DNA from: Gaiellales bacterium
GTDB taxonomy: Bacteria; Actinomycetota; Thermoleophilia; Gaiellales; JAICJC01
Length of the DNA stretch: 64,000 nt
Reading direction: 5' to 3'
NCBI GenBank assembly: GCA_036403155.1
Contig: DASWRM010000010.1
Location: 97,618-161,617 of the forward strand
This document shows, piece by piece, positions 1 to 64,000 of the stretch; position 1 is the stretch's first letter; each line of letters opens with the position of its first letter. A program made the translations under genes and the position numbers. The notes below the pieces were generated by a model. It saw only the letters and a list, made by a program, of their open reading frames with translations, was not told the origin of the DNA and did not search any database.

Positions 1-603
1 GTCTCCACCGTCGGCCTGGGCGCGATGATCGGCGCGGTGATCGGCGTCCCCGCCACGGCGTACGTGCTCGCCCCGGTGACCAAGGAGGTCTCGTTCGAAC
101 CGGTCAACCTGGGGCCGACGAGCAAGTACACCGCCGAGAGCGACTTCAAGCCCACGGCTGCCACGTACGTCGAGGACCCCAGCAACCCCAACACCAGCGC
201 GGGCCTCGCGTGGGTGCACTACACCGGCAAGCAGAACACGGACTGGCTGGCCGCGGACGCGATGTTCATCGTCTTCTCGAACCGGTGCATGCACCTCGGC
301 TGCCCCGTGGTCGGTACCGGCGCCGGCTTCCAGTGCCCATGCCACGGCGGCACGTACGACACGCGCGGCGTCCGCATCGCCGGCCCGCCGATCCGGCCGC
401 TTGACCGGTTCCAGTGGAAGGTGGAGAAGGGTGACCTGATCCTCACCAACCGCTGGAGCGTCGACTTCCTCAACGGCAAGCTGACCTACTTCCCGGTGAA
501 GATGCCCGGCCAGCCGGTGGACGTCCCCGGTAACAGCCACATCGCCGATGTGCTCTATCCCAACGTGACCTACGAGCACGGCCCCGTGCCGGAGCCGCAC
601 TGA
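1..603 (+). CDS. qcrA: Rieske iron-sulfur subunit of menaquinol:cytochrome c reductase (5' end missing)
   Basis: Rieske [2Fe-2S] subunit of the bc complex, which takes the first electron from quinol at the Qo site on the outer face of the membrane. The frame is open from base 1 without a start codon, so only the last 200 residues are visible, beginning in the hydrophobic N-terminal anchor. Both cluster motifs are present, CMHLGC and CPCHGG, including the two extra cysteines that form the disulfide. The Ser that follows CPCHG in high-potential ubiquinol enzymes is Gly here, as in menaquinol-oxidising complexes. The TGA overlaps the ATG of the cytochrome b gene by one base (TGATG), so the subunits are translationally coupled. 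Confidence 0.95.
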   Translation, partial: VSTVGLGAMIGAVIGVPATAYVLAPVTKEVSFEPVNLGPTSKYTAESDFKPTAATYVEDPSNPNTSAGLAWVHYTGKQNTDWLAADAMFIVFSNRCMHLGCPVVGTGAGFQCPCHGGTYDTRGVRIAGPPIRPLDRFQWKVEKGDLILTNRWSVDFLNGKLTYFPVKMPGQPVDVPGNSHIADVLYPNVTYEHGPVPEPH

Positions 604-1427
604 TGCCGCTGCCGATCCCCATCCCGCCGCCGCCGAACCCGAAGCAGATGGTGCTGGCCACCGAGGACTGGATCGAGTACCGCACCGGCTTTCCCACGCT
701 CGTCCGCAAGTTCCTGTTCCGGAAGGTGCCGCCCACCGGCTGGTTCCACACGCTCGGCTCGTCGCTGCTGACGGTCTTCATCCTGCAGGCGACCACCGGC
801 GCGCTGCTTGCGATGAGCTACGACCCGTCCCCCAACGGCGCCTACGAGTCGATCCGCTACATCACCGACCAGCAGACGCTCGGCTGGCTGATCCGCGGCA
901 TGCACAAGTGGGGCGCCAGCGTCATGGTGATCCTGCTGTTCCTGCACATGGGCCGGACGTTCTTCTACGGCGCGTACAAGTACCCGCGCGAGATGACCTG
1001 GCTGACGGGCTCGCTGATCTTCATCAGCGTGATGGGGATGGGCCTCACCGGCTACCTGCTGGTGTGGGACGAGCGCGCGTACTGGGCGTCCGTCGTGGCC
1101 GTCAACATCAACGGGACGGCCCCGGTGCTCGGGCCGTTCATCTCGAAGTTCCTCCTGGCCGGCCCGGTGTTCGGAGCGCAGACCATCTCGAGGTTCTACG
1201 CCCTGCACATGCTCCTGATACCCGGTGCCATCGGTGCGTTGATCTTCGTGCACATGTGGCTGGTCGTGAAGCTCGGCGTGACCCCTTGGCCGTCGCGGCC
1301 GCTTGCCCCCGACGCCCCCGAGCCGGAGTACGAGCCGCATCCCCAGACGCTGCTCGACGAGCCGATGCACGCGGGCCGTCCCGCCACCGTCGAGCGTGAG
1401 CGTGAGGTTCAGGAAGTGGGGGACTGA
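603..1427 (+). CDS. qcrB: cytochrome b6-type subunit of menaquinol:cytochrome c reductase
   Basis: Membrane cytochrome b subunit (274 aa) carrying the two b haems of the quinol oxidation and reduction sites. It corresponds only to the N-terminal four-helix half of a long cytochrome b. The haem ligands are visible as two His pairs, one in MHKWGAS...LFLHMGR (13 residues between) and one in ALHMLL...FVHMW. The second pair is separated by 14 residues, the spacing of cytochrome b6 and Bacillus QcrB rather than mitochondrial cytochrome b. The gene overlaps the Rieske gene by one base upstream and the subunit IV/cytochrome c gene by one base downstream. Confidence 0.95.
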   Translation: MPLPIPIPPPPNPKQMVLATEDWIEYRTGFPTLVRKFLFRKVPPTGWFHTLGSSLLTVFILQATTGALLAMSYDPSPNGAYESIRYITDQQTLGWLIRGMHKWGASVMVILLFLHMGRTFFYGAYKYPREMTWLTGSLIFISVMGMGLTGYLLVWDERAYWASVVAVNINGTAPVLGPFISKFLLAGPVFGAQTISRFYALHMLLIPGAIGALIFVHMWLVVKLGVTPWPSRPLAPDAPEPEYEPHPQTLLDEPMHAGRPATVEREREVQEVGD

Positions 1428-2242
1428 TGGCCCGCAAGGTCATCAACCGCAAGGTCCGGTACGAGGCCGAGTACGCAGCGTCGAAGAAGGAGGGCCACGC
1501 CTTCTTCCCGTACGCGATGTTCCACGACGTGGTCGTGAACCTCCTGGTGGTCGTGATCATCGTCGCGATGGCGGTGGTGTGGCACGCCACCGCCGGGCCG
1601 ATCAACGCGCACCACCCGCTCGGCGAGAACGGCCTGCTCGGGCCGTTGTACGAGGACAAGGCGAACCCCGCCGTGGCGCAGACCGAGCCGCGGCCGGAGT
1701 GGTACTTCCTCTTCCTGTTCGAGCTGCTGCGCGTCTTCAAGCAGCCATGGCAGCTGCTCTTCGCGACGATCATCATTCCGACCATCCTGATGGTGCTGCT
1801 GATCGCCTGGCCGTTCCTCGACACCGGCCGCGACCGGCGCCTCTCACGCCGGCCGGTGGGCGTGGCGCTCGGGCTCGCCACACCGGCGGTGTTGATCGCG
1901 CTCACGATTGCGGGCGGGTCGGCCCCGGGGGTTGCGGCCGGCTCGGCCGTGACGGGCAACCCGGCCTTCGACAAGCTCGAGGCCGCGAGCCTCGTCTCCA
2001 ACAGCGGCTTCGGCTGCGTCGGCTGCCACAACTTCGGCGCGGGCGGCGGCAACCTCGGGCCCGACCTGTCGAAGGGCGCGGTGGCGAACGGGTTCAACAA
2101 CGATCCGCAGAAGATCTCGGCCCAGATCGCGAACGGCGGCGGCGGGATGCCCGCATTCAAGGGCCGCATGACCGACGCTCAGATCAAGACGGTCACCGAC
2201 TGGATCGTCGGCCTGGGCACCGGCACGCCACCGTCCCAGTAG
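1427..2242 (+). CDS. qcrC: fused subunit IV / cytochrome c subunit of menaquinol:cytochrome c reductase
   Basis: A 271-aa protein joining the C-terminal half of cytochrome b (subunit IV) to a c-type cytochrome domain. The N-terminal part has membrane helices and the Qo-site motif PEWYF at about residue 90. After a last helix (about residues 145-165) comes a mono-haem domain with the haem-binding motif CVGCH near residue 200 and a candidate axial Met in GGGMPAF. The order Rieske, b6-type cytochrome b, subunit IV-cytochrome c is the Bacillus subtilis qcrABC order and differs from the QcrCAB order of Corynebacterium and Mycobacterium. Its TAG stop is part of the -10 hexamer proposed for the next gene. 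Confidence 0.94.
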   Translation: MARKVINRKVRYEAEYAASKKEGHAFFPYAMFHDVVVNLLVVVIIVAMAVVWHATAGPINAHHPLGENGLLGPLYEDKANPAVAQTEPRPEWYFLFLFELLRVFKQPWQLLFATIIIPTILMVLLIAWPFLDTGRDRRLSRRPVGVALGLATPAVLIALTIAGGSAPGVAAGSAVTGNPAFDKLEAASLVSNSGFGCVGCHNFGAGGGNLGPDLSKGAVANGFNNDPQKISAQIANGGGGMPAFKGRMTDAQIKTVTDWIVGLGTGTPPSQ

Positions 2243-2245
2243 GCT
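2240..2245 (+). promoter_or_regulatory. -10 hexamer for ubiX (leaderless start)
   Basis: TAGGCT followed by 6 nt and then the ATG at 2252. The hexamer includes the stop codon of the cytochrome gene. No Shine-Dalgarno sequence fits in the gap. Confidence 0.5.
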
Positions 2246-2251
2246 GCGGCC

Positions 2252-2860
2252 ATGCGCGTCATGCTCGGCATCACCGGGGCTTCCGGTGCGCCCTATGCAG
2301 CGCGCATCCTCCGGGCGCTGAGTGACAACGGCGCAGACGTCGGCGTATGCGCGAGCGCCGCGGGCAGGCAGGTGATCGCCCTCGAGATCTACGGCGACCG
2401 GGGGATGGATCCCACCGATGCGCTGGAGCGCTTCGTCGCCGACCACGGGGGCGCGGATGTCAGGATCTGGGCCGAGAAGGACTACACCGCGCCGTATGCG
2501 TCCGGCAGCTCCCGCACCGACGCCGTCGTCATCTGCCCGTGCTCGATGGCGTCTGTCGGGACGATCGTGGGCGGAGCCGAGGCCAACCTGATCCACCGGG
2601 CCGCCGGCGTCCAGCTGAAGGAGCGCCGCAAGCTCGTCGTCGTCCCGCGTGAGACGCCGCTCTCGTCGATCCACCTCGAGAACCTGCTCAAGCTCCGAAA
2701 CGCCGGCGCGGACGTGATCCCCGCGATGCCGGCCTTCTACCACCTGCCGCAGTCGATCGACGACCTGATCGCATTCGTCGCGGGCCGGGTGGTGGACTCC
2801 CTGGGGATCGACGCGTCGCTGCACGAGCGGTGGGGCGACTCGCAGGAGGTCGTGCCGTGA
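2252..2860 (+). CDS. ubiX: UbiX-type flavin prenyltransferase
   Basis: Flavin prenyltransferase (202 aa), which attaches a dimethylallyl group to FMN to make the prenyl-FMN cofactor of UbiD-type decarboxylases. The flavin-binding start GITGASGAPYA and the family block CPCSMASVGTIVGG followed by RETPLSSIHLENL are clear. Between cytochrome bc and menaquinone methyltransferase genes it most likely serves the prenyl-naphthoate decarboxylation of menaquinone synthesis; the UbiD partner is not in the window. Its GTGA stop/start overlap couples it to the next gene. Confidence 0.93.
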   Translation: MRVMLGITGASGAPYAARILRALSDNGADVGVCASAAGRQVIALEIYGDRGMDPTDALERFVADHGGADVRIWAEKDYTAPYASGSSRTDAVVICPCSMASVGTIVGGAEANLIHRAAGVQLKERRKLVVVPRETPLSSIHLENLLKLRNAGADVIPAMPAFYHLPQSIDDLIAFVAGRVVDSLGIDASLHERWGDSQEVVP

Positions 2861-3543
2861 CGCTCCAGCCCGAGCGCGTGCGCGAGATGTTCGACCGCAT
2901 CTCGCCGACCTACGACCGCATGAACATGCTCATGTCGATGGGCCGCGACGGCCGCTGGCGCCGTCTCGCCGTCGGCATGGCCGGCGTCTCGCCGGGTGGC
3001 GCGGCTCTGGATGTCTGTTGCGGCACCGGCGACCTGGCCATCGAGCTGCGCCGGTCGGTCGGCCCGTCCGGCCGGGTGGTCGGCCTCGACTTCTCGCCGC
3101 AAATGCTGGCGGTTGCCCGCCGCAAGAGCGCCGCGGTGGAATGGGTGCAGGGGGACGCGCTCGACCTGCCGTTTCCGGGCGGGGCGTTCGACGCTGCGAC
3201 GGTCGGCTTCGGCGTGCGCAACCTCGCCGACCTCGGCCGCGGGTTCGCGGAGCTGACCCGCGTGGTGCGCCCGGGCGGGCGAGTGGTCTGCCTCGAGATG
3301 AGCACTCCGCCCGCGGTGGTGCGCCCCTTCTCGGAGCTCTGGACCGACCGTGGCGTGCCGATGCTCGGGCGAGTCGTCGCGCGCGACGGCGATGCCTACC
3401 GCTATCTACCGGAGTCCGTGCACCGCTTCCCGCCCGCCGCGGAGGTCGCGGCGGTGATGACCGGCGCCGGGCTGGTGGACGTGAACTACCGCCGGCTGAT
3501 GCTCGGCGTCGTGGCCATCCACGCCGGTACGGTGCCCGCGTGA
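2857..3543 (+). CDS. menG: demethylmenaquinone methyltransferase (MenG/UbiE)
   Basis: SAM-dependent C-methyltransferase (228 aa) converting demethylmenaquinone to menaquinone. The UbiE/COQ5 signature FDRISPTYDRMN lies at the N-terminus, the SAM-binding loop reads DVCCGTGDLA and the motif GFGVRNLAD follows. The GTG at 2857 is chosen because it sits in a GTGA overlap with the ubiX stop and starts close to the conserved N-terminal signature; an in-frame ATG at 2830 would lie inside ubiX. It is coupled in the same way to the prenyl synthase downstream. Confidence 0.92.
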   Translation: MTLQPERVREMFDRISPTYDRMNMLMSMGRDGRWRRLAVGMAGVSPGGAALDVCCGTGDLAIELRRSVGPSGRVVGLDFSPQMLAVARRKSAAVEWVQGDALDLPFPGGAFDAATVGFGVRNLADLGRGFAELTRVVRPGGRVVCLEMSTPPAVVRPFSELWTDRGVPMLGRVVARDGDAYRYLPESVHRFPPAAEVAAVMTGAGLVDVNYRRLMLGVVAIHAGTVPA

Positions 3544-4490
3544 GCCTCGTCGCGAGCGTCCACGTCGCATTCGCCGATCGGGTCGAGCAGCGGCTCGAGC
3601 AGCTGGTCGCCGCACGGCCGGGCGCGGTGGCCCGCGCCGCGGAGCGGACGCTGCGCTCGGGCGGCAAGCGCCTGCGCCCGCTGCTCGTGTCGATGTGCGC
3701 GACCGAGTCCGCCCGCGACGGGGCCGATCTGGTCCGCGCGGGGTGCGCCGTGGAGCTGGTTCACATGGCGACGCTGGTTCACGACGACGTGCTCGACGCC
3801 GCGCCTCTGCGTCGCGGGCACGCGACGGTCTGGCAGACCGGCGGACGCCCGCTCGCGACGGCGACCGGGGACGGGCTGTTCGCACTCGCGTTCGAGGAGC
3901 TGTCCGGCACGGGCGACGTCGGTGCGGTCTCGCTGCTGGCGACGGCGTGCCTGTCGCTGGCCCGGGGTGAGCTGCTCCAGCGGCGTCAGACCGGCGATCC
4001 GGCGGTCACCGAGGGGCAGTACCTGGAACGCTGCGCGCTGAAGACGGGGAGCCTGTTCTCGGCGGCAGCACGCCTGGGTGCGCGGCTGTCGGCGCTCGAC
4101 GAGGCGGACGCCGCCGCCCTCGGACGGTTCGCCGAGGCGCTGGGCCTCGCCTTCCAGATCGCCGATGACGTGCTCGACTGCGACGGCGACCCGGACACGA
4201 CCGGTAAGCCGCTCGGCACGGACCTGCTGGACGGCACGGTCTCGCTGCCGCTCCTGCTTGCGGCGTCCCGCGACCCCGAGGTGCGCGAGGTGATCGCGCG
4301 CGGCGCGCGGCCGGCCGACGTGCTGCCGACGCTCGCCCGTGTGGTCGGCTCCACCGCGGTCGCCGATGCCCGGGACCGGGCGCTGGGCTACGCCGCGCTC
4401 GCGTCCCAGGCGCTGGACGCAGTGACCGCCCCCGTCGACCTCGACGCCCTTCGGGACGCCGTACGGCTCGCCTCCGACCGCAGCGCATAG
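3540..4490 (+). CDS. polyprenyl diphosphate synthase (menaquinone side chain)
   Basis: Trans-isoprenyl diphosphate synthase (316 aa) that elongates allylic diphosphates with isopentenyl diphosphate. The first Asp-rich motif reads HDDVLDAAPLRRG and the second ADDVLDCDGD, both with the aspartates that bind magnesium; GGKRLRP, the IPP-binding region, is near residue 40. Its place in one transcription unit with ubiX and menG indicates that it makes the menaquinone tail; chain length cannot be read reliably. The start is the GTG at 3540 in a GTGA overlap. Confidence 0.9.
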   Translation: MSLVASVHVAFADRVEQRLEQLVAARPGAVARAAERTLRSGGKRLRPLLVSMCATESARDGADLVRAGCAVELVHMATLVHDDVLDAAPLRRGHATVWQTGGRPLATATGDGLFALAFEELSGTGDVGAVSLLATACLSLARGELLQRRQTGDPAVTEGQYLERCALKTGSLFSAAARLGARLSALDEADAAALGRFAEALGLAFQIADDVLDCDGDPDTTGKPLGTDLLDGTVSLPLLLAASRDPEVREVIARGARPADVLPTLARVVGSTAVADARDRALGYAALASQALDAVTAPVDLDALRDAVRLASDRSA

Positions 4491-4511
4491 CCGGATGGCC
4501 GGTTCGGCGGC

Positions 4512-5813
4512 CTAGGGCCGAAACGTGCGGTGGAAGGCCGCGCCCGAGAACCAGGCCCGCTGTGCCGTCCCGTCGATCACCGAGTCGAAGCTCAGCCGCT
4601 CCGGCGACCACTCCTTCCCCACACGGAAGGCGCCGCCGGAGAGAGGCGTCAGCGGCTCCCGGTGGCTCCCGAGGTGGTCGCATCCCCACGTCAGCGCGCC
4701 CGACGTCGCGGCCACCCGGAAGTTCGTCAGCCATGCGTTGTGTGACCGGTAGTGGCCGGCGATCGCCCGCCACTCCGCCGGCCCCGACCCGTCGTCGGCG
4801 AGCGGCGCCGCCACCTCGGGCGCGTACGGCTTCGGCCGCTCGCCCCGCGCGAGCGCGAACGCTGCGCCGGTCACCACCTCGGCCCACATCACGCCGGTCG
4901 CCATTGCGACGGCTCCGAGCCCGTCCCCGTTCGACCACATCATCGAGTTGGTTCCGATCATCCCGCCGCTGTGCCCCAGCTCCGGCCCGCGGATCTCGAG
5001 GCCGTACCCGTAGTGGTTGCCGGAGTCGTCGTCGTCGTTGAACACGTGCGGGGTCAGCATCGCCTCCCACGACGCCGCCTGGAGCAGCCGCTCGTCGCGG
5101 GTCATCAGCGCGCGCAGGTAGGCGGCCAGATCCGCGGCGCTGCAGCAGACGCAGCCGTCGGCCTCCGCGCTGTCGATCCAGGTGGCCGGTACCAGCGGAT
5201 CACCCGGGCGCCAGGGGCGGTCGTCGTATGCGGGCACCGCGCAGTCGGCCAGCCGCGGCCGCATCTCGGGCACGATCCAGGACTCCGACTCGCGCATTCC
5301 CAGCCGGTCCAGCACGCGCTCGCGCACCAGCTCCGGATAGGACCGGCCGGTGGCGCGTTCCAGCGCCAGACCGACCACCCGGTAGCCGACGTTCGAGTAC
5401 CAGAAGTGCTCCCCGGGATCGAAGCCGGTCTCCGTCTCGGCGAGTGCGATGACGTCGTAGTTGCTCGCCGTGGCAACCTCGCTGCCGCGAATCAGCCCGG
5501 ATGAGTGCGTCAGCAGGTGGTGGAGTGTGATCGCCGGGCGGCCGCCGCGCACCGAGAACCAGGGCAGGGCGTCGGTGACGGGGGCATGGAGGTCGAGCAC
5601 CCGCTCCTCGACCAGCTGCAGCGCCACGATCGCGGTGAACGACTTTCCTATCGAGCCGATCTCGAACATCGTCCCGTCCTCCACCGGCCCGTAGGTGCGC
5701 AGCGCGAGCGTCCGTTCCTCGTCGGTCACGGCGACGGCGATGGCCCGCGCCACGCCGCGCTCGACCAGCGGGCCGGCGAAGTCGTCGAGACCGCTGACGA
5801 GCTGCTCGCGCAC
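4512..5813 (-). CDS. serine hydrolase of the class C beta-lactamase / PBP-like family
   Basis: Serine hydrolase (433 aa with this start) of the beta-lactamase class C / DD-peptidase-like fold; substrate unknown. The catalytic SxxK reads SIGK, the second motif YSN lies in WYSNVGYRVVG, and HSGG occupies the KTG position, the usual esterase/peptidase variant. A lipocalin-like C-terminal domain may follow. No signal peptide is visible with this start, so it is probably cytoplasmic. The start is chosen because TACCCT lies 6 nt upstream of the GTG at 5813; GTG 5819 and an ATG at 5855, which would overlap the divergent mqnE start, are alternatives. It interrupts the quinone genes on the opposite strand. 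Confidence 0.82.
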   Translation of the reverse strand: MREQLVSGLDDFAGPLVERGVARAIAVAVTDEERTLALRTYGPVEDGTMFEIGSIGKSFTAIVALQLVEERVLDLHAPVTDALPWFSVRGGRPAITLHHLLTHSSGLIRGSEVATASNYDVIALAETETGFDPGEHFWYSNVGYRVVGLALERATGRSYPELVRERVLDRLGMRESESWIVPEMRPRLADCAVPAYDDRPWRPGDPLVPATWIDSAEADGCVCCSAADLAAYLRALMTRDERLLQAASWEAMLTPHVFNDDDDSGNHYGYGLEIRGPELGHSGGMIGTNSMMWSNGDGLGAVAMATGVMWAEVVTGAAFALARGERPKPYAPEVAAPLADDGSGPAEWRAIAGHYRSHNAWLTNFRVAATSGALTWGCDHLGSHREPLTPLSGGAFRVGKEWSPERLSFDSVIDGTAQRAWFSGAAFHRTFRP

Positions 5814-5819
5814 CGGCAC

Positions 5820-5825
5820 AGGGTA
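5820..5825 (-). promoter_or_regulatory. -10 hexamer for the serine hydrolase gene
   Basis: On the minus strand TACCCT, 6 nt and GTG at 5813. It lies back to back with the mqnE promoter, whose hexamer starts 15 bp away. Confidence 0.4.
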
Positions 5826-5839
5826 CCGGGGGGCGGGAC

Positions 5840-5845
5840 TAGACT
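5840..5845 (+). promoter_or_regulatory. -10 hexamer for mqnE (leaderless start)
   Basis: TAGACT, then 8 nt, then the ATG at 5854. The same hexamer with nearly the same spacing occurs before the Wzz-like gene and before the glycosyltransferase starting at 26812. Confidence 0.55.
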
Positions 5846-5853
5846 GCGCGAGC

Positions 5854-6963
5854 ATGGCAACGGCAGCACGCCTCGACACCCTGTCCGAGATCCGCGAGAA
5901 GGTGCTCGCCGGCGAGCGGCTCGATTTCGATGACGGCGTCACGCTGCTCGAGTCGGACGACCTGACCACTCTGGGCGCGCTCGCCGACACCGCTCGCCGT
6001 CTTCGCGGCGGCAGCGACGAGGTGTACTTCGTCAACAACCTCTACCTGAACCACACGAACGTGTGCCGGGTGAAGTGCAAGTTCTGCGCGTTCGCAGTGA
6101 CCGGGAAGCAGCCGGCCGCGTACACCTGGGAGATCGGCCGCCTGGTGGAGCACGCCGTCGACGTGCACGCGCGCGAGCGCTACACCGAGATCCACATGGT
6201 GGGCGGCGAGAACCCGCACCTCGAGTACCGCTACTACGTCGACCTGACGCGAGCCCTGCACGACGCGCTCCCGGACGTCCATCTGAAGCTGTTCACGGCG
6301 TCCGAGATCCACCACATGCACAAGCTGTCGGGGCTGCCCCGCGAGCAGATCCTCGCCGACCTGAGGGATGCCGGCCTCGGCTCGCTGCCGGGCGGCGGTG
6401 CCGAGGTGTTCGCCGACCGCGTGCGGCGCCTGGTGGCTCCCGGCAAGGAGCATCCCGACAACTGGCTGGCGACGCACCGAGCGGCGCACGGGATGGGCAT
6501 CCCCACGCACTGCACCATGCTCTACGGACACGTCGAGAACTACGAGGAGCGCGTCGACCACTGGCTGCGGCTCCGCGAGCTGCAGGACGAGACGGGCGGC
6601 TTCCTGGCGTTCATCCCGCTGCCGTTCCACCCCGAGAACACCGTCTTCCAGCGCCGCGGCTGGCGGTTCTCCACCGGCTACGACGACCTCAAGATGATCG
6701 CAGTGTCGCGTCTGATGATGGACAACGTCCCCAACATCAAGGCCTACTGGATCATGATCTCGACGCCGCTCGCCCAGATCGCCCTGCACTACGGCGCCAA
6801 CGACATCCAGGGCACCGTGATGGAGGAGCAGATCGCCCATGCCGCCGGCGCCGTGACGCCGCAGGAGGAGAAGATCCGGGATCTGGTCACGCTCGTCCGC
6901 GAGGCGGGCCGCATCCCCGTGCAGCGCGACACGCTCTACAACACGGTGCGGACCTTTGACTGA
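5854..6963 (+). CDS. mqnE: aminofutalosine synthase MqnE
   Basis: Radical SAM enzyme (369 aa) of the futalosine menaquinone route that joins the enolpyruvyl benzoate made by MqnA to SAM, giving aminofutalosine. The [4Fe-4S] motif CxxxCxxC is C71, C75 and C78 in CRVKCKFCAF, preceded by NHTNV. The blocks IHMVGGENPHL and GLGSLPGGGAEVF are typical of the MqnE/MqnC pair. Adjacent mqnA and mqnC support MqnE over a cofactor-F420 type enzyme. The stop overlaps the mqnA start by 8 bases. Confidence 0.95.
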   Translation: MATAARLDTLSEIREKVLAGERLDFDDGVTLLESDDLTTLGALADTARRLRGGSDEVYFVNNLYLNHTNVCRVKCKFCAFAVTGKQPAAYTWEIGRLVEHAVDVHARERYTEIHMVGGENPHLEYRYYVDLTRALHDALPDVHLKLFTASEIHHMHKLSGLPREQILADLRDAGLGSLPGGGAEVFADRVRRLVAPGKEHPDNWLATHRAAHGMGIPTHCTMLYGHVENYEERVDHWLRLRELQDETGGFLAFIPLPFHPENTVFQRRGWRFSTGYDDLKMIAVSRLMMDNVPNIKAYWIMISTPLAQIALHYGANDIQGTVMEEQIAHAAGAVTPQEEKIRDLVTLVREAGRIPVQRDTLYNTVRTFD

Positions 6964-7732
6964 GCGCCCGCTCCGCCTCGGCCGGATCAGCTACGCGAAC
7001 ATGGCCCCGGTGTTCTACGAGCTGGAGGCCGAGGGCCTCGAGCAGGTCACCGGCGTCCCCACCGAGCTGAACCGGATGCTGGTCGCCGGCGACGTGGACG
7101 TCGCTCCCATCAGCTCGATCGAGTACGCGCGCAACGCCGACAGTTTGCGCCTGCTCCCGCGCCTCTGCGTCTCGACCGAGGGCGCGGTGGACTCGATCCA
7201 GCTGATCACGCGAAAGCCGCTCGAGCAGGTGCGCTCGGTGGCCGTCACGCCCGAGAGCGCGACCTCGGTCGTGCTGACCCGGGTGCTGCTGGGCGAGGTC
7301 GAGCTGGTCCCGCTCGGGCAGCCCGCCGACGCGAAGATGCTGATCGGCGACGACGCCCTGCGCAGCGCGTTCGACGACCCGACGCCCCACTACGACCTCG
7401 GCCGGCTGTGGCAGGAGCGCACCGGCCTGCCCATGGTGTACGCCGTCTGGGCCTGCCGCGACGGGATCGGCGACGGCCTCGAGCAGCTCGAGCGCGCGCA
7501 CCTACGCTCGCTCGCCGTGTCGCGCGCAGAGCCCGAGGCGCTCGCGCGCCGGGCATCGGCCGAGTACGGCTGGCCGGCCGGCTTCCTCGCCCGGTACTTC
7601 GAGAAGCTGCGGTACCACTTCGGGCCGCGGGAGCGCCAGGGGCTCATCCGGTTCTTCGAGCTGGCGCACCTCGCCGGCGAGCTCGACGCCGTCCCCGAGC
7701 TGCGCTTCGTCGACGCCGAGCGGGTGGCGTGA
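6956..7732 (+). CDS. mqnA: chorismate dehydratase MqnA
   Basis: Chorismate dehydratase (258 aa), first enzyme of the futalosine route, with a periplasmic-binding-protein-like fold. The N-terminal LGRISYANMAPVFYELE and the later DVDVAPISSIEYA match the family. The start codon is TTG at 6956, which overlaps the end of mqnE; no better start is available before the conserved N-terminus. The GTGA overlap at the end couples it to mqnC. Confidence 0.94.
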   Translation: MTERPLRLGRISYANMAPVFYELEAEGLEQVTGVPTELNRMLVAGDVDVAPISSIEYARNADSLRLLPRLCVSTEGAVDSIQLITRKPLEQVRSVAVTPESATSVVLTRVLLGEVELVPLGQPADAKMLIGDDALRSAFDDPTPHYDLGRLWQERTGLPMVYAVWACRDGIGDGLEQLERAHLRSLAVSRAEPEALARRASAEYGWPAGFLARYFEKLRYHFGPRERQGLIRFFELAHLAGELDAVPELRFVDAERVA

Positions 7733-8847
7733 CGGCGGTCGACGTCCACGCCGCGACCGTCGAGGAGGTGCTCGACAAGGCGCTCTCCGGCGAGCGCATC
7801 AGCGACGAGGACGCCCGCGCGCTGCTGGGCTCGCGAGAGCTCGTGCGGATCGGCCGCGCGGCGCACGAGCTGCGCTGCCGCAAGGCGCCGGCCGACCGTG
7901 TGACGTTCGTCGTCGACCGGAACCTCAACTACACGAACATCTGCTACACGGACTGCAACTTCTGCGCGTTCTACCGCCGGCCGGGGGACACCCGCGAGGG
8001 CTACACGCTCCCGCGGCCGGTGATCTTCAAGAAGATCGAGGAGACGCTGGCCCTGGGCGGGACCGCGCTGCTGATGCAGGGCGGGCACAACCCCGAGCTC
8101 GGCATCGACTGGTACGAGGACCTCTTCCGCGCCATCAAGGCCCGGTACCCGATCCACCTGCACGCGCTGTCGCCCAGCGAGGTGCAGCACATCGCCCGCA
8201 AGGCGCGCCTGACGCCGTCGGAGACGCTCTCGCGGCTGCGTGACGCGGGGCTCGACTCGCTGCCCGGCGGGGGCGCCGAGATCCTGGTCGACCGGGTGCG
8301 CAGGATCATCTCGCCGATCAAGACGACGTCCGACGAGTGGCTCGGCATCATGCGGGCCGCCCACCGCCTCGGCATGAGCACCACGGCGACCATGATGTGG
8401 GGCCACGTCGAGACGCTCGACGAGCGCATCGAGCATCTCCGCCGGATTCGGGAGCTGCAGGACGAGGCGCACGGGTTCAGGGCGTTCATCAGCTGGACGT
8501 TCCAGCCGGACAACACCGAGCTCGCCGAGCAGGTGACGTGGTATCCCACCAGCTTCGATTACCTGCTGATGCAGGCGGTCAGCCGCATCTACCTCGACAA
8601 CGTCGACCACATCCAGAGCTCGTGGGTCACCCAGGGCATGAAGATCGGCCAGGTGGCGCTCTTCTACGGCGCCGACGACCTCGGCTCGATCATGATCGAG
8701 GAGAACGTCGTCTCGGCCGCGGGGACGACGCACCGGGCGGGCGTCGACGACTTCCTCCACACGATCCGCAACGCGGGCTTCCGGCCGTCGCAGCGCGACA
8801 CGCTGTACCGCACCGTCCGCGATCACCCGCTCGCAGCGGCAGGATGA
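7729..8847 (+). CDS. mqnC: cyclic dehypoxanthinyl futalosine synthase MqnC
   Basis: Radical SAM cyclase (372 aa) that turns dehypoxanthinyl futalosine into the spiro cyclic product, the last carbon-skeleton step of this cluster. The cluster motif is C72, C76 and C79 in CYTDCNFCAFYR, following NLNYTNI. MQGGHNPELG and GLDSLPGGGAEIL parallel the MqnE motifs, so the two genes are distant paralogues. The hydrolase MqnB/MTAN and the transketolase-like MqnD are not in the window. The start is GTG 7729 in a GTGA overlap. Confidence 0.95.
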   Translation: MTAVDVHAATVEEVLDKALSGERISDEDARALLGSRELVRIGRAAHELRCRKAPADRVTFVVDRNLNYTNICYTDCNFCAFYRRPGDTREGYTLPRPVIFKKIEETLALGGTALLMQGGHNPELGIDWYEDLFRAIKARYPIHLHALSPSEVQHIARKARLTPSETLSRLRDAGLDSLPGGGAEILVDRVRRIISPIKTTSDEWLGIMRAAHRLGMSTTATMMWGHVETLDERIEHLRRIRELQDEAHGFRAFISWTFQPDNTELAEQVTWYPTSFDYLLMQAVSRIYLDNVDHIQSSWVTQGMKIGQVALFYGADDLGSIMIEENVVSAAGTTHRAGVDDFLHTIRNAGFRPSQRDTLYRTVRDHPLAAAG

Positions 8848-8881
8848 GGGCAGCGACGCGCCGCGACATCGGGGCCGCGCG

Positions 8882-9286
8882 GTGAAGGCGACGGTCTCGC
8901 GGACGATGGCCGCGTCGCCCGAGCAGGTGTGGGCGGTGGTGTCCGACCCCGTCCGGCACGTCCGCACCCTGCCGCCGTCGGTGTCCGAGGTGGAGGTGCT
9001 CAACTCCGGCGAGATCTCCTGCGTGGTCTCGGCGATGGGGCGGAGCGAGCGGATGCGCGTGCGCCGCACCGTGCTCGAGCCGCCCCGCCGGCTGGTCGAG
9101 GAGCGCGTCGACGGGACCCGTGAGGGGCGCACGGAGTTCCTGATAGAGCCGCAGGGCACGGGCAGCCGTGTCACGCTGACGGCCGAGATCGGCGTCCCGC
9201 GGCTCGTGGCCGCCGTGGCACGGGGGCCGGTCGAGCAGGGCCTGCAGCAGCAGCTCGCGGGGCTCGAGCGCGAGGCCGGCGCGTGA
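8882..9286 (+). CDS. SRPBCC / START-like domain protein
   Basis: Small protein (134 aa) with the pattern of the polyketide-cyclase/START-like fold: an N-terminal strand with MAASPEQVWAVVSDP, a central run of beta-strands and a long C-terminal helix. These proteins bind hydrophobic ligands or act as cyclase-like enzymes; no substrate can be assigned. The start is a GTG 34 nt after mqnC. It shares a 4-base GTGA overlap with the methyltransferase that follows, so the two may act together. Confidence 0.8.
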   Translation: MKATVSRTMAASPEQVWAVVSDPVRHVRTLPPSVSEVEVLNSGEISCVVSAMGRSERMRVRRTVLEPPRRLVEERVDGTREGRTEFLIEPQGTGSRVTLTAEIGVPRLVAAVARGPVEQGLQQQLAGLEREAGA

Positions 9287-10080
9287 GTCCCGACGTCGAC
9301 TTCTCGACGGTCGCAGAGACCTACGAGCGCCTGCTCGTGCCGGCCATGTTCGCCCCGCTCGCCCAGGCGGTCGCCGACGCGGTGGACGCGGGCCCCGGCG
9401 ATCGTGTGCTGGACGTCGCGTGCGGAACCGGTGCGCTGACGAGAGTTCTGGCCGCTCGGGCGGGCGCGAGCGGGGAGGTGGTCGGCGCCGACGTGGCGGA
9501 GGGGATGCTCGCCGTCGCGCGGTCGCATGACGACGGCATCCGCTACGTGCAGGCGCCGGCGGATGAGCTGCCGTTCGAGGACGGGCGGTTCACCGCCGTC
9601 ACGTGCCAGCAGGGGCTGCAGTTCACGCAGGATCCCGTCGCCGCGCTGCGCGAGATGGCACGGGTGCTGGCCGCTGGCGGCCGCATCGCCGTCGCGTGCT
9701 GGTGCGACCTGGAGCACGACGCGGGCTTCCATGCGCTCGCCGAGTCGGCGAGCGAGCACCTGGGGGAGGAGGCCGGGCGCATGCTCCGCGTCCCCTTCCG
9801 GATGTCGGACCCAGCGGCGCTGCGGGGGCACTTCGAATCCGCCGGCATGTCAGACGTCGTCGTCGAGATCGAGCGCATCGCGGCCCGCGTGGCCGCCCCG
9901 CCCGAGCGGTTCGCGGCGGCGGTGATGACGGCCGGTCCCGCCGCGGCGGTCTACGGCGAGGCGCCGGACGCGGCCCGTGAGGCATTCGCTGCGGACGTCG
10001 CTCTCCGGCTCGCCCGGTACGGTGACGGGGGCGCCACCGTGTTCGAGATGCCGTCGCTGCTGGCGGTGGCGCGTGTGTAG
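9283..10080 (+). CDS. class I SAM-dependent methyltransferase
   Basis: Methyltransferase (265 aa) with the SAM-binding loop VLDVACGTGALTR near residue 45, an acidic residue in VVGADVAEGML that would hold the ribose, and the CQQGLQF region in place of motif IV. It resembles UbiE-like small-molecule methyltransferases, but the FDxxxxxYD signature is missing, so it should not be called a quinone enzyme. Substrate unknown; its coupling to the START-like gene suggests a hydrophobic ligand. Confidence 0.85.
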   Translation: MSPDVDFSTVAETYERLLVPAMFAPLAQAVADAVDAGPGDRVLDVACGTGALTRVLAARAGASGEVVGADVAEGMLAVARSHDDGIRYVQAPADELPFEDGRFTAVTCQQGLQFTQDPVAALREMARVLAAGGRIAVACWCDLEHDAGFHALAESASEHLGEEAGRMLRVPFRMSDPAALRGHFESAGMSDVVVEIERIAARVAAPPERFAAAVMTAGPAAAVYGEAPDAAREAFAADVALRLARYGDGGATVFEMPSLLAVARV

Positions 10081-10086
10081 GCCGGC

Positions 10087-10680
10087 GTGCTGACGTCGCT
10101 CGCCCACTGGGTGCAGGACCAGATCGCGGCACACGGCCTCTGGGCCGTGTTCGCCCTGATGGTGCTCGAGAGCGCCTGCATCCCCGTGCCGAGCGAGGTG
10201 ACGATGATCTACGCCGGATACCTGGTGTCGCAGGGCGACATGGTGTTCTGGCAGGCCGTGCTCGTGGGCGCCGTGGCCAACCTGGTCGGCTCGTGGATCG
10301 CCTGGGCGGTCGGGGCGTACGGCATCGACGTGGCGATGCTCCGCACCGGGCACAATGCTCGCCGCCTCGAGCAGGCTCACCGGTGGTTCGAGCGCTACGG
10401 CGCCCCGGTCGTCTTCGTGTCGCGCGTGCTGCCGCTGGTGCGCACGTTCATCTCCCTGCCCGCCGGCGTCGCTCGGATGCCGCTCGGCCGGTTCTCCGTG
10501 CTGACGTTCCTGGGATGCGTGCTGTGGTGCCTGCTGCTGGTCTGGATCGGTGACGCGGCCGGCGCGAACTGGGACACGTGGCACCATCGCCTCGGGTACC
10601 TGGACTACGTCGTCGCGGCCGCGGTCCTGGGCGCCGCCGGCTGGTGGCTACTGCGACGAAGGCGGACGGCCGCCGTCTAA
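10087..10680 (+). CDS. DedA-family membrane protein
   Basis: Integral membrane protein (197 aa) of the DedA/SNARE-associated family, whose members are linked to polyprenyl-phosphate or phospholipid recycling across the membrane. The family features are visible: LESACIPVPSEVTMIYAG near residue 30, the Arg in the SRVLPLVRTFISLPAG block, and four to five hydrophobic segments. The start is GTG 10087, 7 nt after the preceding stop. Its TAA stop is part of the next gene's -10 hexamer. Undecaprenyl-phosphate recycling would fit the polysaccharide genes that follow. Confidence 0.9.
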   Translation: MLTSLAHWVQDQIAAHGLWAVFALMVLESACIPVPSEVTMIYAGYLVSQGDMVFWQAVLVGAVANLVGSWIAWAVGAYGIDVAMLRTGHNARRLEQAHRWFERYGAPVVFVSRVLPLVRTFISLPAGVARMPLGRFSVLTFLGCVLWCLLLVWIGDAAGANWDTWHHRLGYLDYVVAAAVLGAAGWWLLRRRRTAAV

Positions 10681-10683
10681 ACT
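10678..10683 (+). promoter_or_regulatory. -10 hexamer for the DegT aminotransferase gene
   Basis: TAAACT, 9 nt, then GTG at 10693. The hexamer reuses the TAA stop of the DedA gene. Confidence 0.5.
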
Positions 10684-10692
10684 CGCCGATTC

Positions 10693-11802
10693 GTGGCTGT
10701 ACCCCTGATGGACATCCGCGGGCAGTACGAGCAGCTGCTGCCCGAGATCAAGCGGCTCGTGGGCGACGTGATCGACGGCGGGCGTTTCATCCTCGGCCCC
10801 AACGTCCGGGCGCTCGAGGAGGAGGTCGCCGCGGCGGTCGGCTATGGACAGGCGGTCGCCGTCGCCAACGGCACCGATGCGCTCGAGCTTGGCCTGCAGG
10901 CGCTCGGGATCGGGGCCGGTGACGAGGTCGTGACCACGGCCTACACGTTCTTCGCGACAGCCGAGGCGATCGCGCGGCGCGGCGCGGCGCCCGTCTTCGC
11001 GGACATCGACCCGGTCACGCTGTGCCTCGACCCGGCCGCTGCCGAGGCGGCCATCACCGAGCGGACGCGGGCCATCATGCCGGTGCACATCTTCGGCCAG
11101 CCCGCCGACCTGACGGCGCTGCGGGAGCTGGCGGACCGCCACGGCGTCGCGCTGATCGAGGACGCCGCGCAGGCGTTCGGCGCGACCTACGACGGCCACC
11201 GGATCGGGAGCTACGGCGACGTTGCGACGTTCTCGTTCTTCCCGACCAAGAATCTGCCGGCCATGGGAGACGCGGGCATGGCGATCGCGGCCAGCGAGGA
11301 GATCGCGGAGCGGCTGCGCCTGCTGCGGTTCCACGGATCGCGGGACAAGCGCACGTTCGAGCACATCGGCCTCAACTCGCGGCTGGACGAGATGCAGGCG
11401 GTGATCCTGCGCCGCTTCCTGCCCGAGGTGGACGGGTGGAACCAGCGCCGTCGCGCCGCCGCCGCCCGCTACCGCGATCTCGGCCTCGGCGAGCACGTGG
11501 CCCTGCCGGCCGAGCTGCCGGACCGGACGCACATCTACCACCTCTTCGTCGTGCGGACGCCGCACCGCGACCGCCTCCAGCAGACGCTCAAGGAGGCCGG
11601 CGTCGCCTCCGCCGTCTACTACGGCGAGCCGCTGCACCTGCAGCCGGTGTTCGCGCACCTGGGCTACCGCAAGGGATCGCTGCGTGAGACCGAGGCGGCC
11701 GCCCGCGAGGGGCTGGCGCTGCCGATGTTCCCGACGCTGACCGAGGCGCAGCAGGCCGAGGTCGCCAATGCGGTGCGGGGCGCGGCGCTGGCCGCGGCGT
11801 AG
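10693..11802 (+). CDS. DegT/DnrJ/EryC1-family PLP sugar aminotransferase
   Basis: PLP-dependent aminotransferase (369 aa), usually transferring an amino group from glutamate to a nucleotide-linked keto-sugar. The Schiff-base lysine is K186 in SFFPTKNLPA, the pyridine-binding Asp is in IEDAAQAFG, and the phosphate-binding NGTDALELGL lies near residue 60. The C-terminal half contains VYYGEPLHLQPVF. The exact sugar cannot be read. It opens a two-gene unit with the DUF354 gene just before the polysaccharide locus, so a role in surface glycans is likely. Confidence 0.92.
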   Translation: MAVPLMDIRGQYEQLLPEIKRLVGDVIDGGRFILGPNVRALEEEVAAAVGYGQAVAVANGTDALELGLQALGIGAGDEVVTTAYTFFATAEAIARRGAAPVFADIDPVTLCLDPAAAEAAITERTRAIMPVHIFGQPADLTALRELADRHGVALIEDAAQAFGATYDGHRIGSYGDVATFSFFPTKNLPAMGDAGMAIAASEEIAERLRLLRFHGSRDKRTFEHIGLNSRLDEMQAVILRRFLPEVDGWNQRRRAAAARYRDLGLGEHVALPAELPDRTHIYHLFVVRTPHRDRLQQTLKEAGVASAVYYGEPLHLQPVFAHLGYRKGSLRETEAAAREGLALPMFPTLTEAQQAEVANAVRGAALAAA

Positions 11803-11818
11803 CCGGTACTCGGGCGCG

Positions 11819-12838
11819 ATGCGCGTCTGGATCGACCTCACCAACTCTCCGCACGTGCCGATCTTCGCGCCGCTCGTGCGTCGCATGCAGGCGCGCGGCT
11901 GGGAGGTGTCGGTCACGGCGCGCGCGTTCGCGCAGACGATCGCGCTGCTTGATCTGCACCGGATCGAGCACACGGTGATCGGCCACCACGGCGGCGGCTC
12001 GCGGCTCGGGAAGGCTCGCGCGGCCACGGACCGGGTGGCGTCGATGATCCGGTTCGGGCGGCGGGGCCGGTTCGACGCGGCCCTGGCGCACGGATCGACC
12101 GACCTGCCGATGGCCTGCCGGGCGCTTCGCGTCCCGAACACCACGATGTTCGACTACGAGTACGCGGCGCTGCAGCACGGGCTGAACTGCCGTCTGGCGA
12201 AGCGGGTGCTGATGCCCGACGCCATCCCAGCGTCCCGCGTCGCCCGGTACGGCGCGCGGCCGCCGAAGCTCGTGACCTACCCCGGGTTGAAGGAGGAGTA
12301 CTACCTCGCCGACTTCGAGCCGGACCCGGCGGTGCCGGTTGGTCTGGGGCTCGATGGCTCGCGCACCGGCCTGGTTCTGCGACCGCCGGCCGACGTGGCG
12401 CTCTATCACCGGTTCGAGAACCCGCTGTTCGACCGGCTGCTCGAGCTGCTGGCGGCACGGGACGACGTCCGGGCGGTCGTGCTCCCTCGCACGCCCGAGC
12501 AGGCCGCGCGCGTCCGCGAGATGCGCCTGGACTCCCTGCTCGTGCCCGACCGGGCGGTCGACGGGCAGAGCCTCGTCGCCGGCGCCGATCTTGTGATCAG
12601 CGCGGGCGGCACCATGAACCGCGAGGCGGTCGTGCTCGGCACGCCGGTGTACACGACGTTCGCGGGACGGCTCGGCGGCGTCGACGAGCGGCTGATCGCC
12701 GAGGGTCGCCTGCGCCCGCTGGAGCGGCTGGATGACCTCGTCATCGAGCGCAAGCCGGCCGGCCGCGGTGACCGCGTGCGGCGGGACCCGGAGCTGCTGA
12801 TCGACCTGGCGCTGGGCGGCCTGGCCGAAACCGATTGA
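11819..12838 (+). CDS. DUF354 family protein (GT-B-like fold)
   Basis: Protein of 339 aa in the DUF354 family, resembling UDP-GlcNAc 2-epimerase and GT-B glycosyltransferases. It begins MRVWIDLTNSPHVPIFAPL and carries the Rossmann-like blocks HGSTDLPMACRAL and DLVISAGGTMNREAVVLGTPV. Members occur in archaeal and bacterial polysaccharide clusters; the biochemical function is not established. The ATG at 11819 matches the conserved first strand; an upstream in-frame start would overlap the aminotransferase. It lies 16 nt downstream of that gene and is probably co-transcribed. Confidence 0.8.
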   Translation: MRVWIDLTNSPHVPIFAPLVRRMQARGWEVSVTARAFAQTIALLDLHRIEHTVIGHHGGGSRLGKARAATDRVASMIRFGRRGRFDAALAHGSTDLPMACRALRVPNTTMFDYEYAALQHGLNCRLAKRVLMPDAIPASRVARYGARPPKLVTYPGLKEEYYLADFEPDPAVPVGLGLDGSRTGLVLRPPADVALYHRFENPLFDRLLELLAARDDVRAVVLPRTPEQAARVREMRLDSLLVPDRAVDGQSLVAGADLVISAGGTMNREAVVLGTPVYTTFAGRLGGVDERLIAEGRLRPLERLDDLVIERKPAGRGDRVRRDPELLIDLALGGLAETD

Positions 12839-12891
12839 CCCGCGCGGCGCGCCGAGCACCGGTGTCAAGGCTATGCATGTCCCCGCATCGG

Positions 12892-12906
12892 ATAAGCTTC
12901 GCTTAT
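12892..12906. promoter_or_regulatory. LysR-type operator palindrome over the regulator's own start codon
   Basis: ATAAGCTTCGCTTAT, a perfect palindrome apart from its central 3 bases, containing the LysR box T-N11-A. It covers the start codon at 12905 and the proposed -10 hexamer TAAGCT at 12893, so binding would block transcription of the regulator. The same arms ATAAG-N5-CTTAT occur at 38110-38124 upstream of the sulfonate operon. Confidence 0.6.
12893..12898 (+). promoter_or_regulatory. -10 hexamer for the LysR gene
   Basis: TAAGCT, 6 nt and ATG at 12905; the hexamer is embedded in the palindrome. Confidence 0.4.
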
Positions 12907-13813
12907 GGATCTCCGCCAGCTTCGGACGCTCACCGAGGTCGCCGAGCGCGGATCGTTCTCGGCAGCCGCCGAGGCGCTCGGGATCAGCCAGCCGGCGGTC
13001 AGCCAGCAGATCCGCGCCCTCGAGCGCGGTGCCGGCGGCCGGCTGCTCGACCGCAGCGGCCGCGGCGTCGCGCTGACCGAGCGCGGCGAGCTGGTGCTCC
13101 GCCATGCGCGGCGGATGCTCGCCCTGTCCGAGGAGTTCCGCCGCGATCTGGACGAGGGCGGCGACGAGCTGTCCGGCGCGCTCGTCGTCGGGTCGAGCAC
13201 CGGTCTTGGCGAGCACGTCCTGCCGCTGCTCCTGGGCGGGTTTCGCCAGGAGCACCCCGGAGTCACCGTCTCGCTTCGGATCGAGGCGACGTCCACGGTG
13301 ATCGACCGCGTGCTTGCCCGGGAGCTCGAGCTGGGGGTGGTCGGCGCCTCTCGGCCCCACCGCGCCCTGGTCTACGAGCCGTTCCTCCACGACCGCGTCA
13401 TCCTCGCGGTGCCGGGCGGGCACCGATTCGCAGGCCGGACGGTCGAACTCGCGGAGCTGGTCCGCGAGCCGCTGATCCTGATGCAGTCGGGGGCGGGCGT
13501 TCGCACCGTCATCGAGGAGGAGCTGCGGCGGGCCGGCGTGCGGCCGCGCGAGCTGAACGTGGCGATGGAGATGGGGCTGCAGGAGTCCGCCAAGGCGGCC
13601 GTCGAGGCGGGGTATGGGGTCAGCTTCCTGTCCCAGCTCGCCGTCGAGCGAGAGCTGCGCCTGGGAACGCTCGCGACCGCGGACGTGGCCGGCATCGACC
13701 CCGTTCGCGACTTCTCCACGGTGCGCCTCGCGTCACACCGGCCGAACCGCCTCGTGGCGGCGTTCACCGAGTGGTCGCGGCGGCGGCTCGAGCAGACCGG
13801 CGGCCGGCTGTGA
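12905..13813 (+). CDS. LysR-family transcriptional regulator, CysL-like
   Basis: LysR-type regulator (302 aa). The N-terminal winged helix (residues 1-60) has the family pattern FSAAAEALGISQPAVSQQI followed by LTERGELVL. The effector domain starts with GALVVGSSTGLGEHVLPLLL and has MQSGAGVRTVIEEEL, a layout like Bacillus CysL/YwfK, which controls sulfite reductase genes; that subfamily call is by resemblance only. No gene diverges from it, so its targets are elsewhere. The start codon lies inside a T-N11-A palindrome, consistent with autorepression, and the same palindrome precedes the sulfur operon at 38 kb. Confidence 0.9.
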   Translation: MDLRQLRTLTEVAERGSFSAAAEALGISQPAVSQQIRALERGAGGRLLDRSGRGVALTERGELVLRHARRMLALSEEFRRDLDEGGDELSGALVVGSSTGLGEHVLPLLLGGFRQEHPGVTVSLRIEATSTVIDRVLARELELGVVGASRPHRALVYEPFLHDRVILAVPGGHRFAGRTVELAELVREPLILMQSGAGVRTVIEEELRRAGVRPRELNVAMEMGLQESAKAAVEAGYGVSFLSQLAVERELRLGTLATADVAGIDPVRDFSTVRLASHRPNRLVAAFTEWSRRRLEQTGGRL

Positions 13814-13858
13814 TCCCTCGCCGCAGGCCCGCCGAGCCGCCCGCCGTGTCACTCGTCG

Positions 13859-14029
13859 TCAGGCGGCGTCGCGAAGATCGTGCTCGCGGCCGCTCCGGGG
13901 CGCATCGTCCCCGCGGAAATACCAGGCCAGCAGGCGCTGGATCTCGATCGGATCGCCGTCGGGCGCATCGTCGTCGTGTGCCGGTCGCGGTGTGACCGTG
14001 CGCACCGGTGTGTGATCGGAGTTGCTCAT
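13859..14029 (-). CDS. small hypothetical protein (56 aa)
   Basis: A possible 56-aa acidic protein, starting MSNSDHTPVRT and containing DGDPIEIQRLLAWYFRGDD. I do not recognise it. The putative start at 14027-14029 has a G-rich stretch about 15 nt upstream rather than a well-placed ribosome-binding site, and no clear -10 hexamer. It follows a 90-aa small gene on the same strand after 104 nt. It may be real or a chance frame. Confidence 0.35.
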   Translation of the reverse strand: MSNSDHTPVRTVTPRPAHDDDAPDGDPIEIQRLLAWYFRGDDAPRSGREHDLRDAA

Positions 14030-14133
14030 GGCCGTGTCGAACCCCCCAGCCGAACGTTGACGTCCATCACCACACAAGATCGGAGCCCCCCGGCGATGCC
14101 CGTATCCCCCGTCCCGGGGTCGGCCGGATGCGC

Positions 14134-14406
14134 CTAAGGGGATCCCGGTTCCCCCGTCCAGCTGTCCAGGTCCTGCCAGTAGCTGTGGCTGAGCGCGTCC
14201 GCGAGGCGTGGGTCGGTGTGCGCCGCATAGAAGACGTTGCGCTGCGTGTCGGCGCAGACCTCGACCTCCGACAGCCGGATGCCGGGGCCAAGGGCGACGA
14301 CGATGTCCGCGGCCAGCTGCAGCTCGTCGGCCGTGTAGTGCTTGAAGTGGAGGTCGGGTGCGCGGTCGAGCAGCTCCGGCCATTCCGGGCATGATCGCGT
14401 GCTCAT
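14134..14406 (-). CDS. small hypothetical protein coupled to the Wzz-like gene (90 aa)
   Basis: A 90-aa protein of unknown function starting MSTRSCPEWPELL. Its ATG overlaps the TGA of the Wzz-like gene by four bases (ATGA), a strong sign of a real, translationally coupled gene. The sequence has a helical centre (TADELQLAADIVV) and a region VCADTQRNVFYAAH, with several aromatic residues near the end. There is no signal peptide or membrane segment. The position suggests a soluble accessory factor of polysaccharide assembly, but nothing in the sequence proves this. Confidence 0.65.
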   Translation of the reverse strand: MSTRSCPEWPELLDRAPDLHFKHYTADELQLAADIVVALGPGIRLSEVEVCADTQRNVFYAAHTDPRLADALSHSYWQDLDSWTGEPGSP

Positions 14407-15305
14407 GCGGTCACCGCTCCGCGGCGCGAGCGGCGACGCACGGCGTCCCAGAGCAGCGCCAGGATGACACCGACGATCAGGCCGGCGAAGATGGCGATGA
14501 TCAACGAGCTCTTGCGGTTGGACGCGCTCACCCGCCCACCCGAGGGCTGCTGGACGAAGCCGGCGGACTCGACGTCCTTCGCGCTCGCCAGGAAGATCTG
14601 GTTTTGGGTCATCTGGTAGGTGATGGTGTCGATCCGGCCGCCCGTGTCCGAGATGGTGGCCAGCAGCGTCGCCGTGATCGTTGCCTTGTCGGTGCTCGTC
14701 GCGCCCGACCGGCCGAGGGCGCCCAGCTGCGACTGCGCCTGTTTGAGGACGCCCTGCAGGCTCGTCAGCGTCGCCTTGTCGGTCGCGACCTGCGCGGCGA
14801 GCAGGTTCGCCTTCGCCGTCTGGTAGCGGTTGGCCCAGGCGATCAGGGCCTCGCCCAGCGACCGCACCGCGGTCTGCGCGGCTGTGCGGTCGAACGGCCC
14901 GCGGACGGTGATCTGGATGTTCGGGGCGCCCCCCGTCGTCTTGGTCGTCGTGTTCTGGAGCACCGTCACGCTCAGGTGCTTGCGCAGCGCGGCTCCCGAC
15001 TTGAGGCCGGCCTTGTGGGCGGCGGCGTCGAGCACGGCTCCGGTGTGGAGGTAGGCGGTGGCGGTGGTGGGGTTGGTGACGACGTTGCCCTGGACGACCG
15101 TCCCCCCGACCGGCGTCAGCGGCGTGCCGAGGAAGACGGTCGCCTGGCCCTGCGACTGCTTGCCGGTGCCCACGGTGTGCAGGACGACCAGGAGGACGGC
15201 CGCGACCACCGCGATCAGGACGACGTACCAGTTCCGCAGCACTCGCTCGGCGTAGTCGGACATGCGCACCTCGGCCGGCGGATCCGAGCTCAGGTTCTGG
15301 GACAC
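14403..15305 (-). CDS. Wzz/chain-length-determinant-like polysaccharide co-polymerase
   Basis: Membrane protein (300 aa) with the two-helix topology of Wzz/CapA-type co-polymerases: a transmembrane segment around WYVVLIAVVAAVLLVV near residue 20-40, a long extracytoplasmic part rich in Thr/Gln with coiled-coil character, and a second transmembrane segment (IIAIFAGLIVGVILALLW) near the C-terminus. The tail is basic and no kinase domain is attached. Its family role is to set polymer length with a Wzy polymerase. The GTG at 15305 is chosen because TAGACT lies 8 nt upstream; a later ATG at 15263 is the alternative. It diverges from the heptose genes. Confidence 0.8.
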   Translation of the reverse strand: MSQNLSSDPPAEVRMSDYAERVLRNWYVVLIAVVAAVLLVVLHTVGTGKQSQGQATVFLGTPLTPVGGTVVQGNVVTNPTTATAYLHTGAVLDAAAHKAGLKSGAALRKHLSVTVLQNTTTKTTGGAPNIQITVRGPFDRTAAQTAVRSLGEALIAWANRYQTAKANLLAAQVATDKATLTSLQGVLKQAQSQLGALGRSGATSTDKATITATLLATISDTGGRIDTITYQMTQNQIFLASAKDVESAGFVQQPSGGRVSASNRKSSLIIAIFAGLIVGVILALLWDAVRRRSRRGAVTA

Positions 15306-15313
15306 GGCGCGGA

Positions 15314-15319
15314 AGTCTA
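15314..15319 (-). promoter_or_regulatory. -10 hexamer for the Wzz-like gene
   Basis: TAGACT on the minus strand, 8 nt and GTG 15305: same hexamer and same gap as for mqnE. Confidence 0.5.
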
Positions 15320-15323
15320 CCGA

Positions 15324-15329
15324 TAGGCT
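15324..15329 (+). promoter_or_regulatory. -10 hexamer for the heptose operon
   Basis: TAGGCT on the plus strand, 35 nt before the ATG at 15365 and only 4 bp from the divergent hexamer. Unlike most genes here, this one would have a short 5' leader, unless the TTG at 15353 is used. Confidence 0.35.
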
Positions 15330-15364
15330 CCGTCGCGTCCGCCGATGGCACGTTGCCGCCTCCA

Positions 15365-16384
15365 ATGAACATCCGCGCCCGCGCACCGCTTCGGATCAGC
15401 TTCGCGGGAGGCGGCACCGACGTGCCGCCGTTCCCGGCGCGGGAGGGCGGGCTCGTGCTCAACGCGACCATCGACCGGTACGCGTATGGGCTGCTGCGGC
15501 CGCGCCGCGACCGGCAGGTGCGCATCGAGTCGGCCGACTTCGGAGTGTCGGTGGACTATCAGGTCGACGAGGCGCCGATCTTCGACGGACGGCTCGACCT
15601 GGTGAAGGCGGCGATTCGCCGGCTGGGGGATCCGTCCGCGCCGGGCTACGACATCTTCCTGCACTCGAATGCGCCGCCCGGGTCCGGCCTCGGCTCCAGC
15701 TCGACGGTGATGGTGACGCTGATCGGGCTGCTCAAGGACCACCACAACCTGGCGCTGACGGACTACGAGATCGCGAGCCTGTCGCACCACATCGAGCGCG
15801 TGGAGATGGGGATGCTGGGCGGGATGCAGGACCAGTACGCGGCCACGTTCGGCGGGTTCAACTTCATCGAGTTCGGCCCCGACCACGTGATCGTCAACCC
15901 TCTGCGCGTCAGCCCCGAGATCGTGAACGAGCTCGAGCACAACATGCTGCTCTGCTACACGGGCGCGACCCGGCGCTCCGACGGCGTGATCGAGGATCAG
16001 ACGACGCGCTACGAGGAGGGCGAGGAGTCGACGCTTGCCGCCCTTCGCGGGCAGAAGGAGCTGGCTGTGGAGATGAAGAACGCGCTCGTCCGCCGGCGGC
16101 CGCATGAGTTCGGCGGGCTGCTGCACGAGGCGTGGCAGCAGAAGCGCCGCATGTCGCCGAAGATCAGCACCGACTTCATCGACACGGCGTACGCCGAGGC
16201 GCGCAAGGCGGGCGCGCTGGGCGGCAAGGTGACCGGGGCGGGCGGCGGTGGCTACATGCTCTTCTACTGCGAGTTCCAGAAGAAGCACCGGGTCGCCGAG
16301 GCGCTGACCCGGATGGGAGGCGTCGTGACCGAGTTTGCGTTCGAACCCGACGGGCTGACGACGTGGAGCATCGACGATGGCTGA
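15365..16384 (+). CDS. hddA: D-glycero-D-manno-heptose 7-phosphate kinase (HddA-like, GHMP family)
   Basis: GHMP-superfamily sugar kinase (339 aa) that phosphorylates the anomeric carbon of heptose 7-phosphate in the GDP-D,D-heptose route. The N-terminal RAPLRISFAGGGTDVPPF, the ATP-binding loop PPGSGLGSSSTVMV and the C-terminal GKVTGAGGGGYML are the three GHMP motifs. The next two genes encode the other steps of the same pathway. The ATG at 15365 precedes the conserved first strand directly; TTG 15353 is possible. It overlaps gmhA by 8 bases. Confidence 0.9.
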   Translation: MNIRARAPLRISFAGGGTDVPPFPAREGGLVLNATIDRYAYGLLRPRRDRQVRIESADFGVSVDYQVDEAPIFDGRLDLVKAAIRRLGDPSAPGYDIFLHSNAPPGSGLGSSSTVMVTLIGLLKDHHNLALTDYEIASLSHHIERVEMGMLGGMQDQYAATFGGFNFIEFGPDHVIVNPLRVSPEIVNELEHNMLLCYTGATRRSDGVIEDQTTRYEEGEESTLAALRGQKELAVEMKNALVRRRPHEFGGLLHEAWQQKRRMSPKISTDFIDTAYAEARKAGALGGKVTGAGGGGYMLFYCEFQKKHRVAEALTRMGGVVTEFAFEPDGLTTWSIDDG

Positions 16385-16952
16385 CCGGGCGCTGCGCCGG
16401 CTCCAGCTGCATGCCGAGATGGCGGCTGCGCTCGCGACCGGCGAGCTGGCCGCGGCGGTCGACGGGTGTGCCGAGGCGCTGGCGGCCAGGCTGGCGGACG
16501 GCGGCATGCTGCTCGTGTTCGGCAACGGCGGCAGCGCGGCGGACGCGCAGCACGTCGCGGCCGAGTTCACGGGGCGCTACATGCTGGAGCGCCCGCCGCT
16601 CCCGGCGGTCGCGCTGGCCGAGAACGGGGCGGCGGTGACGGCGATCGGCAACGACTACGGCTTCGACCAGGTCTTCGCCCGCCAGGTGCGCGCCTATGCC
16701 GGCAACGGGGGCGCCGCGATCGCCCTCTCGACGAGCGGCTCGTCGGCGAACGTGCTCGAGGGGCTGCGCGCCGCGGCGGAGTCCGGGCTGCTGGCGATCG
16801 GGGTGACCGGCCCGCGAGGCGAGGCGATGCGGGACCTGTGCGACCATCTGATCGTGATCCCGGCGGACGACACTCCGCAGATCCAGGAGGGGACGATGCT
16901 CGTGCTGCACACGCTGTGCGAGCTGGTCGAGCAGCGGCTGTTCGGCGAATGA
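16377..16952 (+). CDS. gmhA: sedoheptulose 7-phosphate isomerase GmhA
   Basis: SIS-domain isomerase (191 aa) converting sedoheptulose 7-phosphate to D-glycero-D-manno-heptose 7-phosphate, first step of activated heptose synthesis. The phosphate-binding block LLVFGNGGSAADAQHVAAEF is diagnostic, with ALSTSGSSANVL as the second SIS motif and the catalytic-type Glu/His residues in IQEGTMLVLHTLCE. It sits between hddA and gmhB with overlapping ends. Confidence 0.94.
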   Translation: MADRALRRLQLHAEMAAALATGELAAAVDGCAEALAARLADGGMLLVFGNGGSAADAQHVAAEFTGRYMLERPPLPAVALAENGAAVTAIGNDYGFDQVFARQVRAYAGNGGAAIALSTSGSSANVLEGLRAAAESGLLAIGVTGPRGEAMRDLCDHLIVIPADDTPQIQEGTMLVLHTLCELVEQRLFGE

Positions 16953-17446
16953 GCAGGCGGGCGGCGTTCCTCGACCGCGACGGCACCATCAACGTGAAGG
17001 CGCCGGAGGGCGCGTACGTGACCCGGCCGGAGCAGTTCGCGTTCCTGCCCGGCGCCGAAGAGGCGATCGGGCTGCTGGCGGCGGCCGGCTGGCGGGTGGT
17101 CGTCGTGACGAACCAGCGCGGAATCGCGCTCGGGCGGATGACCCTCGCCGATGTCGACGCGGTCAACGCCCGCCTCGCGCACCTGCCGGTGGACGCCGTG
17201 TTCGTCTGTCCCCACGACCGGGGCGTCTGCGAGTGCCGAAAGCCCGGCGTGGGGCTGTTTCTCCAGGCGCGCGAGCGCTTTCCGGAGATCGCGTTCGAGC
17301 GGTCGGTGATGATCGGCGACTCGGACTCCGACATCGCCGCGGGCCGCGCGATCGGCGCGCGCACGTTCAGGGTGGGCGAGCCGCCGCTGCCGTCGCTGCG
17401 CGAGGTGGCCGAGCAGCTGGCCGGCGAACCGGTCACCGATGCGTGA
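16949..17446 (+). CDS. gmhB: D,D-heptose 1,7-bisphosphate phosphatase GmhB
   Basis: HAD-superfamily phosphatase (165 aa) removing the 7-phosphate of heptose 1,7-bisphosphate. The HAD nucleophile motif is FLDRDGTIN, motif II is VVTNQRGIALG, the zinc-binding Cys/His cluster is in CPHDRGVCECRKP, and the last motif is MIGDSDSDI. The ATG overlaps the gmhA stop by four bases. The guanylyltransferase HddC that would finish GDP-heptose is not in the window. A long hairpin follows the gene. Confidence 0.93.
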   Translation: MSRRAAFLDRDGTINVKAPEGAYVTRPEQFAFLPGAEEAIGLLAAAGWRVVVVTNQRGIALGRMTLADVDAVNARLAHLPVDAVFVCPHDRGVCECRKPGVGLFLQARERFPEIAFERSVMIGDSDSDIAAGRAIGARTFRVGEPPLPSLREVAEQLAGEPVTDA

Positions 17447-17561
17447 CGCACCCGTGACGCCGCCGCCACCTGCACGACTGTGACGGCCCGTTGCCGGGAC
17501 GTTGCAGTACGGCGGCCGGGGACCAGTCACGCAGGAGTCACGACCTGCTCGCGCTGCCGTT

Positions 17562-17600
17562 GCCGGAGGACGGACGGGAGGGAGAGATCCGTCCTCCGGC
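17562..17600. terminator. strong bidirectional hairpin terminator
   Basis: A perfect 13-bp inverted repeat: GCCGGAGGACGGA at 17562-17574 pairs with 17588-17600 around a 13-nt loop. After a 2-3 nt internal bulge the stem continues with GCTGCC (17553) pairing GGCAGC (17603). It lies between two convergent genes and touches the stop codon of the minus-strand one. There is no U-tract, as is usual in GC-rich actinobacteria. Confidence 0.8.
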
Positions 17601-17608
17601 GTGGCAGC

Positions 17609-17998
17609 TCAAGCTGCGACCGGCTCCGCCACCTCGATGCTGCCGAGCCACTGCAGCGCCTCGCCGGCGGCCTGGCGGCCGGCGGCGAACACGCCCTCGA
17701 CGCTGGTTCGCGTCGACTCCTCGGCGGTGATCAGGTGGCCGTGCCTGTCATGGGCAAGCCAGTCGCGGAATACGGCCGGAAGGGGGCCGTTGTCGGTGGC
17801 GATCACGACCGCGCGGCCGCGCAGCTCCCGCTCGCCGTCCCACACTCGGAGCGGACGGTGGAGCAGGTCGACGCGGGTCGGGATCATGGGCACCACCATC
17901 GGGTGTAGTCCATTGAGCCGGGCAACGGTGGCCGCCTCGACGACGGCCGCGCCGCTCCCGACGATGATCAGATCGTGGATGTCGGTGATGCTGTCCAT
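17609..17998 (-). pseudogene. degenerate mini thioredoxin-reductase-like protein
   Basis: A 129-aa frame resembling only the two ends of the FAD domain of thioredoxin reductase. The N-terminus DLIIVGSGAAVVEA matches the dinucleotide-binding start but has lost the third Gly of GxGxxG. The C-terminus STRTSVEGVFAAGRQAAGE matches the final FAD motif, with Arg replacing the Asp of AGD. The NADPH domain and the redox CxxC are absent. It has an intact start and a good ribosome site (GAGGA 9 nt upstream), so it is expressed or only recently decayed. It could be a small protein with a new, non-redox role. Confidence 0.55.
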
Positions 17999-18083
17999 GC
18001 GGACATCCTCGTTGAATGGAGCCGCGGCGGCCAGGGGGTTAACCGCACCTGGCGGTGTGGCTCCCCGGCGTCCGTGGCCCCGA

Positions 18084-18089
18084 TAGCCT
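18084..18089 (+). promoter_or_regulatory. -10 hexamer for the glycosyltransferase at 18096
   Basis: TAGCCT, 6 nt and GTG at 18096. Confidence 0.45.
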
Positions 18090-18095
18090 GCGCCC

Positions 18096-19178
18096 GTGCG
18101 CATCGTCATCGCCAACCCGCCGGGGTTCGGCGGCCCCGACTACGACCACCACCTCTGCACGGCGCTCGCCGCCGAGGGGGAGGACGTCGAGCTCGTCACC
18201 ACCCGCTTTCGCTTCGGCGCGATGCCCCAGCCCGAGGGCTACCGCCGCAGCACGCTCTTCTACCCGGTCTCGGCGCGGCTGTTCGGCCGGTCGCGGCTGC
18301 GCGTGCCGGTCAAGATCGCGGAGCACCCGTTCGGGATGCTGCAGCTCGCACGCCGCAGCGCGGACGTCGTCCACGTGCAGTGGCTGTCCATCCCCGAGCT
18401 CGACCGCCATCTGCTCCGCAGCCGCGCGCCGCTCGTGTACACGGCGCACGACCATGCCCAGCGGCGGACGGCCGGCAAGGCGCGCGTCTGGGAGGCGCTG
18501 TACGACCGGTTCGCGCGGATCGTGGCGCACTCCGACTCCGGCCGGCGTGCGCTCGCCGCGCAGGGCATCCCCGAGCACAAGCTGCGGGTGATCCCGCACC
18601 CGATCATCCGCACCGACCCGCCTCGCACCGACGACGGACGCACGCTGCTGTGCTTCGGCCTGATCCGGCCCTACAAGGGCATCGACGACGCGATCGAGGT
18701 GACTCGGCTCGTGGACGGCGCCCGCCTGCTCGTCGCCGGTGACCCGATGGAGCCGGTCGAGGGCTACCAGCGCCAGGCGGGCGACCTCGCGGAATGGCGG
18801 CTCGGATACCTGCCGCAGGCGGAGGTCGACCGCGCGTACGGCGATGCCACGCTCGCCGTCTTCCCCTATAGGCCCGGGCTCGACCAGTCGGGAACCCTCC
18901 TGCGGGCGCTCGGCGCGGGAGTGCCGGCGGTCGCCTACGACGTCGGCGGCCTCGGCGAGAACGTCCGACGGTTCGGTGCCGGCCGTGTCGTCCCGGCGGG
19001 CGATGTCGAGGCGATGGCAGCCGCCGTGCGCGAGCTGCTCGACGATCCGACCGCCCTTGCGGAGGCGCGCCGGGGCGCCTCGCGGGCACGCGACACGCTC
19101 ACCTGGCCCGCATCCGCCCGGCTTCACATCGAGCTCTACCGGGAGCTGCTCGGCGCCGACCGTCCGCCTGCTTCGTAG
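18096..19178 (+). CDS. glycosyltransferase family 4
   Basis: GT-B glycosyltransferase (360 aa). The N-terminal domain begins IVIANPPGFGGPDYDHHL. The C-terminal sugar-nucleotide domain starts with LLCFGLIRPYKGIDDAI and contains FPYRPGLDQSGTLLRALGAGVPAVA, in the place of the EX7E motif of the family. It is probably cytoplasmic and transfers a sugar onto a lipid-linked glycan; donor and acceptor are unknown. The next gene has its own promoter 14 nt downstream. Confidence 0.88.
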   Translation: MRIVIANPPGFGGPDYDHHLCTALAAEGEDVELVTTRFRFGAMPQPEGYRRSTLFYPVSARLFGRSRLRVPVKIAEHPFGMLQLARRSADVVHVQWLSIPELDRHLLRSRAPLVYTAHDHAQRRTAGKARVWEALYDRFARIVAHSDSGRRALAAQGIPEHKLRVIPHPIIRTDPPRTDDGRTLLCFGLIRPYKGIDDAIEVTRLVDGARLLVAGDPMEPVEGYQRQAGDLAEWRLGYLPQAEVDRAYGDATLAVFPYRPGLDQSGTLLRALGAGVPAVAYDVGGLGENVRRFGAGRVVPAGDVEAMAAAVRELLDDPTALAEARRGASRARDTLTWPASARLHIELYRELLGADRPPAS

Positions 19179-19181
19179 AAT
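19176..19181 (+). promoter_or_regulatory. -10 hexamer for the phosphoglycosyl transferase gene
   Basis: TAGAAT, 10 nt and ATG 19192; its first three bases (TAG) are the stop codon of the preceding gene. Confidence 0.45.
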
Positions 19182-19191
19182 CCAGGGCGCT

Positions 19192-19827
19192 ATGGGGCTC
19201 TACGAACGCGGAGGCAAGCGCGCGCTCGACATCGCCGGCGCGGGCGCGATGGCGGTCGTGGCGGCGCCGGTCATGGGGGTGGTCGCCGCTGCCCTCTGGC
19301 GCACCCAGGGCCGGCCGATCATCTTCACCCAGGAGCGCGTCGGCCGGCATGGCAGGACGTTCACGATCTTCAAGTTCCGCACGATGATCCGCGGCGCCGC
19401 CGGGCAGGGCGCCGGGCTCTGGTTCGAGCGAGACGACCCGCGGATCACGCCGCTCGGCAAGTGGCTGCGCGCGACGTCGCTCGACGAGTTGCCCCAGCTG
19501 TGGAACATCGTACGCGGCGACATGTCGCTCGTCGGGCCGCGGCCCAAGCCGCCCGAGCTGATCGACCGTTACCGCAGCCACTACGAGCCGACGCTCGCCG
19601 TCCGCCCCGGGCTCAGCCACCTGCCCGGCATCTCCGGCCGCAACACCCTCCGACGCTCGCAGATGATCGCGCTCGACCAGGAGTACGTCCGCCACATCAC
19701 GTTCCTCGGCGACCTCCGGCTGCTGCTTCGCACCGTGCCCGTCGTCCTCTTCAGGCACGGCTTCGACGCCGAGAACGAGAGCGAGGAGTGGGTCGAGGAC
19801 GTGCCACCCGACGGTGCCCCGGCGTGA
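19192..19827 (+). CDS. polyprenyl-phosphate phosphoglycosyl transferase (bacterial sugar transferase)
   Basis: Small monotopic phosphoglycosyl transferase (211 aa) of the PglC/WcaJ-C family, which moves a sugar phosphate from a UDP-sugar to undecaprenyl phosphate and so starts a glycan repeat unit. A hydrophobic membrane-dipping N-terminus is followed by FTQERVGRHGRTFTIFKFRTM, the catalytic LDELPQLWNIVRGDMSLVGP and PGLSHLPGISGRN. It lacks the extra N-terminal domains of WbaP. It is the only repeat-unit initiator in this locus. Confidence 0.93.
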   Translation: MGLYERGGKRALDIAGAGAMAVVAAPVMGVVAAALWRTQGRPIIFTQERVGRHGRTFTIFKFRTMIRGAAGQGAGLWFERDDPRITPLGKWLRATSLDELPQLWNIVRGDMSLVGPRPKPPELIDRYRSHYEPTLAVRPGLSHLPGISGRNTLRRSQMIALDQEYVRHITFLGDLRLLLRTVPVVLFRHGFDAENESEEWVEDVPPDGAPA

Positions 19828-20792
19828 GCGGCTGGCTGTCGTTCGACGCCTACGCCGAGGAGTGGCGCCGCGACGGCGACGGCGACCCCTACTTCGAGCC
19901 GGCGTTCCTCGCCGCGGCGGCGATCGCGCAGGGCGGCGAGCCGGCGGCATTCGCCCACGAGGGGGTGCTCTACCCGTTCCTCGTCCGGCCGCTCGACGAC
20001 GGCCGCTGCGACCTCACGAGCGCGTACGGGTTCGGAGGCCCGTGGGGCGGTGCGCCGGCCGACTGGCGCGCCGCGTTCCGGGCCGCGTGCGCCCAGCGCG
20101 GCGTCGTGTCGGAGTTCGTCCGGTTCCACCCGGTGCGCGGCAACCAGGCGATCGCCGGTGACGACGTGCGGCTGACGCACGTGCAGGACATGGTCGTCCT
20201 CGACGTGCGCGCCGACGACGAGGAGCTGGTGCGTCGGATGGTGCCCCAGGCCCGGAACAAGGTGCGCAAGGCGATGCGGGCGGGCCTGGCCGCCGAGCCG
20301 AGCCGCGACCTGGATCGCTTCTCGGCCATGTACTCGGACGCCATGCGGGCGGTCGATGCGGACCCCAGCTACCTGTTCTCGCTCGACTACTTCCGGGCGC
20401 TGGACGCGCTCGGCGACTCGCTGGTGATGCTCGACGCGGGCCACGCGGCCGCGCTCTTCCTGCGCGGCGCCGGCGCGATGCACTACTTCCTGGCCGCCTC
20501 GACCGCAGAGGGGCGCCGCACCGCGGCCGCCAACCTGGTCATCCACGAGGCGATGCGCCTCGCCCGGGACGGCGGCCTGGGCGTCCTCAACCTGGGCGGC
20601 GGCCTGCGCGGCGGCGATGCGCTGCACGCGTTCAAGTGCTCCTTCGGCCCCGGCCGGCGCCCCTACCACGTCGGTTCGGCCGTGCACGACCGGGAGGCGT
20701 ACGACCGGCTGGCGGCCGCCGCCGGCGCGGATCCCGACGAGTCGTTCTTCCCCGCGTACAGGCGGCCCGCGGCCGCCGCGGCGCAGGCGTGA
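19824..20792 (+). CDS. GNAT/FemAB-like acyltransferase
   Basis: Protein of 322 aa with the layout of FemAB/CelD-like GNAT proteins: RMVPQARNKVRKAMRAGL in the middle, where FemAB-like proteins have their Arg-rich helix, then AALFLRGAGAMHYFLAAS and NLVIHEAMRLARDGGLGVL in the acyl-CoA-binding half. These enzymes transfer amino-acyl or acyl groups to cell-wall or polysaccharide precursors; an N-acyl sugar modification fits the context. The start is GTG 19824 in a GTGA overlap. Confidence 0.75.
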   Translation: MSGWLSFDAYAEEWRRDGDGDPYFEPAFLAAAAIAQGGEPAAFAHEGVLYPFLVRPLDDGRCDLTSAYGFGGPWGGAPADWRAAFRAACAQRGVVSEFVRFHPVRGNQAIAGDDVRLTHVQDMVVLDVRADDEELVRRMVPQARNKVRKAMRAGLAAEPSRDLDRFSAMYSDAMRAVDADPSYLFSLDYFRALDALGDSLVMLDAGHAAALFLRGAGAMHYFLAASTAEGRRTAAANLVIHEAMRLARDGGLGVLNLGGGLRGGDALHAFKCSFGPGRRPYHVGSAVHDREAYDRLAAAAGADPDESFFPAYRRPAAAAAQA

Positions 20793-20795
20793 CCC

Positions 20796-20801
20796 TATAC
20801 T
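20796..20801 (+). promoter_or_regulatory. -10 hexamer for the GT2 gene at 20809
   Basis: TATACT, 7 nt and GTG 20809. It is the closest match to TATAAT among the proposed promoters. Confidence 0.55.
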
Positions 20802-20808
20802 CGGCCCG

Positions 20809-21954
20809 GTGATCCTCCTTCTCCAGATCCTGTTCTGGGGGTCGCTCGCTGCCCTCGTCTGGACGCACCTCGCGTATCCGCCGGCCGTCGCGCTGTGGGC
20901 GCGCCTGCGCCCGTGGCCGGTCGCGAAGGGCGAGGCCCTGCCCACCGTCAGCCTGATCATCCCCGCCTACAACGAGGAGCAGGTGATCGAGGCCAAGCTC
21001 GAGAACGCGCTCGCGCTCGACTACCCGCCCGAGCTGCTCGAGATCGTGGTCACGTCGGACGCGTCGACCGACGGCACACACGAGATCGTGCGACGCTACG
21101 CCGGCCGCGGCGTCCGGCTGCTGGTCTGCGAGCGCGGCGGCAAGGTCGCCGCCCAGGATCGGGCGGTGCGCGAGACGACCGGCGAGATCGTCGCATTCGG
21201 CGACGCCAACGTCCGGTGGGATCGCGACGCGGTGAGGCAGCTGGTGCGCGACTTCGCCGACCCGCGCGTGGGCATGGTCTGCGGCTACGTGCGCCTGGTG
21301 AATCCGACCGGCGGCACCAACCAGGAGGGCCTCTACTGGCGCTACGAGATGTGGCTCCGGGAGCGCGAGTCGCGGCTGCACTCGATCACCGGCTCCAACG
21401 GTGCGATCTACGCGGTCCGCCGGGCCGCGTACCGCGAGGTCGATCCCCGGTTCGGGCACGACATGTCGTTCCCCTACCTCATGGTGCAGAACGGGTACCG
21501 GGCGGTGTACGAGCCGGGAGCGCGCGGCGTCGAGAGCATGACCACCGACATCGAGGACGAGTTCCGTCGCAAGGTGCGGATGTTCGAGCACGCCTGGCTG
21601 ATGCTGTTTCGTGGGCGGATGTTCGGCATCCGGCGGCTGGGCCCCGTGTACTGGATCGAGCTGGTGTCCCACCGCCTGCTCCGGTACTGGAGCGGGCCGC
21701 TCCACGTCGTTCTGCTGGTCGCCAGCATCGCGCTCGCCGGCCACGGATGGATCTATGCGGGGGTGCTTGCCGCCCAGCTGATCGGTCTAGCCATGGCGCT
21801 GCTGTCGATCGCGGTGCGCGGCCGCTTCCGCCCGTTACGCGTCCTGCACTACTACCTGCTGGTCACGCTGGCCACCGTGATTGCGCTGAGCGGCTATGCG
21901 CGCCACGGCGTGCCGTCGACCTGGGACAAGGCCGCCGGGTCGCGCGTCACCTGA
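20809..21954 (+). CDS. membrane glycosyltransferase family 2
   Basis: Processive-type GT2 (381 aa) with an N-terminal membrane segment (residues 2-25), a GT-A domain starting VSLIIPAYNEEQVIEAKLENAL, the nucleotide Asp in VVTSDASTDGT, a second acidic motif in VAFGDANVRWD and a third at FGHDMSFPYLM, then two or three C-terminal membrane helices. A QxxRW motif is not clear; RRKVRMFEHAW lies at that position. It may extend or transfer a surface sugar. The 3' end overlaps the convergent sulfotransferase gene by 8 bp. Confidence 0.88.
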   Translation: MILLLQILFWGSLAALVWTHLAYPPAVALWARLRPWPVAKGEALPTVSLIIPAYNEEQVIEAKLENALALDYPPELLEIVVTSDASTDGTHEIVRRYAGRGVRLLVCERGGKVAAQDRAVRETTGEIVAFGDANVRWDRDAVRQLVRDFADPRVGMVCGYVRLVNPTGGTNQEGLYWRYEMWLRERESRLHSITGSNGAIYAVRRAAYREVDPRFGHDMSFPYLMVQNGYRAVYEPGARGVESMTTDIEDEFRRKVRMFEHAWLMLFRGRMFGIRRLGPVYWIELVSHRLLRYWSGPLHVVLLVASIALAGHGWIYAGVLAAQLIGLAMALLSIAVRGRFRPLRVLHYYLLVTLATVIALSGYARHGVPSTWDKAAGSRVT

Positions 21955-22933
21955 CGGCCCGGCGCCCGAGCCGCCGGCGGATCAGGTAGGGCACCTCGCG
22001 GCCGCGCTCGCGCCACACGTGCAGCAGCGTGAAGTGCCAGAGCTTCACCGCCCAGTTGTGCGCCTGCCAGGCCGCCGCCGGCACCCGCGGCGGCGTCCCG
22101 CCCGCGCCGGTCTCGTATCCATGGCGCCGCAGCTCCGCGCCGGCGACCGATTCGAACAGCGCGACGTCCGAGGGGCGCATCTGCCGGCGCCACTTCCCCA
22201 CCGACGCGCCCGTGATGCCGGCGTAGAGCTCGGTGAACCATGCCTCCTGACCGGCGGCGAGGCGGTCGGGCGGCGTCTCCTCCACGGCCAGCATCCCGTC
22301 GTCGTACGCGATGCCGAGAAACGCGCAGATCACGGGCGCGATCGCCGCCGGAGCCGCCACCAGATCCTCGTAGCGGATGGTCAGCATGTCGTCCCCAAGG
22401 CGCGCCGCCGCGTCGTCGCCCGCCCGCACAGCATCGCGCCACTGGTGCGCGGCGGCCCACACGTTTGCCGGCCCGAAGGGCACCCGCAGCAGCGACAGGG
22501 CCACATCGCGGCCGTCTCGCACGACATGGACGATCCTCGCGTCGGGGAAGACGCTGCGGATCTCGTCGATGTGCGCGACGTAGTAGGGCGTCTTGTCGCC
22601 CCAGCGGGGCTTCCCGTGCCCGGCGGCGTAGGCCCGGTACGGGGCCTCGAGCGCGGCGCGGTATGCGGCGGCTCCCCGCCGCCCCTCGCGCCGCGGAGGC
22701 GCCCCCTCGAGCCGCCATTCACGGACCTTCGGGTGTCGCCAGACCGCCCGGGCCAGCCGGTCGAACTGCTCGTCGGTGTCCAGGTCGCCGAAGCGGGAGC
22801 GGATCGCCGCCATGTCGACCACGATCATCGACTCCGTGGGGATCGCCACGTCGGGGCTCCGGTCGAGGATCAGCCGCAGCATCGTCGTGCCCGAGCGGTC
22901 ACAGGCGACGATGAAGAACGGCGGCGCGGCCAT
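21947..22933 (-). CDS. PAPS-dependent sulfotransferase
   Basis: Sulfotransferase-family protein (328 aa) using PAPS to sulfate a hydroxyl or amine. The 5'-phosphosulfate loop is VACDRSGTTMLRLILD at residues 9-24 and the 3'-phosphate motif is HVVRDGRDVALSLLR. The context points to a sulfated surface glycan or lipid. PAPS can come from the APS kinase and ATP sulfurylase about 10 kb away. The gene is coupled to the upstream PQQ-repeat gene by a TGATG overlap and is the last of a four-gene minus-strand unit beginning at 26812. Confidence 0.9.
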   Translation of the reverse strand: MAAPPFFIVACDRSGTTMLRLILDRSPDVAIPTESMIVVDMAAIRSRFGDLDTDEQFDRLARAVWRHPKVREWRLEGAPPRREGRRGAAAYRAALEAPYRAYAAGHGKPRWGDKTPYYVAHIDEIRSVFPDARIVHVVRDGRDVALSLLRVPFGPANVWAAAHQWRDAVRAGDDAAARLGDDMLTIRYEDLVAAPAAIAPVICAFLGIAYDDGMLAVEETPPDRLAAGQEAWFTELYAGITGASVGKWRRQMRPSDVALFESVAGAELRRHGYETGAGGTPPRVPAAAWQAHNWAVKLWHFTLLHVWRERGREVPYLIRRRLGRRAVR

Positions 22934-24201
22934 CAGCCGCGCGAGCGCAGCAGGTAGAGATGCCGGGGCGCTGCGATCACCAGGCGGTTGGTGCCGGCCG
23001 TCGCCACGGTCGAGTACCAGCCGTCGTGGAAATGCCACACCTTCTTGCCGGTGCGCGGCTCGAAGGCCCACGTGTTCCCGGTGTAGGAGCCGGGGCCGTG
23101 CGATGAGACGTACACGTAGTTCCCGATCACCGTGGGCGACGAGGTGGTGCGGTACGGGAGACGGGTCTCCCAGCGGACATCGCCCGTCCGCGCGTCGAGC
23201 GCCTGGAACAGCCCGTTGTAGCTCGACTCGAACACCAGCCCGTCCCATACGGCCGGGCTCCCGTAGACCCAGCCGTCCATGGTGTGCGACCACGCGATCC
23301 GGCCCGTCTGCGCGACGAACGAGTACAGCTTCCCGTCCGTGTTGCCGACGTAGACGCGGCCGTAGCGGACGTTCGGCGTCGAGTAGAACGTTCCCGACCG
23401 GAACCCTGCCGACAGCCCGTTGGTCGACGTCCGCCAGCGGAGGTGACCGCTGTTCCCGATGCAGTACATCACCCCGGCGTAGTCGCCGAAGAACAGGTGC
23501 CCGTGGTACAGCGAGATCGCGCTCTTCACCGCGCCGGACGCCTGGAACGACCACAGCACCCGGCCGGTCTTCGCGTCCAGTGCCCGCACGCGCCCGTCCA
23601 GGCCGCCCATGTACACCTTTCCGAACGCCACGGTCGGCGGTGACTCCATGGACGTGCCGATGTTCTGTTTCCACGCCGTCCTCCCGGTCTTCGCGTGGAG
23701 CGCGTAGATCCGGTGGTCGTAGGAGCCGAAGTAGACGAGTCCCTTGTAGTACGCGGGCTGGTTCAGCACCTTGGCGAATCTCCGCTGCCAGAGCAGCTTG
23801 CCCCCCTTCGCCGCGATCGCGAACACCACGCCGTCGTCGGATGCCGCATACAGCACGCCGTCGACGTACGAGGGCGGGTACTCGAGGATGCCGTGGGCGG
23901 GCCGCCGCCACACGCGCCGGTAGGGAGGCCGGATCGTGGTCAGCTGGGACGCGTCGCGGTTGTGCGACGGGTTCAGCCCGTACATCGGCCACGGCGGCCC
24001 CAGATCGGGTTTCGCATCGTTGCCGGTCGACGGGGGTGGGCTCGACGAGACCGGCTCCGACGTGCTGGTGAACGGAGAGCTCGCTCCGTCGTGCACGTCG
24101 GCGACCGGCCGCGAGACGACCACGTACGCGGTTGCGGCGCCACCGGCGAGCAGGACCAGCAGCGCGGCCGCCACGATGATCAGCTTCCTGTGGCGCCTCA
24201 A
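22933..24201 (-). CDS. membrane-anchored PQQ/BamB-like beta-propeller protein
   Basis: Protein of 422 aa with one N-terminal transmembrane helix (about residues 8-28), a low-complexity Ser/Pro/Thr linker (about 35-60) and then a beta-propeller built from PQQ-like repeats, with recurring GKLLWQR, GRTAWKQN, GRVLWSF and GKKVWHF. It should lie outside the membrane and probably acts as a scaffold or binding protein for polymer export. The start is taken as TTG 24201, in a TTGA overlap with the polymerase gene; ATGGTA on the plus strand (TACCAT on this strand) 10 nt upstream may be an internal -10. Confidence 0.8.
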   Translation of the reverse strand: MRRHRKLIIVAAALLVLLAGGAATAYVVVSRPVADVHDGASSPFTSTSEPVSSSPPPSTGNDAKPDLGPPWPMYGLNPSHNRDASQLTTIRPPYRRVWRRPAHGILEYPPSYVDGVLYAASDDGVVFAIAAKGGKLLWQRRFAKVLNQPAYYKGLVYFGSYDHRIYALHAKTGRTAWKQNIGTSMESPPTVAFGKVYMGGLDGRVRALDAKTGRVLWSFQASGAVKSAISLYHGHLFFGDYAGVMYCIGNSGHLRWRTSTNGLSAGFRSGTFYSTPNVRYGRVYVGNTDGKLYSFVAQTGRIAWSHTMDGWVYGSPAVWDGLVFESSYNGLFQALDARTGDVRWETRLPYRTTSSPTVIGNYVYVSSHGPGSYTGNTWAFEPRTGKKVWHFHDGWYSTVATAGTNRLVIAAPRHLYLLRSRG

Positions 24202-25532
24202 GATGAGGGCGATGGTAGCAGCGACCGGTTGGGGCTCCGTGCGGCGGCCGGGGCGAACAGGGCGGCGCCGGCCACGACCAGCAGGAGCACCACGTAGAAG
24301 TAGTCGAAGCCCATCGTCAGGTAGAAGAAGTTGGCTGCCACAGTGCCGGCCAGCGCCGCGGTCAGGCCGGCCCCGAGCAGCCGGTGGGCGGGGTCGGCGG
24401 CGTGGCGCATCAGCATCGCGTTGGCCAGCACCCAGCCGAGGAAGCAGAGGTACAGCGCCAGGCCGGCGACGCCGGTCTCGACGAGCGTCGCCACCCAGAA
24501 GCTGTGAGGGCCGAAGTCCGACTTGCCCGTCAGGAACTCGTAGAAGACGGCGAACGTGTTGTATCCACGCCCGAACAGCGGATGCGGCGAGAGGGCCGGC
24601 TGTATCAGCGAGTAGAACTCGAAGTGCGTCTGCACCCCGTGGCCCTGGACGTTGGTGCGCGATGCGACCACCGTGCGGACGAAGCTCGAGGCCGAGTAGA
24701 GGACGGCGAGCAGGGCGGCCGGCACCGCCGCCGCGAGCAGGAGCGACCGCACTCGCGGCAGCCGGGGCAGGATCGTTGGAGCCAGCACGAGCAGGCCGAC
24801 GATGTCGCCGAGGGCGGCGCTCCGCGACAGCGTCAGCGCCTGCACCGCGAGCAGGAACAGCAGCAGCGCCCCGAGACGGCGATGCGCCCGCCGGTCGCTC
24901 AGGTACCGCGGCAGGAGCGCGAGCAGCGGCACGCAGAGCATCACGCCCAGGTGGTTCGGGTCGCCCGTCAGCGCGTTCACGCGGTAGATGTTCTGCGTTC
25001 CCTTCACCTGCCCGTAGACGTTGATCCCGGTGAACTTGCCCTGACCGGCGGTGAGCGGTGCGACCACGAGCCTGTCGAGGTTGATGCCGGCTCCGACGAC
25101 CAACGCGAGCTGGAGGACGCCGTACACCGCGTTGGCCGCGAGCCCGTAGACGAACCAGCGCAGCGCGCGCTCGAACAGCGGGGCGCCGCGCCGCAGGACG
25201 TGAGCGGCGGCGGCCACGAGGAAGCCGAAGTGGATCAGCCAGGTGACGACTCCCTTCGCCCAGAAGGAGACGTCCTGCTTCGTCTCGAGATCGAAGTACC
25301 CGGCCAGGTAGACCGCGAAGAACGCGAGCAGGAAGCCCGCGAGGGTCGCGCACGTCCTCGGCATCGCGTCATCGCGCCGCTGGATGCGGGCGGCGACGAA
25401 CGCCGCGACGAAGAGGGTGCAGGTGATGTTCGTGATCGTCAGCTGCAGCCCGGCCGCCTGCCACTGGATCTTCGCCATCGTCTGGACGAACAGGGTGCCG
25501 AGCAGCAGCCGGTCGAGCGTGCGGTCGCTCAC
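24198..25532 (-). CDS. O-antigen ligase/polymerase-like membrane protein (Wzy type)
   Basis: Polytopic membrane protein (444 aa) with about ten hydrophobic segments and a large extracytoplasmic loop containing QGHGVQTHFEFYSLIQPALSPHPLFGRGYNTF, the region where Wzy/WaaL-type proteins keep their conserved residues (quoted here in two joined pieces: HFEFYSLI and HPLFGRGYNTF are the useful ones). It would polymerise or ligate glycan repeat units. The start is GTG 25532 in a GTGA overlap with the upstream glycosyltransferase. Confidence 0.8.
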   Translation of the reverse strand: MSDRTLDRLLLGTLFVQTMAKIQWQAAGLQLTITNITCTLFVAAFVAARIQRRDDAMPRTCATLAGFLLAFFAVYLAGYFDLETKQDVSFWAKGVVTWLIHFGFLVAAAAHVLRRGAPLFERALRWFVYGLAANAVYGVLQLALVVGAGINLDRLVVAPLTAGQGKFTGINVYGQVKGTQNIYRVNALTGDPNHLGVMLCVPLLALLPRYLSDRRAHRRLGALLLFLLAVQALTLSRSAALGDIVGLLVLAPTILPRLPRVRSLLLAAAVPAALLAVLYSASSFVRTVVASRTNVQGHGVQTHFEFYSLIQPALSPHPLFGRGYNTFAVFYEFLTGKSDFGPHSFWVATLVETGVAGLALYLCFLGWVLANAMLMRHAADPAHRLLGAGLTAALAGTVAANFFYLTMGFDYFYVVLLLVVAGAALFAPAAARSPNRSLLPSPSS

Positions 25533-26812
25533 TCCGCCACCCGCCGCAGGACCGACGCCAGCTCCGCCGCGCGCCCCGCCCGTGAGATGCGCGCCCGAAC
25601 GTCCTCGGGCTGGTCGACATCCGGGAGCCCGCCCGCGGCCCACCGGTCGACCAGCTCCTCCAGCACCCTGGACATGCCGGCAACGTCGTCGCCGTCGACC
25701 ACCTCGCCGGCGCCGACGGCGCGGATCAGGTTCGCCGCTGCGCCCTGCGGCGGCACCGCGGCGAGCACCGGGCGCCGTGCCGCGATGTACTCGAACACCT
25801 TGCCGGAGAGCACCGTGTCGCCGCGGCCGCCGGCATGGGGGATCAGCAGCAGCAGTGCGTCGGCCTCGCGCTGCGCCCGCACCGACTCGGCGTACGGCCG
25901 GAAGCCGTCCTCACGCCACGCGCCGTCGATGCCCAGGCTGTTTGCGAACGCGCGGTCCCCGTCGCGGAGGGGTCCGACGAACCGGGCGAGCACGCGCTCC
26001 CGCAGCTGGGGTCGGCGCTCCAGCATGGCGGCGAGCGCCTGCAGAAACGGCCTGGGTGTGCGCTGTCCGAAGAACGCGCCGGCGTGGACGATGGTGAACC
26101 GTTCGCCGGGCCGGTGCGCGATCTGCTCGAAGTCGTCGAAGTCGGCGCCGTTCTCGATCACGGTCGTCTTGTGCGCGGCCGACTCGTGCAGCGCGCCGAC
26201 CTCCTGTGCGATTGCTCCGGTGGCCGCCGTCAGCGCCGCGGCCCGCCCTGCGACCGACCGGGCCATGCGTGCAACCACGGCCCGCTTCGCACGCACGCCG
26301 GCCTTGTCGTAGCGGCGGTGCGGGTTGTCCAGCCAGGAATCGCGAAAATCGGCGACGAACGGCCGGCGGGCGGCTGCCGCGATCGCCTCGGCAGCGAGGT
26401 GGACGGAGCTCGGCGGCGAGGTGGACATGATCACGTCGATGCCCTCGCGCCGGACGATCCTGATGCCGGCGGGCACCGCCGTCGCGAGCCACGGAACCGC
26501 CTTGTCGGGGATCAGCGTCCGCTGGAAGGCGAACCGGGCCTCGACCGCCATGCGCGCAGCGGGCGAGCGGCCGTGCAGGGCGTCGGCCCGCGAGGCCGAC
26601 CGCGGGCCGAGGAAGCGGGCGCGGTGGACGACGGTCGACGCGGGCACCGCACCGAGCAGCTCCTCGTCCGCGGCGAACCACTTCGGGTCCTGCGGCGCGA
26701 GCACGTGCACCTCGATCCCGTGGTCGGGAAGGTACTTGCAGAACTTCAGCGTCCGCTGGACGCCGCCGCCGCCGGCGGGCGGAAAGTAGAAGGCCACAAT
26801 CAGCAGGCGCAT
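25529..26812 (-). CDS. glycosyltransferase family 4
   Basis: GT-B glycosyltransferase (427 aa), first gene of the minus-strand unit that continues with the Wzy-like, PQQ and sulfotransferase genes. It starts LLIVAFYFPPAGGGGVQRTLKF, shortened here to the key blocks FYFPPAGGGG and FRDSWLDNP. The C-terminal domain has FTIVHAGAFFGQRTPRPFL and a VFEYIAARRPVLA motif in the donor-binding region. Sugar specificity is unknown. Confidence 0.87.
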   Translation of the reverse strand: MRLLIVAFYFPPAGGGGVQRTLKFCKYLPDHGIEVHVLAPQDPKWFAADEELLGAVPASTVVHRARFLGPRSASRADALHGRSPAARMAVEARFAFQRTLIPDKAVPWLATAVPAGIRIVRREGIDVIMSTSPPSSVHLAAEAIAAAARRPFVADFRDSWLDNPHRRYDKAGVRAKRAVVARMARSVAGRAAALTAATGAIAQEVGALHESAAHKTTVIENGADFDDFEQIAHRPGERFTIVHAGAFFGQRTPRPFLQALAAMLERRPQLRERVLARFVGPLRDGDRAFANSLGIDGAWREDGFRPYAESVRAQREADALLLLIPHAGGRGDTVLSGKVFEYIAARRPVLAAVPPQGAAANLIRAVGAGEVVDGDDVAGMSRVLEELVDRWAAGGLPDVDQPEDVRARISRAGRAAELASVLRRVAE

Positions 26813-26821
26813 TGCGCCCGG

Positions 26822-26827
26822 AGTCTA
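26822..26827 (-). promoter_or_regulatory. -10 hexamer for the GT4 - Wzy - PQQ - sulfotransferase unit
   Basis: TAGACT on the minus strand, 9 nt, ATG 26812. Confidence 0.5.
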
Positions 26828-26860
26828 GGGTTCGGCCGTTCCCGGCCGCGCCGTCGCGCG

Positions 26861-26866
26861 TAGAGT
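26861..26866 (+). promoter_or_regulatory. -10 hexamer for the alkyltransferase-like gene
   Basis: TAGAGT, 6 nt and GTG 26873, divergent from the preceding promoter. Confidence 0.45.
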
Positions 26867-26872
26867 CCGCGG

Positions 26873-27226
26873 GTGCAGATCCCGCCCGGATTCCGCGTCG
26901 TCGCCGAGCGGTCGGCGTTCGAGCTCGAGGTCGCCGAGCTCGTCCGCGCCATCCCGCCGGGCACCGTCGCCAGCTACGGCCGCATCGCGGACTGGCTCGG
27001 GCGTGCGGCGTCGGCGCGGGCGGTCGGCGGCGCGCTCGCCCGCTCCGGCGGCGACACCCCGGCCCACCGGGTGGTGAATGCCGCCGGCCGGCTGGCGCCC
27101 GGCTGGGAGCGCGAGCAGGCCGAGCTGCTGCGCGTCGAGGGCGTCCGCGTGCGCGGCGGCCGGGTCACCGATCCGATCCCGTGGTGGGACGGGCCGCGTA
27201 CTCGACCTGCTCGTAGTACCGGGTGA
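26873..27226 (+). CDS. alkyltransferase-like protein (ATL), MGMT family without active-site Cys
   Basis: A 117-aa protein of the O6-alkylguanine-DNA alkyltransferase family. The helix-turn-helix TVASYGRIADWLGRAASARAVG is intact (positions 31-52; key block SYGRIADWLG). The active-site PCHR motif reads PAHRVV, with Ala instead of the acceptor Cys. Such ATL proteins bind O6-alkylguanine without repairing it and hand it to nucleotide excision repair. The last 62 bp overlap the 3' end of the convergent ATP-grasp gene. It is a DNA-repair gene isolated inside a polysaccharide locus. Confidence 0.88.
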   Translation: MQIPPGFRVVAERSAFELEVAELVRAIPPGTVASYGRIADWLGRAASARAVGGALARSGGDTPAHRVVNAAGRLAPGWEREQAELLRVEGVRVRGGRVTDPIPWWDGPRTRPARSTG

Positions 27227-28223
27227 CGCGGCGTCCGGGCTCGGTGCGGGCGTCGTGCTCGGCGACCTGCTGCTCGTCCAGCTCGCCCAGGGCGAGCCGC
27301 ACCGCGAGCCAGGGCAGGTTCAGGTCCGGCTGGTAGATCAGCGTGGAGATCCGCGGGTTCACCTCCAGCAGCCGGTCGCCCAGGAACTGCACGTTGACGA
27401 TCCAGTCGAGCTCCAGCGCCTCGACCAGCCTCCGGGCGTGGCGCACCAGGTGGGGGCGGTCGACGATCCGGAACTCCATCGCCAGCCCGGCCCGAAACGC
27501 CTCGCGCGTCTTCGTGCTCGCGACCAGCGTGCGCCCCTCCCGGCAGAGGATGTCGACGGCAAGCTCGTCTCCCTCGACCAGCTCCATGACGAGGACCGGC
27601 GGGAACCCCTCGCCGCCGTCCAGGATCTCGGCCGCCTCGTCCAGCGAGATCGGCAGCAAGGTGCCGGGCCGCCCGTTCACCAGCTGGTCGCGCCGGTCGG
27701 CGGTCGCGGACAGCACGCGGAACCCGCGCGAGCCCTTGGCCTCGAGCGGCTTCATGCAGACGTCGCGGCCGGGATACCCGAGCTCCGCGGCGGCCTCGCG
27801 GAAGCGGTCGGCGTCAGCGGCGTGGATCGTCCGGGGCTGCGGGATCCCCAGCTCCTCCGCCACGCGAACCGTCTCGGACTTCGCGCTCGCCCGCTCGATC
27901 GCGTTCGGCGGCGAGACCAGCACCGGCACCCCGAACCGGTCGCGGCCGGCTGCGATCGCGCCGACTTCGGCGGAGGACTGCGGGAACACGACGTCCACGC
28001 GCTCGGCGGCGGCGACCTCGAGCAGCCGCTCGAGGTACCCCGGTGCCGATCCCGCCGGGACGCGGTGGAAGGCGTCGCAGAGGAAGCGCCCCGCCGACTC
28101 CTCTCGCATGTCGACACCCACGAGCCGCACGTCGCGCTCGCCGTTCTCGCGCAGGGCCCGCAGCAGGCGCGGAGATCCCGGCGCGCCGCTGGCCGTGACG
28201 AGGATCGTGAGCGGCGCGCTCAC
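27165..28223 (-). CDS. ATP-grasp family ligase
   Basis: ATP-grasp protein (352 aa) like the carbamoyl-phosphate-synthase type. The N-terminal Rossmann part starts TILVTASGAPGSPRLLRAL; the ATP-binding core has CMKPLEAKGSRGF, VLVMELVEGDELAVDI and the metal-binding VNVQFLGDRLLEVNPRIST. It would activate a carboxylate and join it to an amine. Members in glycan loci can add amino acids or build unusual sugars; the substrate is unknown. The GTG start overlaps the PIG-L gene by four bases. Confidence 0.83.
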   Translation of the reverse strand: MSAPLTILVTASGAPGSPRLLRALRENGERDVRLVGVDMREESAGRFLCDAFHRVPAGSAPGYLERLLEVAAAERVDVVFPQSSAEVGAIAAGRDRFGVPVLVSPPNAIERASAKSETVRVAEELGIPQPRTIHAADADRFREAAAELGYPGRDVCMKPLEAKGSRGFRVLSATADRRDQLVNGRPGTLLPISLDEAAEILDGGEGFPPVLVMELVEGDELAVDILCREGRTLVASTKTREAFRAGLAMEFRIVDRPHLVRHARRLVEALELDWIVNVQFLGDRLLEVNPRISTLIYQPDLNLPWLAVRLALGELDEQQVAEHDARTEPGRRVTRYYEQVEYAARPTTGSDR

Positions 28224-28855
28224 AGGATCCAGCGGTAGACCTCGAACACCTCGGCCAGCTCGCGGCCGCTCTCGATGCCGTGCGTCCGGGCCAGGTTGCG
28301 AATGTACTCCTCGTTCGCATAGTTGCGATGCTGCTGGCTTCGGTAGTTGGCGAGCGCCTGCACCTTGGCCTCCAGGTGGTGCGGCTCGAGGGCGACGTAC
28401 GCGTCGCGGCGAAAGGCGAAGCAGTTCCAGGGGATCTCGTAGCCGAGCAGGGTGGTGCGCTTGAACGCCCGCATTCCCTCGCGGGCGATCGTCTCGTGAT
28501 CCTGGTGGATGTCGCCCAGCGACGGCATCAGCACGAGCTCCGGCGCGATGTCGCTGTTGGCCGCGACCAGGATCTCGAGGATCTCCTGGCGCACCGTCGG
28601 GAAGGTGCGCACCTCGAAGTCGTGGATCGTGACGCGCTCCGCGGGCAGCCCCAGCGCCGTGGTCGCCGCCCGCGCCTCGTGGACGAGCGTGTCGGAGGGG
28701 AAGCCGTCCGGGAGCGAGCGTGACGCGGACGAGAACGCGTGGTAGTGCACCTCGGCGCCCGCCTCGACCAGGCGGGCGATCGTGCCGCCGCAGCCGAACT
28801 CCCCGTCGTCGGTGTGCGGCGCCAGCACGAGCGTCCGGCGCCCGGGCGCGATCAC
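28220..28855 (-). CDS. PIG-L family de-N-acetylase
   Basis: Zinc-dependent deacetylase of the PIG-L/LmbE family (211 aa) that removes acetyl groups from N-acetyl sugars. The metal motif reads APHTDDGEFGCGG, a form of HPDDE, and the second His motif is SLGDIHQDHETIA. With the ATP-grasp gene next to it, deacetylation followed by acylation or aminoacylation of the freed amine is plausible. Both ends overlap neighbouring genes by four bases, so it belongs to the unit starting at 30965. Confidence 0.88.
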   Translation of the reverse strand: MIAPGRRTLVLAPHTDDGEFGCGGTIARLVEAGAEVHYHAFSSASRSLPDGFPSDTLVHEARAATTALGLPAERVTIHDFEVRTFPTVRQEILEILVAANSDIAPELVLMPSLGDIHQDHETIAREGMRAFKRTTLLGYEIPWNCFAFRRDAYVALEPHHLEAKVQALANYRSQQHRNYANEEYIRNLARTHGIESGRELAEVFEVYRWIL

Positions 28856-30288
28856 GCGCCGGCCTCGCGGGAACTCGGTGGCTGCAGGAAGGACATGGAT
28901 GCGATCAGGGCTGTGAGGATCCAGGAGGCCGGATCCTCGAAGTACGCATTGTAAAAGAGCGAGCTGGCCAGCATGGCGGCGAGTGCCGCGGCGAGCACGA
29001 CCCGCACGTCGCGATCCGGCCCGGCCCGCACGGCCGCCCAGCCCACCGACGCGGCCAGTGCCAGGTATGCGGCCAGGCCGAGCGGCCCGAGCTCCGCCAG
29101 CACGGTGACCGGCGTCGTGTGCGAGGCCGCACTCTTCGTGCGACCGGGGTGCGCCGTGCCGGCGAGGGCGGCCCGCGCGAACCCGCCCAGACCCGCGCCG
29201 CCGAGGGGGTGGTGCCGGATCACGCGCCACCCGTCCTCGACCAGCCGGGAGCGGCCGCTCGTCACCTGCCGCGCCGATCCGCCGTGCGACGAGACGACCA
29301 GCCCGGCCACGCCGATGACCACGACCGTCAGCGCCATAGCCGCCACCAGCCGCCGCGGCCAGAACGTCGCGCCGAGCACCGCCGCTCCGGCCGCCAGCGC
29401 GAGCAGGCTCGACTGGGAGTAGGCCAGATACTGGGCCGCGAAGAGCGCCGCGACGACCGCCACCAGCGGGACGGTCAGCCGGCGGTACACGAGCACCCCG
29501 AGCAGCAGGACGATCGTCACGGCCATGAACCGTCCGTAGATGCTCGCGTCATAGAACAGCGAGTTGACGCGGAAGAACGACCCGTACTCGTTCCCCACCA
29601 TGATCTTGTGGTTCCAGAACAGGTGGCGGGTCTCGTGCTGCCAGATCGCGACTGCGCCGAAGACCAAGCCGAGGAGCACCTGCACGCCGAGCATCAGCCG
29701 CAGCTGCGGCATCGAGGGCCGCATGGCCGCAAGGCGGCTGAGCAGGAAGCCGAACGGCAGGTAGAAGAACAGCATCTCGACCCCGCCCTGGCGTGTGTCC
29801 GCGCTCCACAGGAGCGAGAGCCCGCCCCAGCCGGCCAGTGCGGCGAGCGCCCAGCCGGCCGGCCCGAGCGCCGGTGGCCGCTCCGCCCCTCTCACCAGCT
29901 GGTATGCGGACACGGTGGCCATGGCCAGGATCACCCCGTACAGCGGGACGAGCAGGTTGGCCTGCTCGCCGCCCGCGTGCAGCGGGATGCGCGCAGGCGC
30001 CGCCGCGACCACGGCCAGCAGCGTCAGCGTGGGGAACCGGTGGGCGATGACGGCGCCCGCCGCCAGTGCGGCCAGCCCGGCGGCGGCGGCCGCGACTGCG
30101 AGCGCCGGCCGGTCGGTCGCCTCGACGCGCAGCGTCGCGATCGGCGAGTGGAGCAGGTCGCCTGCGAGGATTGCGGCGCCCACCGCCCATGCCGCGAACG
30201 CGGCCGTGCGCATGCGGCGGTCCTGCAGCACGAGCAGTCCGGCGAGCCCGGCCGCCCCGATGATCGAGCCGATCTCCGTGCCGTTCAC
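28852..30288 (-). CDS. second O-antigen ligase/polymerase-like membrane protein
   Basis: Polytopic membrane protein (478 aa) with about twelve hydrophobic segments. The long outer loop carries HPLGGAGLGGFARA, the RxHPLxGxGxGxF pattern of the Wzy_C domain of O-antigen ligases and polymerases. It is unrelated at a glance to the other Wzy-like protein 4 kb away except in topology. The start is GTG 30288 in a GTGA overlap with the Ig-like gene. Confidence 0.8.
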   Translation of the reverse strand: MNGTEIGSIIGAAGLAGLLVLQDRRMRTAAFAAWAVGAAILAGDLLHSPIATLRVEATDRPALAVAAAAAGLAALAAGAVIAHRFPTLTLLAVVAAAPARIPLHAGGEQANLLVPLYGVILAMATVSAYQLVRGAERPPALGPAGWALAALAGWGGLSLLWSADTRQGGVEMLFFYLPFGFLLSRLAAMRPSMPQLRLMLGVQVLLGLVFGAVAIWQHETRHLFWNHKIMVGNEYGSFFRVNSLFYDASIYGRFMAVTIVLLLGVLVYRRLTVPLVAVVAALFAAQYLAYSQSSLLALAAGAAVLGATFWPRRLVAAMALTVVVIGVAGLVVSSHGGSARQVTSGRSRLVEDGWRVIRHHPLGGAGLGGFARAALAGTAHPGRTKSAASHTTPVTVLAELGPLGLAAYLALAASVGWAAVRAGPDRDVRVVLAAALAAMLASSLFYNAYFEDPASWILTALIASMSFLQPPSSREAGA

Positions 30289-30965
30289 GGGATCGTCACC
30301 GTCGCCGTGGGCGGGCTCGGCGTACGGTTCCCGGCACCGTCGACGGCGACGATCTCGACGGTGGCCCGGCCGGGCCGCAGGCCGGGCGCGTCCAGCCGGA
30401 AGTGCGCGACCCTGGGGATGACGTGCCGCTTGTGAATCACCAGCCGGCCATGCTGGAACACGTACAGCTCCGCATGGACGTTCCCCTCCGAGCGCGTGTA
30501 GTGGATGGCCACCGTCGAGCGCCCGACGCGCACGGCACCGAGCGTGATCCCCGCCGGCTTCGTGTCGACGACGATCGGGTCCGGGATGGTCACCTCCCGG
30601 CCGCTCGCAAGCGTCACCCGAAGCCGGTACTTGCCGTCCGGGGCCACCGCGCCGCTCGTCGTGCTGCCGTCCCACGGAATGCGGACGGCGCCCTTTGCCA
30701 CGTTGCGATCGGCCAGCACGCGAACGACTGCGCCGTCCGGGCGGACGATCGCGATCCGCAGGTGCTGTGCGTCGCGAAGCGTGAATCCGAGCCGGGCCAC
30801 CCGGGTGCACCCCGCATCGCTGCACCCCGGCGAGAACGCGGTGCGTACGTGGGGGTGGCCGACCGGCGAGTGGCGGAGCTTGAGCTGCTCGGCTCTGAGG
30901 AAGGCCACCGCGCTGGCGGCGATGATGACCAGCAGCAGTGCGGTCGCGGCGCGGGGGTGGCTCAC
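30285..30965 (-). CDS. membrane-anchored protein with FlgD/Ig-like domain
   Basis: A 226-aa protein with an uncleaved signal-anchor (residues 6-24) and an all-beta outer region. Residues 60-120 (RIAIVRPDGAVVRVLA ... WDGSTTSGAVAPDGKYRL) have the FlgD-like Ig pattern in which a ligand strand ends with WDGxxxxGxxxPDGxYR. A second beta-domain ends with VEIVAVDGAGNRT, typical of Ig-like repeats on bacterial surfaces. No enzymatic motif. It heads the unit with the second Wzy-like gene, the deacetylase and the ATP-grasp gene. Confidence 0.72.
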   Translation of the reverse strand: MSHPRAATALLLVIIAASAVAFLRAEQLKLRHSPVGHPHVRTAFSPGCSDAGCTRVARLGFTLRDAQHLRIAIVRPDGAVVRVLADRNVAKGAVRIPWDGSTTSGAVAPDGKYRLRVTLASGREVTIPDPIVVDTKPAGITLGAVRVGRSTVAIHYTRSEGNVHAELYVFQHGRLVIHKRHVIPRVAHFRLDAPGLRPGRATVEIVAVDGAGNRTPSPPTATVTIP

Positions 30966-30974
30966 GGCGCGCCG

Positions 30975-30980
30975 ATTGTA
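30975..30980 (-). promoter_or_regulatory. -10 hexamer for the Ig-like protein unit
   Basis: TACAAT on the minus strand, 9 nt, GTG 30965. Confidence 0.5.
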
Positions 30981-31010
30981 GGCGCGCAGTGAGCGATCCG
31001 GGCGCGGTCT

Positions 31011-31904
31011 CTAGGAGCGCTGCAGCGCCGCGGCCAGCCGCTCGCCGCGGGCCACGTACAGGCCGGCGACGATCGCGACCAGCGCGCCGCCCACCACGTA
31101 CCAGACCGGCGCTGCGTCGAGCGTCTTCAGACCCGACGCCGCCAGCACCAGTGCGATCGCCCCGCGGAGGGCGCGCTCGGGGGCGCGGTGGGTGAAGTGC
31201 GAGCCGATCAGGATGCCGGGGATCGAGCCGATCAGGATCGATCCGACGACGCTGTAGTTGGGGGCGCCGAACGCGATCGTGGCCAGTCCGGCGGCGATCG
31301 TGACCAGCATCGCGTGGAACAGGTCGGTGCCGACTACGCGGCGCGCGCTGAGCGGGAACAGCGTGACCAGCGCGATGCCGAAGAACACGCCCGAGCCGAC
31401 CGACGTCAGGCCGAGGATGAACCCGAACACCACGCCGATCGCGACGGCGAGCGTCTTGTGCGACTGCGTCAGCGGCCCGTCGGTCGGGAGCCGGCTCGCG
31501 TCCCAGAGGCCGGGGATCGTGATGAATGTCCGGACGGCGACCGTGAGGCCGACGATCACGAGCACCGTGCCGATCGTGTCGAGCAGCACCGTGTCGACGT
31601 TCACCCCGATCCGCGGGAAGATCTCGTAGAGCGTGAAGACGCCGAGGATGGCGGCCGGCACGCTGCCGACGCCCATCCACAGGCCCAGCTCGCGGTTCAC
31701 GTTCTTCAGCTGGGTGTGGCGGGCGGCCCCGAACACCTTCGTGATCGCAGCGTAGATCAGGTCGCTGCCGACGGCGGTCGACGGCGGGATGCCGAAGACG
31801 CTGATCAGGATCGGCGTCATCAGCGAACCTGCGCCCATGCCGGTGAGGCCGACCAGGATCCCGACCGCCAGGCCCGCTGCGATCATGCCCGTGTTGATGT
31901 CCAT
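31011..31904 (-). CDS. TauE/SafE family sulfite/sulfonate exporter
   Basis: Membrane protein of 297 aa in the TauE/SafE (DUF81) family, whose members export sulfite, sulfoacetate or other sulfonates. About eight hydrophobic segments form two repeats, each with a family loop: GLTGMGAGSLMTPIL near the N-terminus and GLTSVGSGVFFGIAL after residue 160. A conserved GSDLIYAAI/GTDLFHAML pair follows. It lies 198 bp downstream of the sulfate-activation operon on the same strand but has its own promoter and a ribosome site (GGGAGGGG). Export of the operon's product or of excess sulfite is inferred. Confidence 0.9.
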   Translation of the reverse strand: MDINTGMIAAGLAVGILVGLTGMGAGSLMTPILISVFGIPPSTAVGSDLIYAAITKVFGAARHTQLKNVNRELGLWMGVGSVPAAILGVFTLYEIFPRIGVNVDTVLLDTIGTVLVIVGLTVAVRTFITIPGLWDASRLPTDGPLTQSHKTLAVAIGVVFGFILGLTSVGSGVFFGIALVTLFPLSARRVVGTDLFHAMLVTIAAGLATIAFGAPNYSVVGSILIGSIPGILIGSHFTHRAPERALRGAIALVLAASGLKTLDAAPVWYVVGGALVAIVAGLYVARGERLAAALQRS

Positions 31905-31942
31905 CCGCCCTGCCCCTCCCGTGAAGACGACCGCACCCTAGT

Positions 31943-31968
31943 CCCACTAGTGTAAGCGGTTTAGTGGG
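31943..31968. promoter_or_regulatory. inverted-repeat operator candidate at the TauE/SafE promoter
   Basis: CCCACTA (31943-31949) and TAGTGGG (31962-31968) form a perfect inverted repeat with 12 bp between the arms, and the first arm overlaps the smaller palindrome CACTAGTG (31945-31952). The repeat covers the -10 hexamer of the exporter promoter, so a repressor bound here would block it. It differs from the ATAAG-N5-CTTAT sites. Confidence 0.5.
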
Positions 31969-31976
31969 GAATGCAA
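31949..31976 (-). promoter_or_regulatory. promoter of the TauE/SafE gene
   Basis: On the minus strand TTGCAT (31976-31971), 16 nt and TACACT (31954-31949), followed by a leader of about 40 nt with a ribosome-binding site. It is one of the few promoters here with both a -35 and a leader. Confidence 0.55.
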
Positions 31977-32102
31977 CCGGTGTGAGGTTCGCTCGCCTAC
32001 CCGGGTGCTGGAACGCCGAAACGGAGGCTAAGTCGCGGGACGCCGGCGCCGAGGGACGGGACGCGCGCGTTGCGGCCCCGACCCCCCGGCGGACGTGACG
32101 GT

Positions 32103-33272
32103 CTAGCTCTGGCGGTAGGCCGCGATCAGCACCTCGGCGACCTCGGGCCGGGTGAACTCGACCGGCGGTATCTCGCCGTTGCCGAGCATCTCGCGCACCT
32201 TGGTGCCGGACAGGAACACGTGGTGGTCCTGGGGATGCGGACACGTCTTGTTCGACGCCATGTTGCCGCAGGTCCGGCAGAAGAAGGTGTGGTCGAAGAA
32301 CATCGGCTCGATGTCCAGCTCGTGCGGCTCGAACTCGTCGAAGATGTGGTGCGCGTCGTAGGTGCCGTAGTAGCTGCCCACGCCGGCGTGGTCGCGGCCG
32401 ACGATGAAGTGCGAGCACCCGTAGTTCTTCCGGCAGATCGCGTGCCAGACGGCCTCACGGGGGCCGGCGTAGCGCATCGCCGCGGGGAACACCCCGAGCA
32501 GCGTGCGGTCGGCCGGGTAGTACTTCTCGAGCAGCACCTCGTAGCAGCGCATCCGCACGTCGGCGGGGATGTCGTCGCCCTTGGTCTTGCCGACCAGCGG
32601 GTGGAGCAGCAGGCCGTCCACCGTCTCGAGCGCGCACTTCTGGATGTACTCGTGCGCCCGGTGCACCGGGTTTCGCGTCTGAAAGCCGACGACGCGGCTC
32701 CAGCCGCGCTCGGCGAACGCCGCCCGCGTGTCCTTGGGATCGAGGTGGTGCGATGGGAACGCCGGGTCGGGCCGCTTGAAGACCGTCACCGCGCCGCCCA
32801 CGAGCGTCGGGCCCTCGGCATAGATCTGCGCCACGCCCGGGTGGGCGTCCTCCGTCGTCCGGTAGGTCTTCGCCGCCTCGTTCTCGCGGTCGACGGTGAA
32901 CACCTCCTCCACCTCGAGCACCGCCAGGAGCTCGCCCTCGGCGCTCTCGAGCGCGAGGCGGTCGCCCTCCGGCGCCTCGGACACCGAGAGCGTGACCGGC
33001 ATCGCCCACGGCACGCCGTTGGCGAGGTGCATCGACTCCACGGACGCGTCGTAGTCCGCACGGGTCATGAACCCGGTCAGCGGCGACAGTGCGCCAGAGG
33101 CGATCATGTCGAGGTCGGCCGTCTGCTTCTCGCTCATCCGCACACGCGGCAGCGATTGCGCCTGCTCGGCCAGCGAGGCCGCCTCGTCGCCCGTCACCGT
33201 GCGGTCGATCAGCTCGCCGCCGTGCGGCGCGATCAGGTGTCCGGCCTGCGTCGTCGTGGTCGGCTCCGCCAT
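32103..33272 (-). CDS. sat: sulfate adenylyltransferase (ATP sulfurylase)
   Basis: Single-chain ATP sulfurylase (389 aa) making APS from sulfate and ATP. The nucleotide-binding motif [15 protein letters not shown] and the block [12 protein letters not shown] are clear, with [13 protein letters not shown] between them. A small Cys-rich patch [15 protein letters not shown] near residue 335 looks like the zinc site found in several bacterial Sat proteins. It is the homomeric Sat type, not CysDN. The ATG overlaps the cysC stop (TGATG). It is the last gene of the sulfonate operon. Confidence 0.95.
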
Positions 33273-33835
33273 CAGGCGACAGCCTCCTCGGCGTCGCGGG
33301 CGATGAAGCCGAGCTCCTCGAGCCGGTCGATGACGATCCGCGCGGACTCCTCGGGCGTGCGGCCCTCCGTGTCCACGACGATCTCGGGGTTGAGTGGCGC
33401 CTCGTATGGATCGGACACGCCCGTGAACTCCTTGATCTCGCCGGAGAAGGCCTTGGCGTACAGACCTTTCACGTCGCGCCGGGCGCACTCGTCCAGCGAC
33501 GTGGAGACGTGCACCTCGACGAAGCGGCCGCCCAGCATCTCGCGCACCGCGTCCCGCGTCTCGGCGTACGGGGAGATGGCGGCAACGATGACTCCCGCGC
33601 CGTGCCGCGTCAGCAGCTTGGCGACGAAGCCGATGCGCAGGATGTTGGTGTCGCGGTCCTCACGCGAGAAGCCGAGGCCCTTGCTGAGGTTGGTGCGGAC
33701 GACATCGCCGTCGAGATGGTCGACGAGGATGCCGCGGCGCTCGAGCTCCGGGCCGACGATCTCGGCGATGGTGCTCTTGCCGGAGCCCGAGAGGCCGGTG
33801 AACCAGAGCGTGAATCCGTGGTTTTCCTGTGGCAC
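33272..33835 (-). CDS. cysC: adenylylsulfate (APS) kinase
   Basis: APS kinase (187 aa) phosphorylating APS to PAPS. The P-loop is GLSGSGKST, followed by [24 protein letters not shown] (key residues DGD and the RDTN block) and [17 protein letters not shown]. Because the neighbouring CysH is of the APS-reducing type, PAPS is not needed for sulfite formation and more likely feeds sulfotransferases such as the one at 22 kb. GTG start with AAAGGA upstream. The 46-nt gap before it holds the 9-bp direct repeat CGCGTTGTA twice (33851 and 33868), a possible internal promoter. Confidence 0.94.
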
Positions 33836-33881
33836 GTGTGGAGGTCCTTTCGCGTTGTATCGTCTGCCGCGTTGTAGCGGC

Positions 33882-34586
33882 TCAGCTGCCGTGGAGGCCG
33901 CACTCCACCTTTCCGGTGCCTTTCCAGCGGCCCGTGCGTTCGTCCGCGCCCTCGGCCACCGCGCTGGTGCAGGGGACGCAGCCGATCGACGGATAGCCGT
34001 GGTCGTGCAGCGTGTTGTAGGGGATGCCGTGCCTCCAGATGTAGCGCCACACGTCGCGGTTCGTCCAGTCGGCCAGCGGCTGCACCTTCACCACGCCGCG
34101 GCGCTCATCTATCTCGATTTTGCGGGCGTTTTCCCGAGTTGTCGACTGCTCTCGCCGAATACCCGTGATCCACGCGTCCATACCGTCGAGCGCCTGGCGC
34201 AGCGGCGCGACCTTCCGCATGCCGCAGCACGCGTCCGGATCCCGCTCCCAGAGCCGCTCTCCGTGCACGGCGGCCTGCTGCTCGACGCTCAGCTCCGGCT
34301 CGATCCGCTCGAACCTGACCGGGTAGCGCTCGATCAGCTTGCGGCGCGTCTCGTAGGTCTCACGGAACAGCAGCCCGGTGTCGAACTCGACGACGCGCAC
34401 GTCCGGCTCGATCTCGGCGAGCATGTGCACCAGCACCGAGCTCTGCTTCTGCCACGAGCACGTCAGCACCATGCGTGGGTGGAACAGGTCGACGGCGACG
34501 CGCAGGACGTCCTCGGCGCTCTTGTCCTCGAGCTCGTCCGCGAGCCGCGCGGCCTCGGCCGCGCTGATGGGCAGCATCGTGCTCAC
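33882..34586 (-). CDS. cysH: assimilatory APS reductase (CysH, [4Fe-4S] type)
   Basis: Thiol-dependent reductase (234 aa) turning APS into sulfite and AMP. The paired Cys motif DACCGMRK and the later IGCVPC give the four cluster ligands that mark APS reductases; PAPS reductases of the E. coli type lack them. The catalytic Cys lies in the C-terminal [19 protein letters not shown] binds the nucleotide. The start is GTG 34586, overlapping the comA stop by four bases, so sulfite production is translationally coupled to the enzyme that consumes sulfite. Confidence 0.94.
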
Positions 34587-35362
34587 GTGGCGGTGGGGAT
34601 GTCGCGGAGCAGGAGGTCCGGCATGGTGTCCGACCGCAGGCCCAGGCGCAGCGTCTCGAGCGGGATCACCTCGTCCGGAGGGATGTTGCCGAGGTTCACC
34701 TCGGAGCCCAGGTGCCGGATGAACCACGCCTGCTGCTCCTTCTGGGGCGCCTCGAACAGCAGGTTGTCGACCGGGATCTCGTGCACGATCTCGTCGATCA
34801 GCCCGCTGCGCACCTCGCCGGTGCCGCGGAAGATGCCGGCGGTCCCCGTCTCGCGCGCCTCGGTGATCACCTTCCACGCCCCCGCCTCGAGCTCCTCGCG
34901 GATCCAGGCCACCCACTGGTAGGGCGCGTAGATGGCGTCCTGGTCCTTCGAGCCGACCTCGGACAGCACGACGAAGTCCTCGGCAAGCGCGCTGATCAGC
35001 TCCTGCTTGCTCTCGCGCTCCATGCGCAGCGTGCCGTCAGACACCTCGACGTGGGTGAACCCGTGGCCCTTCACCCAGCGCTTGAACTCGTCCACCCGGC
35101 CGCGCGCAACCGCTGCCTCGAGCAGCGTGCCGCCGCACATCACCGGGGTGTCGAAGGAGCGGTAGAGCTTCACCTTGTCGGGCAGGTTCTGCGTGACGTA
35201 CGACGTGCCCCAGCCGAGCTTGACGATGTCGACGTACTCGCCGGCCGTCTCGAACATCCCGTTCACCTCGGCCAGCGTCATGCCCTTGTCCATGACATGG
35301 GTGAGGCCGCGTTCGCGCGGCTTCGACGGGCGCAGCGGGATTCCCAGGAACTCTTCGACCAT
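34583..35362 (-). CDS. comA: phosphosulfolactate synthase (ComA family)
   Basis: (2R)-phospho-3-sulfolactate synthase (259 aa), which adds sulfite to phosphoenolpyruvate. The family signatures run through the whole chain: RERGLTHVMDKG near residue 18, VDIVKLGWGTS, CGGTLLE, EVSDGT, VLSEVGSKD, KVITEARETGTAGI and LLFEAPQKEQQAWFI. Known relatives make sulfolactate for coenzyme M in methanogens and in Xanthobacter, and for Bacillus spores. The usual phosphatase ComB is not in the window. It sits between fumarase-like genes (3-nt gap) and sulfate-reduction genes (4-nt overlap). Confidence 0.94.
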   Translation of the reverse strand: MVEEFLGIPLRPSKPRERGLTHVMDKGMTLAEVNGMFETAGEYVDIVKLGWGTSYVTQNLPDKVKLYRSFDTPVMCGGTLLEAAVARGRVDEFKRWVKGHGFTHVEVSDGTLRMERESKQELISALAEDFVVLSEVGSKDQDAIYAPYQWVAWIREELEAGAWKVITEARETGTAGIFRGTGEVRSGLIDEIVHEIPVDNLLFEAPQKEQQAWFIRHLGSEVNLGNIPPDEVIPLETLRLGLRSDTMPDLLLRDIPTAT

Positions 35363-35365
35363 GGT

Positions 35366-35953
35366 CTACAACCTCGAGTAGATGGTTTCTTCGAGCCGCC
35401 TGCGCGCCTCGACCTGGACATTCTCGTAGAGCGACTCGCCGTGCGTGTCCATGCCGACGATCAGCGGGCCGAAGTCCCGCACCCGGAACTTCCAGAGGCA
35501 TTCCGGCATGAGGTCCTCCCACTCGACCTGCTCGATCTCCTCGATCTGCGTCGTCTCGAGCGCCGCCGCGCCGCCGACGATTGCGAGGTACACGCCGCCA
35601 TGCTGCCGCAACGGCGCGAGCGCCTCGGGCAGCAGGCCACCCTTGCCGATGATCGCTCGGGCGTGGTGGTCGCGCACCAGGCCCTCGGTGAACCGGCTCA
35701 TCCGCGCGCTCGTCGTGGTGCCGATGCACATCGGCTCGTAGCGGCCCTCGCCTACCTTGCGGACGTTGGGCGCGGTGTGCAGCAGCGCGGCTCCCTCGAG
35801 CGACATCGGCGGCTCCTGGCCGCGGTCGAAGATGCGGATCTGCGTCGCGTCGCGGATGCCGATGATGTGGCCCTGGATGGTGACGGTGTCGCCGGCGTGC
35901 AGCCCGCGGACGGTGGCCTCGTCGGTCGGGAAGCCGATGTCGTGGTGGGCCAT
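35366..35953 (-). CDS. class I fumarase / tartrate dehydratase-like beta subunit
   Basis: C-terminal (beta) subunit (195 aa) of a two-subunit [4Fe-4S] hydro-lyase of the fumarase class I / L(+)-tartrate dehydratase family. It shows the swivelling-domain features: GDTVTIQGHIIGIRDATQ, CIGTTTSARMSRF, RAIIGKGGL and DFGPLIVGMDTHGESLY. The ATG overlaps the alpha-subunit stop by one base. Sulfolactate or phosphosulfolactate rather than malate is an inferred substrate, from its place next to comA; ordinary fumarase activity is the alternative. Confidence 0.9.
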   Translation of the reverse strand: MAHHDIGFPTDEATVRGLHAGDTVTIQGHIIGIRDATQIRIFDRGQEPPMSLEGAALLHTAPNVRKVGEGRYEPMCIGTTTSARMSRFTEGLVRDHHARAIIGKGGLLPEALAPLRQHGGVYLAIVGGAAALETTQIEEIEQVEWEDLMPECLWKFRVRDFGPLIVGMDTHGESLYENVQVEARRRLEETIYSRL

Positions 35954-36852
35954 CAGGCCTCCCGGTCGTAGTCGACGGTGCCGTCGGCGTGGATGTGGGC
36001 GCTGGCACGGCGGGCGGCCCAGCACTGGTAGTTCACGGCGACGGGGTTCAACGTGATGTGCGTGTGCGCCTGCTCGACGTGCACCGACAGCACGGTGGTG
36101 TCGCCGCCGAGCCCCATCGGCCCGATGCCGGTCTCGTTGAGCAGCTCGAACAGCTCGCGCTCCAGCTGGGCGACGTCGGGGTCGGGGTTGACGTCCTCGA
36201 CCGGTCGGGCGATCGCCTCCTTGGCAAGGTGCATGGCCAGGTCGGCGGAGCCGCCGATGCCCACGCCGACGATTCCCGGCGGGCAGGGCTTGCCGCCGGC
36301 GCCGACGATCGAGTCGAGCACGAACCGCTTGATCGCGGCGACGCCGTCGGCGGGCACGAGCATCTTCAGGAAGCTCATGTTCTCGGAGCCCGAGCCCTTG
36401 GGGATGCACTTCACGTCCAGCCCGTCCCAGTCGGGCACGAAGTCCCAGTGGATGTGCGGGATCTTGTGCCCGGTGTTGTCGCCGGTGGCCACACGCGTGA
36501 GGGTGTGGACGGTGTTCGAGCGCAGCGGGTGCTCGAGCGTCGCGCGGCGCGTTCCCTCGCGCAGCGCCTGCTCGATCCGCGCCGGGTGGAGCGGGAAGTG
36601 CTCGCCCAGGCGGACGTAGTAGACGGCGAGGCCGGTGTCCTGGCAGACGAGATTCTTGGTGTCGTCTGCGACCGAGACGTTGGTGTTGATCGTCTCGAGA
36701 ATGCGCTTGCCGACCTTGTGCGTCTCGCGCTCCATCGCTCCGCGCAGCGCGTCGCGCAGATCCTGGGGGATGTCCTTCAGCGCCCACACGTAGAGATGCG
36801 CGGATGCGTCCTCGACGGTCTGCTGCAGGTCGGTTGTGATGTCGATGGCCAC
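35953..36852 (-). CDS. class I fumarase / tartrate dehydratase-like alpha subunit
   Basis: N-terminal (alpha) catalytic subunit (299 aa) of the same hydro-lyase. The three cluster cysteines expected in the family are in LVCQDTGLAVY, GKPCPPGIVGVGIGGS and NYQCWAARR. These enzymes remove water from 2-hydroxy acids carrying a second anionic group. Malate differs from 3-sulfolactate only in having a carboxylate where sulfolactate has a sulfonate. The gene starts 15 nt after the FAD reductase gene ends. Confidence 0.92.
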   Translation of the reverse strand: MAIDITTDLQQTVEDASAHLYVWALKDIPQDLRDALRGAMERETHKVGKRILETINTNVSVADDTKNLVCQDTGLAVYYVRLGEHFPLHPARIEQALREGTRRATLEHPLRSNTVHTLTRVATGDNTGHKIPHIHWDFVPDWDGLDVKCIPKGSGSENMSFLKMLVPADGVAAIKRFVLDSIVGAGGKPCPPGIVGVGIGGSADLAMHLAKEAIARPVEDVNPDPDVAQLERELFELLNETGIGPMGLGGDTTVLSVHVEQAHTHITLNPVAVNYQCWAARRASAHIHADGTVDYDREA

Positions 36853-36867
36853 GGGTGGTCGGTCCTT

Positions 36868-38073
36868 TCAGCGGGCGGCGTGTGCGGCCGCGCGCCCGGC
36901 GCGGCGTCCGAATACGGTGCAGTCGAGCAGGGAGTTGCCCATCATGCGGTTGCGCCCATGTACGCCGCCGGTGATCTCGCCGGCGGCGAAGAGGCCCTGC
37001 ACGGTGGTCTGGCCGTCCCGGTCGATCACCAGGCCGCCGTTTTGGTAGTGAAGCACGGGATAGGTGAGGACCGGCTCGGTCAGCGGGTCGACGCCGGCGT
37101 GGCGGTAGCGGCGGAGCATGTACGGCAGGACTTCCCCGGCGACGCCCGCGTCGATCCGCGTGGTGTCCAGCAGGACGGCCGGCCGGCCGTCGGGCGTCGT
37201 CAGACCGCGCCCCTCGTCGCACTCCTTCACGATCGCGGCGGCGACGGTGTCGCGCGGGGCCAGCTCGTCGACGAACCGCTCGCCCTCGGCGTTGACGAGC
37301 AGCGCGCCGTAGCTGCGCGTGGTCTCGGGGATCGAGTAGCCCTGCAGCGGCGGCGGCCACGCGCCGCCGTTGGGATGGTGCTGGAGTGAGTCGTCGTCGC
37401 GCGCATCCGCGCCGGCTTCCTGCGCGATCTGTGCGACCTCTCCGGTCGCGCCCGGCTGGTTGGTCGTCAGCACCCCGCGGCGCTGCGCCTCCGCGTAGCA
37501 GCGGCCGCCGGCAGCGAGCACCACCGCGCCCGCCTCGATCACGCCGCGCTCGCCGTGCTGCTCGACCGTCGCGTCGAAATGCCCATTGGCGCGGTCGACC
37601 GCGACGAGCGGGGTGTGGCCGTGGATCTCGATTCCCTCATCCGCGAGCGCGCCGCGCAGCGCATGGGCGATGGCGTGGCCCGTGCGGTCGCCCACCTGCA
37701 GCAGCCGCTTGGCGGTCGCGCCGCCGCAGCGGGCGAGGCGGTAGCCGTCACCCTCGCGGGAGAACTCGACCCCCAGTGACTCGAGCCATGTGATCGCGCC
37801 GGGCGCCTCTCCGGTCAGCACCGAGACCAGCTCCATGTCGGCGGTGTCGTGCGACGACCGGTAAACGTCCTGCGCGTGCTGCTCGGGAGAATCGTCGCCG
37901 CCGACGGCGGCCTGGATCCCGCCCTGCGCCTTGCCGGTATTGCACGAGGCGGGCGACCCTTTTGTGATGACCGTGACGCGTGCCCCTGCGCGCGAGGCAG
38001 CCCACGCGGCCGCCAGGCCTGCGCCGCCGCTCCCGACCACGAGCACGTCGGTTGTCCGTGGAACGCCGTTCAT
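36868..38073 (-). CDS. FAD-dependent fumarate-reductase/aspartate-oxidase-like enzyme
   Basis: Flavoprotein (401 aa) of the succinate dehydrogenase/fumarate reductase/L-aspartate oxidase family. The FAD motif is VLVVGSGGAGLAAA. The catalytic Arg is kept in DELAPRDTVAAAI and the substrate His in HYQNGGLVID; the second FAD region is LFAAGEITGGVHGRNRMMGNSLL. The His that binds FAD covalently in FrdA/SdhA is replaced (SCNTGKAQGGI), and the C-terminal helical domain is missing. No iron-sulfur subunit gene is adjacent. Start ATG 38073 lies 7 nt after TAGAAT; the ATG at 38082 overlaps that hexamer. Confidence 0.88.
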   Translation of the reverse strand: MNGVPRTTDVLVVGSGGAGLAAAWAASRAGARVTVITKGSPASCNTGKAQGGIQAAVGGDDSPEQHAQDVYRSSHDTADMELVSVLTGEAPGAITWLESLGVEFSREGDGYRLARCGGATAKRLLQVGDRTGHAIAHALRGALADEGIEIHGHTPLVAVDRANGHFDATVEQHGERGVIEAGAVVLAAGGRCYAEAQRRGVLTTNQPGATGEVAQIAQEAGADARDDDSLQHHPNGGAWPPPLQGYSIPETTRSYGALLVNAEGERFVDELAPRDTVAAAIVKECDEGRGLTTPDGRPAVLLDTTRIDAGVAGEVLPYMLRRYRHAGVDPLTEPVLTYPVLHYQNGGLVIDRDGQTTVQGLFAAGEITGGVHGRNRMMGNSLLDCTVFGRRAGRAAAHAAR

Positions 38074-38080
38074 CCGACGC

Positions 38081-38086
38081 ATTCTA
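38081..38086 (-). promoter_or_regulatory. -10 hexamer of the sulfonate operon
   Basis: TAGAAT on the minus strand, 7 nt and ATG 38073. The -35 position reads TTTCCG, a poor match, which fits activator dependence. Confidence 0.5.
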
Positions 38087-38097
38087 CAGAAGCGCTG

Positions 38098-38505
38098 CTA
38101 ATCCGGAAAATAAGATCTGCTTATATCGGTGATGTCGGCCGTATCGGCCGGGCGGGGGTCCCAGGGAAGCACCAGCGGGTCGCCGTCATAGCGGGGGATG
38201 ACATGCACGTGGTAGTGGAAGACCGTCTGCCACGCGGCCGCGCCGTTCGACTGCATGATCGTCACGCCCTGCGCACCGAGCCCTGAGAGCGCCCGCGCGG
38301 CGACGTCCCGGGCGACAGCCGCGCAATGCGCCAGATCGTCATCCTCGATGTCGCCGAGGTCGCGCGAATGCCTGCGTGGAATCACCAGTGCATGCCCCCG
38401 CGTGGCCGGGTTGATGTCCATGATCGCGATCGCGCGGTCGTCCTCATGGATCCGTGTGGACGGCAGGTCGCCGGCCACGATGCGGCAGAAGATGCAGTCC
38501 TCCAT
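38098..38505 (-). CDS. HIT-family nucleotide hydrolase/transferase
   Basis: Histidine-triad protein (135 aa). The triad motif is HYHVHVIPR near residue 97 and the N-terminal CIFCRIVAGD has the zinc-type cysteines of HinT-like proteins. Family members cleave AMP from phosphoramidates, and some split adenosine 5'-phosphosulfate. It lies directly upstream of the sulfonate operon on the same strand, 24 nt before that start codon, so read-through into the operon and a role in APS turnover are possible but unproven. Confidence 0.92.
   Translation of the reverse strand: MEDCIFCRIVAGDLPSTRIHEDDRAIAIMDINPATRGHALVIPRRHSRDLGDIEDDDLAHCAAVARDVAARALSGLGAQGVTIMQSNGAAAWQTVFHYHVHVIPRYDGDPLVLPWDPRPADTADITDISRSYFPD
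38110..38124. promoter_or_regulatory. LysR-type palindrome upstream of the sulfonate operon
   Basis: ATAAGATCTGCTTAT, again ATAAG-N5-CTTAT with T-N11-A, centred about 44 bp before the start codon at 38073, where a LysR activator would touch RNA polymerase. It lies in the last codons of the HIT gene and is strikingly AT-rich for this DNA. The same arms cover the start of the LysR gene at 12905. Confidence 0.6.
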
Positions 38506-38512
38506 GCCCGCG

Positions 38513-38518
38513 ATCGTA
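38513..38518 (-). promoter_or_regulatory. -10 hexamer for the HIT gene
   Basis: TACGAT on the minus strand, 7 nt, ATG 38505. Only 1 bp separates it from the divergent GNAT promoter. Confidence 0.45.
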
Positions 38519-38519
38519 C

Positions 38520-38525
38520 TAGCAT
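38520..38525 (+). promoter_or_regulatory. -10 hexamer for the GNAT pair
   Basis: TAGCAT, 6 nt, ATG 38532. The two divergent start codons are only 26 bp apart, leaving no room for leaders. Confidence 0.5.
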
Positions 38526-38531
38526 CGGCGC

Positions 38532-38990
38532 ATGCTGGACGCGACGCCCTTCGTGCCCGACGGCTTCGAGCCGCCCAGCGGCCTGACGGATGACCTGTTC
38601 GTGCTCGAGCCGCTCGGGCCGCAGCACACCGAGTCCGACTACGACGCGTGGACGTCGAGCGTGCAGCACATCGGCGCGACGCCCGGCTTCATCGGAGGCT
38701 CGTGGCCGCGCGACATGACGCTCGACGAGAACCGCGCCGACCTCGAGCGGCACGCCCGTGATTTCGCCGCGCGCACGGGGTTCACGTACACCGTCCTGGA
38801 GCCGGGGACGCGCGACGTGGTCGGCTGCGTCTACATCTACCCGTCGCGCCGACCCGACCGCGATGCGGATGTCCGTCTCTGGGTGCGGGCGAGCCGCGCC
38901 GAGCTGGACGAGCCGCTCTGGCACGCTGTCCGCGGCTGGCTGGCCGAGGAGTGGCCGTTCACGGCGGTCGATGATCAGGGCCGAGGGTGA
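38532..38990 (+). CDS. GNAT-like N-acetyltransferase
   Basis: Protein of 152 aa with a GNAT-like pattern: an N-terminal strand-helix LFVLEPLGPQHTESDYDAW, then FTYTVLEPGTRDVVGCVYIYP and DADVRLWVRAS in the core sheet. The acetyl-CoA loop (Q/RxxGxG/A) is not obvious, so the enzyme may be divergent. Substrate unknown. The GTGA overlap couples it to a second acetyltransferase gene. Confidence 0.72.
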   Translation: MLDATPFVPDGFEPPSGLTDDLFVLEPLGPQHTESDYDAWTSSVQHIGATPGFIGGSWPRDMTLDENRADLERHARDFAARTGFTYTVLEPGTRDVVGCVYIYPSRRPDRDADVRLWVRASRAELDEPLWHAVRGWLAEEWPFTAVDDQGRG

Positions 38991-39520
38991 GGCCCGCAGA
39001 TCCGGTGGCGGTGACCGCGCGGTGCGAGCTGCGGCTGCTCGCTCCGCAGGACGCCGAGCCCCTGCAGCGCCTCTATGGAGACCCCGAGGCGATGCGCTAC
39101 GTCGGCGCGGACGGCGAAGCGCGCACCCCCGAGCAGACCGCCCGCGGGGTCGGCCGCATGATCGAGCACCAGGAGCAGCACGGGTACTCGCTCTGGGCGG
39201 TGACCGAGCGGCAGAGCGGCGAGGTGATCGGCGTGGCCGGGCTGGTGCTGGAGGAGTTCGTCGGCCCTGAGGTGGAGGTCGTGTACGAGCTCCAGCGCGA
39301 CCGCTGGGGTCGCGGGCTCGCCACCGAGGTGGCGCGCGCCTGCCTCGACGTCGCGTTCGGGCCGCTCGGACTGCCGCGCGTGATCGCGCTCGCCTATCCC
39401 GAGAACCGGCCGTCCGTGCGGGTGATGGAGAAGATCGGCATGCTCCCCGACGGTGAGGTGGAGGCGTACGGGCGGCGGATGGTGCGCTACGTCGCCGAGC
39501 CGGGCGTTAATGCGCAGTGA
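38987..39520 (+). CDS. RimJ/RimL-type GNAT N-acetyltransferase
   Basis: GNAT protein (177 aa) of the RimJ/RimL group, which acetylates N-terminal or other amines. It shows LRLLAPQDAEPLQRLYGDP at the start, VIGVAGLVLE in strand beta-4, the acetyl-CoA loop DRWGRGLATEVARACLD and the IALAYPENRPSVRVMEKIG block of the subfamily. The start is GTG 38987. The specific substrate cannot be inferred. Confidence 0.88.
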   Translation: MRPADPVAVTARCELRLLAPQDAEPLQRLYGDPEAMRYVGADGEARTPEQTARGVGRMIEHQEQHGYSLWAVTERQSGEVIGVAGLVLEEFVGPEVEVVYELQRDRWGRGLATEVARACLDVAFGPLGLPRVIALAYPENRPSVRVMEKIGMLPDGEVEAYGRRMVRYVAEPGVNAQ

Positions 39521-39543
39521 ACCTGCCGTGAATGCACGCCCGG

Positions 39544-39549
39544 TAGCAT
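39544..39549 (+). promoter_or_regulatory. -10 hexamer for the epimerase gene
   Basis: TAGCAT, 7 nt, ATG 39557. An earlier ATG at 39548 overlaps the hexamer, which argues for the second start. Confidence 0.5.
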
Positions 39550-39556
39550 GTCGCAC

Positions 39557-40675
39557 ATGCGAGTCCTGATCACCGGCGGGGCCGGCTTCATCGGATCGCA
39601 CCTTGCCGACGCCCTGCTGCGCGCCGGCCACGAGGTGCGCGCGCTGGACAACCTCGACCCCCAGGTGCACCAGGGCGGACACCGCCCCGGATACCTCGAT
39701 GCGCAGGTCGACCTGCGGGTCGGTGACGTGCGCGACCACCGCGCGGTCGCCGATGCCCTCGACGGCGTCGACCATGTCGTCCATTTCGCCGCGGCGGTGG
39801 GAGTCGGCCAGTCGATGTACGAGATCGAGCGCTACACGTCGATCAACGCGATCGGCGCAGCCGTCGTGCTGGAGGAGATTGCGAAGCGGCGGGACCAGCT
39901 GGCACGCGTCCTCGTCGCGTCGTCCATGTCGATCTACGGCGAGGGCCGCTATCGGTGTGAGGACCACGGTCTGCTGGCCCCGCAGGTGCGAAGCGACGAG
40001 CAGCTGGACGCACGCGACTGGGAGCTGCACTGCCCGCACTGCGGCCGCGAGCTCGAGCCGCTGCCGACCGGCGAGGACAAGCCGGTGCACCCGATGTCCG
40101 TCTACGCCGTGAACAAGCGCGACCACGAGGAGCTGTTCCTCGCGATCGGGCGCGCCCACCGGCTGCCGACCGTGGCGATGCGGTTCTTCAACGTCTACGG
40201 CGACCGCCAGGCGCTCTCGAACCCGTACACGGGTGTCGCCGCCATCTTCGGCGGCCGGCTGCTGAACGACAAGCGCCCGCTGGTGTTCGAGGACGGCGGA
40301 CAGAGCCGCGATTTCGTGCATGTCTCGGACATCGCCGCGGGCTGCGTGACGGCGCTCGAGGCCGGCGGTGCGGACTACCGGGCCGTCAACCTCGGCACCG
40401 GCGTGGCGCGGACGGTGCTCGACGTGGCGACCGAGCTCGCCCGCGGGCTGGGCAAGGAGCACCTGCAGCCCGAGATCGTGAACAAGTTCCGGGCGGGGGA
40501 TATCCGCCACTGCGTGGCCGACATCTCGCTGGCGCGCGAGACGCTCGCCTTCGAGCCCAGGGTTGCGTTCGCGGACGGGATGCAGGAGCTGCTCGGGTGG
40601 GTGGCGACGCAGCAGGCGACCGACTCGGTCGACGCCGCGGCGGGCCAGCTCGAGGCCGCCGGCCTCACCCGGTGA
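39557..40675 (+). CDS. NAD-dependent sugar epimerase, dTDP-L-rhamnose 4-epimerase-like
   Basis: Short-chain dehydrogenase-type nucleotide-sugar epimerase (372 aa). The NAD loop is ITGGAGFIGSHLADALL, and the catalytic Ser-Tyr-Lys set includes VYAVNKRDHEE. Between them lies an insertion with CEDHGLL and CPHCGRELEPLP, a Cys/His-rich element known from dTDP-L-rhamnose 4-epimerases, which supports that assignment. A rhamnosyltransferase-like gene follows with a 4-base overlap. GalE/UDP-glucose 4-epimerase activity is a less likely alternative. Confidence 0.83.
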   Translation: MRVLITGGAGFIGSHLADALLRAGHEVRALDNLDPQVHQGGHRPGYLDAQVDLRVGDVRDHRAVADALDGVDHVVHFAAAVGVGQSMYEIERYTSINAIGAAVVLEEIAKRRDQLARVLVASSMSIYGEGRYRCEDHGLLAPQVRSDEQLDARDWELHCPHCGRELEPLPTGEDKPVHPMSVYAVNKRDHEELFLAIGRAHRLPTVAMRFFNVYGDRQALSNPYTGVAAIFGGRLLNDKRPLVFEDGGQSRDFVHVSDIAAGCVTALEAGGADYRAVNLGTGVARTVLDVATELARGLGKEHLQPEIVNKFRAGDIRHCVADISLARETLAFEPRVAFADGMQELLGWVATQQATDSVDAAAGQLEAAGLTR

Positions 40676-41652
40676 CCGCGGCTCCCGACATCACCGTCTC
40701 GCTGGTCAACACGAACAACCGGGAGCTGCTGCTCGGGTGCCTGGCGTCGCTTGCAGCGGCCGCACGCGAGACCGTGCTCGAGACGATCGTGGTCGACAAC
40801 GCGTCGACCGACGGCAGCGCGGCCGCGGTTCGGGAGGCGTATCCGGACGTCGAGGTGGTCGAGCGGGATCGGCGGCACGGCTTCGGCGCCAACCACAACC
40901 AGGCGATCGCACGGGCCACGGGGCGGTACGTGCTGATCCTGAACGAGGACACGGTGCTGCACGAGGGTGCGCTCGACCGCATGCGCAGCTTCATGGATGG
41001 GCACCCCGAGGTCGGCGCCTGCGGGCCCAAGATCCTGAATCCCGACGGCTCCCAGCAGCCGTCCGCCTTCCGGTTCCCGACCCCTGCGCGGGTCGCGCTG
41101 ACGGCGCTGACGCTGCAGCGGAGGGGATGGATCCAGTCGCGGGCCGAGCACATCGTGCGGGTCGACTGGGTGTGCGGGGCGGCGATCCTCGCCCGGCTGC
41201 CGGCACTGCGCGCGGTGGGCGGCTTCGACGAGCGGCTGTTCATCTACTCGGAGGATCCCGACCTCTGCCTGCGGCTCCGCGAAGCGGGATACGCGACCGC
41301 CTACTTCCCGTATGCCTCGCTCGTGCACTTCGAGAATGCGACCACGGATGGTGTGCCGGAGCGGCGGATCGCCCAGATGGAGCGCAGCCGGGCGCTCTAC
41401 ACGCGAAAGCATCACGGCGCTGCCGGGGAGTATGCGGTGCGAGGGCTGACGGCGGCCAGCTTCGCCGCCCGCGCGGCGCTTGCGAAGGGGCTGCTCGCGG
41501 TGCCCGGCGGCGAGCGCGTCAAGCGCGTCGACGAGGACGCGCCGCGCAGGTTCGTCGCGCACGTGCGCGCGGCGGTGCGACCGAACGGCATGCCCGGCAT
41601 CGAGGACGCCGCCGACGAGTTCAACGCGCGGCGCGCAGCCTCGGCGCCTTAG
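40672..41652 (+). CDS. glycosyltransferase family 2, rhamnosyltransferase-like
   Basis: GT-A fold glycosyltransferase (326 aa) of the WbbL group. Motifs: VSLVNTNNRELLLGCLASL, the nucleotide Asp in IVVDNASTDGS, the metal-binding ILNEDTVL and the C-terminal GGFDERLFIYSEDPDLCLR. WbbL-like enzymes often transfer rhamnose, matching the epimerase gene it overlaps. No membrane segments. The last 4 bp overlap the convergent propeller gene. Confidence 0.86.
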   Translation: MTAAPDITVSLVNTNNRELLLGCLASLAAAARETVLETIVVDNASTDGSAAAVREAYPDVEVVERDRRHGFGANHNQAIARATGRYVLILNEDTVLHEGALDRMRSFMDGHPEVGACGPKILNPDGSQQPSAFRFPTPARVALTALTLQRRGWIQSRAEHIVRVDWVCGAAILARLPALRAVGGFDERLFIYSEDPDLCLRLREAGYATAYFPYASLVHFENATTDGVPERRIAQMERSRALYTRKHHGAAGEYAVRGLTAASFAARAALAKGLLAVPGGERVKRVDEDAPRRFVAHVRAAVRPNGMPGIEDAADEFNARRAASAP

Positions 41653-42830
41653 CGCCAGATCAGCCCGACGGGATACGCGGGCGGTGACGGATAGATGTGC
41701 AGCACCTGCCGGACCGGCAGCTGCGCCGGCCGCTGTCCGGGTGCGGGGAGGTGGTCCGCCGGCGGGTCGACCAGCACGACGCGACGGCCGCGCAGCGCCA
41801 GGACGAGGCTTCGGCCGTCGGGGGAGGCGATCACGCCCTCGATCCCGCTGCGCAGCGCGGCCAGGCCGACGGCGGTCGCGCGCGTCCGTGTGACACGGAG
41901 GCGCTGAACGTACTGGAACGTCGTCTCCACGATGTCGTGGCGCGTCAGCCAGGCGAATCCGCCGCCCACCGCCGGCCCCGGCATCCCGAGTGCAGGGACG
42001 CAGAACGCCGCGTGTCCCGTATTCGCGACCCACACCTCGGCTCCGCTGCGCACTCCGAGCTGGTTCGAGTGAGGGGCGTAGGCGAGCTGCTCGGGCGCCG
42101 CATCCGCTGCGCAGCCCGGCCTGCGGACGGCCGCCGTCCGACCCCGCCAGAGATCGGCAACCTCCACCCGGTTTACTCCGTGCACGTACGCGACGGCCAG
42201 GGAGTCCCACCGCCACGCGGGAGCCACGTCGGCCACGTTGCGATCGACGACGCGATCGTGCATCAGGGTGCCGTCGATCAGATGCAGTGCCGAGCGGCCG
42301 CTGCGCTGCACGATGTAGGCGATGTGGATGCCGATCGGGGCCCAGCTGACGGCCGTGACCGTCCCGTGCACCCTATGGCTCACGACCACACGGCCCGTCG
42401 CCGGGTCGATCGCGTCGATGCGTCCCCGCCGGCCAGCCGCCACGTACGCCGCGTTGGGCGAGAGCTCGAAGGCCGTCGACCGCAGGCCGGCGCGCCGGTG
42501 GCCGACGGCGTACACCGCCCGTCCGCCGGTGACCACTGCAAATCCCGCTGCGCCTGGCGGCAGGGGGCCGCGCGGGGCCGGCATGGTTCGCGGCGGCCCG
42601 GTGTGCCCGGGTGCGATGCCAACCGCCCGGCGCACCGTGTCGGAGGCCAGCGCCGCCGCGGTCAGGACGAGCGTCGCGAGAACGGCGGCGGGCAGCAGCA
42701 GGAGTGGGCGGCGGTGCCGGGACACCGCGAGCGCCGCCATCGCGCCCGCCCGCGCCTGCTCGCCGGCGGGATCGCTTGGTCCCACCTGCCCGAGGACGTG
42801 CTCGAGCCGTTCCTCAAGCTCCTTCGACAT
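41649..42830 (-). CDS. putative anti-sigma factor with extracytoplasmic beta-propeller
   Basis: Protein of 393 aa: a cytoplasmic N-terminus of about 40 residues starting MSKELEERLEHVLGQVG, one transmembrane helix (LLLLPAAVLATLVLTAAAL) and a large outer domain with WD40/TolB-like strand repeats (AFELSPNAAYVAAG, AVSWAPIGIHIAYI, IASPDGRSLVLAL). It overlaps the ECF sigma gene by 17 bp, the usual place for its anti-sigma factor. A zinc HxxxCxxC motif is absent, so the anti-sigma call rests on topology and position; a signal-sensing partner is the alternative. Confidence 0.7.
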   Translation of the reverse strand: MSKELEERLEHVLGQVGPSDPAGEQARAGAMAALAVSRHRRPLLLLPAAVLATLVLTAAALASDTVRRAVGIAPGHTGPPRTMPAPRGPLPPGAAGFAVVTGGRAVYAVGHRRAGLRSTAFELSPNAAYVAAGRRGRIDAIDPATGRVVVSHRVHGTVTAVSWAPIGIHIAYIVQRSGRSALHLIDGTLMHDRVVDRNVADVAPAWRWDSLAVAYVHGVNRVEVADLWRGRTAAVRRPGCAADAAPEQLAYAPHSNQLGVRSGAEVWVANTGHAAFCVPALGMPGPAVGGGFAWLTRHDIVETTFQYVQRLRVTRTRATAVGLAALRSGIEGVIASPDGRSLVLALRGRRVVLVDPPADHLPAPGQRPAQLPVRQVLHIYPSPPAYPVGLIWR

Positions 42831-43350
42831 CCGCCTCCTCCAGCCGCTGCTCGCGCAGCTCCTCGAGCGCGCGTGCCAGGCGCGAGTGCACCGTGCCGGG
42901 CGGCACGCCGATCAGGTCCGCGATCTCCATCGGTGAGTAGCCGAGCCCGTAGCGCAGCACGATCACGACCCGCCGCTGCGGGCCCAGCCGGCTCACCGCC
43001 TCGAGCAGTTCCCGGTCCTCGGCTTCCAGATCGCGCCATTCCGCGTCCAGCCGCTCGGGTGCGTCAAGCCCCACCAGGCGGCGCTCACGTCGCAGCAGGT
43101 CGAGCGACCGGTTGACGACGATCCGGTGCAGCCACGCGGCGAACGGCCGGCGCTCGTCGAACCGGCCGAGCGCGGCGAACGCGCGCTCGAAGGCGTCCTG
43201 CGCGACGTCGTCGGCCATGGCGCGGCTCCCCGTGATCACCCGGGCGGCGCGCCACGCCCCCGGCCAGTGCCGCTCGAACAGCTCGCCGGCAGCGTCGCGC
43301 GAGCCGCGCCGTGCACGGCGCACCAGGTCAGCATCGCCCGCCTGCCCCAT
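42814..43350 (-). CDS. ECF (extracytoplasmic function) sigma factor
   Basis: ECF sigma factor (178 aa). Region 2 has RRGSRDAAGELFERHW and the -10-binding part AQDAFERAFAALGRFDER; region 4 has PQRRVVIVLRYGLGYSPMEIADLIGVPPGTVHSR, shortened here to the key blocks LRYGLGYSPMEIA and GVPPGTVHSRL. ATG 43350 is preferred over ATG 43356 because TACAGT lies 8 nt before it. The coupled downstream gene is probably its membrane-bound regulator. Confidence 0.92.
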   Translation of the reverse strand: MGQAGDADLVRRARRGSRDAAGELFERHWPGAWRAARVITGSRAMADDVAQDAFERAFAALGRFDERRPFAAWLHRIVVNRSLDLLRRERRLVGLDAPERLDAEWRDLEAEDRELLEAVSRLGPQRRVVIVLRYGLGYSPMEIADLIGVPPGTVHSRLARALEELREQRLEEADVEGA

Positions 43351-43358
43351 GATCATCG

Positions 43359-43364
43359 ACTGTA
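43359..43364 (-). promoter_or_regulatory. -10 hexamer for the ECF sigma gene
   Basis: TACAGT on the minus strand, 8 nt, ATG 43350. Confidence 0.4.
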
Positions 43365-43395
43365 CTACGGCTCTGAGCGGCCGCGACGTCCCGGT

Positions 43396-44796
43396 TCAGC
43401 CCTGCTCGGCGACCACGAGCAGCGTGTCGAGCGACGGATCCGAGCAGTAGGCGACACGCGTCCCGGCCGCGGCCTCGCGGCGAAGCGCCGAGAGGATCTC
43501 GTCGGTGATCAGCTCGCCGGGTGCGAGTGCCGGGATGCCGGGCGGATACGGCGCCGCCGTCTCGGCAGCGATGCGGCCGACCGCGTGGTTCGCCGGCACC
43601 CGCTCGCGCGGAGCGACGAACGCGTCGCGGGGGCTGAGCGCAGTCACCGCCTGGAGCGACCACACGCTCGACGCTGCGATCGGCCGCGGCGCCGTGCGTC
43701 GGGCGGCGAGCGAGCGCTCGATGCTCTCGACCAGCGTGCTCACGCTGGCGGCGGTGTCGGCCAGCGTGACGATCGGGACGAGGGTGTCACGGTCGGCCAT
43801 CTCGAGGCGGACGCCCTCGCGGAGCAGATCTGCCTCGACCTCGAACCCGTCGGCGCCGGTACCGGCGAGCCCGAGCACCAGCTTCGTCGGATCCGACGCC
43901 TCGGAGACGTGCAGGCAGTCGATCCGCCGCAGGCGGGTACGTGCGTCGCCGACCAGCGCGATCGTCCGCTCGAGCAGCTCCTCGCCACGGTCCTCGATCA
44001 GCTGGCGTGCCCTGTCGCTCGAGGCGAGGATGGCCGCTGCCGGGCTGGTGGTGTGCAGGAGCTCGAAGGCCTCCTCCACGCGGGCGAGGTCAAGCACGCC
44101 GCCCCGGGCCACCACGATCGACCCCTGCGTGAACGCGGTGAGGGTCTTGTGCGTCGACGTGACCATGGCATCGGCGCCTCGTGCGATCGCGTGCTGCGGC
44201 AGCGCCGGGTGGAAGCCCAGGTGGGCGCCCCACGCCTGGTCGACGATCAGCGGGACGCCGGCGGCGTGGGCGATGTCCGCGATCGCGTCCACGTCCGAGA
44301 TCATGCCGACGTAGCTGGGCTCGACCAGGAAGACGGCGCGGATGCCCGGCTCGTCAGCGAGCGCCCGGCGGACCGCCTCGGCCGGCACGCCGGTGGCGAG
44401 CCCGGTCTCCGGATCGACCGAAGGCGGGACCCAGACCGGGTCGAGGCCGGCCAGCACGAGCCCGCCGAAGAGCGACTTGTGCAGGGTCCGGGCCACGAGC
44501 ACGCGGTCGCCCGGGCGCGCGGCCGCAAGCGCGAGCGACTGGTTCCCGTGGGTCGATCCTGCCACGCTGAAGCGGCAGAGATCGCCGCCCCAGAGGCCCG
44601 CGGCGAGCCGCTCCGCGCGGCCGAGCACGTCGTCGCCCAGGCGTGAGTCGTCGGCCCCGGAGACGAGCGGCAGATCCTGGAGGAGCAGCGGGCCGGCGAT
44701 GCCGGCGGCGCGCTTGTGGCCCGGCACCGTGAACGTCGTGCCGGGGTCGGCGAGGAAGCGGTCGACCGCGTCGGCGAGAGGGGCCTCGGAGGGCAT
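43396..44796 (-). CDS. Orn/Lys/Arg decarboxylase-family PLP enzyme
   Basis: Fold-type I PLP decarboxylase (466 aa) of the Orn/Lys/Arg group, making a polyamine precursor such as agmatine, cadaverine or putrescine. The PLP lysine is in TSTHKTLTAFTQGS, with VPGHKRAAGIAG at the N-terminus, SVAGSTHGNQSLALA holding the phosphate, and VDQAWGAHLGFHP supplying the Asp. The chain is shorter than the biodegradative E. coli enzymes because it lacks their wing domain, like Bacillus SpeA. Which amino acid is used cannot be read. Confidence 0.9.
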   Translation of the reverse strand: MPSEAPLADAVDRFLADPGTTFTVPGHKRAAGIAGPLLLQDLPLVSGADDSRLGDDVLGRAERLAAGLWGGDLCRFSVAGSTHGNQSLALAAARPGDRVLVARTLHKSLFGGLVLAGLDPVWVPPSVDPETGLATGVPAEAVRRALADEPGIRAVFLVEPSYVGMISDVDAIADIAHAAGVPLIVDQAWGAHLGFHPALPQHAIARGADAMVTSTHKTLTAFTQGSIVVARGGVLDLARVEEAFELLHTTSPAAAILASSDRARQLIEDRGEELLERTIALVGDARTRLRRIDCLHVSEASDPTKLVLGLAGTGADGFEVEADLLREGVRLEMADRDTLVPIVTLADTAASVSTLVESIERSLAARRTAPRPIAASSVWSLQAVTALSPRDAFVAPRERVPANHAVGRIAAETAAPYPPGIPALAPGELITDEILSALRREAAAGTRVAYCSDPSLDTLLVVAEQG

Positions 44797-44805
44797 CGGC
44801 GCGAC

Positions 44806-44811
44806 AGCGTA
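44806..44811 (-). promoter_or_regulatory. -10 hexamer for the decarboxylase gene
   Basis: TACGCT on the minus strand, 9 nt, ATG 44796. Confidence 0.4.
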
Positions 44812-44847
44812 CCGGGGCCCGGGGCGCCGCGCCTCGTCAGGCGGCGG

Positions 44848-45519
44848 TCAGCTCGCCGGGCGCAGCCGCTGGTCTGGCGAACCGGTGTCCGGTGCCAACG
44901 CGGTCATTGCGGCGATGCGACGGCGGTCGTGGTCGGCGATCTGCACGATCTCGCAGCCGACCCGCTGGTGGCCGTGGTGCGACTCGCAGGTCTGCAGCAC
45001 ACGCGCCTGCAGCCGCAACGAGCGCCCGGCGATCCGCGCCTGCATGGCGACCCTGTCGCCGACGTGGAACCTCCGGTCGGTGACGAACGCGACCCCGGAC
45101 GCAGACAGGTCGGCCAGCCGCACGTCGAGCTCCTCGTCCTGCGCGAGCGCCCGCGCGCCCAGCACGTGCACAACGGCCATCTCGTCCAGCGTCGCGCGCG
45201 CGCTGACACGCTCGCTGCGACGGCGCTGCACGTCCAGCACGCGCAGGTGCACGCGCGCCATCCAGTCCGCCTGCTCCAGGACGTCCACCACCCTCAGCGA
45301 AATGTCGTACCCGCCACCGGTCGCGTCGGTGGTTCGCACGAGCAGGTCGAGCCGGTCGCGGACGCGCAGCCGAGGCGCCTCCGCCACGATGTGGCCGCCC
45401 TGCCGTGAGAGCACGCGTAACGCGACGACGCCGCCGTCGCTCGAGAACGCCTCGACCGAGGGCGCCGGCAGCCGGGACAGGATGCCGACGGCCAGCTGGG
45501 TGACGGATCTGTCGTTCAC
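44848..45519 (-). CDS. PilZ-domain protein
   Basis: Protein of 223 aa whose second half is a PilZ domain: the c-di-GMP motif RRRSERVSARA near residue 112 and the strand LADLSASGVAFVT (D/NxSxxG) near 148. The first half has the pattern of the YcgR-like flagellar-brake N-domain (GGVVALRVLSRQGGHIVAEA). It should sense cyclic di-GMP and alter motility or exopolysaccharide. The start is taken as GTG 45519; no convincing promoter was found for it. It is transcribed alone, between the decarboxylase and an NHL-repeat gene. Confidence 0.78.
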   Translation of the reverse strand: MNDRSVTQLAVGILSRLPAPSVEAFSSDGGVVALRVLSRQGGHIVAEAPRLRVRDRLDLLVRTTDATGGGYDISLRVVDVLEQADWMARVHLRVLDVQRRRSERVSARATLDEMAVVHVLGARALAQDEELDVRLADLSASGVAFVTDRRFHVGDRVAMQARIAGRSLRLQARVLQTCESHHGHQRVGCEIVQIADHDRRRIAAMTALAPDTGSPDQRLRPAS

Positions 45520-45592
45520 GCGGGCATCACTGCGCCCGTAATCGACAGCGGCCGGCACGGGTTCAGCCGCGGCGGCGCCACGGTGGTGGCCG

Positions 45593-47368
45593 TCAGTCGT
45601 GCAGGTCGAAGACCTCGATGCGGTCGTTGTACTCGTCGGCCACGTACAGCTCGCCCGCCGCGATCTCCAGGTGCGTGGGGTGGTTGAACGTCCCGTGCGC
45701 CTTGCCCGTGGCACCGCCGGTTGCGCCCAGCGCCTGGAGCTTCGTCCCGTCGGCCGAGTACTCGACGAGGCGGTTCGACGCCGTGTCGGCCACCCAGATC
45801 GTGCCCGTTCCCGAGACGGCGATCCCCTGCGGGTTGTGCAGGCTGCCGAAGCTGCCGACCTGCTCGCCGGTGGTGCCGTCCAGCTCGACGATCCGGTTGC
45901 CCTGGGTATCCGCGACGTACACGATGCCGTTGGCGACCGTGACGTCGCGCGGCGCGTGGAGGTCCGAGGCGATCCACGAGACGCGCAGCCCCGAGGCGTC
46001 CAGCCGGATCACCCGGTTGTTGAACGTGTCCGCGACCACGACGTCCTGCCCGATCGACGCGATGCCGTACGGCCAGTGGAGCGACGCGTCGTCGCTCCCG
46101 AGGTGCCCGTACACGCGCCCCGTCGGCGTGCCGTTGCGGGTGAACTGCGTGATCCGGTTGTTCTTGGTGTCCGCCACCCACACCGTGCCGGTCACCTGGT
46201 TGATGGTGACGTCGCGCGGCCAGTTGAATCCGGTGAGATCGGCCTTCTCCCAGCCACGGTCCCCCCATGCCAGCTCGAAGTTGCCGTTGGAGCTGGTGAA
46301 CCGCTCGATCCGCTGGTTCACCGTGTCGGCCACGAACGTGGCGCTGTCGACGGCCAGGCCGGACGGCTCGTTGAAGCCGCCGGTCTGGGGATGGTCGGTT
46401 CCCCAGCGGCGCACCTCGCCGGTGGTCTGGCTGAAGCGGCTGACGTGGTTGCCCCACAGGTCTGCTCCGTACACGTTCGGCATCGTCCCGCTGCCCACCG
46501 CGACCCGACGCAGCTGCGTGAACTGCCCGGGCCCGTCGCCGGGGGATCCCCACTTGGCGAGATAGGCGCCCGTGCCCGTGAACTTCTGGATCCGCTCGTT
46601 GTTCGAGTCTGCGACGTACACGTTGTCGGCCGCGTCAACGGCGACGCCATAGGGACGGCCGAACTGGCCGTTCCCGCTGCCCTTGATGCCCCAGGTCCGC
46701 TTCCAGGCGCCCTTCGGCCCGAGCTTGACCATACGGTCGTTGGCGTAGTCGGCAACGAAGATGTAGCCGCGCGTGTTCGTGTCCGCGTCACGGGGAGCGC
46801 TCAGCTGGTCGATGCCCTTGCCAAGGGGCTTCACGATGTCGCGGACGAGCTCACCCGCGGGCGTCCACTCGTCGATTGCGTTGCGGTCGTCTTCGACCGT
46901 GAGCACGACCGACCCGCCGTGGCCGTCGGGCCCGGCTCCGATCCCGATCAGCGAGCCGAAGCGGTGCGGCCAGACGTCGAGCGGCGCGCCGGTCTTCGCG
47001 CTCAGCACCTGCACGCGGTTGTATCCCGTGTCGGCGACGTACAGCTTGCCGCTCAGGTAGACGATGTCCCGGGGGTTGTCGAACCGGCCGGGCTGCTTCG
47101 GCCCGCGCTCACCGACCCGCCACTTGAGGGTGCCGTCGCTCCCGTACGCGGCCACCTGGTCATTCCCCGTGTCGGCGATGTACACCGTGCCCTTGTGGGC
47201 GTCGACACCGGACGGATACATCTCGGCGTGCGCCGGGCCGCCGATCGTCCGGGCGTAGGTGGGCGCCGGCGGTGCGGCCGCGTGCGCCGGCGATGGCGCG
47301 GACGCCAGGGCGGCCAGCGTCGCGGCGAGCAGTGGCCCGGCGCAGCGGTGCCAGATGGTCTTTCGCAT
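45593..47368 (-). CDS. secreted NHL-repeat beta-propeller protein 1
   Basis: Secreted protein (591 aa) with a Sec signal peptide (Arg/Lys start MRKTIWHRC, hydrophobic core, cleavage near AHAAAPP) and then NHL repeats to the end. Repeats recur as DIVYLSGKLYVADTGYNRVQ, AVDAADNVYVADSNNERIQ and RDVTVANGIVYVADTQGNRIV, enough for two propellers. It has no catalytic motif and probably binds carbohydrate, protein or nucleic acid outside the cell. The start at 47368 has a strong ribosome site (AGGGAGG). It is a tandem paralogue of the next gene upstream. Confidence 0.87.
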   Translation of the reverse strand: MRKTIWHRCAGPLLAATLAALASAPSPAHAAAPPAPTYARTIGGPAHAEMYPSGVDAHKGTVYIADTGNDQVAAYGSDGTLKWRVGERGPKQPGRFDNPRDIVYLSGKLYVADTGYNRVQVLSAKTGAPLDVWPHRFGSLIGIGAGPDGHGGSVVLTVEDDRNAIDEWTPAGELVRDIVKPLGKGIDQLSAPRDADTNTRGYIFVADYANDRMVKLGPKGAWKRTWGIKGSGNGQFGRPYGVAVDAADNVYVADSNNERIQKFTGTGAYLAKWGSPGDGPGQFTQLRRVAVGSGTMPNVYGADLWGNHVSRFSQTTGEVRRWGTDHPQTGGFNEPSGLAVDSATFVADTVNQRIERFTSSNGNFELAWGDRGWEKADLTGFNWPRDVTINQVTGTVWVADTKNNRITQFTRNGTPTGRVYGHLGSDDASLHWPYGIASIGQDVVVADTFNNRVIRLDASGLRVSWIASDLHAPRDVTVANGIVYVADTQGNRIVELDGTTGEQVGSFGSLHNPQGIAVSGTGTIWVADTASNRLVEYSADGTKLQALGATGGATGKAHGTFNHPTHLEIAAGELYVADEYNDRIEVFDLHD

Positions 47369-47422
47369 GGTTCTGCCTCCCTCTCCGTCCCGGGGCCGTG
47401 CCTGCCCCTTCGACCCCCGACG

Positions 47423-47428
47423 ACTGTA
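47423..47428 (-). promoter_or_regulatory. possible -10 hexamer for NHL gene 1
   Basis: TACAGT on the minus strand about 55 nt before the start at 47368; no convincing -35. Weak. Confidence 0.25.
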
Positions 47429-47462
47429 CGTGCGTCCGGCGCAAAACGCCACCGCCGCGCAG

Positions 47463-49211
47463 CTACAGGCCGCTCAGCGCGAACACCTCGACCCGGTCGT
47501 TCCATTCGTCCGCGACGTAGAGCGCGCCCGAGAAGATCTCGAGGTGCGTCGGGTGGAAGAACTGCCCGTGCGCGGGCCCCTGGCTGCCGAACGTGCCAAG
47601 CACGACCCCCGCCGCCGAGATCTCGGCCAGGCGGTTCTGTCCCGTCTCGGCCACCCACATCGTCCCCGCCGGCGTCACCGCGATCCCCTCCGGATCGGGG
47701 ATGCCGGAGATCGTGCGCAGGATGCCGCCGGTGGCAGCGCTCAGCTCCAGCACCCGGTTGTTCATGCTGTCGGCGACGTAGACGGTCGTGCCCTGTACCG
47801 CGACGTCGCGCGGGAAGCTGACCGCGGTCTGGCTCCACGTCGGCGCCAGCGACGTCGTGTCCCAGCGCTCGATCCGGTTGTTCCACGTGTCTGCGACGAT
47901 GACGTCCTTGCCTGTGGAGGCAACGGCGTACGGCCAGTGCAGCTGGCCGACCTCGCTGCCCAGCACGCCGAACGTCTTGCCGGTCGCCGTGCCGTTGCGG
48001 GTGAACTGGGTGACGCGGTTGTTCTTCGTATCGGCGACCCAGACGGTGTTCGACTGCCCGTTGATGGCGATGTCGCGCGGCCAGTTGAACCCGGACAGGT
48101 CCTTTGCGCCCCAGCCGCGGTCGCCCCAGGTTATGTTGAACGCCCCCGTGGCGGTCGTGAACCGCTGCATGCGCTGGTTCACCGAGTCGGCGACGAACGT
48201 GTTCGAGTCGACCGCGATCCCGGACGGCTCGTTGAACCCGCCGGCCGGCGGGTGCGTGCCGCCGAAGCGCTTGTCGAAGGCACCGCCCTGCTGGAAGCGG
48301 TCGATGTGGTTGTCCCACAGGTCGGCGCCGTAGACGAACGGCGACGCCCCGGCGCCGACCGCAACGCGCCGCAGCTGCTGGAACTGCCCGAGGCCCGTGC
48401 CGAGCGACCCGTAGCGGCCGAGGTAGCCGCCCGTGGCGGTGAACTTCTGGATCCGCTCGTTGTCGGAGTCGGCAACGTAGACTCGGCCGGAGCTGTCGAC
48501 CGTCACGCCGTAGGGCCGCTTGAACTGGCCGTTCAGCGTGCCGTGGACTCCCCAGCTGGTGATCCAGTTCCCGGTCGGAGTGAACTTCGCCACGCGGTCG
48601 TTCGCGTAGTCGGCGACGTAGATGTTCCCGGCCGCGTCCGTGTCGGCATCCCGAGGCGCGTTCAGCTGCCCGGGCCCGCTGCCGACCGGTGGCTGGATCT
48701 TGCGGATCTGCACGCCTGCGGGGGTGTACTCGGTCACCGCGTTGGCGACGTCGTCGCTGGTCAGGATCACCGGATTGCCGCCGCCGTCCGTCCCCGCGCT
48801 GATCCCGATCGCAGAGCTGAAACGCACCGGCCACGAGGTGACATAGGAGCCGTTGCCGGCGTTCAGCACCTGGACGCGGTTGTACCCGAGGTCGGCGACG
48901 TACAGCTTGCCTGCGAGGTAGGCGATGTCGCGGGGGTTGCTGAACCGTCCCGGCGCCTTCGTGCCACGCGTGCCGACGCGCCACATCTGCGTGCCGTCCG
49001 GCCGGTACGCCGCCACCTGGTCGTTGCCGGTATCGGCAACATACACGTTCCCCGAGCCGTCCACGTCAAGCCCCGAGGGATACATCGACGCATGCCCCGG
49101 GTGGCCGATCGTCCGTAGGTACGTGACACCAAGGCCGCTGGCGCCCGCCTGCGACGACGCAGAGCCGACGAGCAGCGCTGCGATCACCGCGGTACGACCG
49201 ATCCTGCCCAC
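47463..49211 (-). CDS. secreted NHL-repeat beta-propeller protein 2
   Basis: Secreted protein (582 aa) parallel to the previous one along its whole length: signal peptide ending near SSQAGASG, then NHL repeats such as VDGSGNVYVADTGNDQV, DAAGNIYVADYANDRV and GQSNTVWVADTKNNRV. Shared blocks (for example SGFNWPRD followed by VADTKNNR, and HPTHLEI near the end) show that the two genes arose by tandem duplication. GTG 49211 is preceded by GGAGG. Ligand unknown. Confidence 0.87.
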   Translation of the reverse strand: MGRIGRTAVIAALLVGSASSQAGASGLGVTYLRTIGHPGHASMYPSGLDVDGSGNVYVADTGNDQVAAYRPDGTQMWRVGTRGTKAPGRFSNPRDIAYLAGKLYVADLGYNRVQVLNAGNGSYVTSWPVRFSSAIGISAGTDGGGNPVILTSDDVANAVTEYTPAGVQIRKIQPPVGSGPGQLNAPRDADTDAAGNIYVADYANDRVAKFTPTGNWITSWGVHGTLNGQFKRPYGVTVDSSGRVYVADSDNERIQKFTATGGYLGRYGSLGTGLGQFQQLRRVAVGAGASPFVYGADLWDNHIDRFQQGGAFDKRFGGTHPPAGGFNEPSGIAVDSNTFVADSVNQRMQRFTTATGAFNITWGDRGWGAKDLSGFNWPRDIAINGQSNTVWVADTKNNRVTQFTRNGTATGKTFGVLGSEVGQLHWPYAVASTGKDVIVADTWNNRIERWDTTSLAPTWSQTAVSFPRDVAVQGTTVYVADSMNNRVLELSAATGGILRTISGIPDPEGIAVTPAGTMWVAETGQNRLAEISAAGVVLGTFGSQGPAHGQFFHPTHLEIFSGALYVADEWNDRVEVFALSGL

Positions 49212-49269
49212 ATGAGCCTCCAGGGAGCCAGAGCCACCCCCGGGACCATGCCCGCCCCGGGCCGCAGAG

Positions 49270-49298
49270 ACTTTACGGGTTGATCACACTTCTGTCCA
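49270..49298 (-). promoter_or_regulatory. promoter of NHL gene 2
   Basis: On the minus strand TGGACA (49298-49293), 17 nt, TAAAGT (49275-49270), then a leader of about 50 nt with GGAGG before the GTG. It is a conventional sigma-70-type promoter. Confidence 0.55.
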
Positions 49299-49341
49299 CC
49301 GGGCTTAACGATTGGTGATCGCGGTCACCGGTCGTGCAGGC

Positions 49342-51418
<2,077 letters not shown>

Positions 51419-51422
<4 letters not shown>

Positions 51423-52390
51423 GCCGGCCGCACCCTCGGGTCGAGCCAGGCGTAGCCGATGTCGACCAGCGTGTTTGCGAGCACGATGAAGAACGCGCCG
51501 TAGACGACGCTGGCCATGATCACGGGCAGGTCGAGGTTGTTCAGCGACTGGTAGGTCAGCAGGCCCACGCCTGGCAGGCCGAACACGACCTCGGTGAGCA
51601 GGGCGCCGCCGCCGACGAGCGCGCCGAAGTCGAGGCCGAACAGGCTGACGAACGTGATCATCGAGGTGCGCAGCGAGTGGCGCAGCAGGACGCGCCGCTC
51701 GCTGATGCCCTTCGCGCGCGCCGTCCGCACGTAGTCCTCGTTCTCGGTCTCGAGGATGTTGGCGCGCAGCACCCTGGCGTAGAAGCCGATGTAGAGCACC
51801 GACAGCGTCAGCCACGGGATGATCAGCTGCTTGAACCACATGAACGGGTCCTGCGTCAGCGGCGTGTAGCCGAGCGGCGGCACCCAGCTGAACAGGAACA
51901 TGTGGTGCAGCCGGTTCTGCGTGATCAGGTTCATCACCTCGCCGAGCCAGAACACCGGCATCGAGATGCCGATCAGCGCGATGATCATCAGCAGCGGGTC
52001 GAAGACGGTGCCCTTCAGCACCGCGGCCGCGAGCCCCATCGCGATCGACACGACCACCCAGATCACCGCGGCCCCGAACACGAGCGAGAGCGTCACCGGC
52101 GTGGCCGACACGATCTCGGGGACGACCTTGGCGCCCTGGTTCGAGTACGACGACAGGTCGCGTGTGACGAACAGCTTCTTCATCAGGATCAGGTAGCGGA
52201 TCGGCAGCGGCCGGTCGAGCGCGTACTGGTGCCGGATCAGGGCGATCGTCTCCGGGTTCGGGTTGCGGCCCGCGAGCCGGCGCGCCGGGTCGACGCCCGG
52301 CGTCAGGAAGAAGATGGCGAACACGAGCACCGTGATCGCGAACAGCACCGCCGCCGTGCCGATCAGCCGCCTGGCGATGAAGGGGATCAT
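51419..52390 (-). CDS. peptide ABC transporter permease (OppB-like)
   Basis: Membrane subunit (323 aa) with six hydrophobic segments. The N-terminal MIPFIARRLIGTAAVLFAI and the coupling-helix EAA loop YVRTARAKGISERRVLLRHSLR, shortened here to YVRTARAKGIS, are characteristic of OppB/DppB. Ends overlap or touch both neighbouring genes: OppD-like by four bases, OppC-like adjacent with no gap. Confidence 0.92.
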
Positions 52391-53443
52391 CTACTCGCCG
52401 ATCCGCAGCTTCGCGCGGGGGTCGAGCGCGTCGCGGACGCCGTCGCCGAGCACGTTCAGGGCGAGCACCGTGAGCACGATCATGATGCCCGGCGCGATCG
52501 CGACGAGCGGCCGCGTGTACAGCAGCTGCTGGCCGTCGTCGATGACCGTCCCCCAGCTGGCGTTGGGCGGCTGCACCCCGATCGAGAGATACGACAGCGC
52601 GGACTCGGTGAGGATCGTCGTGGCGATCATCAACGGCAGCAGCACGATCACCGACGCGATCACGTTGGGCAGGATCTCGCTGAACATGAGCCGCAGGTCG
52701 GAGGCGCCGACCGCCGTGGCCGCCTCGATGAACTCCTTTTCGCGCACCGAGAGCACGGCGCCCCGGATCGGGCGGGCGACGTACGGCACGTAGATGAGCG
52801 CGATGATCAGCGTCGGCAGCCAGAGGCTGTCGGCCTGAATGTGGATCGGCCCGATCGAGAGCCCGTTCGGTGCCGTCAGGAGCACCGTCGAGATCGAGAT
52901 CGCGAGCAGGTAGACCGGGAACGCCCAGATCACGTCCATCATGCGCGAGAGGATGCCGTCCGTGATGCCTCCGAAGAATCCGGCGATCAGCCCCACGATG
53001 GTCGCGATGAAGCAGGCGATCACCGCGGATCCGATACCGATCAGCAGCGAGCTGCGACCGCCGTAGAGCACGCGCGCCATGACGTCGCGCCCCTGGTTGT
53101 CGGCGCCGAGGAAGTAGTTGCGCTGCCAGGTCGGCCCGATCGGTGTCTCACCCAGCTTCAGCACGCCCCCACCCTGCTCCATGACCGGCTTGCGCTGGCC
53201 GTCGATGAGGGTGGTCCCGTTCAGGTTGCTCTCGAACGGGTCGGTGTGGGCGATGTCGTGCGCATAGATCGGCGCTCCGAACGAGATCACCACGATCAGC
53301 ACGAACAGCGCCAGCGAGGCGATCGCCAGCCGGTTTCGGACCAGCCGCCGGCCTGCAAGCGCCCAGGGGCTGCGGCCCGCGACATCGGGCCGCAGATCCC
53401 CGGACGGCTGCAGACTCTCCGCGGCGACCTGGGAGACGCTCAA
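52391..53443 (-). CDS. peptide ABC transporter permease (OppC-like)
   Basis: Second permease (350 aa) with the OppC layout: an N-terminal helix, an extracytoplasmic stretch with FLGADNQGRDVMARVLYGGR, then five helices and the EAA loop FIEAATAVGASDLRLMF. The start codon is TTG 53443 with GGAGCGGGG upstream, 22 nt after the binding-protein gene. The loop of about 70 residues after the first helix is longer than in E. coli OppC. Confidence 0.9.
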   Translation of the reverse strand: MSVSQVAAESLQPSGDLRPDVAGRSPWALAGRRLVRNRLAIASLALFVLIVVISFGAPIYAHDIAHTDPFESNLNGTTLIDGQRKPVMEQGGGVLKLGETPIGPTWQRNYFLGADNQGRDVMARVLYGGRSSLLIGIGSAVIACFIATIVGLIAGFFGGITDGILSRMMDVIWAFPVYLLAISISTVLLTAPNGLSIGPIHIQADSLWLPTLIIALIYVPYVARPIRGAVLSVREKEFIEAATAVGASDLRLMFSEILPNVIASVIVLLPLMIATTILTESALSYLSIGVQPPNASWGTVIDDGQQLLYTRPLVAIAPGIMIVLTVLALNVLGDGVRDALDPRAKLRIGE

Positions 53444-53465
53444 CTGCTGAGCCCCGCTCCCGCTC

Positions 53466-55166
53466 CTACTTCACCGACAGCTGGGAGATCAGCATGTACC
53501 ACTGCGGGCTCCACCCGTAGTTGCTCACCCGCTTCGAGAGGAAGTCGATCAGCTTGGGATTGAAGAGCTGCACCATCGGCGCGGCATCGGTGACCTCCTG
53601 GTCGACCTTCGCCCAGGCCTGATTCGCCCCGGCGGGATCGGTCTCGCCCTGCGTCAGTGCCGCGTCCATCTGGGCCTGGATCGACTTGTCGCAGAATCCC
53701 GCGATGTTCGGGCTGGCGTCGCTGTGCGGATGGAACTCGCTGCAGCCGTACAGCACGTTCAGGAAGTCGGACGCGGCCGGATAGTCCTGGTACCACTGGG
53801 AGTAGCCGACCTGGACGTTGTTGTCCGAGTTCTGGATGTAGCCGTACTGGATGCCGCCGGACAGGAGCTTGGCGCTGGCGTCGTAGCCGATCTTGTTCAG
53901 GTCCGAGACCATCTGCTCGGTGATCGCCTTGCCGACCTCGTCGGTCGTGCCGACCACCGAGATCTTCGCGCCCGCCGTTCCCGACTCCGTGACCAGCTGC
54001 TTCGCCTTGGTCAGGTCGGGCCCGTGCCACTTGCCGTCGCCCGCGTTCACGGTGTAGGGGCAGTAGGGCTGGTAGCCGGGGAAGTTCGGCGGCAGCACCT
54101 GGCACGTCGGTGCGGCCAGGGACGGGCCGCCGAAGATCTTCACGTACGCGTTGCGGTCGGCCGCGTAGTTGATCGCCTGCCGCGCCTTGACGTTGTTGAA
54201 GGGCGCGATGTTGACGTTGAGCGCGAAGTAGTACTCGGCCGTCAGCGGGTTGACGTGCACCTGGTCGCCGTACTGCGTGCTCAGCTCGTTGAGCCGGTCC
54301 GAGGGCGGCGGGTCGAACAGCCAGTCGGCCTGCCCGTTCTCGACCTGGGTCACCTCGGCCTCGACGCTGAGGCCGAACTTGTAGTCGATCTCGTCCGGAT
54401 AGCCCTTCGGCTGCACGTCCGGATTCCACTCCTTGAAGTACGGGTTCCGGACCATGACCGCCTCGTGCTGGGGGTCGTACGACTTCCACATGTAGGCGCC
54501 GGTTCCGGGAGGCGGGTTGTTGCCGAGATCCTTGAGCGCCGTGTTGCCCGGCACGGCGAAGGCGAAGGGCAGCGTCAGCTTGTCGAGGAACTCCGGGTCG
54601 GGGGCGGTCAGGTTGAACGTCACCGTGCCCGCCCCGTCGTCGGCGACGATGCCCTTGCTGAGGTCGCACGACGCCGGCTTCTTGAGACAGGCCTCCGCCC
54701 CCACGATTCCCTCGTAGAACCCGTTGGCCGGACCGGGGATCGTGAACTGGCGCTTCATCACGGTCAGGAAGTCGCTGGCCTTGAGCGGCGTGCCGTCGGA
54801 GTACTTGATCCCCGGCCGCAGTGTGAAGCTGTAGGTCTTGCCGCCGTTGGTCGGCTTGGGGATCTCCGTGGCCAGATCGGGCAGGAGCTCAGTGCCGGCC
54901 GAGCCGTTCGCGGAGCGGTACTGGACGAGGCCGTCGTGCGTCAGGCGCAGCAGCTGCCACTCCTGGAGCGTGTAGTTCTTGCCGGGGTCGGCGGTGCCCC
55001 AGTTGCTGTTCGCGAGGAGGGTGAGCGTCCCGCCGTACTGGCCGCCTCCCGTGGATCCGCCGCCACCTGACGACCCGCTGCTGCTGCTGGACGACCCGCC
55101 GCCGCACGCGACAGCGATCAGTGCGAGGAGGGGTAGGGCGAGGGTGGCGAGCCTGCTGCGTTGCAT
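53466..55166 (-). CDS. extracellular solute-binding lipoprotein of the peptide ABC transporter (OppA-like)
   Basis: Binding protein (566 aa) of SBP family 5. A lipoprotein signal ends at LIAVAC, with the lipidated Cys near residue 21, followed by a Gly/Ser-rich spacer (residues 22-45). The mature part has YGGTLTLLANSNWGTADPG, LRPGIKYSDGTPLKASDF and the family block near the middle (KARQAINYAADRN). Lipid anchoring fits a Gram-positive-type envelope. Start at 55166 with AAAGGA; an upstream in-frame ATG at 55256 would spoil the signal peptide. Substrate class is inferred only from family. Confidence 0.92.
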   Translation of the reverse strand: MQRSRLATLALPLLALIAVACGGGSSSSSSGSSGGGGSTGGGQYGGTLTLLANSNWGTADPGKNYTLQEWQLLRLTHDGLVQYRSANGSAGTELLPDLATEIPKPTNGGKTYSFTLRPGIKYSDGTPLKASDFLTVMKRQFTIPGPANGFYEGIVGAEACLKKPASCDLSKGIVADDGAGTVTFNLTAPDPEFLDKLTLPFAFAVPGNTALKDLGNNPPPGTGAYMWKSYDPQHEAVMVRNPYFKEWNPDVQPKGYPDEIDYKFGLSVEAEVTQVENGQADWLFDPPPSDRLNELSTQYGDQVHVNPLTAEYYFALNVNIAPFNNVKARQAINYAADRNAYVKIFGGPSLAAPTCQVLPPNFPGYQPYCPYTVNAGDGKWHGPDLTKAKQLVTESGTAGAKISVVGTTDEVGKAITEQMVSDLNKIGYDASAKLLSGGIQYGYIQNSDNNVQVGYSQWYQDYPAASDFLNVLYGCSEFHPHSDASPNIAGFCDKSIQAQMDAALTQGETDPAGANQAWAKVDQEVTDAAPMVQLFNPKLIDFLSKRVSNYGWSPQWYMLISQLSVK

Positions 55167-55193
55167 GTGCGAGATCCTTTCGCGGGGCTGACG

Positions 55194-55199
55194 ATGGTA
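55194..55199 (-). promoter_or_regulatory. possible -10 hexamer for the peptide transporter operon
   Basis: TACCAT on the minus strand, 27 nt before the start, followed by the ribosome site AAAGGA. No good -35. Confidence 0.35.
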
Positions 55200-55255
55200 A
55201 CGAACCCGATCTGCACGTGCTTTGACGACCGTGCGGGCGATTCGATAGCCGCGCA

Positions 55256-55285
55256 TTGACAGCCGCTCGCGCCGGCCGATACGTT
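55256..55285 (+). promoter_or_regulatory. promoter of the BNR-repeat protein gene
   Basis: TTGACA (55256-55261), 18 nt, TACGTT (55280-55285), then a short leader with AAGGAGGG before GTG 55320. The -35 is a perfect consensus. Confidence 0.6.
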
Positions 55286-55319
55286 CGCGTTCCTGTACTC
55301 GAGCTGAAGGAGGGTCAGC

Positions 55320-56585
55320 GTGTCGAGCAGATCCGTTGCAGCCCGGGCTGTCGCACTGGCAGCCGTCACCACGGCGCTATCGCTTGGCGGAGCGAGCGCC
55401 GGCGTGCGGGCGGCCACGACGGGGTGGCAGGGCGAGTCGGTCGTCTCGGTCCCGTCCACGGGCGACGGCTGGGAGCCCTCGGTCGCAGCCGACCCGACGG
55501 CGCCGTACGTCTACGCCGCATGGATGCAGTACAGCTCGAACGGCGTGTCGATCTACGTGCGCTCGTCGGCCGACAACGGCGCCACGTGGAGCGCCGCCAA
55601 GCCGCTCTGCGCGTCCTGCGGTAAGGGTGAGTACGACGTCACCCTCGCCTCGTCGACCAGCGGCGCGGTCTACGCGACCTTCATGCAGGGCAACCACATC
55701 CAGTTCACGCGGTCGGTCGACCACGGTGCGACATGGTCGTCCCCGATCCAGATCTCGGCCGGGTCGTGGGCCGACAAGCCGTGGATGACCACGAGCGCGA
55801 ACGGCCGCGACGTCTACGTGATGTGGGCGTCCCACGGCAACACCGTCGCGGTGTCGTCGCATGATTCGGGCGCGTCGTGGACGGCGCCGGGGCAGATCAC
55901 AGCGGAGCAGGGCATCTACTACTACCCGAACGGCGGCACGGTGCTGCCGAACGGCACGGTGGTGATGACGGCGTCGGAGTACCCGGAGAAGGGCAACAAC
56001 ACCAAGCAGACGGGCCCGATTCCGATCGTCGTGTTCCGCTCCACCAACGGCGGCGCGACCTGGCAGCGGACGGTCGTCGACACCGTGAACACGGGCGCGA
56101 CCTTCGCCACGTCATCGGTCACGACCGTCGCATCGGACGCCGCCGGGAACCTCGTGCTGCTCTACAGCGGCTCGAGGAGCGTCGGCGCCAACGGCAAGGT
56201 GTACGTGCGGCGTTCCACCGACAGCGGCGCCACCTGGACGGCCGCCGTCGAGATGACCGGCTCGGCGGGCGGGGCGGACGCGACGTCCGTTGCCGCAGCG
56301 GGCAAGGCGTCCGGCCAGTTCGTCATCACGTGGATGGACAACCGCGGCGGCGGGTGGAACGTCTGGGAGCGGCAGTCGTCGAACGGCGGCGCCGGCTGGA
56401 CGGCGGACGCCAAGGTGTCCGACGCGAGCTCCGGGGCCGCGTACAAGACGGCGGCCGGGTTCGGGCTGCCGTACGGCGACTACGACGCCGTTGCCATCAA
56501 CTCGGCGGGCAAGGCCGTCTCCGTGGCGGGAGAGGGCGACGCTGCCCAGCTGCACGGCGACATCTGGGTGAACCGCCAGACGTGA
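55320..56585 (+). CDS. secreted BNR/Asp-box repeat protein (sialidase-like fold)
   Basis: Secreted protein (421 aa) with a signal peptide (about residues 1-31, hydrophobic AVALAAVTTALSLGG, cleavage near VRAA). The rest is a six-bladed-type propeller with Asp-box repeats: SSADNGATWSA, SVDHGATWSS, SHDSGASWTA, STNGGATWQR and STDSGATWTA. Sialidases have this fold, but the Arg triad and nucleophilic Tyr cannot be placed with confidence, so activity is uncertain. A very strong ribosome site (AAGGAGGG) suggests high expression. It is followed by a hairpin terminator. Confidence 0.85.
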   Translation: MSSRSVAARAVALAAVTTALSLGGASAGVRAATTGWQGESVVSVPSTGDGWEPSVAADPTAPYVYAAWMQYSSNGVSIYVRSSADNGATWSAAKPLCASCGKGEYDVTLASSTSGAVYATFMQGNHIQFTRSVDHGATWSSPIQISAGSWADKPWMTTSANGRDVYVMWASHGNTVAVSSHDSGASWTAPGQITAEQGIYYYPNGGTVLPNGTVVMTASEYPEKGNNTKQTGPIPIVVFRSTNGGATWQRTVVDTVNTGATFATSSVTTVASDAAGNLVLLYSGSRSVGANGKVYVRRSTDSGATWTAAVEMTGSAGGADATSVAAAGKASGQFVITWMDNRGGGWNVWERQSSNGGAGWTADAKVSDASSGAAYKTAAGFGLPYGDYDAVAINSAGKAVSVAGEGDAAQLHGDIWVNRQT

Positions 56586-56594
56586 CGCCATGAT

Positions 56595-56626
56595 CGAGTC
56601 CCGGGCGCTGCGGCGTCCGGGACTCG
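56595..56626. terminator. bidirectional hairpin terminator
   Basis: CGAGTCCCGG (56595-56604) pairs perfectly with CCGGGACTCG (56617-56626) around a 12-nt loop, between the stop codons of two convergent genes. Confidence 0.75.
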
Positions 56627-56630
56627 GTCG

Positions 56631-57254
56631 CTACCCGCGGGCCGCGCCCGCGATCACCGCGGCGGCGCCCTCGACCCCGAGCTGGTCGGTGTTCACGACC
56701 AGGTCGTAGTGCGTCGGCAGCTCCTGCTTCACGTCGTGGAACCGGCGAAGGTAGTCGGCTCGCGCCTTCTCGCCCTCGCGGATCGCATCCCGGGCGGCGT
56801 CATCGCCCGTCTCGCCCGCGAGCCGGGACCGGCGGGTCTCGGTGCTGCCCGTGACGAGCACACGCAGGACGTCGGGGCGGCCGGCCAGCACGTGCGAGGC
56901 GGCGTGCGCGACGATCACCGCATCGCCCGCGTCCGCCGTCTCGTTCACGACCTCCTGGATCACCGCGATCATCGCGTCGCTCGATCCGGCCCACGCGCGG
57001 GGATCGTCGGTCGCCGCATACGCGTACGCCTCGGGGGCGCCGGACTGAGCGACGGCGTCGAGCAGGCGGCTTGCCAGCGTGCGGCGCTGCTCCACGCTCG
57101 AGACGTCCTCCACGTCGACGCCGGCCCGGGTGGCAGCCGAGCGGACGATGTCCTCGTCGACGTAGCGGTAGGCGAGCGCATCGGCGACCGATCGGCCGAC
57201 CTGCTCGCCGCCGGCCCCGACGTCGCGCGAGATGCAGACGGTGCGGAAGGGCAT
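56631..57254 (-). CDS. cytidylate-kinase-like family protein
   Basis: P-loop protein (207 aa) of the cytidylate-kinase-2 family. The N-terminus CISRDVGAGGEQVGRSVADALAYRYVDED, of which SRDVGAGGEQVG is the nucleotide-binding block, replaces the classic P-loop, and VIVAHAASHVLAGRP gives the central strand. RRSRLAGETGDDA may form the lid with its arginines. It is a nucleotide-monophosphate kinase-like enzyme of unknown substrate; the housekeeping CMP kinase is normally a different, longer protein. Confidence 0.83.
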   Translation of the reverse strand: MPFRTVCISRDVGAGGEQVGRSVADALAYRYVDEDIVRSAATRAGVDVEDVSSVEQRRTLASRLLDAVAQSGAPEAYAYAATDDPRAWAGSSDAMIAVIQEVVNETADAGDAVIVAHAASHVLAGRPDVLRVLVTGSTETRRSRLAGETGDDAARDAIREGEKARADYLRRFHDVKQELPTHYDLVVNTDQLGVEGAAAVIAGAARG

Positions 57255-57260
57255 GCGAAG

Positions 57261-57266
57261 ACCCTA
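57261..57266 (-). promoter_or_regulatory. -10 hexamer for the cytidylate-kinase-like gene
   Basis: TAGGGT on the minus strand, 6 nt, ATG 57254. Confidence 0.4.
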
Positions 57267-57298
57267 CCGCAGGCGCGCGGCTCGCGAATCCTGAGGCT

Positions 57299-57811
57299 TC
57301 ACGGCTGGATGTCCCGGAGGCCTGAGCGCCGCTGCTCCTCGCGGGAGATGTCCTCGAGCCGCCGCCCGGCGTCACGCGACGCACGCTCGGCATGCTCGCG
57401 GGCGGAATCGAGCTCCGCGTCCGTCAGCCACTCGAGGCTCCGCTGCTCCCGCGAGCGCTGCCCCTCGACGAGCGCCGTCATCGCGCCGTCGACCGAGGTG
57501 AACACGGGTAGCCGGCTCCGGATGCCGACCGCGTCCAGCACGCGCGATGCCGTGGTGGTGTCATCGCCGCTGACGATGGCCAGCGCCTCGCGCTCGCTCA
57601 GCTGCACGTCGTTCGACCAGCGAACGAGCGCGTGGATCACCGAAGAATCCAGGAAGGCGACGGCGGAGATGTCGAGCAGGCAACTCGTGGTCTCGTCTGA
57701 CAACGAGGCACGAAGCGCCTGGTTGAGCCGTTCGACGTTCGAGAGGTCGTACTCCCCCGTTGCTCGGATGACGTCGACGGAGCCGTCGCGGGTCACCGTT
57801 ATCTCGTCCAC
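57299..57811 (-). CDS. STAS-domain anti-sigma factor antagonist with C-terminal helical tail
   Basis: Protein of 170 aa. Residues 1-105 form a STAS domain with ATGEYDLSNVERLNQAL and the phosphorylation loop AVAFLDSSVIHALV, whose first Ser is the usual target of the partner kinase. A highly charged helical tail of about 65 residues (GQRSREQRS ... EEQRRSGLRD) follows and is not part of the family. The gene diverges from an RsbW-like kinase gene, so the pair probably forms a partner-switching module. The sigma factor controlled is not adjacent. Confidence 0.85.
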   Translation of the reverse strand: MDEITVTRDGSVDVIRATGEYDLSNVERLNQALRASLSDETTSCLLDISAVAFLDSSVIHALVRWSNDVQLSEREALAIVSGDDTTTASRVLDAVGIRSRLPVFTSVDGAMTALVEGQRSREQRSLEWLTDAELDSAREHAERASRDAGRRLEDISREEQRRSGLRDIQP

Positions 57812-57818
57812 CGCGGTG

Positions 57819-57824
57819 ATGATA
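57819..57824 (-). promoter_or_regulatory. -10 hexamer for the STAS gene
   Basis: TATCAT on the minus strand, 7 nt, GTG 57811. It lies back to back with the kinase promoter. Confidence 0.5.
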
Positions 57825-57843
57825 GTTCAGCCTCCAGAGCAGC

Positions 57844-57849
57844 TATCCT
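57844..57849 (+). promoter_or_regulatory. -10 hexamer for the RsbW-like gene
   Basis: TATCCT, 8 nt, GTG 57858. Confidence 0.5.
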
Positions 57850-57857
57850 CTCGCGCT

Positions 57858-58238
57858 GTGACCCCGATCGTGCGGCAACGCCTGCCGGCCACGGTGCACT
57901 CGGTGCCGGAGGCGAGGCACACCGCGCTCGCCGCGCTCCGCGACGCCGGCTACGCCGACCAGGACTTGCTCGACGATGTCGCGCTGGGGCTCTCCGAGGC
58001 GGTTGGGAATGTGGCCCGCCACGCCTACCCGGGGGGCGCCGGCCACGTCGAGGTCGAGGTGAGGGCCGCCGGTGCCGGTGTGATCGTCGTCGTGGCAGAC
58101 AACGGATCCGGGATGGATGCGCCGAGCGAGTCGCCCGGGCTCGGGCTGGGACTGCAGCTGATCCGATCGAAGACGCGGCGGTGGAACGTCGAGTCCGACT
58201 GCAACGGCACGCGGTTGACCATGCAGTTCGGCGGCTGA
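57858..58238 (+). CDS. RsbW-like anti-sigma serine kinase (HATPase_c)
   Basis: Small histidine-kinase-type ATPase (126 aa) of the RsbW/SpoIIAB family, which binds a sigma factor and phosphorylates a STAS antagonist. The N-box is LGLSEAVGNVARHAY (Glu and Asn that hold magnesium-ATP), the G1 box VVADNGSGMD and the G2 region GLGLGLQLI. The divergent STAS gene 46 bp away supplies the expected partner. Confidence 0.88.
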   Translation: MTPIVRQRLPATVHSVPEARHTALAALRDAGYADQDLLDDVALGLSEAVGNVARHAYPGGAGHVEVEVRAAGAGVIVVVADNGSGMDAPSESPGLGLGLQLIRSKTRRWNVESDCNGTRLTMQFGG

Positions 58239-58252
58239 GCGCGGCCCTGCCG

Positions 58253-58258
58253 TACACT
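58253..58258 (+). promoter_or_regulatory. -10 hexamer for the FAD oxidoreductase gene
   Basis: TACACT, 8 nt, ATG 58267. Confidence 0.5.
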
Positions 58259-58266
58259 CTTCGGCC

Positions 58267-59652
58267 ATGGCGGCCGGCCCGGAGCAGCACGTGCACGACG
58301 CGGTCGTCGTCGGCGGCGGCATCGCCGGTCTCGCGGCCGCGTGGGACCTTCGAAACCGGGACATCCTCCTGCTCGAGTCGAGCAACCGGCTGGGCGGCCG
58401 CATCCGCTCGGAGGGGCGCGGCGACTACTGGCTGAACCTCGGCGCGCACGTCTTCGGCGGACCGGGCTCGGCGACCGGCCGCCTGGTGGCGGACGTGGGC
58501 GTCGAAGCGGTGCCGGTGCCCGGCACGCTCGCCGCGATCGAGCTGAACGGCCGCATCGTGTCGGGCGGCCGGCCGGAGCTGTATCCGCTTCGCCTGCCGC
58601 TGAGCCGTGCGGAGCGCGTCGCGCTCGCGCGTCAGGGCGCACGGCTCCGCCTCGCAGTGCGCCGGTACGAGCGTGCCTCGGAGCCCCGGCCGGGCGAGTC
58701 CGCCGCCGAGACCCGCCGCCGGACGCTCGGGTTCGAGAACGACCGGACGTTCGCGGACTGGCTGGGACCGATGCCGGGAGACGCCGACGCGCTCTTCCGT
58801 GCGACCGTCACCCGCTCGACGGCCGAGCCCGAGGAGATCTCGGCCGGTCAGGGCATCGGCTACTTCGCGCTCGTCTGGTCGAAGGGCGGCGGCCTGTCCC
58901 GCAACATCGTCGGCGGCGCCGGCCGCCTGACCGACGGCATCGCCGCGGAGCTCGGCGACAAGGTGCTCACGTCGGCCGAGGTGACGTCGGTCGAGCCGCG
59001 CGACGACGCGGTCGAGGTGACGTATCGCGTCGACGGGCGGGAGCAGATGCTCACCGCCCGGCACGTCGTGATGGCGACGAAGGCGTTCGACACCGCGCGT
59101 CTCGTATCCGACCTGCCGGCAGATACACGCGCGGCGCTCGAGGCGATCCCGTACGGCCCGGACGTCGTCATGGCCGTCCTCACCGGCGAGACCGGCCCGA
59201 TGCCCTGGGACGGCACCTATGCGCTCGCGACGCCGAAGCGGTCGTTCACGATGCTGTTCAACATCGCGAACGTCGTTCACTCCAGGCCCGGCCACGTGCG
59301 CCGGGGAGGCACCTTCATGATGTACCGCTCGGCACATGCCGCGCTCGAGCTGTTCGAGCTGCCGGACGACCAGATCGAGCGGCGATTCCTGGACGACCTC
59401 GCGGAGATCTATCCCGAGACGCGCGGCCTGGTGCGCGAGACGATGCTGCTGAAGCTCCCCCGCATGCTGCCCTATCCCGCGCCCGGCCGCGCGAGGCTCC
59501 AGCCCGCGCTCGACCGCCCGCTGGGCCGCATCCACCTGGCCGGCGACTACCTCGGCGGGGTCTACACCGACACGTCCATCGCCACCGGCCAGGAGGCGGC
59601 GCTCGCCGTTCGCCGCGCCACGGCGCCGGGCAATCGCATGCCGCCGGCATAG
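58267..59652 (+). CDS. protoporphyrinogen-oxidase/amine-oxidase-like FAD enzyme
   Basis: Flavoprotein (461 aa) with the FAD-binding start AVVVGGGIAGLAAAWDL, the second motif LLESSNRLGGRIRSEG and the C-terminal FAD block IHLAGDYLGGVYTDTSIATG. It belongs to the flavin amine oxidase superfamily and looks most like protoporphyrinogen oxidase (HemY/HemG type) or a carotenoid/desaturase relative. No other haem genes are nearby, so the substrate stays open. It has its own promoter and is followed by bipA. Confidence 0.8.
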   Translation: MAAGPEQHVHDAVVVGGGIAGLAAAWDLRNRDILLLESSNRLGGRIRSEGRGDYWLNLGAHVFGGPGSATGRLVADVGVEAVPVPGTLAAIELNGRIVSGGRPELYPLRLPLSRAERVALARQGARLRLAVRRYERASEPRPGESAAETRRRTLGFENDRTFADWLGPMPGDADALFRATVTRSTAEPEEISAGQGIGYFALVWSKGGGLSRNIVGGAGRLTDGIAAELGDKVLTSAEVTSVEPRDDAVEVTYRVDGREQMLTARHVVMATKAFDTARLVSDLPADTRAALEAIPYGPDVVMAVLTGETGPMPWDGTYALATPKRSFTMLFNIANVVHSRPGHVRRGGTFMMYRSAHAALELFELPDDQIERRFLDDLAEIYPETRGLVRETMLLKLPRMLPYPAPGRARLQPALDRPLGRIHLAGDYLGGVYTDTSIATGQEAALAVRRATAPGNRMPPA

Positions 59653-59725
59653 CTGGAACGTCCCCGGACGTATCCGGCGACGTCGGCCGCCGCACGCTGG
59701 TGGCGGCCGGCGCGGGCACGCCTCC

Positions 59726-59731
59726 TAGCAT
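59726..59731 (+). promoter_or_regulatory. -10 hexamer for bipA
   Basis: TAGCAT, 7 nt, ATG 59739. Confidence 0.5.
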
Positions 59732-59738
59732 TCCCTCT

Positions 59739-61574
59739 ATGAGCCCTCACGCCCACAAGTTCCGCGACGACATCCGCAACATCGCGATCATCGCCCACGT
59801 CGATCATGGAAAGACGACGCTGGTCGACGCGCTGTTGCAGCAGTCGGGCACCTTCGCCGCCCACGCCGAAGTGGTCGACCGGGTCATGGATGCCGGCCTC
59901 GAGCGCGAGCGCGGCATCACGATCCTGGCCAAGAACGCCGCCTGCCGCTACCACGGCACGAAGATCAACATCATCGACACCCCCGGGCATGCCGACTTCG
60001 GCGGTGAGGTGGAGCGGGGCCTGACGATGGTCGACGGCGTGCTGCTCCTGGTCGACGCGTCCGAGGGCCCGCTGCCGCAGACGCGGTTCGTGCTTCGCAA
60101 GGCGCTCGCGGCTCGGCTGCCGGTGATCCTGGTCGTGAACAAGGTCGACCGTCCCGACGCGCGCGTCGGCGAGGTGGTCGAGGAGGTCTACCAGCTGTTC
60201 TTCGACCTGGACGCCGACGAGGCGCAGATCGACTTTCCGATCGTCTACACGATCGCCAGGGAGGGCCTCGCCTCCATGGCCGAGGGCGTGCGCGGCGAGG
60301 ATCTCAAGCCGCTGTTCGAGCTGATCCTCGAGCGCGTCCCGCCGCCGCGATACCACGAGGGCCGCCCCTTCCAGGCGCGGGTGGCGAACCTCGACTCGTC
60401 TCCGTACCTCGGGCGTCTCGCGCTGTGCCGGGTGCACGAGGGAGAGATCTCCAAGGGCGACCAGGTCGCCTGGTGCAAGGCCGACGGCACGATCACGCGT
60501 ACGAAGCTGACCGAGCTGTACGTCGCGGAAGGCCTGGAACGGGTCGCGGCGGCTCGGGTCGGTCCCGGCGACGTGATAGCGATCGCCGGCATCGAGGAGA
60601 TCATGATCGGTGAGACGATCGCCGACGCCGAGGATCCCCACGCCCTTCCGGTGATCAAGGTTGACGAGCCGTCGCTGGCGATGACGCTGGCGACGAACTC
60701 CTCGCCGCTTGCCGGTCGCAGCGGCTCGAAGATGACAGCGCGGATGATCAAGGACAGGCTGGACCGGGAGCTGGTCGGAAACGTCTCGCTGCGCGTGTTC
60801 GACACCGAACGCCCGGACGTCTGGGAGGTGCAGGGCCGTGGAGAGCTGCAGCTGGCCGTGCTGATCGAGCTGATGCGCCGCGAGGGCTTCGAGTTGACGG
60901 TCGGAAAGCCGCAGGTGGTCACCCGCGAGGTCGACGGCAAGACCTGCGAGCCGGTCGAGCGGGTCACCATCGACGTGCCCGAGGAGTACTCGGGGACGGT
61001 CATCCAGGCCCTGGCGGTGCGTAAGGGCAGGATGGAGCAGATGACGAACCACGGCAGCGGCTGGGTGAGGCTCGATTACCTGATCCCTGCCCGCGGGCTG
61101 CTGGGGTTCCGTACGGAGTTCCTGACGGAGACGCGGGGCACCGGGATCCTCCATCACGTGTTCGAGCGATACGAGCCCTGGCACGGCGAGATTCGCGGCC
61201 GCCCGAACGGCTCGCTGATTGCGGATCGCCTCGGCCCCTCGTCCAGCTACGCGATGGCAAACCTTCAGGAACGCGGCGTGCTGTTCGTCTCGCCCGGCGA
61301 GGAGTGCTACGAGGGCATGCTGGTCGGCGAGAACGCGCGCGCGGAGGACCTGGACGTGAACATCGCCAAGGCGAAGCAGATGACCAACGTTCGCTCGAAT
61401 GCGGACGTCCTCGTCCGGCTGGCCCCGCCGCGGCTGCTCTCCCTGGATCAGGCGCTCGAGTACATCGAAGATGACGAGTGCGTCGAGGTCACGCCCGACG
61501 TCATCCGCCTGCGCAAGGTGGAACTGTCCGCCTCTCGTCGTCAAAGCTCACGCTCGAAGAGCAAGCGCAGCTAG
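59739..61574 (+). CDS. bipA: ribosome-associated GTPase BipA/TypA
   Basis: Translational GTPase (611 aa), a full-length BipA that helps ribosome assembly and stress adaptation. G1 is IIAHVDHGKTT, the switch region RGITILAKN, G3 IIDTPGHADFGGE and G4 VNKVDRP. The C-terminal domain has LIPARGLLGFRTEFLTETRG and SSSYAMANLQERG, which separate BipA from EF-G and LepA. The basic tail (RRQSSRSKSKRS) is longer than usual. Start chosen at 59739 from the conserved N-terminus. Confidence 0.96.
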   Translation: MSPHAHKFRDDIRNIAIIAHVDHGKTTLVDALLQQSGTFAAHAEVVDRVMDAGLERERGITILAKNAACRYHGTKINIIDTPGHADFGGEVERGLTMVDGVLLLVDASEGPLPQTRFVLRKALAARLPVILVVNKVDRPDARVGEVVEEVYQLFFDLDADEAQIDFPIVYTIAREGLASMAEGVRGEDLKPLFELILERVPPPRYHEGRPFQARVANLDSSPYLGRLALCRVHEGEISKGDQVAWCKADGTITRTKLTELYVAEGLERVAAARVGPGDVIAIAGIEEIMIGETIADAEDPHALPVIKVDEPSLAMTLATNSSPLAGRSGSKMTARMIKDRLDRELVGNVSLRVFDTERPDVWEVQGRGELQLAVLIELMRREGFELTVGKPQVVTREVDGKTCEPVERVTIDVPEEYSGTVIQALAVRKGRMEQMTNHGSGWVRLDYLIPARGLLGFRTEFLTETRGTGILHHVFERYEPWHGEIRGRPNGSLIADRLGPSSSYAMANLQERGVLFVSPGEECYEGMLVGENARAEDLDVNIAKAKQMTNVRSNADVLVRLAPPRLLSLDQALEYIEDDECVEVTPDVIRLRKVELSASRRQSSRSKSKRS

Positions 61575-61630
61575 GCGGGAACGGGCGCTGCGCCTCGGGC
61601 AGTCCCGCATGGCCCAAGGCGACCGGCAGC

Positions 61631-61636
61631 TATCCT
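61631..61636 (+). promoter_or_regulatory. -10 hexamer for the DHFR-family gene
   Basis: TATCCT with a 22-nt gap before ATG 61659 that contains GAGGGGGGAG, so this gene has a short leader with a ribosome site. Confidence 0.4.
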
Positions 61637-61658
61637 CAAAGGCGACGAGGGGGGAGCC

Positions 61659-62303
61659 ATGCGAGTACGGGTACACAACTTTGCGGTGTCGCTGGACGGG
61701 TTCGGGACTGGCGACGGGCAGTCGCTCGAGGCGCCGTTCGGCCACGGCGTGCAGCTGATGGACTGGTTCAAGGACACGCGGTCGTTCCACGCCATGATCG
61801 GCGATCCGGAGGGTGGGTCGACCGGCGTCGACGACGAGTTTGCACGCGCGTGGGGGCCAGGCATCGGCGCGGAGATCATGGGCCGCAACAAGTTCGGCCC
61901 GCAGCGGGGTCCCTGGGAAGACGACAGCTGGACGGGCTGGTGGGGCGACGATCCGCCGTTCCACACGCCGTGCTTCGTGCTGACCCACCACCCGCGACCG
62001 TCGATCGAGCTGACGGGGACGACCTTTCACTTCATCGACGCGTCCCCCGAGGAGGCGCTCGCCGAAGCGCGCTCGGCGGCGAACGGCCTGGACGTGCGCA
62101 TCGGTGGCGGTCCCACGACGGTGCGCGAGTTTCTCGGCGCCGACCTGATCGACCATCTGCACGTCGTCGTCGCGCCGATGGTGCTCGGCCGCGGCGTACG
62201 CCTGTGGGACGGACTCGAGGCCGTCGAAGAGAAGTTCGGCAGCGTCACGGCGACCGCGTCGCCGACGGGCGTAACGCACCTCGTGTTCGAACGCGGCGCC
62301 TGA
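61659..62303 (+). CDS. dihydrofolate reductase-family (RibD C-terminal-like) protein
   Basis: Protein of 214 aa with the DHFR/RibD C-terminal fold: the N-terminal strand VHNFAVSLDGFGTGDGQ, EIMGRNKFGP, CFVLTHHPRPSIE and the NADPH-loop DVRIGGGPTTVREFL. It probably reduces a pyrimidine- or pterin-like compound or another carbonyl with NADPH. True DHFR active-site residues are not seen. It is a common stand-alone family without a fixed substrate. Confidence 0.87.
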   Translation: MRVRVHNFAVSLDGFGTGDGQSLEAPFGHGVQLMDWFKDTRSFHAMIGDPEGGSTGVDDEFARAWGPGIGAEIMGRNKFGPQRGPWEDDSWTGWWGDDPPFHTPCFVLTHHPRPSIELTGTTFHFIDASPEEALAEARSAANGLDVRIGGGPTTVREFLGADLIDHLHVVVAPMVLGRGVRLWDGLEAVEEKFGSVTATASPTGVTHLVFERGA

Positions 62304-62373
62304 CAGCGAGGACGGCAGCGGCCGCGGCCGTGTGCGGCGGGCGCGCGGTCGTGCATGCGCGTGGAGCTTGTGC

Positions 62374-62379
62374 CAGAAT
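62374..62379 (+). promoter_or_regulatory. possible -10 hexamer for the TPR gene
   Basis: CAGAAT, 10 nt, GTG 62390. Confidence 0.3.
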
Positions 62380-62389
62380 CGTCCCCGTT

Positions 62390-64000
62390 GTGGTGGACCG
62401 TGACTACGACTACGACTACGACTTGGGGTCTCACTCCTTCCCGGTCACGACCGGCTCGGCCGCGGCGCAGATCTGGTTCGACCGCGGGTTGCTCTGGTGC
62501 TACGGCTTCAACCATGAGGAGGCCCTGCGGTGCTTCGAGCGAGCAGCCGCCGCCGACCCGACGTGTGCGATGGCGTACTGGGGCCAGGCCTATGCGATCG
62601 GGCCGAACTACAACAAGGACTGGGACGCGTTCGAGCCGCAGGAGTTGATCGACTCGGTCGGGAGCGCCCATGTGGCCGTGGCGCGGGCGGGCGAGCTGGC
62701 GGAAGCGTGCTCGGCGATGGAGCGGTCGCTGATACGGGCGCTCGCGGCCCGCTTCCCCCAGGGCACCCCTCCGGAGGAGTGCGCGCCGTGGAGCGACGCC
62801 TACGCCGCCGCCATGCGCGAGGTGTACGGCAGGCATGGCGATCACGCGGACGTCGCCGCGCTGTTCGCCGAGGCGCTGATCGGCCGAACGCCGTGGCAGC
62901 TCTGGAACCTCGACACCGGCGAGCCCGCCGAGGGCGCCGACACCACCGAGGCCCTGGCCGTGCTGGAGCGGGCGATGGCGCGGTCGGACGAGCCGCATCC
63001 CGGGCTCTTGCACATGTATCTCCACACGATGGAGATGTCGCCGCATCCCGAGCGGGCGCAGTCGGCGGCCGACCAGCTCCGCGACCTGGTGCCTGACGCG
63101 GGGCACCTGCGCCACATGCCGACGCACATCGACGTGCTCTGCGGCCGCTATGGCGATGTGATCACGAGTAACGAGACGGCAATCGAGGCCGACCGCAAGT
63201 TCCTGCAGCGGGAGGGCCCGCTCAACTTCTACACGCTGTATCGCTGCCACAACTACCACTTCAAGATCTACGGCGCGATGTTCCAGGGGCGCCTGGAGCC
63301 GGCGCTGGAGGCGGCCGCCGAGATGGCCGCAACGCTGAGTCCCGATGTGCTGCGGATCGAGGTGCCGCCGATGGCCGACTGGGCCGAGGCGTTCGTGCCG
63401 ATGCGCCAGCACGTCTTCATCCGCTTCGGCTTGTGGCAGCAGCTGATCGACGACCCGTTGCCGGACGATCCGGTGCTCTACGCCTCCACGACGACGCTCA
63501 TGCACTACGCCAAGGGCGTCGCGCATGCGGCCAGCGGGGACGTCGAGTCGGCCGACCGCGAGCGCGAGCTGTTCGCGCAGGCGTACCAGCGACTGCCCGA
63601 GAGCCGCTATCTGTTCAACAACTCGAGCCGGGACATCATGGGCGTGGCCGAACGGATGCTGGACGGCGAGATCGAGTACCGCCGCGGTAACCACGGCGAG
63701 GCGTTCGATCACCTGCGCGAGGCGGTCGAGCGCGACGACAATCTGCTCTACGACGAGCCCTGGGGCTGGATGCAGCCGGCCCGCCACGCGCTCGGCGCGC
63801 TCCTGCTCGAGCAGGGCGAGATCGACGAGGCCGCGGCCGTGTACCGCGCCGACCTCGGTCTTGACGGCACGCTGCGGCGACCCTGCCAGCACCCCAACAA
63901 CGTCTGGAGCCTGCACGGCTACCACGAGTGCCTGCACCGCCTTGGCCGCTGCGACGAGGCCGAAGCGATACGGCCGCAGCTTGATGCAGCGGTGGCCCAG
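62390..64000 (+). CDS. tetratricopeptide-repeat protein (3' end missing)
   Basis: The frame runs off the end of the window after 537 codons without a stop. After an acidic start (VVDRDYDYDYDLGSH) come helical pairs with TPR character: LLWCYGFNHEEALRCFERAAAADP, FQGRLEPALEAAAEMA, RRGNHGEAFDHLREAV and GEIDEAAAVYRADL. HLRHMPTHIDVLCGRYGDV near the middle is a conserved-looking His/Cys block. Members of this TPR group are cytoplasmic and of unknown function. GTG 62390 is the first start in frame after the previous gene and has a possible -10; GTG 62393 is equivalent. Confidence 0.85.
   Translation, partial: MVDRDYDYDYDLGSHSFPVTTGSAAAQIWFDRGLLWCYGFNHEEALRCFERAAAADPTCAMAYWGQAYAIGPNYNKDWDAFEPQELIDSVGSAHVAVARAGELAEACSAMERSLIRALAARFPQGTPPEECAPWSDAYAAAMREVYGRHGDHADVAALFAEALIGRTPWQLWNLDTGEPAEGADTTEALAVLERAMARSDEPHPGLLHMYLHTMEMSPHPERAQSAADQLRDLVPDAGHLRHMPTHIDVLCGRYGDVITSNETAIEADRKFLQREGPLNFYTLYRCHNYHFKIYGAMFQGRLEPALEAAAEMAATLSPDVLRIEVPPMADWAEAFVPMRQHVFIRFGLWQQLIDDPLPDDPVLYASTTTLMHYAKGVAHAASGDVESADRERELFAQAYQRLPESRYLFNNSSRDIMGVAERMLDGEIEYRRGNHGEAFDHLREAVERDDNLLYDEPWGWMQPARHALGALLLEQGEIDEAAAVYRADLGLDGTLRRPCQHPNNVWSLHGYHECLHRLGRCDEAEAIRPQLDAAVAQ
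62402..62422 (+). repeat. (GACTAC)3 tandem repeat in the TPR gene
   Basis: Three copies of the hexamer GACTAC plus GAC, encoding alternating Asp-Tyr close to the N-terminus of the TPR protein. Confidence 0.9.

Follow-up and report, generated by a model that had tools for sequence, protein, structure and literature searches.

The tauE/safE-family gene in the 64,000-nucleotide stretch of Gaiellales DNA analyzed here (the window, from genome G000) is preceded by a 40-bp conserved element, TTGCATTCCCCACTAAACCGCTTACACTAGTGGGACTAGG (profile R1; 31937 to 31976, minus strand). The element was defined by alignment, profile scans, and identity comparison and was found in front of all nine tauE/safE copies in five family genomes, five of them orthologues and four tandem paralogues. 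The family, a small one of uncultured bacteria in which these genes end the sulfate-assimilation cluster, spans two genera, the genomes other than G000 including G001, G002, G003, and G004, and two of the five are Thermoleophilia MAGs. The element is most likely a real genetic switch of an ordinary kind, and we favor the reading in which tauE forms a separate transcription unit and the element is its promoter, lying under the operator of a dimeric repressor.

The gene itself (31011 to 31904, minus strand) encodes a membrane transporter whose PF01925 score of 142.1 bits, well over the cut-off (32.6), places it in the TauE/SafE (TSUP) family; there was no NCBIfam match to the product, and no solved structure was matched by sequence. 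On the same strand, 198 bp upstream, lies sat (ATP sulfurylase; 32103 to 33272), followed between 33272 and 38082 by genes for CysC, PAPS reductase, ComA, fumarase-like subunits, and an FAD-binding_2 protein. These assignments were made from open reading frames and Pfam, except that position and conservation, rather than Pfam, gave the second fumarase-like subunit its name. The earlier note had placed tauE at the border of a sulfonate operon; the adjacency is correct, but the operon is really one of sulfate assimilation and sulfolactate (sat, cysC, cysH, and comA). The comA product was phosphosulfolactate synthase-like and scored below the NCBIfam equivalog cut-off. The comA, fumarase-like, and FAD-binding genes (34583 to 38082) stand together with those for sulfate assimilation, a combination of which we know of no description.

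Direct reading of the sequence confirmed the repeat and the promoter-like hexamers where the earlier note had put them. The perfect inverted repeat CCCACTA-N12-TAGTGGG (31943 to 31968, unstranded; also located by pattern search) includes the inner palindrome CACTAGTG at 31945 to 31952, and the minus strand carries a predicted −35 hexamer, TTGCAT (31976 to 31971), separated by a 16-nt spacer from a predicted −10 hexamer, TACACT (31954 to 31949), which is TATATT or TAGACT in relatives. Both hexamers were assigned from the sequence, the family alignment, and a pattern count, in which TTGCAT-N16-TANANT with up to one mismatch occurred once in the window versus 0.08 expected; a standard TTGACA/TATAAT promoter scan of 31850 to 32200 reported no promoter. 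There are 38 bases between the end of the repeat and the tauE start, which is preceded by a Shine-Dalgarno-like sequence, GGGAGGGG (31913 to 31920, minus strand), seen by sequence reading. The exact repeat occurred once in the window, in a test that is circular, the pattern having been taken from the site. The repeat alone proves nothing, since such repeats are common as a class: perfect 7-bp inverted repeats whose spacer is 3 to 20 number 270 in the window, 20 of them having a spacer of 12. Its significance comes from the conservation of the element before nine of nine tauE copies.

The nine family sites gave the consensus TTGCATTCyCCACTAgtTCgcTTAgAcTtGTcGGG over 35 to 40 bp. In ungapped comparison of 35 columns, identity within the element averaged 75% over 36 pairs and 71% over the 18 cross-genus pairs, versus 31%, 30%, and 36% for three stretches of flanking sequence. 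The element is thus conserved before orthologues beyond its flanks (75% versus about 31%, at nine of nine copies), as is expected of the operator of a dimeric repressor. A pattern taken from the orthologue promoters and allowed up to two mismatches was found at nine places in 61 genomes, each directly before a family tauE copy, with two matches to the reversed control. When the five family genomes were scanned with the profile (E ≤ 10), only the nine tauE sites from which that same profile had been built were returned, each genome having one or two copies of the element and none of the copies preceding a regulator gene; over the 61 genomes (E ≤ 1), the profile found one extra match, weak and partial, in G032 (E value of 0.138). 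A consensus-dyad pattern, searched for in 299 genomes of the class, matched five places, each a tauE site in one of four family genomes, and missed four of the nine known sites, including that of G000; its reversed control gave seven matches. A scan of named genomes returned 12 loci, two belonging to family members and ten to distant Bacillaceae homologues. Literature searches found no paper on the tauE element.

Scoring of the profile and of each sequence located a 28-bp dyad, the predicted operator, at 31942 to 31969 (unstranded; consensus CCCCACtAGT-N8-ACTtGTcGGG). The best dyad center of the profile coincides with the center of the perfect 7-bp repeat, and this center had the top or tied top dyad count in all nine site sequences. 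The conserved arms, CCCCACtAGT and ACTtGTcGGG, are 8 bp apart and imperfect, with 5 to 8 of 14 positions matching per sequence; the perfect 7-bp arms are special to G000. The motif search in relatives that had been suggested as a check had a divided outcome, the tauE-specific dyad element being conserved but the exact 7-bp arms not being kept outside the genus. A search of the five genomes for the exact repeat, allowing up to two mismatches, recovered no tauE sites but those of G000 and G001; G002 and G003 had a single match apiece, located elsewhere than at tauE, and G004 had none. The exact repeat was accordingly rejected as the conserved unit.

One end of the dyad falls immediately behind the −35 and the other a little beyond the −10, with the 16-nt-spaced promoter-like hexamers beneath it. 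It is possible, if unlikely, that the element is merely a strongly constrained core promoter, perhaps one for a particular sigma factor, and that the dyad is incidental. The most conserved columns do include the hexamers (TT.. and TTA.A.T), and the column-shuffle test of dyad symmetry was borderline, with 260 of 5,000 shuffles scoring as high. However, the spacer also has invariant or near-invariant bases (CCA..A), which are not expected of a plain promoter, as does the stretch following the −10 (GT and then mostly GG), and the element was found at no other gene in the five genomes, which would be unexpected for a general promoter.

In the favored reading, a promoter under a repressor's operator, a separate tauE transcription unit would start from a promoter within the element. 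A dimeric DNA-binding protein would occupy two 10-bp half-sites (ACTnGTsGGG, 8 bp apart) that begin immediately behind the −35 and end shortly after the −10, and the bound protein would block RNA polymerase. Release of the promoter would come with a sulfur signal, whether sulfite, a thiol, or a compound related to these, so that the transporter would be made on demand, with no dependence on the LysR-type control of the neighboring operon. Telling against this reading are the imperfection of the dyad and its borderline shuffle result, the low copy number of the element and its occurrence before no regulator gene, the ORF reading that found no regulator beside tauE in relatives, the lack of a strong hairpin between sat and tauE in G000, and the empty standard promoter scan. 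We prefer repression because the dyad lies across the promoter. An activator acting at the same place, for instance by MerR-type remodeling of the spacer, is improbable: the hexamers match the consensus poorly and the dyad overlaps the spacer, but the 16-nt spacer is shorter than the 19 to 20 nt of MerR-type promoters, and the dyad extends past the −10, the usual position of a repressor. Of the separate repressor over an exporter that the earlier note had envisaged, the conserved, tauE-specific, promoter- and operator-like element with its dyad is upheld, and the terms "repressor" and "exporter" stand as predictions.

The arrangement of tauE in relatives was also compared. Within the stretches covered, 24 of 29 relatives' tauE loci (L006 to L034) were preceded on the same strand by sat or comA, and five (L011, L013, L020, L027, and L028) did not. 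Four of the 24 are family members, with gaps of 65 to 105 nt (198 bp in G000); among the remaining 20, 14 had a gap before tauE of 30 nt or less, the starts being approximate. Judged by gene order, the usual arrangement of sat or comA with tauE looks like cotranscription, from which the family of the window departs. Four family genomes hold an extra tauE paralogue between sat and the orthologue, bringing the copies to nine. Where the congener and the three other family genomes have two tauE genes in tandem, G000 has a single one (interval of 31905 to 32102), apparently through loss of the upstream paralogue from between sat and tauE.

In all four of these relatives, an inverted repeat with arms of 12 to 18 bp that are 93 to 100% complementary lies between sat and the −35 of the first tauE paralogue. 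The repeats are suggestive of terminators, though they have no T run, and a hairpin in that position is as expected of a separate tauE unit. No strong hairpin was found between sat and tauE in G000, and read-through from sat into tauE would therefore be possible in that genome. The four hairpins adjoin the −35 of the first paralogue and differ in sequence from one another (L035:7519-7554, L036:12472-12511, L037:8214-8247, and L038:1601-1634). At the first paralogue of G003 (L037:8160-8220), the probable GTG start lies a few bases past the element, so that the transcript would be nearly leaderless.

The adjacent sulfate-assimilation operon is preceded by a LysR-type palindrome, ATAAGCAGATCTTAT (38110 to 38124, minus strand; identified by pattern search and comparison), the counterpart of which in G001 (L035) is ATAAGCTCCGCTTAT. 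A LysR gene at 12905 to 13813 carries ATAAGCTTCGCTTAT over its start (12892 to 12906); this start-codon palindrome is a perfect ATAAGC-N3-GCTTAT and lies 25 kb from the near-identical site before the operon. Because near-identical palindromes occur at its own start and before the operon, the LysR protein is a good candidate for the regulator of the operon and of its own gene. That it also controls tauE via the element is very unlikely. The palindrome over the start of the LysR gene does resemble the site of the operon, and the tauE element holds GCTTA-like bases, but ATAAGC-N4-CTTAT with up to one mismatch was found in the window only at the two sites just given and not near tauE, in agreement with the earlier claim that the tauE element differs from the LysR palindrome.

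It is extremely unlikely that the repeat acts as an RNA hairpin, either attenuator or terminator, in the leader. Although the arms are perfectly complementary in G000, the folding was no better than that of shuffles (z = +1.73; 195 of 200 shuffles were at least as good), the covariation score was not above that of shuffles (133 of 500 reached it), and the first arm would be untranscribed if the promoter is right; this reading was rejected on the folding and covariation tests. The probability of a chance repeat without function is negligible, for while the window has its 270 similar repeats and the exact arms are not kept, the conservation extends across two genera and across paralogues.

Reading of the open reading frames around tauE in relatives revealed no adjacent regulator gene. 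CsoR-family genes were found once each in three of the five family genomes and not in G000 (98% complete) or G003 (81% complete), and no site like ATACC-N6-GGTAT was present near tauE; when up to two mismatches were allowed, the window had a single such place, at 25296. Since the gene was not found in two of five genomes and the site was not at tauE, CsoR/CstR was rejected as the family-wide regulator. Long dyads over promoters are typical of Rrf2-type regulators (IscR/CymR type), and each of the five family genomes has one strong Rrf2 gene, but linkage to sulfur genes was not seen: 30 Rrf2 loci (drawn from 33 matches in 32 of 61 genomes) were checked over the stretch covered, and in none was sat, cysC, cysH, comA, or tauE matched; the tauE loci contained no Rrf2 gene. 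Gene order thus lends Rrf2 no linkage support as the regulator, but since such linkage is supportive rather than required, Rrf2 is still a candidate. We tentatively suggest that the predicted 28-bp operator may be a previously undescribed one serving an unlinked regulator with one or two targets per genome, and that it may have arisen when tauE left the sulfate-assimilation operon in this family and been duplicated with the gene, leaving both paralogues under one switch.

Several described systems share features with this arrangement. For Streptomyces coelicolor, the passages on ScCsoR describe CsoR-like/CstR control of persulfide dioxygenase-tauE operons through the site ATACC-N6-GGTAT (PMC7533328). 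The likeness lies in a repressor on the promoter of a TauE-type transporter unit and in a sulfur signal, both proposed here; the differences, as far as that account goes, are that no such site lies near our tauE and that the neighbors here are sulfate-assimilation genes. In Corynebacterium glutamicum, the part of PMC2580772 that deals with binding sites describes the ROK-family regulator CysR as recognizing two 10-bp motifs in inverted repeat, 6 to 8 bp apart, with the half-site TGAAtnnAAt, and places McbR sites often between the −35 and −10. CysR is thus comparable in its paired 10-bp inverted motifs but not in their sequence (ACTnGTsGGG here), and McbR is comparable in the position of its sites.

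The same organism offers a comparison for the transporter. The relevant passages of PMC5840216 describe C. glutamicum cysZ as a TSUP-family sulfate permease in the sulfate-assimilation operon and include probable sulfite or organosulfonate exporters among the TSUP family members. Like cysZ, tauE encodes a TSUP-family transporter among sulfate-assimilation genes, and such a protein may import sulfate; unlike cysZ as it is presented there, the family tauE has its own conserved predicted promoter, and a sulfate-binding ABC component is also encoded in the genome. As this component is present in all five family genomes, export of sulfite appears the more likely role, judged from the protein family.

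The specific 40-bp sequence provides a bait with which the protein regulating a TauE-family transporter could be sought in a class that has been little studied. It also presents a clear-cut example of a gene's departure from an operon, 14 of the 20 nonfamily loci being close-packed while the family tauE has its own predicted promoter. Once found, the regulator and its signal would help to settle the direction of transport, sulfite outward or sulfate inward.
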